A DNA stretch of 35,044 bases, taken from the NCBI GenBank assembly GCA_903847585.1, contig CAINEC010000196.1, forward strand, positions 1-35,044, read 5' to 3'. Numbering within the stretch: the first letter of the stretch is position 1; each line of letters begins with the position of its first letter. Shown here in pieces: positions 1 to 35,044 of the stretch. Source of the DNA: an uncultured Bacteroidota bacterium (GTDB taxonomy: Bacteria > Bacteroidota > Bacteroidia > AKYH767-A > OLB10). The notes under the pieces were generated by a model. It worked only from the letters and a program-made list of their open reading frames with translations. It was not told the DNA's origin and made no database searches. The position numbers and the translations under genes are program-made.

Positions 1-5
1 AGTTT

Positions 6-13
6 TACATTTG
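6..13 (+). promoter_or_regulatory. Candidate -7 promoter element of the ATL gene
   Basis: The bases TACATTTG match the Bacteroidota -7 consensus TAnnTTTG. The -33 partner would fall outside the window. The element ends only four bases before the ATG at 18, so the mRNA would have almost no leader. The downstream start is well fixed by the protein family, so the short leader is not caused by a wrong start. Confidence 0.4.
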
Positions 14-17
14 TCGA

Positions 18-359
18 ATGAAAGATAAGTTCTCATTTTTTGAAGATGTTTATGCCGTTGTTCGTTTGATTCCTCGTGGGCGTGTGACGAGTTATGGGGC
101 CATAGCAAAATACCTTGGTGCTGCAAAGTCAGCCAGAATGGTAGGATGGGCTATGAATGCTTGTCACGAGGTGTTGCCTCCAGTGCCGGCTCATCGTGTA
201 GTCAATCGACAAGGTTTATTATCCGGAAAAAATCACTTCCACGAAGTAAACGAAATGGAAAATCGCTTGAAGCAAGAAGGCGTGAATGTGATTGCTGATC
301 AAATTCAGGATTTTCATCTCTTTTTCTGGGATCCTACAGTGGAATTAGCAATGGAATAG
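18..359 (+). CDS. Alkyltransferase-like protein (ATL, MGMT C-terminal domain family)
   Basis: A 113-residue protein covering just the DNA-binding domain of O6-alkylguanine-DNA alkyltransferases. Residues 16-33 (R-L-I-P-R-G-R-V-T-S-Y-G-A-I-A) form the family's helix-turn-helix entry, and R40 is at the place of the arginine finger. The active-site motif PCHR(V) of true MGMT reads P57-A58-H59-R60, so the alkyl-accepting Cys is Ala. That is the hallmark of ATL proteins, which bind O6-alkylguanine, flip it out and pass the lesion to nucleotide excision repair without repairing it themselves. C49 lies in A-C-H-E, outside the motif, and is not expected to replace the lost Cys. The ORF stands alone, with a Bacteroidota -7 element just upstream. 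The family call is firm; the repair hand-off is known from other ATLs. Confidence 0.9.
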   Translation: MKDKFSFFEDVYAVVRLIPRGRVTSYGAIAKYLGAAKSARMVGWAMNACHEVLPPVPAHRVVNRQGLLSGKNHFHEVNEMENRLKQEGVNVIADQIQDFHLFFWDPTVELAME

Positions 360-395
360 TTTGTTTTTAGGTTGTGAATTAATTGAAGAAATCCG

Positions 396-427
396 TTGTT
401 ATCTTACTCGTTTAAGACTTATCTTTG
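396..427 (+). promoter_or_regulatory. Promoter of the carboxylase operon
   Basis: TTG at 396-398, a 21-nt spacer, then TATCTTTG at 420-427, which fits the Bacteroidota sigma-ABfr consensus (TTTG, 19-21 nt, TAnnTTTG). It leaves a leader of about 20 nt before the ATG at 455 and probably drives the five genes to 6135. Confidence 0.65.
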
Positions 428-454
428 CGAGCGTAAAAATGTAAGAGTGTAGTT

Positions 455-2089
455 ATGGCTGAAAATTTAGAATTTAATAAAAACGAAGATTACAATAAAA
501 CCCTTGTAAGTAATTTGAAGCAGCGCCTGGCTAAAGTTGCTGAAGGTGGAGGAAAGAAGAATGCAACCAAACAGCATGAAAAAGGAAAGTTGTTGGCTCG
601 TGAAAGAATTAATTACTTACTCGATAAAGACCAACCACAGATAGAAATTGGTGCTTTTGCTGCAGAAGGAATGTATGTTGAGCAAGGTGGTTGTCCATCT
701 GCGGGGGTGGTAGTCGTTATAGGATATGTTTCAGGTCGCCAGTGTATAGTAGTTGCTAATGATGCAACTGTAAAAGCGGGTGCATGGTTTCCAATGACAG
801 CAAAGAAGAATTTAAGAGCACAAGAAATATCCATCGAAAATAAATTGCCTATTATTTACTTAGTAGATAGTGCTGGTGTTTACCTTCCTATGCAAGATGA
901 AATTTTCCCTGATAAGGAGCATTTTGGAAGAATTTTCAGAAACAATGCAATTATGAGTAGTATGGGAATTATTCAGATTGCAGCGATTATGGGTTCTTGC
1001 GTTGCGGGTGGTGCTTACCTTCCAATCATGAGCGATGAAGCGATGATAGTCGATAAAACCGGATCGGTGTTTTTAGCTGGTTCCTATCTTGTAAAATCTG
1101 CAATTGGTGAAGATGTGGATAACGAAACTTTGGGTGGTGCAACTACGCAGTGTGAGATTTCCGGTGTTACAGATAATAAATTCCCTAATGACCAATCATG
1201 CTTAGATTACATTCGTCGTGTGATGGACAAGTTAGGTAAATTACCTGATGCAGGGTTTGATAGAAAAGAATCAATGCCTCCCGCAAAAAATGAAAAAGAT
1301 ATTTACGGAATTATTCCAGACGCGCGTGATAAGCAATTTGAAATGCGAGAGGTAATTGCGCGCTTAGTTGATAACAGTGAGTTTGATGAGTACAAAGAAA
1401 AATATGGTCAGTCTATATTATGTGGATATGCACGTATTGATGGATGGGCTGTTGGAATTGTTGCTAATCAAAGAAAAGTAGTGAAGAGCAAGAAAGGAGA
1501 GATGCAATTTGGTGGAGTGATTTATAGTGACAGTGCTGATAAGGCAGCGCGATTTATTATGAACTGTAATCAACGAAAAATCCCTTTGGTATTTATTCAG
1601 GATGTAACAGGATTTATGGTTGGTTCACGTAGTGAGCACGGCGGAATTATTAAGGATGGCGCCAAGATGGTGAATGCAATGTCGAATTCAGTTGTTCCTA
1701 AATTTACGATTATAGCTGGTAATTCATATGGTGCTGGAAATTATGCGATGTGTGGTAAAGCGTATGATCCTCGTTTAATTGTTTCTTGGCCTAATTCGCA
1801 ATTAGCTGTAATGAGTGGAGCTTCAGCCGCTAAAACATTATTGCAGATACAAACTTCTACCATGAAAGCACAAGGGAAAGAAGTTTCAGAAGAAGAAGAA
1901 AAGACATTATTAAAAACGATTACTGATCGATACAACGAGCAGACATCACCATACTATGCAGCTTCGCGCCTATGGGTTGATGCGATCATTGATCCATTAG
2001 ATACACGTAAGTGGATATCAATGGGAATTGAAATGGCTAATCACGCTCCAATAGAAAAACCATATAATGTTGGTGTAATTCAAACCTAG
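455..2089 (+). CDS. Acyl-CoA carboxylase beta (carboxyltransferase) subunit, methylcrotonyl-CoA carboxylase type
   Basis: A 544-residue crotonase-fold carboxyltransferase. It moves CO2 from carboxybiotin to an acyl-CoA. Residues 137-190 (VDSAGVYLPMQDEIFPD, then HFGRIFRNNAIMSS and SCVAGGAYLP) resemble mitochondrial MCCC2 more closely than propionyl-CoA carboxylase, where the first stretch differs. The second carboxybiotin-side domain has A-G-N-S-Y-G-A-G-N-Y near the C-terminus. Length is normal for the family. If it is MCC, the reaction is 3-methylcrotonyl-CoA to 3-methylglutaconyl-CoA in leucine breakdown. The biotin carboxylase/BCCP subunit is not in this window, so the partner must be encoded elsewhere or upstream. 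The PaaY-like gene starts two bases after its stop. The carboxyltransferase call is firm; the exact acyl-CoA substrate is less sure. Confidence 0.88.
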   Translation: MAENLEFNKNEDYNKTLVSNLKQRLAKVAEGGGKKNATKQHEKGKLLARERINYLLDKDQPQIEIGAFAAEGMYVEQGGCPSAGVVVVIGYVSGRQCIVVANDATVKAGAWFPMTAKKNLRAQEISIENKLPIIYLVDSAGVYLPMQDEIFPDKEHFGRIFRNNAIMSSMGIIQIAAIMGSCVAGGAYLPIMSDEAMIVDKTGSVFLAGSYLVKSAIGEDVDNETLGGATTQCEISGVTDNKFPNDQSCLDYIRRVMDKLGKLPDAGFDRKESMPPAKNEKDIYGIIPDARDKQFEMREVIARLVDNSEFDEYKEKYGQSILCGYARIDGWAVGIVANQRKVVKSKKGEMQFGGVIYSDSADKAARFIMNCNQRKIPLVFIQDVTGFMVGSRSEHGGIIKDGAKMVNAMSNSVVPKFTIIAGNSYGAGNYAMCGKAYDPRLIVSWPNSQLAVMSGASAAKTLLQIQTSTMKAQGKEVSEEEEKTLLKTITDRYNEQTSPYYAASRLWVDAIIDPLDTRKWISMGIEMANHAPIEKPYNVGVIQT

Positions 2090-2091
2090 TT

Positions 2092-2688
2092 ATGGCAGTA
2101 TATGAATTCAACGGATATATTCCTGTTGTACATGAGTCTTCTTTCGTACATCCGTTAGCGGTAGTTACAGGTAATGTGATTATTGGTAAGGATGTTTATA
2201 TTGCACCAGGTGCTGCAGTTCGTGGTGACTGGGGTGAAATAATTATTGAAGATGGTTGTAATGTTCAAGAGAATTGTACCCTGCATATGTTTCCTGGTCA
2301 GCAGGTGATTTTACGAAAGGGTGCACATATCGGACATGGAGCAATTATTCATGGTGCTGAAATAGGAGAGAATGTACTTGTTGGAATGAATGCGGTAGTG
2401 ATGGATAGAGTAGTGGTTAATAAAAATTCAATTGTTGGTGCGCTTTCTTTTGTTCCTGAAGGAATGTCAATTCCTGAACGGAGTATCGCTGTAGGTAATC
2501 CTGCAAAAATTGTAAAGGAAATGTCGGATGAAATGATTGAATGGAAGACAAAAGGAACCGCTTTATATCAACAGCTGCCTTCTGAATTGCATGCTACTTT
2601 GAAAGAGTGTGAGCCATTAAGGACTATTCCTGAAAATAGACCAAAACAACAGGAAATCTATAAAACCTGGAATACCACAAAAAAATAA
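2092..2688 (+). CDS. PaaY/CaiE-type hexapeptide-repeat protein (gamma-carbonic anhydrase fold)
   Basis: A 198-residue left-handed beta-helix protein. The start (MAVYEFNGYIPVVHESSFVHP), R44-G-D46, the G-M-N-A-V-V-M-D stretch and the C-terminal E-W-K-X-K-G-T helix match PaaY/CaiE proteins along their full length. Three zinc-ligand histidines of the gamma-carbonic anhydrase fold are present: H65 and the pair H82/H87, spaced five apart as in Cam. PaaY is a thioesterase that clears dead-end CoA esters in phenylacetate breakdown; CaiE belongs to carnitine metabolism. Sitting two bases behind an acyl-CoA carboxylase gene, a housekeeping thioesterase role in CoA-ester metabolism is plausible. Carbonic anhydrase activity, which would feed or drain bicarbonate at the carboxylase, is the alternative. 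Sequence alone does not decide. Confidence 0.85.
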   Translation: MAVYEFNGYIPVVHESSFVHPLAVVTGNVIIGKDVYIAPGAAVRGDWGEIIIEDGCNVQENCTLHMFPGQQVILRKGAHIGHGAIIHGAEIGENVLVGMNAVVMDRVVVNKNSIVGALSFVPEGMSIPERSIAVGNPAKIVKEMSDEMIEWKTKGTALYQQLPSELHATLKECEPLRTIPENRPKQQEIYKTWNTTKK

Positions 2689-2693
2689 TTAGC

Positions 2694-3791
2694 ATGCAAA
2701 AAAGAGTTGTTTTACTTTTATTTTTCTTGATGCTAACGCAATTGTGTTATTCGCAGATATCAGTTATTCTGAGAGTTAAAGCTGATGAACAAAATGATAC
2801 ATTAGGAGTAAATCTTGTAAAGGAAATAACCAAGATTTCCTATGAGTCAATCCGTGATGGTAAGGTTCAATTATGGGATTCTCCTAAAAAAGAAGTTGCT
2901 ATTTCTTTTTTAGCATTGAAAGAAATTGAAAAATCATCAGGACTAAATTTTACTGATCAGCAGTTAATATTTGTTTATGAGGTTTGGAATAATGAAAAGA
3001 AAAAACTGACAAGTGAAACGCAAGGGTTTTTATTCTCATCTAAATTAGAAAATGGTGAGGCGGTAGTTTTTGGTTATGTAGAATATGAATCATTGAAAAA
3101 TAATATTGCTACTTCAACACCTTATATCAATGCGAACGGAGATTGCTATCTAAACCTTAACAATTATCTTAATAAGAAAAAATACAATTACCACATTTTG
3201 CAATTTGGTGATAAGGTTATTAATAACATCACTGATTCTAAATTACTGAAAGAAAATTATATTGGTTCTAATAAGTTTAATGTTGATCCTACATCGAAGG
3301 ATGTATTAGAATCGAAATATGTTGAATGGACACTTTCTGCTTCTGAAAAACTTTCTGGGTCTAAGGCACAGCAAGCGAAAGATTTTACAAACGCTTTAAC
3401 AACCTATTTTCATGAAAACTTAGAAGTGTTGTACAATTTATCAGGTAAAAATGCTGAAGAGATTTTGCAGAATGGCACCTGGAAAATATCATCTGTATCG
3501 TTTGCGGAAATATGGAGTAAGAGTAATGGAACTATTAAAAGTACTCCGTTGTGGATGACGGTAAATATTGATAGTACGGTTATAGATTCTATTTACATGG
3601 ATAATCTTGTTAACTGGGATTTTAATATTAATAATCAAAACTGGTTGGATTTTATACAGCAAAAAAACTTTTTATATCTTATCGTAAAAGTAAATTCAGA
3701 TATAATTCCATTAGAGAAATCAATCAATTATCAAAAGGGTTTGTTTAATCATAAATGGAACAATCTTATTAATTTCGTAGAACTATATTAA
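2694..3791 (+). CDS. Secreted protein of unknown function
   Basis: 365 residues. The N-terminus (MQKRVVLLLFFLMLTQLCYSQ) is a clean signal peptide with cleavage expected after the Ser-Gln region, so the product is periplasmic or outer-membrane associated. There are no further membrane helices. The N-terminal half (about 40-130) alternates strands and a short W-D-S-P turn and loosely recalls the repeat unit of GldN/PorN proteins, but I could not find a convincing signature and do not name it so. It starts five bases after the PaaY-like stop and ends 12 bases before the phosphohexomutase gene, so it is a member of the operon. Base composition is like the neighbours. Confidence 0.6.
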   Translation: MQKRVVLLLFFLMLTQLCYSQISVILRVKADEQNDTLGVNLVKEITKISYESIRDGKVQLWDSPKKEVAISFLALKEIEKSSGLNFTDQQLIFVYEVWNNEKKKLTSETQGFLFSSKLENGEAVVFGYVEYESLKNNIATSTPYINANGDCYLNLNNYLNKKKYNYHILQFGDKVINNITDSKLLKENYIGSNKFNVDPTSKDVLESKYVEWTLSASEKLSGSKAQQAKDFTNALTTYFHENLEVLYNLSGKNAEEILQNGTWKISSVSFAEIWSKSNGTIKSTPLWMTVNIDSTVIDSIYMDNLVNWDFNINNQNWLDFIQQKNFLYLIVKVNSDIIPLEKSINYQKGLFNHKWNNLINFVELY

Positions 3792-3803
3792 TCATTATTT
3801 AAA

Positions 3804-5210
3804 ATGTCGAAAATAAAATTTGGAACAGACGGTTGGAGAGCGATTATCGCAGAAGACTTTACAGTAGAAAATGTTGCTCGCGTTGCTGAAGGAACAGCAT
3901 TGTGGTTGCTAAAACAGAAAAATAATCCAGGCGTAATTCTCGGTCACGACTGCCGTTTTGCAGGTGCCTTATTTTGTAATACAATAGCAAAAGTATTGTG
4001 TGCTAAAGGTGTTTCAGTCACCATGTCGAAAGGATTTGTTTCTACACCCATGGTTTCATTAGGAACAGTAAAAGAAAATAAAGATTTAGGTATCATCATT
4101 ACAGCAAGTCATAATCCTCCAGAATATAATGGCTTTAAATTAAAAGGATCTTTTGGTGGACCTTTACTTCCTGCTCACGTAGCAGAAATAGAGGATCTAA
4201 TTCCAGAAAAATGTACTGTTGATTATTCAAAAGTAGAATTAGAAAAATTTCAATCTGAAGGATTACTCTCATATATTGATTTAGAAACGATGTATTGCGA
4301 TCATGTTGAAGCAAACTTCGATATGAACCTAATTAAGAATAGTGGATTGAACTTAGCATATGATGCGATGTATGGTGCTGGTCAGAATGTAATTAAACGT
4401 ATGTTGCCTGCTATTACAAAGCTTCATTGCGATTATAATCCTTCGTTTATGGGTCAGGCGCCTGAGCCAATTCATAAGAACCTAACAGAATTTTCTGAGT
4501 TAATTAAGCATGCAAAAAATATCGATTCTGGTTTGGTTACGGATGGTGATGCTGATCGCATCGGATTTTATGATTCACAAGGAAACTTTGTTGATTCACA
4601 TCATATTATTTTATTGCTAATTCATTATTTGTATAAGTACAAAGGAATGCGCGGTAAAGTAGTAACTGCATTTTCAACTACACCTAAAGTAGCGAAGTTG
4701 TGCGCGCATTATGGTATCGAAATGGAAACTGTTAAAATCGGATTTAAGTATATCGCCGAAATCATGATTAAAGAAGATGTGCTGTTAGGTGGAGAAGAGT
4801 CGGGTGGTATAGCTATTAAAGGGCATATCCCTGAGCGTGATGGTATCTGGATGGGATTAACTCTTTGGGAGTTCATGGCAAAGAGTGGAAAAACATTAAA
4901 TGATTTGATTAGTGAAGTATATGAAATTGTTGGTCCGTTTTCATTCGAGCGAAATGATTTGCATATTAAGGAAGAATTAAAGCAATCAATTTTGAAAAAT
5001 TGTTTAGCATCAAAATATACTGCCTTCGGAGATTATAAAATTGTAAGAACAGAAGACTTAGATGGGTTTAAATACTTCTTCGAGAACGGCGATTGGTTAA
5101 TGATTCGTGCTTCAGGTACTGAACCTGTGTTGCGTACTTATGCTGAATCAAATTCGCGTGAAGCAGCATTCGCCATTTTAAATGCCGCTAAAGAGACGTT
5201 GTTAAACTAA
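3804..5210 (+). CDS. Phosphoglucomutase/phosphomannomutase family (alpha-D-phosphohexomutase)
   Basis: A 468-residue cytoplasmic enzyme that interconverts hexose 1- and 6-phosphates. All four active-site elements are intact: the phosphoserine loop T100-A-S102-H-N-P105, the metal-binding loop D247-G-D-A-D-R252, the sugar-binding loop G330-E-E-S-G-G335 and the phosphate-binding loop R435-A-S-G-T-E-P441. The N-terminal K-F-G-T-D-G-W-R is the usual start. Length is normal. The product would supply glucose-1-phosphate or mannose-1-phosphate for polysaccharide and nucleotide-sugar synthesis; the sequence does not settle whether glucose, mannose or glucosamine phosphate is preferred, though the sugar loop GEESGG is common to PGM/PMM types. 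It lies fourth in the operon, with 12 bases to the gene before and a short gap to the gene after. Confidence 0.92.
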   Translation: MSKIKFGTDGWRAIIAEDFTVENVARVAEGTALWLLKQKNNPGVILGHDCRFAGALFCNTIAKVLCAKGVSVTMSKGFVSTPMVSLGTVKENKDLGIIITASHNPPEYNGFKLKGSFGGPLLPAHVAEIEDLIPEKCTVDYSKVELEKFQSEGLLSYIDLETMYCDHVEANFDMNLIKNSGLNLAYDAMYGAGQNVIKRMLPAITKLHCDYNPSFMGQAPEPIHKNLTEFSELIKHAKNIDSGLVTDGDADRIGFYDSQGNFVDSHHIILLLIHYLYKYKGMRGKVVTAFSTTPKVAKLCAHYGIEMETVKIGFKYIAEIMIKEDVLLGGEESGGIAIKGHIPERDGIWMGLTLWEFMAKSGKTLNDLISEVYEIVGPFSFERNDLHIKEELKQSILKNCLASKYTAFGDYKIVRTEDLDGFKYFFENGDWLMIRASGTEPVLRTYAESNSREAAFAILNAAKETLLN

Positions 5211-5238
5211 CGCTATGGCTATACGAGACATATCTAAA

Positions 5239-6135
5239 ATGAAAAGCATCATAATAATTATGGTGCTTTCGTTTTATTCTATGAGTTCGTTTGCACAGAA
5301 TGATTCCATCAATTTAAAACAACGAAAAAAAATAATTATTACCAATGGTATTCTTACTTATGCTGCTGGCATGACTGGATTATATCAGTTGTGGTATCAG
5401 GAATATCCAAGGTCTTCCTTTCATTTTTTTAATGATATGGATGAATGGCAAAAGCAAGATAAGTTAGGGCACGTTGGATCCGCGTATTACCTCTCAAAAT
5501 GGTCAGGAGATTTACTTCAATACGGAGGATTAGAAAATGATGAGGCGGCTATGTATGGAGCGTTGACTGGATTTGGATTTCAATTAACGATTGAAGTTTT
5601 TGATGGATTTAGTAGTGAATGGGGATTCTCTGCAGGGGATTTAGCAGCTAATACCATTGGTGCTGGATTGTATTATGTGCAACAAAGAGTTTGGAAAGAT
5701 CAGTTAATCAAATATAAATTTTCTTATCATCCTACGGACATTGCTCAGTATGTTCCTTCTTTATTAGGCGAGAATAGCACACAGCGTTTATTCAAAGATT
5801 ATAACGGACAAACATATTGGCTTTCGTTTAATTTACATGGCCTTGTGTTTAAGAATGAAAAGTTTCCTGATTGGCTAAACCTGGCAATTGGATATAATGC
5901 AACTGGGATGACAGGAGCCCGAGTAAATCGAACAGCTTATAACGGTATTGCTATACCGCAGTATGAGCGGACGTATTCTTTTATTTTATCACCAGATATT
6001 GATATTACTAAAATTAAATCTAAGCGTAAAGCGATTAATTTTATAAAAGAAGCTTTCGGGTTTATTAAGTTTCCGATGCCGGCAATTCGCTTTAATAAAA
6101 GTGGAAGCTTTAATGCAAAAGCTGTTTATCTGTAA
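5239..6135 (+). CDS. DUF2279 (YfiM-like) exported protein
   Basis: About 298 residues. Residues corresponding to D-E-W-Q-K-Q-D-K-L-G-H, the following G-S-A-Y-Y-L and the W-G-F-S-A-G-D-L-A-A-N stretch are the DUF2279 core, which in other bacteria is a predicted envelope lipoprotein of unknown role. The hydrophobic G-A-L-T-G-F-G-F-Q-L-T-I segment may sit in or at a membrane. I chose the ATG at 5239 (AAAATGAAA context, signal peptide M-K-S-I-I-I-I-M-V-L) over the in-frame ATG at 5215, which would add eight residues before the signal peptide; the longer form cannot be excluded. Last gene of the operon. Its stop codon directly touches the stop codon of the convergent gene at 6136. Confidence 0.75.
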   Translation: MKSIIIIMVLSFYSMSSFAQNDSINLKQRKKIIITNGILTYAAGMTGLYQLWYQEYPRSSFHFFNDMDEWQKQDKLGHVGSAYYLSKWSGDLLQYGGLENDEAAMYGALTGFGFQLTIEVFDGFSSEWGFSAGDLAANTIGAGLYYVQQRVWKDQLIKYKFSYHPTDIAQYVPSLLGENSTQRLFKDYNGQTYWLSFNLHGLVFKNEKFPDWLNLAIGYNATGMTGARVNRTAYNGIAIPQYERTYSFILSPDIDITKIKSKRKAINFIKEAFGFIKFPMPAIRFNKSGSFNAKAVYL

Positions 6136-6864
6136 TTATTTTTTTCTTGGTTTCTTGTCAGGATTCTCATGAAAATAAAAGCGGACATCTAACGTCAAAT
6201 AATCACCTTGTAAACTTGTTCTTCCTGTTGAGGTGGGTGTTTTTGTAAAGTCACGTTGAGGGTAATATTCCACAAGTGTATTGTAGATTGAAGATAGCGA
6301 ACGATGGTAGCTTGCGCCGATGTAGTATGTTCCTTTTTTACCGTTTCGATATTCCCATCCGATATTCGCTAGTACACCTGCGTTAATTTTATTTCTTCTT
6401 GCAGAGTATTGTAACATATAAGATGGGAGGTAGGTGAATACATCAGATGGAAAGATGTCGATTGATCCCCCCATTGCTGCACTCATCCAAATTTTCTGAT
6501 CAAGCTGAATATAAATTAAAGCACTCAACGGAATCTCATAGCCGATAATTGAAAAGTCGCTTTGTGAAATAAAGGTTGTATCTCGCAGAGTTAAATCATA
6601 ATTACGTTTTACATAGAGAATTCCAGATTCAATCGTTAGTTTTTTTGTAACACCTCTTCGCACTAATACGCCCGTAGTATAACCCGAATGTTGAGCAAGG
6701 GTGTAATTGATTTTATTATCATCAAAATCTTTTGGTCCAGTTCTGAAATAATTGCTAGAGAAAATTGGACGATAGCAAAAGCCAAATTGTGTGGTATTGA
6801 TTTGGGCATTGCTAATTACTGCAACAAAACAAAAAACAAATAAAAAATACAATTGCTTTTTCAT
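6136..6864 (-). CDS. Outer-membrane beta-barrel protein, PorT/OmpA-barrel-like
   Basis: 242 residues with a signal peptide (MKKQLYFLFVFCFVAVISNAQ) and then alternating amphipathic strands separated by short turns, ending in D-V-R-F-Y-F-H, the aromatic last strand of an eight-stranded barrel, plus a short basic tail (P-D-K-K-P-R-K-K). No catalytic motif. In this phylum such small barrels are common and mostly of unknown role. It lies 28 bases after the DUF6134-like gene on the same strand, so the two may be co-transcribed; a weak -7-like element (CATTTTTG on the minus strand) lies just before its start. No terminator separates it from the convergent gene. Confidence 0.65.
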   Translation of the reverse strand: MKKQLYFLFVFCFVAVISNAQINTTQFGFCYRPIFSSNYFRTGPKDFDDNKINYTLAQHSGYTTGVLVRRGVTKKLTIESGILYVKRNYDLTLRDTTFISQSDFSIIGYEIPLSALIYIQLDQKIWMSAAMGGSIDIFPSDVFTYLPSYMLQYSARRNKINAGVLANIGWEYRNGKKGTYYIGASYHRSLSSIYNTLVEYYPQRDFTKTPTSTGRTSLQGDYLTLDVRFYFHENPDKKPRKK

Positions 6865-6892
6865 AGCGCAAAAATGCGAAAAAAAATATCAG

Positions 6893-7483
6893 TTATTGAA
6901 CTAATTCAAAGGTAATATTAGAAAAAGCCTGGGTGGATTCCACTTTTTTACAAATCCCTTTCTCATAGGTATAAATACTGTTTTGTCCATCGCCAGTTTC
7001 TAATAAATACTTATTGCCTTCTTTTCTAAGATTTAAAAACTTGCCATGATTATCAGACCAAATTGTTTTCTGATTTTTAGGCTCCGTAAAATAAAGGTCA
7101 GGGACAATTATCGTAATACTGTTTTTGATTGTTGTTGCTTCTCCTGATTTATCTTTGAAAATATACTGATTGCCTGTCAGAGTGGTTGTGTTTTCTGTTT
7201 GTTTCACTCCGTTGACTAGCTGGATGAGTTTGGATGATTTTAATTTCCCATTTTCTACTATTGATTTCAAATCGTATTTAACTTCAACCGTAAATAACAT
7301 AGTGGTTTTAATACTTGATTGTATAGTATAGGTAAAGTTATTTTTCTTCCCTGATTTATTAGCTATCAGAGTTCCGCTATCTTTCCCATCTACTTTCACC
7401 TTGTAAATTAGTTTTTGCGCTGATGCTATATTAGTAGCAATGCAGAGAATGATTGTCAGAAGTTTAATCTTGTATTTATACAT
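6893..7483 (-). CDS. DUF6134-like exported protein
   Basis: 196 residues: signal peptide (about 1-22, ending A-S-A-Q), then a strand-rich domain opening L-I-Y-K-V-K-V-D-G-K-D-S-G-T-L, which resembles DUF6134 proteins of Bacteroidota. The single domain has no obvious active site and one Cys near the end (G-I-C-K-K-V). A lipid- or ligand-carrying periplasmic beta-fold is possible but not shown. It begins a few bases beyond the terminator hairpin of the upstream gene at 7540-9084. I see no good TAnnTTTG element for it, so read-through from upstream may contribute. Confidence 0.55.
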   Translation of the reverse strand: MYKYKIKLLTIILCIATNIASAQKLIYKVKVDGKDSGTLIANKSGKKNNFTYTIQSSIKTTMLFTVEVKYDLKSIVENGKLKSSKLIQLVNGVKQTENTTTLTGNQYIFKDKSGEATTIKNSITIIVPDLYFTEPKNQKTIWSDNHGKFLNLRKEGNKYLLETGDGQNSIYTYEKGICKKVESTQAFSNITFELVQ

Positions 7484-7493
7484 AACCTTAAAT

Positions 7494-7525
7494 AAAAAGA
7501 GCCGCTACATTGTAACGGCTCTTTT
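7494..7525 (-). terminator. Terminator of the T9SS hydrolase-fold gene
   Basis: A hairpin with arms AAAAGAGCCG (7495-7504) and CGGCTCTTTT (7516-7525). The stem continues inward after one mismatch. On the minus strand it is followed by a T run. It sits 15 bases after the stop of the gene at 7540-9084. Confidence 0.8.
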
Positions 7526-7539
7526 AGTTATTTTATTGA

Positions 7540-9084
7540 TTAATTGAAAATTAATTTTCCAGTAGCTTCTCCTTTGTCAAATGTTGTTCGAATAATGTAA
7601 ACACCTGCATCCAGTTTATTTCTTTCGATAGTAAACTGACGATTGTTAACACCTTCAACATTTAAAACTAAGTTTCCTAAAATGTCATAAACTTTTACGT
7701 TTCTGATATCACCTGCTAACATATCTGCAAAAATAGTAGTTGTAGATTGTGCTGGATTCGGACTAACACGAACGTTTGAAGAAAGATTCTCCAAATAGTT
7801 AATGCTCGTTGTTAAACCTAAACAAGTTACGATACGAGGATTTACATAACCCATGATTGTATCGATATAAGCAGTTGCTTTTGCTTTCGACATATCAGGA
7901 TTAGTTAAAAGTGCGTTCTGATAAACTAAAGTACCTTGTGAAGCTGGATAACCTAAGAATTGAGCAACCGCAACAGTCGTTGTTGAATCGTACCAATCCC
8001 ACGGACCTGATTGAGGATTTGTTGCTGTATAGAACGGATAAAGTCCTTCAATACCGCCATTAACAGATGCTGCATACGTTGATAATGCATCATTGAAGTT
8101 TGCGTTGATCATACAGTTGTTGTTTCCAAGTAATTCACACTTTTGCGCAACAATTGAACTTCCTGAAACATCAACTACGAAATCACCTGTAGTTGGAACG
8201 ATAACCGCACCATTACCATAAGGAGCAAATGGATCACTCACTACGTGAAATCCTACTATTGGACAATCACCAGCTTCTAACCATGATGAATCGCCTAATG
8301 CACCTCCCATATTAAATACGAAATCTACATCGGAAGTATATCCAGGGTTGTTATTTGGATTATTTAATTGAGGGATTCCACCAAAGCCATCAAAATCGCC
8401 AATTAATGCTTGATTTACATAACTCTGACCAGCTACAAAACCATATGTTGCGTTAGTAGTTTGAGCAAGGAATTTAGGTAAGTTGATTTCAATTGTTTTG
8501 TCTACTGTAGCACATGCTAAAGCAACATAACCACCGCTACCGTATCCACCCATGATGATTTTTGTAGTATCAATTCCGTAAGTAGATGCGTTAGCTTTGA
8601 AGAAACGAACACTTGATTTAGCATCTTGCATAGCACGGTAAACTGCTTGCAATAATGTTCCTGTTCTGATATCTTGTCCAGCAGCACCTGTAGCTGCAGG
8701 ATTCCATCCTAAACGGTAAGAAACAGCAGCAGCTACATAACCACGTTTAGCTAATTCTGTACATGTGAAAACAATATTGCTATCTCTTCTAGCACCGTTT
8801 GGAGATCCGTTAATTACTGGAGGTAAGAAACTACCTGTATGTAAAATAATGACTAATGGACGTTGTGATAATGGATCAACTGCTCCAGCCGGTTGATAAA
8901 TATCTGTTTTAAGATCAACAGCTGTAGGAGTACCAGTTAATACCTGAATATTGTTAGCATAAACAACATCAGGAGTAACAGATGCAGATGGAAATATTGG
9001 CGACAAATAGCGTTGCGCCATAGCTCCATGAAAGCTTAATGCCGGTAACGATAATACCAGTAAGAATTGTAATAGTTTTTTCAT
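7540..9084 (-). CDS. Secreted alpha/beta-hydrolase-fold protein with T9SS type A sorting domain, likely inactive
   Basis: 514 residues from the ATG ending at 9084, chosen because it opens a normal signal peptide (M-K-K-L-L-Q-F-L-L-V); an upstream ATG would add 12 odd residues. Residues about 75-290 have the carboxylesterase layout: oxyanion-hole region I-I-L-H-T-G-S-F (79-86), the R-G-Y-V-A-A-A-V-S-Y-R-L strand, and the elbow G-G-Y-G-S-G-G (179-185) where esterases have G-G-x-S-A-G-G. The nucleophile position is thus Gly, with Ser shifted by one. The Asp strand G-F-H-V-V-S-D-P-F-A-P-Y is present, but there is no His anywhere after it. The C-terminal 75 residues (V-S-P-N-P ... K-L-I-F-N) are a type A T9SS signal. 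Likely a surface-bound or released binding protein, or an esterase with a changed triad. Confidence 0.8.
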   Translation of the reverse strand: MKKLLQFLLVLSLPALSFHGAMAQRYLSPIFPSASVTPDVVYANNIQVLTGTPTAVDLKTDIYQPAGAVDPLSQRPLVIILHTGSFLPPVINGSPNGARRDSNIVFTCTELAKRGYVAAAVSYRLGWNPAATGAAGQDIRTGTLLQAVYRAMQDAKSSVRFFKANASTYGIDTTKIIMGGYGSGGYVALACATVDKTIEINLPKFLAQTTNATYGFVAGQSYVNQALIGDFDGFGGIPQLNNPNNNPGYTSDVDFVFNMGGALGDSSWLEAGDCPIVGFHVVSDPFAPYGNGAVIVPTTGDFVVDVSGSSIVAQKCELLGNNNCMINANFNDALSTYAASVNGGIEGLYPFYTATNPQSGPWDWYDSTTTVAVAQFLGYPASQGTLVYQNALLTNPDMSKAKATAYIDTIMGYVNPRIVTCLGLTTSINYLENLSSNVRVSPNPAQSTTTIFADMLAGDIRNVKVYDILGNLVLNVEGVNNRQFTIERNKLDAGVYIIRTTFDKGEATGKLIFN

Positions 9085-9196
9085 AGAAAGATTTTTTAGG
9101 TTTTGTGTAAAAATAAACACTTATTCTGATATTCATAGGATTGTAAAAAAAACTTATAAGGATTTTCCCTTTAATAAATGGCGTTTAAGAATGTTG

Positions 9197-9204
9197 TAAA
9201 TTTG
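9197..9204 (+). promoter_or_regulatory. Candidate -7 element of the T9SS type B / MbnP operon
   Basis: TAAATTTG matches TAnnTTTG. No clear TTG is found 19-21 nt upstream, so the promoter is either weak or regulated by an activator. It lies four bases before the ATG at 9209 and 13 before the ATG at 9218; other promoters in this window have the larger spacing, which favours the second start. Confidence 0.4.
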
Positions 9205-9217
9205 CCATATGCTGGAA

Positions 9218-10873
9218 ATGAAAATATCACTTTCAAGGAGATCATTTTTAATGGTGTTACTTATAGTGACTTTTTTTTCTGATGCTTATAGTCAGTGTAT
9301 ATCGGCTTTTCCCTATAATCAGGACTTTGAATCTTCGAATGGAGGTTGGATCGTAGGTGGTTCAAACAGTGATTGGGCTTGGGGTACGCCAACCAAAGCA
9401 ACTATAAACTCAGCATCATCAGGAAGTAAGTGTTGGATAAGTGGTAATTTGTCCGGTAATTCTTATAACGGAGGACAAAAATCATATGTTGAGAGTCCTT
9501 GTTTTGATTTTACTTCTTTGACTAACCCTATAATTAAATTTTCAATTTTCTGGGATACAGAGAGGCAATACGATGGTGGTAGTTTTCAGTTTTCAATAAA
9601 CAATGGTCAGACTTGGTCAAATGTTGGAAATGCCAATGATCCATCCAATTGCTACAATAAGAACTGGTTCAATAGCTCAAATATTACTAATCTTGGAGGA
9701 CTCGCATCACCAACTCATGGTTGGTCGGGTAATTTGCAAAATAGTTCAGGTGGATGCCTCGGTGGTAATGGAAGTGGTCAGTGGGTTGAAGCCTCTCATT
9801 GTGTTGGGTTTTTAGGAGGGAATTCTACTGTTAAATTCCGATTTATATTTGGTTCTGGCACCACATGTAATAATTACGACGGAATTGCATTCGATGATTT
9901 TTTTGTTGGTGAAATTCTAGAGCCAGTTTATGATTTTCAATTTAATTGTACTGGAAATAATACCGTAGACTTTGCTGCAACATCAACAGATTGTCCTGCT
10001 TCTTACGCATGGAATTTTGATGACGTAAATTCATCCAGCAATACAGGTACAGGTGTTTCTGTTTCTCATGGCTTTTCAGCACCGGGTAGTTATGATGTAA
10101 GCTTGACATTAACATATCCTTGTATCGGTACACGTGTGATAAACAAACAAGTAATAATACCGGAATTAGTTGTTTCTACCTCGGATGTAACTTGTCTTGA
10201 CGATTCAAATGGTACGGCTATGGTGACCGTTAGTTTGGTTAGTAATCCAATTATTAAGTGGTTGCCGTCGGGAAGTTCAGGAAGTAGTATCGATAGTTTG
10301 TCGCCCGGACAATATTATGTAACTCTTATTGGTGCAACAGGTGTATGTGAATCAACAGTTCCATTTATAATTGGTGTTGGTCCCGATGCAGATCCTAAAG
10401 TTAATATTGGAGGATTGATAAAAGTTTGTCCTGGTGACGTCGTTAAATTGAATGCAGGAAATTTTGAAAAATATGTATGGAGTACGGGCGATACAACATC
10501 ATTTATCATTGTTTCAGATTCAGGTTATTATTCGGTATTTGTAGAAAATGCGGTGGGATGTGCTGCGAGTGATTCAGTTCAAATTGTAGTAGGTTGTGGA
10601 AATAATATTTGGTTTCCTTCTGCATTTACACCAGATGAGGACGGAGTTAATGATTTATTCTTGGGGTACGGAAATGATGTTAATGAATATCATCTTATCA
10701 TATTTAATCGAATGGGACAAATTGTATTCGATACGAAGGATATTTCAAAAGGGTGGGATGGAATGGTAGAGGGTTTACCCTCGCAAATTGGGGTTTACGG
10801 ATATACTGTGCGTTATAAATTTGATAATGCTGATAGTATCAGAAAAAGAGGTATTTTTACTTTAATAAGATAG
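9218..10873 (+). CDS. Large secreted surface protein: MAM-like and PKD-like domains with T9SS type B sorting domain
   Basis: About 551 residues. The signal peptide ends D-A-Y-S-Q. Residues about 30-230 form a jelly-roll module of the MAM/laminin-G-like kind (F-D-F-T-S-L, S-F-Q-F-S-I-N-N-G-Q-T-W, F-D-D-F-F-V-G). Residues about 235-315 are PKD-like (A-W-N-F-D-D ... F-S-A-P-G-S-Y-D-V). Two further Ig-like units follow, and the last 90 residues (P-S-A-F-T-P-D-E-D-G-V-N-D, F-N-R-M-G-Q-I-V-F, Y-G-Y-T-V-R-Y) are the gliding-associated CHU_C / type B T9SS signal. Such proteins are exported by T9SS and held at or shed from the surface, often as adhesins. The first MbnP-like gene starts three bases after its stop, so the two are very probably one transcript. 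The ATG at 9209 is an alternative start. Confidence 0.85.
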   Translation: MKISLSRRSFLMVLLIVTFFSDAYSQCISAFPYNQDFESSNGGWIVGGSNSDWAWGTPTKATINSASSGSKCWISGNLSGNSYNGGQKSYVESPCFDFTSLTNPIIKFSIFWDTERQYDGGSFQFSINNGQTWSNVGNANDPSNCYNKNWFNSSNITNLGGLASPTHGWSGNLQNSSGGCLGGNGSGQWVEASHCVGFLGGNSTVKFRFIFGSGTTCNNYDGIAFDDFFVGEILEPVYDFQFNCTGNNTVDFAATSTDCPASYAWNFDDVNSSSNTGTGVSVSHGFSAPGSYDVSLTLTYPCIGTRVINKQVIIPELVVSTSDVTCLDDSNGTAMVTVSLVSNPIIKWLPSGSSGSSIDSLSPGQYYVTLIGATGVCESTVPFIIGVGPDADPKVNIGGLIKVCPGDVVKLNAGNFEKYVWSTGDTTSFIIVSDSGYYSVFVENAVGCAASDSVQIVVGCGNNIWFPSAFTPDEDGVNDLFLGYGNDVNEYHLIIFNRMGQIVFDTKDISKGWDGMVEGLPSQIGVYGYTVRYKFDNADSIRKRGIFTLIR

Positions 10874-10876
10874 AAA

Positions 10877-11656
10877 ATGAAAAAGAAATTAATTTACGGA
10901 TTTGTGGCTCTGTTTGTAGCTTTATTTGTTTCATGTGATAAAGATGAAACACCGGATTCTAATGGAAATGCGAATCTTCCTGGAACGCTCAATGTTGAAT
11001 TTCTAAACAAGGTAGATAATCAGGATTTAGATATTACCGGCAACACTAATTACATTAACTCATTAGGTGAAGAGTTTTCGGTGAATGTCTTCAAGTATTA
11101 TATCACCAATATTCGATTAATTAAGCAAGATAGTTCAAGGTATTATCTTCCTGAGACATATTGGTTGGTTGATGCTGAAAAGCCGCTTTCATTATTGAAT
11201 AAGCTTAACAATGTTGCAGCGGGAAAATATATAGGAATGGAATTTATGATTGGAGTGGATAGTGCAACGCTTGCCAAGGGAGTGCAAGGTGGTGCACTTG
11301 ATCCGAGTAACGGGATGGTTTGGAGTTGGACAACAGGGTATATTTTTGTTAAAATGGAAGGCCGCTGTCCTACGGCAGGAACCGATAGTCTGTTTCAATA
11401 TCATATTAGTGGCTATCATGATTACGACGGCACTAACTCATTAAGATGGTCAACTGTTTATTTTAATGGCCAAACAATCGATGTGAATAAGTCTGTAAAT
11501 ACCAAGGTTCAAATCAAAACAGATGTGCAGGAATTCTTTAAAAATCCAAGTGATTGGAGCATTTCAGACTCACCAGTTGTTGCGTCGCCTGGTCATTTAC
11601 CTCCAATCATTGCCGACAATTATAAGGACATGTTTTCGTTCATTCGTGTTAATTAG
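10877..11656 (+). CDS. MbnP-family lipoprotein 1 (kynurenine-type copper-binding family)
   Basis: 259 residues. A lipoprotein signal ends at C20 and is followed by D-K-D-E, the acidic export signal that sends Bacteroidota lipoproteins to the cell surface. The MbnP fold is seen from about 36 on: F-K-Y-Y-I-T-N-I-R-L-I, then G-G-A-L-D-P-S-N-G-M-V-W149-S-W151, G-Y-I-F-V-K-M-E-G and Y-H176-I-S-G-Y. In methanotroph MbnP the first Trp of WxW is oxidised to kynurenine by MbnH, and a His and a Met help bind Cu(I). The WxW, M147 and H176 are all present here; which Met is the ligand I cannot say. C-terminally D-M-F-S-F is kept but the H-x-H tail of the second paralogue is missing. Cotranscribed with the T9SS type B gene. 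Family call firm; copper role inferred. Confidence 0.85.
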   Translation: MKKKLIYGFVALFVALFVSCDKDETPDSNGNANLPGTLNVEFLNKVDNQDLDITGNTNYINSLGEEFSVNVFKYYITNIRLIKQDSSRYYLPETYWLVDAEKPLSLLNKLNNVAAGKYIGMEFMIGVDSATLAKGVQGGALDPSNGMVWSWTTGYIFVKMEGRCPTAGTDSLFQYHISGYHDYDGTNSLRWSTVYFNGQTIDVNKSVNTKVQIKTDVQEFFKNPSDWSISDSPVVASPGHLPPIIADNYKDMFSFIRVN

Positions 11657-11667
11657 AATTGTTTGAT

Positions 11668-11691
11668 AAATGTCATAAAAACATTTTTTTT
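11668..11691 (+). terminator. Weak terminator after MbnP-like gene 1
   Basis: Arms AAATGT (11668-11673) and ACATTT (11681-11686) around a seven-base loop, followed by a T run to 11691. The stem is short and AT-rich, so read-through is likely. It is placed between the first MbnP-like gene and the promoter of the next unit. Confidence 0.4.
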
Positions 11692-11697
11692 GGAATA

Positions 11698-11729
11698 TTG
11701 TAATTAGTACTGCGTTAATGATATATTTG
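11698..11729 (+). promoter_or_regulatory. Promoter of the small Cys-rich protein / MbnP 2 unit
   Basis: TTG at 11698-11700, exactly 21 nt, then TATATTTG at 11722-11729. It lies 13 nt before the ATG at 11743 and is one of the best matches in the window, so this block has a transcription start separate from the type B/MbnP 1 operon. Confidence 0.7.
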
Positions 11730-11742
11730 TAATCCAAAGCAT

Positions 11743-12114
11743 ATGCATTTAATCAAAAGAATCCTTATTGTAACACTCACTTTCGCCGTTTTTTTATCGG
11801 GCGCTAGTAAGACTTTGTTGTTGCTGGATTTTTTTGTTAGTCGAGACTATATTGCCAATAATATTTGTGAAAAAAAGGATACAAAAGATAATTGCTGTAG
11901 AGGTTATTGTCATTTGACAAAGCAAATGAAGCAGGATGAAAAGCGTGAACCTTCAAATGCAATCAATGATTTAAAGACAGAGATTGCTTCCACTACATTA
12001 GAATTAATTGATTTAAAGTTTTATTTCTTTTTTATTCAAAGGTTAAATGATCTTGAAATGATTCCTTTGAGCATTGGTTTTTTAAATAGGGAGTATCAGC
12101 CGCCTTGGGTATAA
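11743..12114 (+). CDS. Small exported Cys-rich protein of metal-uptake neighbourhoods
   Basis: 123 residues. A hydrophobic N-terminal helix (about 4-28) is a signal peptide or anchor. It is followed by D-Y-I-A-N-N-I-C42, then N-C51-C52-R-G-Y-C56-H57-L-T-K-Q. From memory, short Bacteroidota proteins with the pattern Y-I-x-K-x-L-C ... C-x-G-K-C-Y/H-L-x-K-x-L recur beside TonB receptors and copper genes; this protein fits that pattern, and its end (Q-P-P-W-V) also has the di-proline seen there. The cysteines and H57 make a metal site likely. It has its own good promoter and lies 56 bases before MbnP-like gene 2, so it probably leads that transcript. No enzyme motif. Family resemblance fairly sure, role unknown. 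Confidence 0.65.
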   Translation: MHLIKRILIVTLTFAVFLSGASKTLLLLDFFVSRDYIANNICEKKDTKDNCCRGYCHLTKQMKQDEKREPSNAINDLKTEIASTTLELIDLKFYFFFIQRLNDLEMIPLSIGFLNREYQPPWV

Positions 12115-12170
12115 ATGATATTTTTTTAAACTTTTAATTCCCTTTAATAATCAATAAAAAAAACAATCAA

Positions 12171-12968
12171 ATGAAAAATAAATTATATTCTTTGTTCATG
12201 ATTGCATTTGTTGCAATCGCAGTTTCTTCATGCAATGATGATGAAACAACACCATCAACTAATAACGGACCTACTACATACAATTCAGGTGATGTGGAGC
12301 TTAATTTTGAAAATATTGCAGGTAGTGTTTTCTTGGATCCAACAGGAGCCACAAACTATGTGAATGCTTCTGGAGAGACATTCTCTGTAACCAACTTTAG
12401 ATATTATATTTCCAATGTTAAACTTATTAAAGAAGATGGAAGTAAATATGAAGTTCCCAATTCATATTTTTTAATCAATGCGAATGATACGAATTCATTA
12501 TTAGCAGAGTTGACTGACATTCCAGGAGGTAAGTATACTGGTGTCGAATACATGATAGGTGTTGATAGCGCTCGTAATGTTTCTGGAGCTCAAACAGGTG
12601 CTTTAGATCCAGCTAATGGAATGTTTTGGAGTTGGTCAAGCGGATATATTTTCATGAAGTTAGAAGGACAATCATCTGCATCATCGAACAATTCTTTTGT
12701 ATACCATATTGGTGGATATTCTGGAGTAAACAGAGGTCAAAGAACCGTTTCTCTTGACTTTACCCCTTCAGTTGTAATAGTTGATGGTGGTAAGCGTGAG
12801 GCTGAAATTCACATCACAACAGATGTTTTAGAAATCTTTAAAAATCCAAACAATATTTCAATTGCAACTCAATCTACTATTATGAGTGTTGGTGCTGCTT
12901 CTTCTAATATTGCAACTAATTATGCGGATATGTTCTCGTTTGACCATATTCATAATGATCCACTTTAA
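12171..12968 (+). CDS. MbnP-family lipoprotein 2 (kynurenine-type copper-binding family)
   Basis: 265 residues. Lipobox V-S-S-C21 is followed by N-D-D-E, an acidic surface-export signal. The domain runs from about 41: F-R-Y-Y-I-S-N-V-K-L-I, G-A-L-D-P-A-N-G-M151-F-W153-S-W155-S-S-G-Y, F-M-K-L-E-G, Y-H179-I-G-G-Y, and at the end Y-A-D-M254-F-S-F-D-H259-I-H261. This is the full pattern expected of MbnP proteins in this phylum. W153 is the predicted site of Trp-to-kynurenine conversion by the MbnH-like enzyme encoded next; H179 and a Met are the likely copper ligands. It is a diverged relative of MbnP 1, not a recent duplicate: the stretch after the conserved His is quite different. A terminator follows directly. 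Family call firm; copper binding inferred. Confidence 0.88.
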   Translation: MKNKLYSLFMIAFVAIAVSSCNDDETTPSTNNGPTTYNSGDVELNFENIAGSVFLDPTGATNYVNASGETFSVTNFRYYISNVKLIKEDGSKYEVPNSYFLINANDTNSLLAELTDIPGGKYTGVEYMIGVDSARNVSGAQTGALDPANGMFWSWSSGYIFMKLEGQSSASSNNSFVYHIGGYSGVNRGQRTVSLDFTPSVVIVDGGKREAEIHITTDVLEIFKNPNNISIATQSTIMSVGAASSNIATNYADMFSFDHIHNDPL

Positions 12969-12980
12969 AAACAAAATTAA

Positions 12981-13016
12981 ACCTGCGGATGTTAAATAAA
13001 TATCCGCAGGTTTTTT
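12981..13016 (+). terminator. Terminator between MbnP 2 and the MbnH-like gene
   Basis: Perfect nine-base arms CCTGCGGAT (12982-12990) and ATCCGCAGG (13002-13010), plus an A-T closing pair, an 11-base loop and six T. The ATG of the MbnH-like gene follows four bases after the T run, so that gene is reached by read-through or by RNA starting inside MbnP 2. Confidence 0.85.
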
Positions 13017-13020
13017 ATAA

Positions 13021-14052
13021 ATGAAAGTAAATCTGAAATATAAATTGTTGTTATTGCTATCAATGGTCGTGATAGTACATTCTTGTGTACCCGATGTTGA
13101 CCCTCCAGTAACTCAACCATTGTTTTATCAGCCTGAAGGATTCCCAGCTACCTCTGGTCAGTTAGCGAATAATCCTGTCACCTATTATGGATTCAGTCTT
13201 GGAAAGAAATTGTTCTATGATCCAATTTTATCTTTAGATAGCACTATTTCTTGTGGCAGTTGTCACCAGCAATTTGCTGCCTTCGCACATTTAGATCATA
13301 AGCTTAGTCATGGCATTAATGATTTGGAGGGAACTCGAAACGCTCCCCCTTTATTTAATCTTGCTTGGCATTCTAACTTCTTTTGGGATGGTGGTTCAAA
13401 TCATATAGAAGTACAGCCGATTGCTCCAATTACAAATCCTGTTGAGATGGATGAAAGCGTAGCTAATGTCATATTTAAACTCAAACGGTCATCATATTAT
13501 CCTGCAATGTTTAAAAAGGCTTTTGGTAGCGATTCAATCACCACTCAAGCCATGACAAGAGCATTAGCTCAGTTTATGTCCTCCTTAATCTCTGCTAATT
13601 CAAAATACGATAAGGTAAAAGCTGGGTCAGCTACCTTCACAGTTGATGAGCAAAACGGATATATGTTATTCAAATCAAAATGTGAAAGTTGTCATAAAGA
13701 ACCATTAATGACTGATTTGAGTTATCGTAATAACGGACTTGATTTGCATTTTGCTGCAGATCCAGGGCGAGCACGAATTACACTTCAACCAAGTGATTCA
13801 GGCAAGTTTAAAGTACCATCATTGAGAAATATTGCGGTCTCATACCCATATATGCACGATGGTAGATTAAATTCATTAAGCAAGGTAATAGATCATTATA
13901 GGTCTGGGGTAATTCAAAGTAGTACAATTGATCCTTTATTATCGGGTGGTAATATGTCGATTACTGATGCGGAAAAACAACAATTAATACTTTTCTTAAA
14001 TACACTTACAGATCCTACTTTCCTAAACGATAAACGATTTAGCGAAAAGTAA
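13021..14052 (+). CDS. MbnH-like diheme lipoprotein (bacterial cytochrome c peroxidase/MauG superfamily)
   Basis: 343 residues. The signal ends at C22 (V-H-S-C-V-P-D), so it is a lipoprotein. Two c-heme sites are seen: C78-G-S-C81-H82 and C221-E-S-C224-H225. Between them are R-N-A-P-P-L-F-N (106-113), F-W122-D-G-G-S and N-P-V-E-M, all usual in the superfamily; W122 is at the place where MauG-type proteins carry electrons between hemes. After heme 2, V-P-S-L-R-N-I-A-V-S-Y-P-Y-M-H-D-G-R is the C-terminal signature, and D-H-Y293-R-S-G lies where a classical peroxidase has its Met heme ligand and MauG a Tyr. MbnH oxidises the first Trp of MbnP's WxW to kynurenine with peroxide. Adjacency to an MbnP gene supports that over plain peroxide removal. 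It ends two bases before the barrel gene. Confidence 0.85.
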   Translation: MKVNLKYKLLLLLSMVVIVHSCVPDVDPPVTQPLFYQPEGFPATSGQLANNPVTYYGFSLGKKLFYDPILSLDSTISCGSCHQQFAAFAHLDHKLSHGINDLEGTRNAPPLFNLAWHSNFFWDGGSNHIEVQPIAPITNPVEMDESVANVIFKLKRSSYYPAMFKKAFGSDSITTQAMTRALAQFMSSLISANSKYDKVKAGSATFTVDEQNGYMLFKSKCESCHKEPLMTDLSYRNNGLDLHFAADPGRARITLQPSDSGKFKVPSLRNIAVSYPYMHDGRLNSLSKVIDHYRSGVIQSSTIDPLLSGGNMSITDAEKQQLILFLNTLTDPTFLNDKRFSEK

Positions 14053-14054
14053 AA

Positions 14055-14996
14055 ATGAAAAAATATAATTTGATGTTGGGTTTGTTATTCTTGACATCTG
14101 TTGGTTCCATCGCTTGTGATGTATGCGGTGGGATGGTTGGTATTTTGCCAAATGAAAACAAGCACTCTGTGTCATTGTTTTACCGTTACAGAGCTTTTAA
14201 AAACGAATATTTTAATGGTAATAACTGGTTTCCAGATGGTGGATTACTTCGTACGGAGCATTCGTCAGATGCTGTTGCCGGTGTCCCTTCTTATGAAGTT
14301 TTCAGAGTGGCTGAATTAAGAGGGCGGTTGATGTTTCATAAAAAATGGGACTTGATTATTAATTTGCCGTACACGCAAAATAAAGAAAGTGTAGGCGATG
14401 AAGTGGAGTCCATAAGTGGTATAGGTGATATGTCTTTTTTTGCCAATCGTTATTGGTCTAACTCGCACAAAAAAACGCAATTAAATTATCGGTTTTCGGC
14501 TGGATTTGGTTTCAAGCTTCCTTCAGGGAAAAATAATAATCTCAATAATAAAGGTCAAAGGATAAGCTTGTATAATCAGGCGGGAACAGGTTCGTTAGAC
14601 TACTTAGTTCTAGGTAATATCATGCTAGGCTATAAACGTTGGGGTTTAACAGTTAATAGCCTCTTCCGTATTAATAATTACAATCTCTTTAATGAAAGGA
14701 TTGGTCCAATTGCAAGTGCAAGTGCATCGTTGTTTAGAAAAATTAAAGTGAACGATGAATTGTTAGTCGCCATATCAATTAATACAGCCTATGAACATAC
14801 TCGTGGAATACAAATAGGAAAGAATTGGCAAAAAGACACTTCAATGAAGTTGATCTCTTGCGGTTCAGGCTTACAGATAATATGGAAAAATATTTCATTT
14901 GAATCGCAAGTTTTACTTCCAGCATATGAGCCTAAAGAATATAACTCTCAAATGTCGATGGTGCGATTTGTTTCAGGTTTTGTATTTAATATATAG
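14055..14996 (+). CDS. Outer-membrane beta-barrel protein with N-terminal CxxC, in the MbnP/MbnH block
   Basis: 313 residues. The signal peptide ends at about A20 and the mature chain begins C21-D-V-C24-G-G-M. Long amphipathic strands then alternate with loops through to the end, F-V-S-G-F-V-F-N-I, so it is a barrel of about 12 strands. I recall Bacteroidota barrels that start C-D-x-C-G, seen beside MbnP/MbnH pairs, but no function is established. A Cys pair at the periplasmic end of a barrel would suit Cu(I) or thiol chemistry; C21 could instead be lipidated. It begins two bases after the MbnH-like stop, so the two are translated from one message. It may be the outer-membrane exit or entry route for the system's metal, which is inference. 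Confidence 0.65.
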   Translation: MKKYNLMLGLLFLTSVGSIACDVCGGMVGILPNENKHSVSLFYRYRAFKNEYFNGNNWFPDGGLLRTEHSSDAVAGVPSYEVFRVAELRGRLMFHKKWDLIINLPYTQNKESVGDEVESISGIGDMSFFANRYWSNSHKKTQLNYRFSAGFGFKLPSGKNNNLNNKGQRISLYNQAGTGSLDYLVLGNIMLGYKRWGLTVNSLFRINNYNLFNERIGPIASASASLFRKIKVNDELLVAISINTAYEHTRGIQIGKNWQKDTSMKLISCGSGLQIIWKNISFESQVLLPAYEPKEYNSQMSMVRFVSGFVFNI

Positions 14997-15145
14997 TGTA
15001 CATATTCAAATAATAATAAATTAATTCATTCATAAAATAAATAATAAAACAAGTAAAATATAAAAATATTATACATTATACATATTAACATTGTAGTGTA
15101 AATAAGTGGATAGGCGGGTAGTTAGTAACCTCGTTAAATGAATGG

Positions 15146-15153
15146 TACTTTTG
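15146..15153 (+). promoter_or_regulatory. Candidate -7 element of the 884-residue protein gene
   Basis: TACTTTTG matches TAnnTTTG and lies 17 nt before the ATG at 15171. At the -33 place there is only G-T-T-A, a partial match. The 150 bases before it (14997-15145) are very AT-rich, with a TTATACA direct repeat, and hold no gene that I can see. Confidence 0.45.
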
Positions 15154-15170
15154 ACTAACCAACCTGATAA

Positions 15171-17825
15171 ATGAAGAAAGTACTTTTATCGTCGATAATT
15201 TCTGTTGTTATACTTGTAGCTGTAGCAGGAGTCTTTATCTACTATCAGTACTATCGAAATGAATCAACAAGTCTTTACGAGGCAATTCCCTCAGATGTAG
15301 CCTGGGTTATTTCGGTAGATCCTACTACTGGCGACTTAAAGCGATTAGCCAATACTGGTTTTTTTAATAATCATGATTCAATTGCTGTACTTGATGATTG
15401 GTATAAGTCGTTAATTTCTTTAGACTCCGCTGTTGTTAAAAATCAAGCGCTAAGGTCAATATTCAAAACATATCCATTAGTTGTTTCAGGACACGTTACA
15501 GGTCCGAATACATTTAGTGAGATTTACTATTTGCGTCTAAATAATGCGAATCCTGATGGAGAAGCTGATCAGTTAGTAATGGGCATCCTTGGAAAAAAGG
15601 TAAAAAAACAAACCCGGAATTATAACGGAACAGAAATACGCGAGGTTAGATTAGATAGTGCACGCATGTTTACATGGTCAGTTTCAAAAGGAGTTTTTAT
15701 TGGAAGTTTTACTCCCTATCTTGTAGAAGATGCATTAAGACAGCAGAAGTACATTAAGAGCTCTTCTCCAGCAGTTAAACTGATGAGTTTTGTTGATACG
15801 AATAAAAAGAACCTTGTTATTGGTATACACTACAACGGATTTCATAAATGGGTTTTAACACAATTAAATACAATATCAGGATTAAAATTAGAACCCTTGC
15901 AAAGAGTAGGTGAGTGGTCTATAGCAAAACTGAATATAAAGTCTGATTGCATTACTTTTCAAGGAACTACTTTAGTGGATGGTTCTAATCAGTTTTTATC
16001 GCTGTTTAAAGATCAGAAAAGTGTACCGTTAAACGTGTTTAAAATTCTTCCTTCCAGAACAGCTGCGGTTGTTGCTTGGGGAATTAGTAGTCCTTCAGTT
16101 TGGCTAGATGATTTCGCCGAATATCTTCAAGAAAATAATGGTAATACTAGTTCTGAAAAGAATAAAATTTACTTCCAAGATTGGATCGGGAATGAAATTT
16201 CATTAATCGTTACAGAACCTGTTTCAAACAATAGCGATAATAATTATTTTGCTGCTGTAGCTGTAAATAATGTAACGCTTTGTCAGAAGAAAATGCTTGA
16301 AGTTTCTGAGATGGGAACTGGTAGTAAACCTTTGGAAGAAAGCTATAATGGTATTGCTATCAGAAAATTGAAAAAGAACGATTTGATACCTTCTGTTTTA
16401 GGTCCGCTTTTCAGTAAATTAAATGGAAGTTATTATTGTATCATTAACAACTACTTTGTTGCGTCAAATCAAGTAGCCGCATTGAGAGGTTTTATCAACG
16501 ATAATAAAAATAAAAATTTGCTAGTAGACCAGAATAGATTCAAGGCTATTACCAATACAGTACATCCTTTTGGTAATTTATATTTTTATGCAGGATTTCC
16601 TCAGTCGGAAAAAATTTTCAAGTCAATTGCTGCACCTGGTTGGCTTGATTGGTTAACTCAATATGGTAATAAAGTTAAAGGTTGGAATGGACTAGCTTTA
16701 AATATTGGTTCATCAAATGGAGTGTTTAATACAACAGGTTGTTTAAGCTACTTTAATAATGTTTCTCAAGGGCCACATGCAATATGGGATTATAAGTGCG
16801 ATACAACCATTATTGCTGGTCCTTTTGCACCAAAAGCTGATCATGATATGTTCTTTGTTCAAGATGCTAATCTTGCCTTATCTGCTGTAGGAAAGGATGG
16901 AGCATTGAAATGGAAAAAGTCGCTTGACAGTGAAATTAAGGGTGAGATTAAAACAGTTGATTTTTACAATAATGGAAGTGTACAATATGTGTTTAATACA
17001 CTTTCAAAAATTTATATGTTGGATTCATTAGGAGATAACGTTGGTAATTATCCTATTCAACTTCCTGATACAGCCACAACTGGTATAGGAGTATTTCAAC
17101 TAAATTATAATACCTCAGCTCAGCTATTTATTTGTTGTCGTAATATGGCTGTATATGGCTATGAGCTATCTGGTATTCCTTTAATTAACTATCAAACGGT
17201 AACGCTAACATCTACAGTGAAAATACCTCCAATGTTATCAGTATATGGTAATAAGCGATATATAACCGTAGTGGATGTTGCAGGTATTTGTTATTTTATC
17301 ACTCCGTTGGGTGAGAAAAAGTTCAGACTTGACGAAACCATTGGCAAGCCTACTTCTAACAGGATTTTTGCTGCAAAGGATACTTCTTCTTTATTCGTGT
17401 GGGAAACTAGTGGTGGGATTTTAAAGAATGCTAAAGGGTCGGGTGGATCAGTTACTTATTTTAAATCAGAAAATGAATCGATCAAAGACGTGGTATTAGC
17501 CAGAAAAAACAATAAGACTTATTTTGCTGGTTGCGACGGAGATTCTATTCATATTTTTAATTCAGATGGGACTGAAAAATCAGGATCTAGATTACCATCA
17601 AATGTTGTTGTTAAAGATTTGACATTGTTAATGGATTACGATGATGTATATATTTCATATCGAGATGCAGAAACCAACAACTTTTATCTGATAGATGGAT
17701 TAGGAAGAGTTTGTAAGGGGTTTCCTATTCTAGGTTATACTTCTGCTAAAGATATATCTTCTTCTAACCTAGAGTTTATATTTAAGTCAGGAACAAACTC
17801 GTTTAGTTTGTATCAAATCGATTAA
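15171..17825 (+). CDS. Large membrane-anchored periplasmic protein of unknown function with propeller-like C-terminal half
   Basis: 884 residues. A single N-terminal helix (about 4-26) followed by Y-Y-Q-Y-Y-R-N suggests an uncleaved anchor with the rest in the periplasm. Residues about 40-530 resemble the long Bacteroidota proteins that begin A-I-P-S-D-V-A-W-V-I, somewhat DUF3352-like, although I cannot confirm that family. Residues about 555-884 repeat short blocks such as A-V-G-K-D-G-A-L-K-W-K-K and I-F-N-S-D-G-T-E-K-S-G, as seen in PQQ/WD-type beta-propellers. No catalytic motif and no sorting domain. It stands alone with its own promoter and faces a small convergent gene 12 bases away. 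Function unknown. Confidence 0.7.
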   Translation: MKKVLLSSIISVVILVAVAGVFIYYQYYRNESTSLYEAIPSDVAWVISVDPTTGDLKRLANTGFFNNHDSIAVLDDWYKSLISLDSAVVKNQALRSIFKTYPLVVSGHVTGPNTFSEIYYLRLNNANPDGEADQLVMGILGKKVKKQTRNYNGTEIREVRLDSARMFTWSVSKGVFIGSFTPYLVEDALRQQKYIKSSSPAVKLMSFVDTNKKNLVIGIHYNGFHKWVLTQLNTISGLKLEPLQRVGEWSIAKLNIKSDCITFQGTTLVDGSNQFLSLFKDQKSVPLNVFKILPSRTAAVVAWGISSPSVWLDDFAEYLQENNGNTSSEKNKIYFQDWIGNEISLIVTEPVSNNSDNNYFAAVAVNNVTLCQKKMLEVSEMGTGSKPLEESYNGIAIRKLKKNDLIPSVLGPLFSKLNGSYYCIINNYFVASNQVAALRGFINDNKNKNLLVDQNRFKAITNTVHPFGNLYFYAGFPQSEKIFKSIAAPGWLDWLTQYGNKVKGWNGLALNIGSSNGVFNTTGCLSYFNNVSQGPHAIWDYKCDTTIIAGPFAPKADHDMFFVQDANLALSAVGKDGALKWKKSLDSEIKGEIKTVDFYNNGSVQYVFNTLSKIYMLDSLGDNVGNYPIQLPDTATTGIGVFQLNYNTSAQLFICCRNMAVYGYELSGIPLINYQTVTLTSTVKIPPMLSVYGNKRYITVVDVAGICYFITPLGEKKFRLDETIGKPTSNRIFAAKDTSSLFVWETSGGILKNAKGSGGSVTYFKSENESIKDVVLARKNNKTYFAGCDGDSIHIFNSDGTEKSGSRLPSNVVVKDLTLLMDYDDVYISYRDAETNNFYLIDGLGRVCKGFPILGYTSAKDISSSNLEFIFKSGTNSFSLYQID

Positions 17826-17837
17826 AAGATTTATTGA

Positions 17838-18146
17838 TTAAATAGAATCAAAGCACTTGTAAAGTGTATTAATCAGCTTTTGCTCTTCTTTGTTTTTAAT
17901 ATCCTTGTTAAGGAACCAATTCTTTTTTAATTCGGACTTTATTTTAATAGAGGTTTGATTTTCGTTGATATTGTCAACTTGAATTTCAATTCTGATTTCA
18001 GGTTTTAGAAATTGCTTCTTTGAAGTAGCAATGATTCTACCTGTTGATTTATCAAATTCATCAACGATAAAATTCCTTCTTTCAAGAGCTTTAAGGCTTA
18101 CTTTGCAAACAGCATCTTTGTCATAAAAAAAAGAAATCTTGCTCAT
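17838..18146 (-). CDS. Small conserved cytoplasmic protein of unknown function
   Basis: 102 residues without signal peptide or membrane segment. The pattern of short strands and an ending helix (Q-K-L-I-N-T-L-Y-K-C-F) fits a small alpha-beta domain of the kind Y-D-K-D ... F-D-K-S-T-G-R-I-I-A-T-S, similar in outline to short conserved Bacteroidota hypotheticals. The lysine-rich middle is amphipathic. It has its own promoter, with a -33 and -7 element of consensus form upstream, so it is a real gene and not a shadow. The function cannot be read from the sequence. Confidence 0.6.
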   Translation of the reverse strand: MSKISFFYDKDAVCKVSLKALERRNFIVDEFDKSTGRIIATSKKQFLKPEIRIEIQVDNINENQTSIKIKSELKKNWFLNKDIKNKEEQKLINTLYKCFDSI

Positions 18147-18165
18147 GATTAATAGTTTGGTTTAA

Positions 18166-18196
18166 CAAATGTATTAATATTCAGCAAACTACCAAA
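18166..18196 (-). promoter_or_regulatory. Promoter of the small gene at 17838-18146
   Basis: Read on the minus strand: TTTG (complement of 18193-18196), 19 nt, then TACATTTG (complement of 18166-18173). Both elements and the spacing fit the Bacteroidota consensus. The leader is about 15 nt. Confidence 0.6.
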
Positions 18197-18216
18197 TAAT
18201 TCAACAGGCTTCAAAC

Positions 18217-18248
18217 AAAAAGGGCCGCTCTGAATGGAGCGACCCTTT
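18217..18248 (-). terminator. Terminator of the OmpA/TSP3 gene
   Basis: Arms AAAGGG-C-CGCTC (18219-18230) and GAGCG-A-CCCTTT (18237-18248) with a six-base loop and one internal mismatch. On the minus strand it runs into TTTTGTTT. It lies just past the stop of the gene at 18269-19801. Confidence 0.8.
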
Positions 18249-18268
18249 ATTAATTATTTACTTTAAGG

Positions 18269-19801
18269 TTATTTAACCGAGAAATCTACTCTTCTATTCA
18301 TTGAGTTTAACTTCACTGCAATAGGGTCTGTAGAGCCTTTGGTTTCAGTTGAGATTCTTGAGCCATCAATACCAAAACTCTTCACTAATATTTCTTTTAC
18401 ATTTTCTGCACGACGATTACCTAAACGTTGATTTTCGTTGTCGCTTCCTGTAATATCACAGTTTCCAGTAATTGTGATTTTAACAGAAGGATTTGTTTTC
18501 ATCATTTTAGCGATTACAAAGATACGATCGTTATAAACTGATTTTACAGTTGCAGATCCTAAATCGAAGAAGATAGAAGGCATATATCCAACGCCATTTG
18601 ACCCGTTGATACCATCTTTACCATGTTCACCTGGTTTAGCGATTGTAATTCCTTGGAAGTTTACTAATGAGCCACCTTCTGTTCCAGGCTCTAAATCTTT
18701 AGAATCAGCAACACCGTCACCATCAGTATCTACTTCCTGACCGTTAGCATCTACTTTAGCACCTTTAGCAGTATATGGATCTGCGTCTTTTGAATCAGCA
18801 ACGCCATCACCATCTGTATCTACAGTTGTACCATCACCATAAACCTTAGTGCCTTCTGGTGTAGCATTGTCTTTGTCAAATAAATCAGAAACTCCATCTT
18901 TATCTTTATCTCCTGAAAGGATATTTACCTTCTCTTTTAAGTCAGCGATGTCATTGTAAACAACTTCCATAGGATTAACCCATTCCATTGGTTTACTTTT
19001 CTTTCCTAATGTGTAGCTAACTCCTGCGTTAAGCATGTAATAACTATCGTACTCAGAGAAAGTCTTCGTAGTAGCATCAACATTGTCCGTGAATGTTTTA
19101 CGGTATTCCATTGCTAATCCTAAATCAACTTTACCGATTTTGTATTTGAATCCTAATGAGAAAGGAATCATTAATTCACTTGTACTTCCCGAAGTTCTTA
19201 AAACAGAACCTGATTTTACTGTGTCAGCAGAAGCACCTGAACCCACAATTACGTCTGAAGTGCCATCTAATGTTACATCACCATCGAAATGGAAAACACC
19301 AGCACCTAAAGTAGCAACCATGTGGAAGTTTTTATTTCTGTTCAAGAAACTGATATTTCCAAAATTATAAGTCATTTCTAACGCAGCCTCATACATGTTA
19401 CTTTCATACTTATCAGGGAAAAGTCCGAATTTGTACGTGGAGGTGTTGGGATTAGCAGGGTTGGCCGCTAACCATAATCCATTAGCATTATACAAAAATT
19501 CTTTGTCATAGGCTTCAAACTTAGATAACATACCGCTTGCTCTTAAACCAATTGAATGGCTTAATTGGTAGTTTACCATTAGACCATAGCCTAAATTAAA
19601 GTTTAATTCGTCCAGCATTCTGGAGTTATTTTGTGGACCGCTAAGTAAATCTCCATTTAAGTGAGTAAGACCTAGTTTTAATCCAACCGACAAGCGATCG
19701 AAATCTTTCTTATTGGGAAGGCCTCCGCCCGTAGAAGTTTGAGCGTAAGTAGTAGCGGTAATGAATAAGCAAAATGCTAGTAGTAAATGCTTAGTTTTCA
19801 T
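18269..19801 (-). CDS. OmpA-family outer-membrane protein with barrel, thrombospondin type 3 repeats and peptidoglycan-binding domain
   Basis: 510 residues. Signal peptide about 1-20. Residues 35-265 form an eight-stranded barrel (strands such as G-L-K-L-G-L-T-H-L, Y-Y-M-L-N-A-G-V-S-Y). Residues about 297-372 are calcium-binding TSP3 repeats (D-K-D-K-D-G-V, then D-T-D-G-D-G-V-A-D-S-K-D twice). Residues about 408-510 are the OmpA domain: I-F-F-D-L-G-S-A-T-V, G-N-C-D-I-T-G-S, N-R-R-A-E-N-V and the end N-R-R-V-D-F-S-V-K. Typical OmpA has G-H-T-D at the place of G-N-C-D, a common variation. It ties the outer membrane to peptidoglycan. It has its own terminator. Confidence 0.9.
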   Translation of the reverse strand: MKTKHLLLAFCLFITATTYAQTSTGGGLPNKKDFDRLSVGLKLGLTHLNGDLLSGPQNNSRMLDELNFNLGYGLMVNYQLSHSIGLRASGMLSKFEAYDKEFLYNANGLWLAANPANPNTSTYKFGLFPDKYESNMYEAALEMTYNFGNISFLNRNKNFHMVATLGAGVFHFDGDVTLDGTSDVIVGSGASADTVKSGSVLRTSGSTSELMIPFSLGFKYKIGKVDLGLAMEYRKTFTDNVDATTKTFSEYDSYYMLNAGVSYTLGKKSKPMEWVNPMEVVYNDIADLKEKVNILSGDKDKDGVSDLFDKDNATPEGTKVYGDGTTVDTDGDGVADSKDADPYTAKGAKVDANGQEVDTDGDGVADSKDLEPGTEGGSLVNFQGITIAKPGEHGKDGINGSNGVGYMPSIFFDLGSATVKSVYNDRIFVIAKMMKTNPSVKITITGNCDITGSDNENQRLGNRRAENVKEILVKSFGIDGSRISTETKGSTDPIAVKLNSMNRRVDFSVK

Positions 19802-19899
19802 TGTTGTTTATGGTTTTTTGATTATTGATGCAATAATAATTAAAAAACAAATACAAATAGACGCAAAAAAATAATTTAATTAGTAGGTAACAATCTCAA

Positions 19900-20550
19900 T
19901 TAGAGTGTTTTTTGAATTTTATGTAGCCCAATATTATTCTGATTTTGGATAAGCTCCAATAAAAAACGTAAATCAGAGGAGTTTTCAATAAAATCAATAT
20001 TATCACTTTCAACAAATAATACAGGAATAGAGGGATAGTCTGCTAAATGCTGATGATATTGTTTTGAAATGTTATCGAGGTATTCTGATGGAATATTCTG
20101 CTCGTAAGTCCTCCCTCTTTTTGAGATGTTTTTTTGAAGCTCTTCTGTCGATTTATTCAGGTATAAAATCAAATCTGGCTGACGAAGATTTTTGTTTATT
20201 AGCTCAAAAAATTTTCTGAATAAATCCAATTCATTCCCTTTTAAGTTCACATTGGCAAAAAACATTGATTTTTCAAAAAGATAGTCGGAAATAAGCACTT
20301 TATTGTTTTTTGCGGCTGATTCCTGTCGTGCTTTTAGTTGTTGGTAGCGTTCCGCTAAGAATGACATTTCTAGAGGAAATGCAAAGCGCTCTGGGTTTTC
20401 GTAAAATTGGGGAAGGAAGGTATTGTCTGCAAATTCTTCTAAAACCAAATCGGTATTGTAAATACCAGAAAATATCTTGGCAAGAGAGGTCTTTCCAGCT
20501 CCAATATTTCCTTCAACTGCTATGTATGAATAGGGTAGCGACGATTTCAT
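19900..20550 (-). CDS. Deoxynucleoside kinase
   Basis: 216 residues from the ATG ending at 20550. That start leaves four bases after the folK stop, whereas the longer ATG would overlap folK by 38 bases and add 14 residues not needed by the fold. The P-loop V-E-G-N-I-G-A-G-K-T (12-21) and the L-E-E-F-A-D-N-T-F-L-P-Q-F-Y stretch, F-E-K-S-M-F-F and the arginine-rich lid K-R-G-R-T-Y-E-Q-N-I are those of the deoxynucleoside/deoxyadenosine kinase family. It phosphorylates deoxynucleosides for dNTP salvage. It lies directly behind folK, an arrangement common in Bacteroidota. Substrate preference (dA/dG/dC) cannot be read here. Confidence 0.9.
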   Translation of the reverse strand: MKSSLPYSYIAVEGNIGAGKTSLAKIFSGIYNTDLVLEEFADNTFLPQFYENPERFAFPLEMSFLAERYQQLKARQESAAKNNKVLISDYLFEKSMFFANVNLKGNELDLFRKFFELINKNLRQPDLILYLNKSTEELQKNISKRGRTYEQNIPSEYLDNISKQYHQHLADYPSIPVLFVESDNIDFIENSSDLRFLLELIQNQNNIGLHKIQKTL

Positions 20551-20554
20551 ATTG

Positions 20555-21040
20555 TTAATTTTCCTTCTTGTACACGTTAAGTTGATCTTCACATTCCAAT
20601 AAAAGCTCTGAAATTGTTTTTTTCAAAGAGGGATGCGTGTAGTTAGGAATTATTTCGTTTAGGGGAATTAATGTAAATTTCCGCAAATGTAATCGAGGAT
20701 GAGGAATTATAAGGTCATTGGTGATAACTTCTAAATCATTGTAAAACAAAATGTCAATGTCAATTGTGCGAGGACCATTTTCAATCATCCTCGTTCTGCC
20801 CAGTTCAGATTCAATTTCACAGGTTTGTTTTAGTAATTCAGAAGGTTGCAATGCTGTTTCAATGATTACAACTTGATTCAAAAAATCATTTTGGTCTGAA
20901 TATCCCCAAGGTGCGGTTCGATAAAGAGATGATTTGCTAAGAACTTTTCCGCAGTTTTTTTCAAAAGAATTTAATGTGTCAACGAAGGTGCTTTCACAAC
21001 TTCCAATGTTACAGCCTAAAAGTAATGTTGCTACATTCAT
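20555..21040 (-). CDS. folK: 2-amino-4-hydroxy-6-hydroxymethyldihydropteridine pyrophosphokinase (HPPK)
   Basis: 161 residues, the usual length. It transfers pyrophosphate from ATP to 6-hydroxymethyl-7,8-dihydropterin in folate synthesis. The motifs are complete: L-G-C-N-I-G near the start (the usual form is L-G-S-N), Y-R-T-A-P-W-G, D-F-L-N-Q-V-V, the metal-binding G-P-R-T-I-D-I-D-I-L and P-H-P-R-L-H-L-R-K-F. First gene of the folK-deoxynucleoside kinase pair on the minus strand, with a possible -7 element upstream and the divergent gene at 21096 beyond. Confidence 0.95.
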   Translation of the reverse strand: MNVATLLLGCNIGSCESTFVDTLNSFEKNCGKVLSKSSLYRTAPWGYSDQNDFLNQVVIIETALQPSELLKQTCEIESELGRTRMIENGPRTIDIDILFYNDLEVITNDLIIPHPRLHLRKFTLIPLNEIIPNYTHPSLKKTISELLLECEDQLNVYKKEN

Positions 21041-21045
21041 GCATG

Positions 21046-21053
21046 CAAAATTA
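21046..21053 (-). promoter_or_regulatory. Candidate -7 element of the folK operon
   Basis: On the minus strand the bases read TAATTTTG, matching TAnnTTTG, but only five bases before the folK ATG. No TTG is found at the expected distance upstream, so the call is weak. Confidence 0.3.
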
Positions 21054-21095
21054 GTTTTATTTACAAATTGAACTATTTTAGCATTTCAAAACATA

Positions 21096-21626
21096 GTGGT
21101 GACAAAGAAATTCACAGCAAATATTTTATTAGTCGTATTCATATTACAACTTTTTGGTATGAGCGCTATGTATTTTTCACAACGCTACGCATTTAAACAA
21201 TCTGCCTTTAAAATTATTGAATCTAATAATGAGCAGAATTTTACTTTTTTACAACTATCAAATTTGGAATTTCAACTAGCAAAGTTTGAAGAGCATGAGC
21301 TGTTCATTAACGGACAGCTTTATGATATAATTTCAACTGATTTTTATGATGAAATCGTAATTGTCAAAGTGTTTCGTGATACTCAAGAAGAAGCGTTTTT
21401 ACAGAAGACAATAAATTGGTTTGATTCTTCAGATGCAAGTAAGTCGTCTTTACCAAAGTTGATTTTAAAGACATTTTTTAATCCTGCAATACTAATTAAA
21501 AATTTCACTTTTAGATTTTTTGATTTATTAGAAATTCAACTCGATAAAGAGCTTTTATTGAATGTCTTGAATATTTGTAGAATACCTGTTACACCTCCTC
21601 CAAACGTGTATTTTATTTCCAGGTAA
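21096..21626 (+). CDS. Small membrane-anchored protein preceding a TonB receptor gene
   Basis: 176 residues beginning at GTG (a second GTG follows at 21099). One hydrophobic segment (about 9-27) looks like an anchor or signal peptide. The middle holds H-E-L-F-I-N-G-Q-L-Y-D-I-I and V-I-V-K-V-F-R-D-T-Q-E-E; short proteins with such a G-x-x-Y-D-I pattern occur before TonB receptors in Bacteroidota, as I recall. The end, P-V-T-P-P-P-N-V-Y, recalls the proline end of the 123-residue protein at 11743, but the Cys motif is absent. It lies 30 bases before the receptor gene on the same strand, which is the main reason to believe it and to link the two. Function unknown. Confidence 0.55.
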   Translation: MVTKKFTANILLVVFILQLFGMSAMYFSQRYAFKQSAFKIIESNNEQNFTFLQLSNLEFQLAKFEEHELFINGQLYDIISTDFYDEIVIVKVFRDTQEEAFLQKTINWFDSSDASKSSLPKLILKTFFNPAILIKNFTFRFFDLLEIQLDKELLLNVLNICRIPVTPPPNVYFISR

Positions 21627-21656
21627 ATCTATTAGTTATATTTAACAATTATAAAA

Positions 21657-23867
21657 ATGAAAACTTATAAAATAGCATGTGTTATGCTATTGCTAATGTC
21701 GTATGCCTATAGTTACGGCCAAACAGATAGTACACGAAAAAATATTGATTTAAATGAAGTAATTATTACCGTTAATAAAGCATCTGAAAAATTAAAGAAT
21801 GTTTCACAAGAAGTAACGGTAATCAACAAAGAAAAAATCGAGTCGGTGAACCCGACTAATTCAGCGGATTTACTAGCTAAACAAGGTCTGCAAGTTCAGA
21901 TGAGCCAGCAGGGTGGTGGTAGTCCAACATTGCGAGGGTTTGAAGCCTCGAGAATATTATTAGTGATTGATGGCGTTAGAATGAATAATCTGATTTATCG
22001 TGCCGGACATTTACAAGACATAATTAAAACAGATGTTAATCTTCTTGATCGTGTAGAAATACTCTATGGGCCATCATCTACTATTTATGGAAGTGATGCG
22101 CTTGGAGGTGTGATTCATCTTCATACAAAGACGCCAATGTTTTCATCAAGTACAAAGAATGAAACGCATGTTTCTTTTTTATCTAAATATTCAAGTGCAA
22201 ATAGCGGAATAATAAATCATGTTGACTTGAATTTAGGCTCATCAAAGTTTGCATCATTGACCTCTTTTTCTATAAGTCAATTCGGAGATTTGCAAGGTGG
22301 GAAAAATAAGAATCCGTTTTATGATGGTAACTATGGAGAAAGACCTTACTATGTTGAATCGATAAATGGAATTGACTCCATAATGCAAAATGAAAATCGT
22401 TTTTTGCAAGTAGGTACTGCCTACAATCAGCTTGATGTTATACAGAAGTTTTCTTTTAAGTCGAGTAATTTTACAAAGCATGAATTGAATTTTCAGTATT
22501 CAACAACTAACGATGTTCCTCGCTATGATCGATTAACCGATATAGGTTCGAGTGGCTTATTGAAATATGCAGAATGGTACTACGGTCCACAAACCAGGTT
22601 AATGGCTGCCTATAGTTTGAATAGTTACAATAACTCTCGTTGGATGCAAAATTTTCATGTAGGATTTAGCTATCAGTCGTTACAAGAAAGTCGTCATAAC
22701 AGAAGTTATAAAAGTGTCACACTCAATAACCGTATTGAGAATGTGAATATACTTGGCTATGATATTTATGCACAGCATGAAAACGAGAAAGGCAAATTGT
22801 TGGTGGGGGTAGATGGACAATTTAATTCTTTGAAATCTACTGCCTATAAATCTAACATAATTAGCGGAATATCCTCACCGTTAGATACTCGTTATCCAGA
22901 TGGTGATAATACAATGAATTATTTTGGATTGTATGTATCGCATAATTATAAACTTTCTGACAAAACAAATATTTCTGAAGGATTACGATTAGGTTATTCT
23001 GCTTTAAAGTCCACATTGGTTGATACAGCGTTGTTATTTAGTTTGCCGTATACCAGCATTGAGCAAGCAACTCCTGTTTATTCAGCTTCCGTTGGAATTA
23101 TTCATAGGCCAACTAAATCAACTAAATTGAGTTTTACAATTGCTACTGGCTTTAGGGTTCCTAACGTTGATGACTTATCGAAAATCTTTGGATCATCTGA
23201 AGGAAATGTCATTGTGCCTAATAAAGAATTGAAGCCAGAGCAAACCATTAATTATGAAATTGGCTACACGCAATTCTTAGGAAGTAAAACTTCCTGGGAG
23301 AATTATGTTTATTATACTTCCATTAAAGATATTACGGTGGTTGATAAATTTACTTTCAATGGACAAGATTCAATTGTGTATGATGGTAATTTAAGTCAGG
23401 TTTTGGCTAATCAAAATAAACAACAAGGATTTATTTATGGGGCAAGCTCAAACATTGCGACAGATTTGAGTGATTACTTTAATTTGCAATGTGGACTTAA
23501 TTATACCTATGGACGAACAAAAACAGATTCAGTTAACGTACCATTGGATCACATTCCTCCATTTATGTCTCGTGTTGCATTAAATTATAAAAGAGAAAAG
23601 TTTAAGGCTATCTTTTACACTAATTATAATGCATCGAAAAAGCTAAAGGATTATTTATTAAATGGCGAGGATAATGAGCAATATGCTACAGCTGTAGGTA
23701 TGCCTGCATGGATTACCTTTAATATCAGCGCATCTTATAAAATACAAAAGAACATTGATTTAAATTTCGCAGTCGAAAATATGTTGGATACGCAGTATCG
23801 TGTCTTTGCAAGCGGAATGAATGCTGCCGGGCGTAACTTTATTATTTCTCTTCGAGGGAAATTTTGA
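21657..23867 (+). CDS. TonB-dependent outer-membrane receptor, heme/hemoglobin-receptor-like
   Basis: 736 residues. Signal peptide about 1-21; a TonB box candidate L-N-E-V-I-I-T (32-38); plug about 45-160 with S-P-T-L-R-G-F-E-A-S-R-I-L-L-V-I-D-G-V-R-M-N and Y-G-P-S-S-T-I-Y-G-S-D-A-L-G-G-V; then the barrel, ending in S-L-R-G-K-F. There is no carboxypeptidase-type N-terminal domain, so it is not SusC-like. F499-R-V-P502 is the FRAP box of heme receptors, but the usual NPNL box is V520-P-N-K-E-L-K-P and no His lies between them, so heme is uncertain; other metal chelates are possible. It follows the small anchored gene and ends at a strong two-way terminator. Confidence 0.88.
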   Translation: MKTYKIACVMLLLMSYAYSYGQTDSTRKNIDLNEVIITVNKASEKLKNVSQEVTVINKEKIESVNPTNSADLLAKQGLQVQMSQQGGGSPTLRGFEASRILLVIDGVRMNNLIYRAGHLQDIIKTDVNLLDRVEILYGPSSTIYGSDALGGVIHLHTKTPMFSSSTKNETHVSFLSKYSSANSGIINHVDLNLGSSKFASLTSFSISQFGDLQGGKNKNPFYDGNYGERPYYVESINGIDSIMQNENRFLQVGTAYNQLDVIQKFSFKSSNFTKHELNFQYSTTNDVPRYDRLTDIGSSGLLKYAEWYYGPQTRLMAAYSLNSYNNSRWMQNFHVGFSYQSLQESRHNRSYKSVTLNNRIENVNILGYDIYAQHENEKGKLLVGVDGQFNSLKSTAYKSNIISGISSPLDTRYPDGDNTMNYFGLYVSHNYKLSDKTNISEGLRLGYSALKSTLVDTALLFSLPYTSIEQATPVYSASVGIIHRPTKSTKLSFTIATGFRVPNVDDLSKIFGSSEGNVIVPNKELKPEQTINYEIGYTQFLGSKTSWENYVYYTSIKDITVVDKFTFNGQDSIVYDGNLSQVLANQNKQQGFIYGASSNIATDLSDYFNLQCGLNYTYGRTKTDSVNVPLDHIPPFMSRVALNYKREKFKAIFYTNYNASKKLKDYLLNGEDNEQYATAVGMPAWITFNISASYKIQKNIDLNFAVENMLDTQYRVFASGMNAAGRNFIISLRGKF

Positions 23868-23881
23868 TAAAGGTTAATTAT

Positions 23882-23914
23882 AAAAAATCCCCGAGATCTC
23901 TCGGGGATTTTTTT
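23882..23914. terminator. Two-way terminator between the TonB receptor and DPP-IV genes
   Basis: A palindrome with arms CCCCGAGA (23889-23896) and TCTCGGGG (23899-23906), flanked by six A on the left and a run of T on the right, so it can end transcripts from both sides. The two genes converge here. Confidence 0.9.
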
Positions 23915-23915
23915 G

Positions 23916-26087
23916 TTATAAATTATTGATGAGGAAGTCGGTCATTTTAGTGTAGAGGTGCAACCTTGCATTATCACCATAAATACCATGATTTTTATTA
24001 GGGTAAATAAATAAATCGAATTGCTTATTATTTTTTACAAGTGCATTGATAAAGTCCATAGAGTTCTGCATGTGTACATTATCATCCGCAGATCCATGTA
24101 CCAATAGCAACTTACCTTTTAAATCCTTCGCGTAAGTTGTAGGAGAGTTTTTATCATAGCCTTGTGGATTTTCCTGTGGTGTTTGAAGGTAACGTTCTGT
24201 ATAAACATTATCGTAGTAACGCCAGTTGGTAACTGGAGCAACTGCAATACCCGCTTTAAATTGAGTATGAACTTTCGTCATTAATAAGGATGTCATATAT
24301 CCACCAAAGCTCCATCCCCATATTCCCATACGACTATTTTCTACATATGGTAAACTCTTGATATAGTTGGAGCCAATAACTTGATCATCGACTTCTAGTT
24401 TCCCCAAATCTTTGTGAATACAATTTGCCCATTCTAAACCACGCCCTGGAGTACCTCTATTTTCTATACTCGCTATAATATACCCACGTTGAGCTAACAT
24501 TTGATGCCATAAGTAATTTCCGCCATCCCAGTCATTTGTTACTGTCTGTACACCTGGACCACCGTAAACATTAATTAATACAGGATACTTTAAAGTAGAA
24601 TCAAAATCAGGAGGATAAATCATCCAACCATAAAAGTCTAACCCAGCTTTATTTTTAAAAGTAAATTCTTTTATTTTACCTAAACGATATTCTTGCAAAG
24701 CTGCCTTTAAATCACGATTATCTTCTAATACTCGTATTTGTTTACCTGTATTATTTATTAATGAGCAGGTGTAAGGTTTTCCGTAAGAGGAGTAGGTGTC
24801 AATAAAATATTTAAACCCATTACTAAACGAAGCCGCGTGTGTTCCTTTTTCAGGCGTTAAATTTGTTTTCTTGCCATCTAACGTAATAGAATATACGTAA
24901 CGTTCGGTAGGACTTAATTCAGTTGATAAATAATAGAATGTTTTTTTACTTTCATCAAATCCATAGTAAGTTGAAATTTCAAAATTACCTTTGGTGATTT
25001 GTTTAACAAGTTTTCCATCAACATTATAAAGATAAATATGATTATAGCCATCTCGTGTGGATGTCCAAATAAACTGTTTACCGTTTTCAAGAAAAGTTAA
25101 GTCATCTGTAATTTCAATAAATGAGTTGTTATCTTCTTTAATTACACAATTTGAAGTGTTATCATTAACATTAATAAATAACAGCTCTAAATGATTTTGA
25201 TGTCTGTTTAAAGTTTGAACACTGAGAATGCCAGCATTATTAATCCATTTAATTCTCGGGATATACTCTCTGTCTTTTCCAGTATTCAACAATGTGTTTT
25301 GTTTGCTGCTTACATCGTATGCATAAATTTCAACTTTCGAATTTTCTTCTCCTGCCTTCGGATATTTATACTTTTCTTCTTTCGGATAAAGATCGCCGTA
25401 GTAAGTCAAGTTGAACTCTTTAACATTCGATTCATCAAATTTATAATAGGCGATTTTCTTTCCGTCAGGTGACCATGCAAATGCCACATCCATGCTGAAC
25501 TCTTCTTCGTATACCCAATCAGTTGCGCCATTAATGATGGAATTCTTTTTTCCATCCGTTGTGATTGCGGTTTCTGTTTTTGTCGCTAAGTCATATAGGT
25601 AAAGATTGTTTTCTTTCACATAAGCTAATTGTTTATTGTCAGGTGAAAATTGACAATACATTACTTTCTCATTTGTCTCGATTTTAGTAAGTTGTTTAGT
25701 TATACGATTAAAAACAAAATAATTCGATTTGCTTGAATGACGATAAATCGCTTCTGTATTTGTTGAAATTAAAATCAGGTTTTCATCAGCACTAAACTCA
25801 TAACTATCTATTGAAATAGTATCACCTTTAAAAGCTAAATCGTTTTTAGTTAGAATTGTTTCAATGGCTTTTCCATCTTTAAAATTATATTTCTCAATTT
25901 TAAAGATAGGTGTATACACTGATTTAGAATAATGTTCACCATTATTCATCGAATTGAATCCACTAACGGTTTTAGCAGTTAATTTCCGACTTGCCCATAT
26001 ATCTTCAAGCTTCAAAAATCCTTTTTGAGAGTAGCCCGGAGAAGCATTGCAAATCAAAATAACAATTGCAATCAATGTGTTTTTCAT
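23916..26087 (-). CDS. Dipeptidyl peptidase IV-type serine protease (S9B)
   Basis: 723 residues. Signal peptide about 1-20. An N-terminal eight-bladed beta-propeller (about 60-470) and a C-terminal hydrolase domain (about 480-723) follow. The catalytic residues are present: S593 in G-W-S-F-G-G-Y, D668 in G-S-A-D-D-N-V-H and H700 in N-K-N-H-G. D-W-V-Y-E-E195-E196-F carries the double Glu that holds the N-terminus of the substrate, and Y508 in N-V-Y-G-G-P-G is the oxyanion tyrosine. It cuts X-Pro or X-Ala dipeptides from peptides, in the periplasm or at the outer membrane. No T9SS domain. This complete set of residues makes it a functional enzyme. Confidence 0.95.
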   Translation of the reverse strand: MKNTLIAIVILICNASPGYSQKGFLKLEDIWASRKLTAKTVSGFNSMNNGEHYSKSVYTPIFKIEKYNFKDGKAIETILTKNDLAFKGDTISIDSYEFSADENLILISTNTEAIYRHSSKSNYFVFNRITKQLTKIETNEKVMYCQFSPDNKQLAYVKENNLYLYDLATKTETAITTDGKKNSIINGATDWVYEEEFSMDVAFAWSPDGKKIAYYKFDESNVKEFNLTYYGDLYPKEEKYKYPKAGEENSKVEIYAYDVSSKQNTLLNTGKDREYIPRIKWINNAGILSVQTLNRHQNHLELLFINVNDNTSNCVIKEDNNSFIEITDDLTFLENGKQFIWTSTRDGYNHIYLYNVDGKLVKQITKGNFEISTYYGFDESKKTFYYLSTELSPTERYVYSITLDGKKTNLTPEKGTHAASFSNGFKYFIDTYSSYGKPYTCSLINNTGKQIRVLEDNRDLKAALQEYRLGKIKEFTFKNKAGLDFYGWMIYPPDFDSTLKYPVLINVYGGPGVQTVTNDWDGGNYLWHQMLAQRGYIIASIENRGTPGRGLEWANCIHKDLGKLEVDDQVIGSNYIKSLPYVENSRMGIWGWSFGGYMTSLLMTKVHTQFKAGIAVAPVTNWRYYDNVYTERYLQTPQENPQGYDKNSPTTYAKDLKGKLLLVHGSADDNVHMQNSMDFINALVKNNKQFDLFIYPNKNHGIYGDNARLHLYTKMTDFLINNL

Positions 26088-26112
26088 ATTTTTTTAGCGT
26101 TTTAATCAGATA

Positions 26113-26120
26113 CAAATCTA
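26113..26120 (-). promoter_or_regulatory. Candidate -7 element of the DPP-IV gene
   Basis: On the minus strand it reads TAGATTTG, matching TAnnTTTG, about 25 bases before the ATG. No good -33 partner is evident. The site is close to, but does not overlap, the opposite promoter at 26126-26157. Confidence 0.4.
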
Positions 26121-26125
26121 CGAAT

Positions 26126-26157
26126 TTGTGTAATTAGTAATTAGTTTGCTAAATTTG
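26126..26157 (+). promoter_or_regulatory. Promoter of the DUF4412-like gene
   Basis: TTG at 26126-26128, 21 nt, then TAAATTTG at 26150-26157, with the ATG 13 bases further at 26171. It has the same spacing as the promoters at 396-427 and 11698-11729. Confidence 0.7.
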
Positions 26158-26170
26158 CGTTTCTATACTA

Positions 26171-26800
26171 ATGAAAACAAAACTTTTTACAATACTATTT
26201 TTCTTATCCATAAGTTTTCAGCCGATTTTGGCTCAAATCAAACAAGGTAAGATTATCTATAAAATTAATTATCCCAGTGTTGATATTCCCGCGGATCAAA
26301 AAGCAATGCTGCCATCGGAAAGTACATGCTATTTTTCAAACAATAATTGTCGCACAGAAAGTGACGGAATTATGGGAATGAAGATGGTTACTATTTGTGT
26401 AAAAGATCAGATGACTCTTTTATTGGATATTATGGGTAAAAAAATTGCCATGAATCCACGTGATAATCAATCCATGAAAACTAAGACGCCAACAATTTCT
26501 TACTCTGATGAGGTAAAGAAAATCGCAGGTCATGATTGTAAGAAAGCAACGTTGATTTTTGATGAAAACACCAAAATGACAGTGTGGTGCGCTGAAGATA
26601 TTACAGGTGGAGGTAGCTGGGGTGGCAATTTCGAAAATCTGAAAGGCGCACCTCTAGAATACACAGCCGATTTGAATGGTATGTCGATGATAATGACTGC
26701 CAGTAAAGTTTCCGAAGAGAGGGTTTCAAAAAAGAAATTTGAGATTCCTTCTGATTATGAATTTATGACCCCTGAACAATTACAACGACAATTTAAATAA
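26171..26800 (+). CDS. DUF4412-like exported protein
   Basis: 209 residues. Signal peptide about 1-21 (ends I-L-A-Q). The domain has Q-G-K-I-I-Y-K-I-N-Y, a Cys pair (T-C-Y-F and N-C-R), later A-G-H-D-C-K-K-A-T-L-I-F and a C-terminal strand region A-P-L-E-Y, A-S-K-V. This pattern, with the H-D-C-K-K motif, is that of the Bacteroidota DUF4412 type proteins, periplasmic proteins of unknown role. Four cysteines could form disulfides. It is followed 18 bases later by the SdpI-like gene, so they form a two-gene unit from one good promoter. Confidence 0.6.
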   Translation: MKTKLFTILFFLSISFQPILAQIKQGKIIYKINYPSVDIPADQKAMLPSESTCYFSNNNCRTESDGIMGMKMVTICVKDQMTLLLDIMGKKIAMNPRDNQSMKTKTPTISYSDEVKKIAGHDCKKATLIFDENTKMTVWCAEDITGGGSWGGNFENLKGAPLEYTADLNGMSMIMTASKVSEERVSKKKFEIPSDYEFMTPEQLQRQFK

Positions 26801-26818
26801 ACCTTTTCGATTTTTTTT

Positions 26819-27181
26819 ATGAATCTTTTACTTCTTGCCTGTTCATTCATCGTTATGGTGATTTTTACTATTGGTGTTAAACTAAATCAACGTCCTAGTG
26901 AGTACGGTGGATTTGGCTTTAAAACAAATGTGTCTATGCGTAGCGAAGAGACCTGGCATGATGGTAATGTGACATTTGGCAGGTATCTTATGATGATTGC
27001 TCCATTACAGATAGTAATTTTGATTGTTAGCGAACGGTATTTGCCAGATCACCCATATCGTATTTTTGCAGTGCTAGCAATAACTACGATAGTTTCAGTA
27101 TTGCTTGCATATCTTTTAACGCAAAAAAAATTAAGAACCATCTATTTTAAAGATGGCAAACGTCGTCCGAATTCTTTTTAA
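26819..27181 (+). CDS. SdpI-family small membrane protein
   Basis: 120 residues with three hydrophobic helices (about 1-20, 58-80, 85-105). Between helix 1 and 2 is Y-G-G-F-G-F-K-T-N-V-S-M-R-S-E-E-T-W, the conserved motif of SdpI-type proteins, whose Bacillus member gives immunity to the SdpC toxin. No toxin gene is seen beside it, and in this phylum the family is widespread outside toxin loci, so an immunity role is not claimed. Second gene of a unit led by the DUF4412-like gene. Confidence 0.75.
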   Translation: MNLLLLACSFIVMVIFTIGVKLNQRPSEYGGFGFKTNVSMRSEETWHDGNVTFGRYLMMIAPLQIVILIVSERYLPDHPYRIFAVLAITTIVSVLLAYLLTQKKLRTIYFKDGKRRPNSF

Positions 27182-27201
27182 ATTTCATCAAACAATTTAG
27201 T

Positions 27202-27209
27202 TACTTTTG
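27202..27209 (+). promoter_or_regulatory. Candidate -7 element of the M61 gene
   Basis: TACTTTTG matches TAnnTTTG, 17 bases before the ATG at 27227. The -33 area shows only TTTTTA, a partial match. Confidence 0.45.
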
Positions 27210-27226
27210 CTCAAAATAAAGAGTAA

Positions 27227-28999
27227 ATGAGAACTATTATTTTATCTGTTTTTGGATTTTTATTATTGTGTTCAGCAGGAAATGCACAAGACTATACATT
27301 AGATTTTCCTCACCCAGAAACGCATTATGCCCATGTAACGGCAACATTTAAAAAGTGGAAGGGAGGAAATTTAGAAATTCATATCCCAGTTTGGGCTCCT
27401 GGATCTTATCTGGTGCGCGAGTTCTCTAAAAATGTGGAATCTTTTAGAGCTGCAGATGCAAATGGTAAGCCGCTTAAAGTGGTTAAAACCAGAAAGAACA
27501 TATGGACTGTTTCTGCTGAGAAAGGAGATGTAAAAGTGGAGTACGATTTATATGCTAATGAACTTTCTGTTCGTACAAGTTATATAGATGCAGAGCATGC
27601 GTATTTAAACGGAACAAGTGTTTTTGTTTTTGCAAAAGAGTATTTATCTAAAAAGGTAAATGTTAAAGTTAATCCTTCCAACAATTGGAAGACAATATCG
27701 GTTGCTTTAAATAAAAACACGGGAGAAGAAAATTCTTTTTCAGCTGATAATTATGATGAACTTGTTGATGCTCCATTTGAAATTGGCAATCATAAAGTTT
27801 TTTCATTTGAATCATGTGGTGTTAAGCATGATGTTGCGATGTTCGGACCGGCAAACTATAATGAGGAGCAGTTGAAAAAGGACATGGCCGTTATTACAGA
27901 ACAGTCGCTGAATGTTTTTGGTGGACCACATCCATGTAAGAATTATTTGTTTATTGTTCACAATTTGATCAATGGCGGTGGTGGCTTAGAGCATAAAAAC
28001 TCAACTACTCTTCAAACAGAAAGAAATGGATATATTGGTAATGATTATAAAGATTTTTTAACGCTTGTTGCGCATGAATATTTCCATTTGTGGAATGTAA
28101 AAAGAATGCGTCCTAAGTCACTAGGTCCTTTTGATTATGACAATGAGAATTATACTAATCTATTATTTGTTTCAGAAGGGTTCACGGCATATTATGAAGA
28201 TTTGATTGTATTCCGTAGTGGTTTTTATACACGTGATGAGTTTTTGCAGAAAGTAGCGAATTCATTTTCATATTCGGATAATCAACTTGGTGCCGCAATA
28301 CAGCCTCTTAACGAAGCGAGTTTTGATGCCTGGATAAAATACTATCGTCCGAATGAAAATTCAAATAATAGCAGTGTTAGTTATTATTCCAAAGGGTCTG
28401 CTGTGGCTGCCGCACTAGATATGATTATCAGAACAAAAACAAATGGAAAAAAATCACTAGATGATGTAATGCAGGTTTTATATCAGACTTACTTTTTAGG
28501 ATATGATCGTGGATTTACGGATGCAGAGTTTCAACAGGCAGTAAGTCAAATAACGGGAGTAGAGATGAAAGATTTCTTTAAAAACTATGTGTATAATACG
28601 CAACGTATTCCTTTTGATTCAATCGCAGCTGACTTTGGTTTGATGCTGGAAGATAATTTTGCTGATGATGAAAAAGTGTATCTCGGAATAAATTTACAAT
28701 CAGGTAAAAATACAATTGGGTCGGTAGAGCGTAATTCTCCAGCTTGGACTGCAGGATTAAATGTTGGAGATGAAGTTGTCGCAATCAATGATGTTCGTTT
28801 CACAGGTGACATGAACAATGCACTTTCAGAGGTGCACATTGATGATCAAGTAGTGCTTTTAATTTCCAGAGGTGGTTTGATAAAACGATTTACATTGAGA
28901 GCAACTAATACCCCATATGTAAGTTATTACCTTGTACTAACGGAAGGCCTATCCGACGTAAAGAAAAACATTGTAAAAAGCTTGTTGGGCGATTTGTGA
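27227..28999 (+). CDS. M61 family metallopeptidase with PDZ domain
   Basis: 590 residues. Signal peptide about 1-20. An N-terminal beta domain is followed by the catalytic domain: G-G-G-L-E-H (251-256), the zinc motif H283-E-Y-F-H287 and the third ligand E317 in S-E-G-F-T. The region about 485-570 (Y-L-G-I-N-L, G-S-V-E-R-N-S-P-A-W-T-A-G-L-N-V-G-D-E-V) is a PDZ domain. M61 enzymes are glycyl aminopeptidase-like zinc peptidases, here predicted to act in the periplasm. Length and all ligands are normal, so it should be active. Its stop codon touches that of the convergent gene at 29000. Confidence 0.93.
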   Translation: MRTIILSVFGFLLLCSAGNAQDYTLDFPHPETHYAHVTATFKKWKGGNLEIHIPVWAPGSYLVREFSKNVESFRAADANGKPLKVVKTRKNIWTVSAEKGDVKVEYDLYANELSVRTSYIDAEHAYLNGTSVFVFAKEYLSKKVNVKVNPSNNWKTISVALNKNTGEENSFSADNYDELVDAPFEIGNHKVFSFESCGVKHDVAMFGPANYNEEQLKKDMAVITEQSLNVFGGPHPCKNYLFIVHNLINGGGGLEHKNSTTLQTERNGYIGNDYKDFLTLVAHEYFHLWNVKRMRPKSLGPFDYDNENYTNLLFVSEGFTAYYEDLIVFRSGFYTRDEFLQKVANSFSYSDNQLGAAIQPLNEASFDAWIKYYRPNENSNNSSVSYYSKGSAVAAALDMIIRTKTNGKKSLDDVMQVLYQTYFLGYDRGFTDAEFQQAVSQITGVEMKDFFKNYVYNTQRIPFDSIAADFGLMLEDNFADDEKVYLGINLQSGKNTIGSVERNSPAWTAGLNVGDEVVAINDVRFTGDMNNALSEVHIDDQVVLLISRGGLIKRFTLRATNTPYVSYYLVLTEGLSDVKKNIVKSLLGDL

Positions 29000-30922
29000 T
29001 TATTTACCAATAATTACAAATTCTGTTCTACGATTCTTTGCCATATTCACTTCGGTATCATTGTCGGCTTTCGGTTTAGTTGCTCCAAATCCTTTTGAAG
29101 TTAGTCGACTTTTGTCAATACCTTGTTGCGTTAAATATGCTAATACAGCACTGGCTCTTTCTTCTGAAAGTTTTTGATTTTCCATCGGATTACCAGCATT
29201 ATCGGTATGACCTTCTATCGATACCTTCAATGATTTATTGATTTTTAAATATTCAGAAAAGTCTTCAATGATGTCTTTATCCTGTTGGTTTAACTCGCTG
29301 GAATTTGTACTAAATAAAATATTATTTAACTGATATGGTTTTCCAACTTCAATCTTTTTTACTTCTACGTTTACTTTTTTAGGCTGATTAAGTGTTGTGT
29401 CTTTTTTCGAAAAATATTGTGAGTTGTAAGCGAGGCCTTCTTTCTTTACGGTAAGAATATAATCATCGTCAAAAGCTACAACAGATGCATACTTACCTGT
29501 GATACTATCAACTTTTACTTCTACTGTTTCTTTTGTCTTGACATTTTTTAATTCGATTTTAGCATTTGCTAATTCTGATTTGTCACCTTCGATTTCACCT
29601 TTTAAGAATAGTACTTTATCAGGTTTTACTGTTTCAGGCAAATCAAATTCATAAATATCATAACCGCCAACACCTTTTAAACTGTTAGAAGCAAAATAAC
29701 CTTTCTTTCCATCTGTACTTACAAAGAAACCCACTTCGTCTGCTTCGGTGTTAATGGGGTATCCTATATTTATTGGTTCTGACCATGTACCATCACTTTT
29801 TAATTTGCACATGTATATATCAAAGCCCCCCATGCCTGGTAAATTATCAGAGCTGAAATAAAATGTTCTATTGTCGGGATGCATAAAAGGTGTTTTTTCA
29901 TTACCTACGGTATTTATAAACTTTGGTAATTTAGATGGGGCAGACCAGCCTGTAGTCATTTTTTGTGTGACATAAATATCACTCGTTTTATTAACTGCAT
30001 CACGATAACTTACAAAGTAAAGTGCTTTTCCATTAGGTGAAATGCTTGGCTGACTATCCCAATATTTAGCGTCGTTTACTAAAGGACTAATACTTACTGG
30101 TTCTGTCCATGTACCATTTTTATTTTCGCAGGTATAGATATCAAAATTGCCACCTTTATTCACGGTAAAGAAAAGGTTTCTATTGTCAACACTGATGGAT
30201 GCACCTCCTTCATTTCCACTTGTAGCCTTATTAAAAGGAAGGGGCAGAGGATCCCCTTTGGTGAATGCACCATCTTTTTTTTCAGCTACCATAAATTTCT
30301 CTACGTTGCTAACAGTGACTGCACCTTTTCTGTTTTCATCAAACCTGCGAGTAAAAAAACATAATTCATTATCAGGCGAAATGATGGCGAGGTATTCAGG
30401 ATCTCCCGTTGACACACTTTTTAATGCTGTTGGATTAAATGGAACAGGATTCATCATCAATTTAGCTCGCACTTTATTAAGTGTAGCATTGGCAGCATAT
30501 TCTTCTCTTACTTTGCCAAAACTCAAATATTCATCAAATAAACGAATACACTCTTTAAATCGTTTTTGATTATAATAATATTCGCCTAAATGATAATAGG
30601 CATCTGCCGAAGCATCAGGGCAAAAACGAATTAATGCCTCATAAGCCATAGCCATTTCAGCATCTTTATGATGTTGAAGCGAAATATCGCCATATAACCA
30701 CCACGCGTTACCGTTAGTAGAATCCTCTTCAAGTGCTTTTAGTAAAATTTCTTTTATTTTTACAAATGATTCTCGTGATTGATTCGCACGTTCAGCATCT
30801 TCATAAAACTTCATCGATTTTTTTACGCTAGAAGGCTTACAAGAGGCAGGATTTTGACTAAAGGCAGGTGTGAAAAGGGTTGAAGCCCATAGTCCAAAGA
30901 ATACAAAATATATTTTTCTCAT
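29000..30922 (-). CDS. OmpA-family protein with TPR, PD40 propeller and carboxypeptidase-regulatory domains (PorE-like architecture)
   Basis: 640 residues from the ATG ending at 30922, chosen for the signal peptide M-R-K-I-Y-F-V-F-F-G; the earlier in-frame ATG would add ten polar residues. Order: TPR helices about 30-150 (W-W-L-Y-G-D-I-S-L-Q, Y-Y-H-L-G-E-Y-Y-Y-N), a PD40/WD-like propeller about 165-430 (P-S-I-S-P-N-G-K-A-L-Y-F, F-Y-F-S-S-D-N-L-P-G-M-G-G-F-D-I-Y), a CarboxypepD_reg-like domain about 440-510 and an OmpA domain about 529-640 with G-H-T-D-N-A-G-N and N-R-R-T-E-F. T9SS component PorE has this domain order, but other Bacteroidota OmpA proteins share it, so I do not give the name. 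It binds peptidoglycan. Confidence 0.88.
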   Translation of the reverse strand: MRKIYFVFFGLWASTLFTPAFSQNPASCKPSSVKKSMKFYEDAERANQSRESFVKIKEILLKALEEDSTNGNAWWLYGDISLQHHKDAEMAMAYEALIRFCPDASADAYYHLGEYYYNQKRFKECIRLFDEYLSFGKVREEYAANATLNKVRAKLMMNPVPFNPTALKSVSTGDPEYLAIISPDNELCFFTRRFDENRKGAVTVSNVEKFMVAEKKDGAFTKGDPLPLPFNKATSGNEGGASISVDNRNLFFTVNKGGNFDIYTCENKNGTWTEPVSISPLVNDAKYWDSQPSISPNGKALYFVSYRDAVNKTSDIYVTQKMTTGWSAPSKLPKFINTVGNEKTPFMHPDNRTFYFSSDNLPGMGGFDIYMCKLKSDGTWSEPINIGYPINTEADEVGFFVSTDGKKGYFASNSLKGVGGYDIYEFDLPETVKPDKVLFLKGEIEGDKSELANAKIELKNVKTKETVEVKVDSITGKYASVVAFDDDYILTVKKEGLAYNSQYFSKKDTTLNQPKKVNVEVKKIEVGKPYQLNNILFSTNSSELNQQDKDIIEDFSEYLKINKSLKVSIEGHTDNAGNPMENQKLSEERASAVLAYLTQQGIDKSRLTSKGFGATKPKADNDTEVNMAKNRRTEFVIIGK

Positions 30923-31096
30923 TGCTGAATGCGAATCACTACAAATATTCAATCAAATTAGATAACTATTTATTGTAGTGGATTATTGTTTCAACAAGTA
31001 GAAGTTTATAAAGTAGGGCTAGGGTATTTGCTTAATAGTATTTAAGCCTTGCATGCTTTTGAGTTAAATCCTTGTCTTTCTAATACTCACGAAATA

Positions 31097-31168
31097 GAGA
31101 ATTAAATTCTCAATCCCGAGGCATTGGGAAGTACATTTTCAAATTGACACTCCCGATTTATATCGGGA
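31097..31168. repeat. Cluster of three palindromes
   Basis: Three inverted repeats in 72 bases: GAGAATT-A-AATTCTC (31097-31111), TCCCGA-GGCA-TTGGGA (31114-31129, one mismatch that pairs as G-U in RNA) and TCCCGAT-TTAT-ATCGGGA (31151-31168, perfect). The last two share the TCCCGA half-arm. Similar C-C-C-G-A-rich palindromes occur between genes in many Bacteroidota, so a REP-like or miniature element is the most likely reading. Confidence 0.55.
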
Positions 31169-31224
31169 TGAAATTAATAATGTGGTCCCCAATTAAACCG
31201 TATTGTTGATTGATAGATTGGCAT

Positions 31225-31261
31225 AAAAAAGTCCAGGTAATTTCATTATTACCTGGACTTT
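31225..31261 (-). terminator. Terminator of the choice-of-anchor B gene
   Basis: Arms GTCCAGGTAAT (31231-31241) and ATTACCTGGAC (31248-31258), perfectly complementary, with flanking A/T pairs, and six T on the minus strand after the stem. It lies 19 bases past the stop at 31280. Confidence 0.9.
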
Positions 31262-31279
31262 AAATCTATTGGTAGAAAT

Positions 31280-33634
31280 TTATTCTTTCACTAATTTCAG
31301 ACTCTTTGAGCTGCCATTAGCATTCTTTAATTGGATAGTATACACCCCTGCATTTAATCCTTCACCAATATTAAAATTCAAATTAATACCTTCTAATTCT
31401 TTTCGCTCAACAACTTTGCCTAAAATATCATAAACTTCAAGAGTGCTTTTGCCTCCTATATTATTTACAATTGTAATCTGTGTATTGCTAGCAAATGGAT
31501 TAGGCTGAGCAGTTATTGTTGTTAAATTATTTTCATTGGTTGGTAAACTTGTTACGTTACTAATAACGAAATTGTCGAATCCTCCCTCTACAATATTAAA
31601 TGTCGGACCTGGATCGCTGATATTTACAATTAGGCGCATCGTTGAAGTAAGAGGAAGTAAACTATTAATCTGATATGTTTGATTCAACCAAGTACTTTGA
31701 CTAGGCTGCCCCGCGTAAGTACGTTCTAATAATACAGTCGTACTTCCGTTTGTTAAGAAAATACTCATCGTATCATCAGGGGCGCCATTGGTAAATCCTC
31801 CATTATAAAACCATCTTTTATAACTCAATGTTGCAGAAGTTGTGTTGCTTAAATCAAAAATAGGTGATGTTAAAATAGTCGCACCTTGATCAACATCATT
31901 GTCCCAAGGACCACCACCACCATTATCAGTAACATAACATTCCTCACCGCAATCGCCAAAGACATCATTTCCAGGGTTTGCAATATTATTCTGACTATTG
32001 GTCTGAATTGGAATACATCTCTCCCATGCATTAGGTGATGGACCACTTATCGTCCATCCAAAGTCTAATGAGAAATCATCATAATAACCAGGTGTCAACG
32101 TAAAGCTTAAAGGTGTTGCATCTACTTGTGAGTTGGAACAAATTGTTTGATAGCCCCACTTACCAACAGTGATTGAATAGTTGTCAGGATAAAACCCTAC
32201 TAGAGTATATTGCCCTGCAGCATTAGTAGTAGCTGTTATATCGAATTGAGCATTCGAAAAATGAATGGATGCATTAGCAATAGGAGCACCTGTAACAGCA
32301 TTTGTAACAGTACCTGTTGCAGCTACAGTTGAGAAACTAACTAGTTGTACGTTTAAATTGGTTAGTGTTCCATTAGTTAAATTAATCCCGTAAATAGTTT
32401 TAGTTATGTAACCAGCTTTTGATACTTGTATGTCGTAAGTACCTGCAGTTGCTGTACCTGTTTTGTATTCACCAGTAAGTTTACTTTGTTTGCTAATGTT
32501 CGTATTTAAAATTTGAATCGTTGCATTGTTTATTGGCGTACCTGAAATTGAATCAGTAACAATTCCTTCTAAATAACAACCTCGTACATACGTAGGCGTT
32601 AGTACAAATAGCCCGTTGTCAATATCTGAACAAACCAGGTTTCCCGAAGGTAAGAAAGGATATACCCCCCAACATCCGTTGAATCCACCTCCTGATCCTT
32701 GCGGATAAGTATCATAGCTACCAACAACAATCATGTTTTCTGGCCTGCTAACATCAACAATGGCAATACCGTCTTTATACCAACTGACGATCTCAAAGTC
32801 ATCAAGCGTGTGCGTATTGTGAATAATTGATCCTGATCCGGGAGTAAGTTGTATTCTTCCAAGTTCAGTAATGTTGTTTACATCTGAGATGTCGTATGCT
32901 CCAAGGTAAGAATCATTCACTTCATCTGTGGTAAACAAAACATTTCCTGCATCGTTGAGCCATGAGTTGTGAGTAAATAAACTTGGAGTGTTTTGAGTAG
33001 TAACTAATATTGGGTTTGCTTTATTCGTTACATCAATCACAGAAAAATATCCATCGTAAATATGACAGCCATATAAAGTATCATTTCGTACATACCCATC
33101 ATGGATATATGTTCCGGGTGTTCTTCCTCTATAAGTTGGATTCCATGGATCAGCTAAATCAAGTATGAGCGCTGCTCCATTAAAAATATCACTTCCGTAT
33201 AGGTAACAAAAGCCGTTATCAATATGTAGTGCGTGAATAGTGTTAATCTGATTATTGATAGCTCCATCGCCTTTGTAGTATTTTAAAGGAACAGAATCTG
33301 GAAGATAGCCAAGATTCAAAATTTGCAATCCATCGCAGCAACCTTCAGTAGTAACGTAAGCGTAATTTTGCCATGTTTTAACTTCTCTCCAATCAGAGTT
33401 AATTCCAGGGATATTGAACTTTACAATAGGATTGACAGGGTCTGTTACATCAACAATCGACAATCCTGTAAATGTCCCAACTAAGGCATATTCATTTCCA
33501 AGGCTATCTACATATCCACCAATATTTGACAGCGCATAATTGTAAGGTAATTTAGAGCGCAAACTAACATTTAATTGAGCAAATGATTGTAGGTAAACCA
33601 AAAGGAGAAATCCGATTGTGAAGAGCTTTTTCAT
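31280..33634 (-). CDS. Choice-of-anchor B family protein with carboxypeptidase-regulatory repeats and T9SS type A domain
   Basis: 784 residues. Signal peptide about 1-19 (ends S-F-A-Q). Residues about 20-355 are the choice-of-anchor B domain of LVIVD-like repeats (G-L-S-I-V-D-V-T-D-P-V-N-P, A-L-I-L-D-L-A-D-P-W-N-P, I-A-I-V-D-V-S-R-P-E-N), a propeller. Two carboxypeptidase-regulatory domains follow (about 355-435, 436-515; each opens with a G-x-V-T-x-x-x-x-G-x-P-I pattern), then a jelly-roll module (about 520-695; L-S-Y-K-R-W-F-Y-N-G-G) and the type A T9SS signal (about 705-784; A-Q-P-N-P-F, V-Y-D-I-L-G-K-V, G-V-Y-T-I-Q-L). The protein is exported to the surface; its ligand is unknown. It has its own terminator. 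Confidence 0.92.
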   Translation of the reverse strand: MKKLFTIGFLLLVYLQSFAQLNVSLRSKLPYNYALSNIGGYVDSLGNEYALVGTFTGLSIVDVTDPVNPIVKFNIPGINSDWREVKTWQNYAYVTTEGCCDGLQILNLGYLPDSVPLKYYKGDGAINNQINTIHALHIDNGFCYLYGSDIFNGAALILDLADPWNPTYRGRTPGTYIHDGYVRNDTLYGCHIYDGYFSVIDVTNKANPILVTTQNTPSLFTHNSWLNDAGNVLFTTDEVNDSYLGAYDISDVNNITELGRIQLTPGSGSIIHNTHTLDDFEIVSWYKDGIAIVDVSRPENMIVVGSYDTYPQGSGGGFNGCWGVYPFLPSGNLVCSDIDNGLFVLTPTYVRGCYLEGIVTDSISGTPINNATIQILNTNISKQSKLTGEYKTGTATAGTYDIQVSKAGYITKTIYGINLTNGTLTNLNVQLVSFSTVAATGTVTNAVTGAPIANASIHFSNAQFDITATTNAAGQYTLVGFYPDNYSITVGKWGYQTICSNSQVDATPLSFTLTPGYYDDFSLDFGWTISGPSPNAWERCIPIQTNSQNNIANPGNDVFGDCGEECYVTDNGGGGPWDNDVDQGATILTSPIFDLSNTTSATLSYKRWFYNGGFTNGAPDDTMSIFLTNGSTTVLLERTYAGQPSQSTWLNQTYQINSLLPLTSTMRLIVNISDPGPTFNIVEGGFDNFVISNVTSLPTNENNLTTITAQPNPFASNTQITIVNNIGGKSTLEVYDILGKVVERKELEGINLNFNIGEGLNAGVYTIQLKNANGSSKSLKLVKE

Positions 33635-33780
33635 GAATTAGTTTTATAATTTGTTTTGGAATTGTAAATGTATTGAAAACGTTTAATTTTTAAAAGGCAA
33701 TTATGCTGAATGGGTATTTTTCTATTTTGAAGTTAATCTGTTAAATTATTGATAATGCCTTTACATTTTCTTTCGAATAC

Positions 33781-33811
33781 TTGAGGGTTCTCTTTTTCTT
33801 TTATTACTTTG
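33781..33811 (+). promoter_or_regulatory. Candidate promoter of the M13 peptidase gene
   Basis: TTG at 33781-33783, 20 nt, then TTACTTTG at 33804-33811, one base off TAnnTTTG. It lies 21 bases before the ATG at 33833. Confidence 0.5.
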
Positions 33812-33832
33812 GGGGCTGAAAAAAATTGTATT

Positions 33833-35044
33833 ATGTCAAAATTAAAAATGATTGCGGGAGTTAGTATTGCATTGGGTGTAGCTTTATCAGCTGCATTTAT
33901 GGCAGATACAACTCCATTGAAAGGTATCGATTATGCCGCTATCGATAAGACTGTTAAGCCAAATGATGATTTTTACCATTTTGCAAGTGGCACTTGGTTA
34001 AAAAACAATCCTGTTCCTGCTGATCAAAGTCGCTGGGGAAGTTTTGATGTTTTAGCAGATGAAAACAATAAAAAAATCAGAACCGTAATTGAGGAAGTTG
34101 CTAAAGATAAGTCTGCAGCAAAAGGAACGCTTCGTCAGAAACTTCGTGATTTCTATAATCTTGCAATGGATTCTGCTAAAGCGGATGCTCAAGGAATCTC
34201 AATGATTAAGGGCGATATTGATAGAATAAATAATATCACCTCTAAAAATGATTTGTTGATTTGTATGGCTGAAATGACTGCCAAGGGAGTTGATAATGTT
34301 TTTGGATTTTATGTTAGTCGCGATTTAAAAAACAGCTCTAAGAATGTTCTTTATCTTACTCAAAGCGGCTTAGGATTACCTGATCGTGATTATTATTTAA
34401 AGGATGATGAACGAAATGTTTCTATTCGTAAATCGTATGTTGAACATATGAAAAATATGTTGAACCTTTTGAGTTATGAAGAGTCAAAAAAAATTGCTGA
34501 ATCTATTTTGTCATTAGAGACTAAGATTGCGAATATTTCAATGTCTCGAGTTGAAATGCGCGATGAGGAAAAAACATATAATCCGAAGTCAACATCAGAA
34601 TTATTATCATTGAGTCCTTCAATCGATTGGCAACTTTATATGAAAACCAATCGAATTCCAGTTCCTGAAACCATTATTGTAAACCAACTTGATTATTTCA
34701 AGGGATTATCAGATATTTATGAAAGTACTGATCTGTCAATTTGGAAAAATTATTTGGTATGGAAGTATATTTCTGGTTGTGCTGGTCAATTGAGTAGTGA
34801 TTTTGTGAATGAGAGCTTTAATTTCAATGGCAAAATTTTAAATGGAACGCAAGTGATGCGTCCTCGTTGGAAGCGTGCAGTAGGTGCTTGCGATGGATCA
34901 ATTGGTGAAATTGTAGGACAACTTTATATTCAGAAATATTTCAGTCCAGATCTTAAAGTGAAGGTAAGTGCAATGGTGAAAAACATTCTTGCTACTTATA
35001 AGGTTCGTATCACTAAGTTGGATTGGATGAGCGACTCTACTAAA
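33833..35044 (+). CDS. M13 family zinc metallopeptidase (PepO/neprilysin type), 3' end outside window
   Basis: The reading frame stays open for 404 codons to the last base. The start M-S-K-L-K-M-I-A-G-V-S-I-A-L-G-V-A-L is a signal sequence. The following N-terminal lobe is the M13 type: P-N-D-D-F-Y-H-F-A-S-G-T-W-L-K-N, W-G-S-F-D-V-L-A-D-E-N, L-G-L-P-D-R-D-Y-Y-L, M-S-R-V-E-M-R-D and Y-N-P-K-S. The zinc motif HExxH and the ExxxD helix belong to the missing half, so activity cannot be judged from this window. M13 enzymes degrade short peptides outside the inner membrane. Family call is firm. Confidence 0.9.
   Translation, partial: MSKLKMIAGVSIALGVALSAAFMADTTPLKGIDYAAIDKTVKPNDDFYHFASGTWLKNNPVPADQSRWGSFDVLADENNKKIRTVIEEVAKDKSAAKGTLRQKLRDFYNLAMDSAKADAQGISMIKGDIDRINNITSKNDLLICMAEMTAKGVDNVFGFYVSRDLKNSSKNVLYLTQSGLGLPDRDYYLKDDERNVSIRKSYVEHMKNMLNLLSYEESKKIAESILSLETKIANISMSRVEMRDEEKTYNPKSTSELLSLSPSIDWQLYMKTNRIPVPETIIVNQLDYFKGLSDIYESTDLSIWKNYLVWKYISGCAGQLSSDFVNESFNFNGKILNGTQVMRPRWKRAVGACDGSIGEIVGQLYIQKYFSPDLKVKVSAMVKNILATYKVRITKLDWMSDSTK

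Follow-up and report, generated by a model that had tools for sequence, protein, structure and literature searches.

A candidate copper operon in an uncultured Bacteroidota bacterium with two MbnP lipoproteins, an MbnH-like enzyme and a putative copper-sensing leader ORF

Within a 35,044-nt stretch of DNA from an uncultured Bacteroidota bacterium (the window, meaning the whole stretch that was analysed), we identified a small Cys-rich ORF directly ahead of an MbnP gene, an MbnH-like gene and an outer-membrane barrel gene. By analogy with CutF and CruR, this ORF is probably a copper-sensing leader that acts during its own translation. Both this leader gene and the way it is coupled to MbnP/MbnH appear to be undescribed, and no description of this coupling was found in the literature searched. 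On balance, and with somewhat better than even confidence, we read the whole locus as a copper operon in which MbnH-made kynurenine would furnish Cu(I) sites in the MbnPs, the barrel would serve copper passage and the leader would exert copper-sensing control.

Results

Organization of the locus

The locus comprises five ORFs on the + strand in the order MbnP paralogue 1 (P1), leader, MbnP paralogue 2 (P2), MbnH-like gene and barrel gene, with gaps of 86, 56, 52 and 2 nt. A sequence-only reading of this DNA had placed two MbnPs and one di-heme MbnH-like gene here, and the ORFs and their Pfam matches bear this out. The features are:

10877-11656, + strand: P1, 259 aa, from a PF20243 match of 160 bits, alignments and tree
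11698-11729, + strand: promoter-like site, with TTG at 11698-11700, a 21-nt spacer and TATATTTG at 11722-11729 (Bacteroidota -7 type)
11743-12114, + strand: putative leader ORF (small, Cys-rich), 123 aa, from family alignment, neighbourhoods and spacing
12171-12968, + strand: P2, 265 aa, from a PF20243 match of 198 bits, model and fold match
13021-14052, + strand: MbnH-like di-heme enzyme, 343 aa, predicted lipoprotein, from PF03150, TIGR04039 and alignment to 6e1c
14055-14996, + strand: outer-membrane barrel, 313 aa, from a structure model, with N-terminal C21-D-V-C24

Site residues and the predicted fold of P2 identify P1 and P2 as MbnPs

Both P1 and P2 score above the 27-bit gathering cut-off of the Pfam MbnP family (PF20243), and both are predicted lipoproteins, with C20 followed by D-K-D-E in P1 and C21 followed by N-D-D-E in P2. 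The W-S-W motifs do start at W149 and W153, as had been proposed from the letters; the full sets of site residues are M147, W149-S-W151 and the His of YHISG in P1, and M151, W153-S-W155 and H179 in P2. In an alignment of 43 homologues, W153, W155 and G158 were invariant and M151 and H179 were at least 90% conserved. We found that an AlphaFold2 model of P2 (43 aligned sequences as input; pLDDT 86.5) had a sole good match in the PDB by Foldseek, the solved MbnP 7l6g (E 2.4e-9; runner-up 0.03). The superposition with 7l6g gave Z 18.4 over 210 residues, the second-best structure reaching 4.9. The comparison with the MbnP crystal structure that the sequence-only reading had suggested supports an MbnP fold for P2.

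At the sequence level, PDB searches with P1 and with an MbnP profile did not find the solved MbnP, which was reached only through the fold search and the sequence of one relative. In the alignment of a related MbnP with the solved MbnP, HWDW and YHIG pair with GMAWNW and VHVG, respectively. P1 and P2 score 39 and 62 bits against the MbnP equivalog TIGR04052, under its cut-off of 140 bits, and its four-Cys motif is absent, since P1 contains two Cys and P2 a single one, the lipid-anchor Cys included. Their identification as MbnPs is based on the fold modelled for P2 and the aligned site, beyond the profile score.

The site residues were then counted in 148 distinct MbnPs neighbouring an MbnH, some of them retrieved by a pattern containing MxWxW, which inflates the Trp and Met counts there: the first Trp (W1) was present in 148/148, 136 had Trp and 11 had Met at the second position (W2), the site His was found in 145 and the site Met in 142. 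The order-level MbnP set, retrieved by Pfam without such a pattern, has the same conservation trend. Three MbnPs without W2 and His had no MbnH seen adjoining, one of the three ending at a contig end.

The MbnH-like enzyme carries a MauG-type Tyr

The MbnH-like ORF matches CCP_MauG (PF03150) with 180 bits and aligns to the solved MbnH 6e1c over residues 49-342. It carries two CxxCH motifs, at 78-82 and 221-225, and all 39 homologues keep the Cys and His of both. Tyr293, also invariant in the 39 homologues, sits at the MauG/MbnH axial position; its aligned counterpart is a Tyr in MbnH 6e1c and a Met in the Shewanella peroxidase 3o5c, so that the ORF combines two CxxCH motifs with a Tyr in place of the peroxidase axial Met, as in MbnH and MauG. 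In MauG, a Tyr in place of the axial Met accompanies Trp oxidation. Manesis et al. (2021), a study cited in PMC9426467, is reported to show that MbnH turns the first Trp of MbnP into kynurenine.

We weighed whether the MbnH-like protein might be an ordinary cytochrome c peroxidase that removes H2O2, beside MbnPs that are structural or other-metal lipoproteins with unmodified Trp. Its top-scoring PDB match is indeed a di-heme peroxidase (1iqc), and it stays below the NCBIfam cut-offs for both MbnH (TIGR04039, 218.8 bits against 362.85) and MauG (TIGR03791, 180.4 bits against 443.85). However, such a peroxidase would be expected neither from the invariant Tyr293 nor from the strict adjacency of MbnH to MbnP, nor from the constancy of W1 among the MbnPs counted above, and we consider this explanation quite improbable. 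Conversion of Trp to kynurenine, yielding Cu(I) sites in P1 and P2, is the likely reading, because the predicted MbnP fold, the kept W1, His and Met and the MauG-type Tyr of the enzyme all point to it. This much of the kynurenine-type copper proposal is well supported by fold, site residues and Tyr; its further suggestion of an undescribed system does not hold for the pair, as shown below.

The MbnP/MbnH pair is widespread and separate from methanobactin

In the host genome (2.99 Mb, 99% complete), a second MbnP-MbnH pair lies on another contig (C31, locus L007), followed downstream by a YHYH-domain, T9SS-type protein, giving totals of three MbnP and two MbnH. The count of two MbnPs and one MbnH given for the block is thereby corrected for the genome as a whole; a second correction is that P1 may belong to a separate transcript. 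Because of the second MbnH, modification of both lipoproteins by one MbnH is only plausible. MbnB (PF05114) has no relative in the whole genome, so a methanobactin locus is rejected; its absence, earlier noted for the window alone, extends genome-wide.

MbnP was found in 39/42 genomes of the host's order and in 77/296 sampled Bacteroidota genomes, and conservation of the MbnP/MbnH pair far outside methanobactin producers was reported by Kenney and Rosenzweig in 2013 (PMC3621798). The pair outside methanobactin loci is therefore already published, widespread and ordinary for the phylum, and the earlier claim that it is undescribed has to be given up.

The barrel and the history of P1

The barrel model (pLDDT 79.6) has the FapF and COG4313 channels as its closest folds. 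C21 and C24, directly past the signal sequence, are invariant in 27 homologues; they are the residues that the sequence-only reading had called a CxxC start. This Cys pair would face the periplasm, and we suggest that the barrel could take part in copper passage.

A T9SS-type gene (9209-10873) ends 3 nt ahead of P1. Because of this short distance and the promoter-like element before the leader, P1 may share a transcript with 9209-10873, separate from P2-MbnH-barrel. In the tree, P1 and P2 fall in separate old clades, which rules out P1 as a recent copy of P2. The nearest relatives of P1 in two congeners are placed after the barrel gene; its position here differs, so the gene has been relocated in one of the two lineages.

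The putative leader family combines a Cys motif with a terminal Pro-Pro

The leader has a hydrophobic N-terminal segment (judged by eye, as the signal-peptide criterion), the motif C42-x9-C52-R-G-Y-C56, an unconserved linker and P120-P121 two residues ahead of the stop. Relatives were found in 119/296 Bacteroidota genomes, and the three Cys are invariant in the family alignment. The comparison took in 123 distinct members, each with an identifiable Cys motif and with PP close to the C-terminus. Among these, PP lies 1-5 residues from the C-terminal end in 118/123, and the distance from CxGxC to PP is 61-73 residues (mean 66.5, sd 2.4), even though the linker is hardly conserved. In a first, unfiltered set, PP was present in the last 20 residues of 79/79 leaders; among other proteins of the same regions, a PP within the final five residues occurs in 6/1474. 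The sequence-only reading had treated this small protein as a neighbour and missed its putative leader role.

To count as CutF-like under published rules, a protein must be shorter than 150 aa, carry PP among its final 15 residues and a signal peptide, and have a same-strand downstream gene within 1000 nt (PMC9973294). At 123 aa, with only two residues after the PP and a 56-nt gap to P2, the leader agrees with the length, PP and downstream-gene rules. The published CutF-like list takes in Bacteroidota proteins, and its main text has no mention of MbnP (PMC9973294); the leader family may be inside that list. C-terminal Pro motifs are also known in other Bacteroidota upstream ORFs (PMC10987492). 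HYC_CC_PP (NF047658), another Cys/PP family, had no match in the genome.

We considered whether the leader is homologous to DUF2946 and rejected this on profile and profile-profile comparison: PF11162 gave no leader match even at E 10, and hhalign of the two families aligned the PP alone. DUF2946 is rare in the phylum (8/296 genomes). Where it occurs it can take the leader's slot, ahead of MbnP-MbnH at one locus (L214, the copy there lacking a full CxxC) and of TonB receptors at two others (L211, L213).

The putative leader heads two types of operon

At this locus, the end of TATATTTG lies 13 nt ahead of the leader ATG. The corresponding pattern TAnnTTTG was identified upstream of 45/78 leader genes, where shuffles gave 7.3 on average and 15 at most, and most of these elements lie 4-20 nt ahead of the start. 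Within 30 nt, the pattern was present for 118/1121 other ORFs and 0/30 barrel genes. About 40% of leaders have no clear TAnnTTTG, and a sigma-70 scan gave a site number no higher than chance. By eye, the 56-nt gap between leader and P2 contains no stem-loop and only A/T-rich sequence, so that the stem-loop version of the CutF mechanism is not favoured here.

The gene after the leader is on the same strand in 57/61 cases. It encodes a TonB receptor in 25, an MbnP in 11, a YtkA-like lipoprotein in 6 (usually with a TonB receptor next) and a barrel in 5. PepSY_TM genes follow several of the leader-associated TonB receptors, and two types of leader-headed operon can be distinguished, MbnP-MbnH-barrel and TonB-receptor(-PepSY). 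The order leader-MbnP-MbnH-barrel recurs in Pedobacter, Dyadobacter, Hymenobacter and others; culturable strains that show it include Dyadobacter fermentans (locus L282) and Pedobacter psychrotolerans (L247). At the present locus P1 precedes the leader, which in a strict sense therefore does not open the block. Across the phylum sample, a leader lies within 2.6 kb upstream of 41/100 MbnP genes. Leader and MbnP occur together in 56 genomes and MbnP alone in 21 (odds ratio 6.6, Fisher P 2e-11, a test that ignores relatedness).

These neighbourhoods bear on whether the Cys-rich ORF instead works as a finished copper chaperone or membrane copper-binding protein, with no leader role. Three invariant Cys arranged as in metal-binding proteins and a hydrophobic N-terminus would suit a chaperone, whereas an unconserved C-terminal half of held length with PP abutting the stop, a frontal position before two unrelated operon types, often with a promoter-like element of its own, and the ability of DUF2946 to fill the same slot would not. 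We regard the chaperone explanation as unlikely, if deserving of real weight, and retain the leader as the probable role.

Discussion

Proposed mechanism and direction of copper movement

We propose that the MbnH-like enzyme, with its two hemes and in the style of MauG, would convert the leading Trp of the MbnP W-S-W motif oxidatively to kynurenine, which together with the conserved His, and probably also with the Met at position -2 from this Trp, would form a Cu(I) site. Copper capture at the cell surface would then fall to the MbnP lipoproteins; the barrel, through its periplasmic Cys pair, might help to move the copper inward or to release it. While the leader chain, which is putatively exported, is being synthesised, copper would bind its C-x9-C-x-G-x-C, and the copper-bound leader would alter ribosome passage over the PP at the stop, turning the downstream genes on or off. 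We found no experimental work on any Bacteroidota member in the literature. Gene content, fold, conserved residues and the position and motif geometry of the leader are results of computation; kynurenine, copper binding, the direction of copper movement and the sign of regulation are what we infer from them.

The system might alternatively serve copper detoxification or storage. CutF acts alongside the multicopper oxidase CutO in an operon for copper detoxification (PMC9973294), and the nearest folds of the barrel are general channels, silent on direction. However, TonB receptors, a class of import machinery, are found behind this leader too; the Bordetella cruR-bfrG genes are copper-repressed and encode a predicted importer (PMC9426467), and copper represses CorA and MopE (PMC3912023). 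Detoxification or storage therefore seems to us distinctly less probable, and we favour acquisition.

Copper uptake in Bacteroidota is little known despite their many copper enzymes. It is possible, and we judge it a little short of evenly balanced, that nascent-chain copper sensors evolved in the phylum as a large family apart from DUF2946, and that one copper signal governs both TonB uptake and kynurenine capture. If our reading of the operon is right, the leader would be a sequence tag for copper-responsive operons in about 40% of sampled Bacteroidota genomes, many uncharacterised TonB receptors would carry copper, and Trp-to-kynurenine conversion would be a routine surface modification in Bacteroidota rather than a methanotroph speciality.

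Comparison with known systems

The MbnPs described here resemble that of Methylosinus trichosporium OB3b (7l6g) in fold, WxW, a Met at position -2 from the first Trp and the His of HxG, and the MbnH-like ORF resembles its MbnH (6e1c) as a di-heme enzyme adjacent to MbnP with Tyr in place of the axial Met. Sequence identity to the M. trichosporium proteins is 13-18% by structural alignment. Unlike that system, the present one has no methanobactin genes and no four-Cys motif; its MbnPs are predicted lipoproteins, with two paralogues at one locus and other operon partners. MauG of methylamine dehydrogenase TTQ biosynthesis shares the di-heme superfamily, the axial Tyr and oxidation of a partner's Trp, whereas here there is no methylamine dehydrogenase partner, the substrate motif differs and the TIGR03791 cut-off is missed.

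CorA/CorB of Methylomicrobium album and MopE/SACCP of Methylococcus combine a kynurenine-assisted surface Cu(I) site with an adjacent di-heme peroxidase homologue (PMC3912023), and the likeness lies in the pairing of a surface copper protein with a di-heme partner. The CorA/MopE motif is W-x-H with a second His, unlike the WxW found here, and no marked similarity of MbnP sequences to either CorA or MopE is reported (PMC3621798).

For the leader, the closest parallels are CutF (Rhodobacter capsulatus) and CruR (Bordetella pertussis), both DUF2946, with a Cys motif and a C-terminal proline motif about 45 residues apart (PMC9973294, PMC9426467). Experiments show that both motifs are needed for copper control, with stalling-like translation events (PMC9973294, PMC9426467). 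Like these first genes of copper operons, the present ORF is small, with a Cys motif and PP before the stop, and it heads operons; its hydrophobic N-terminus, read by eye, would correspond to their export signal. It differs in having C-x9-C-x-G-x-C in place of CxxC/CxxxC, in having MbnP/MbnH downstream and in the lack of homology found; its Cys-to-PP distance of 61-73 residues is about 20 longer. The cruR-bfrG-bp2921 order of B. pertussis (PMC9426467) is matched in Bacteroidota by operons of leader, TonB receptor and PepSY.

Neighbours and variants of MbnP-MbnH loci

P1, one of two W-S-W paralogues of the predicted copper lipoprotein MbnP in the window, directly follows another gene.

Window 9209-10873: T9SS type B/PKD protein, whose gene stops 3 nt upstream of P1

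This gene is kept next to P1 across the genus, and its product is possibly a surface partner of P1. The same genome carries a second pair of MbnP and its MauG-like di-heme partner MbnH (L007:7874-10983), in which MbnP has a W-T-W motif and lacks the lipid-anchor Cys. Downstream of this pair lies a T9SS protein with a YHYH domain (PF14240), and genes of this kind, forming a cluster of 12, are neighbours of MbnP-MbnH at many of the order's loci.

In Dyadobacter (L294 and L295), the cassette of Cys-rich leader, MbnP and MbnH occurs twice in tandem, the second MbnP carrying W-M-W. Many MbnP-MbnH operons end with a gene for a small, ~135-aa lipoprotein whose His-His motif (QHHG or KHHS) is conserved; neither the L082 protein nor its relatives gave a Pfam match above the cut-off.

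L082:6185-6586: His-His small lipoprotein; relatives in L055, L060, L066, L068, L076 and L079

Some MbnPs were found without an adjacent MbnH. Those of L103 (near a contig end), L104 and L108 no longer have the second Trp or the site His. In L058 and L089 a W-D-W MbnP adjoins a choice-of-anchor B protein, which matches TIGR04312 in L089 and belongs to that protein's cluster in L058.

In a variant group, W-x-M and GGGYHF replace WxW, with MbnH still adjacent.

L088, L092, L093, L095, L096, L098-L102 and L106: W-x-M/GGGYHF MbnP

Nitric oxide reductase-like and tryptophanase-like genes lie nearby in several of these loci. The variant possibly forms a kynurenine/Met/His copper site.
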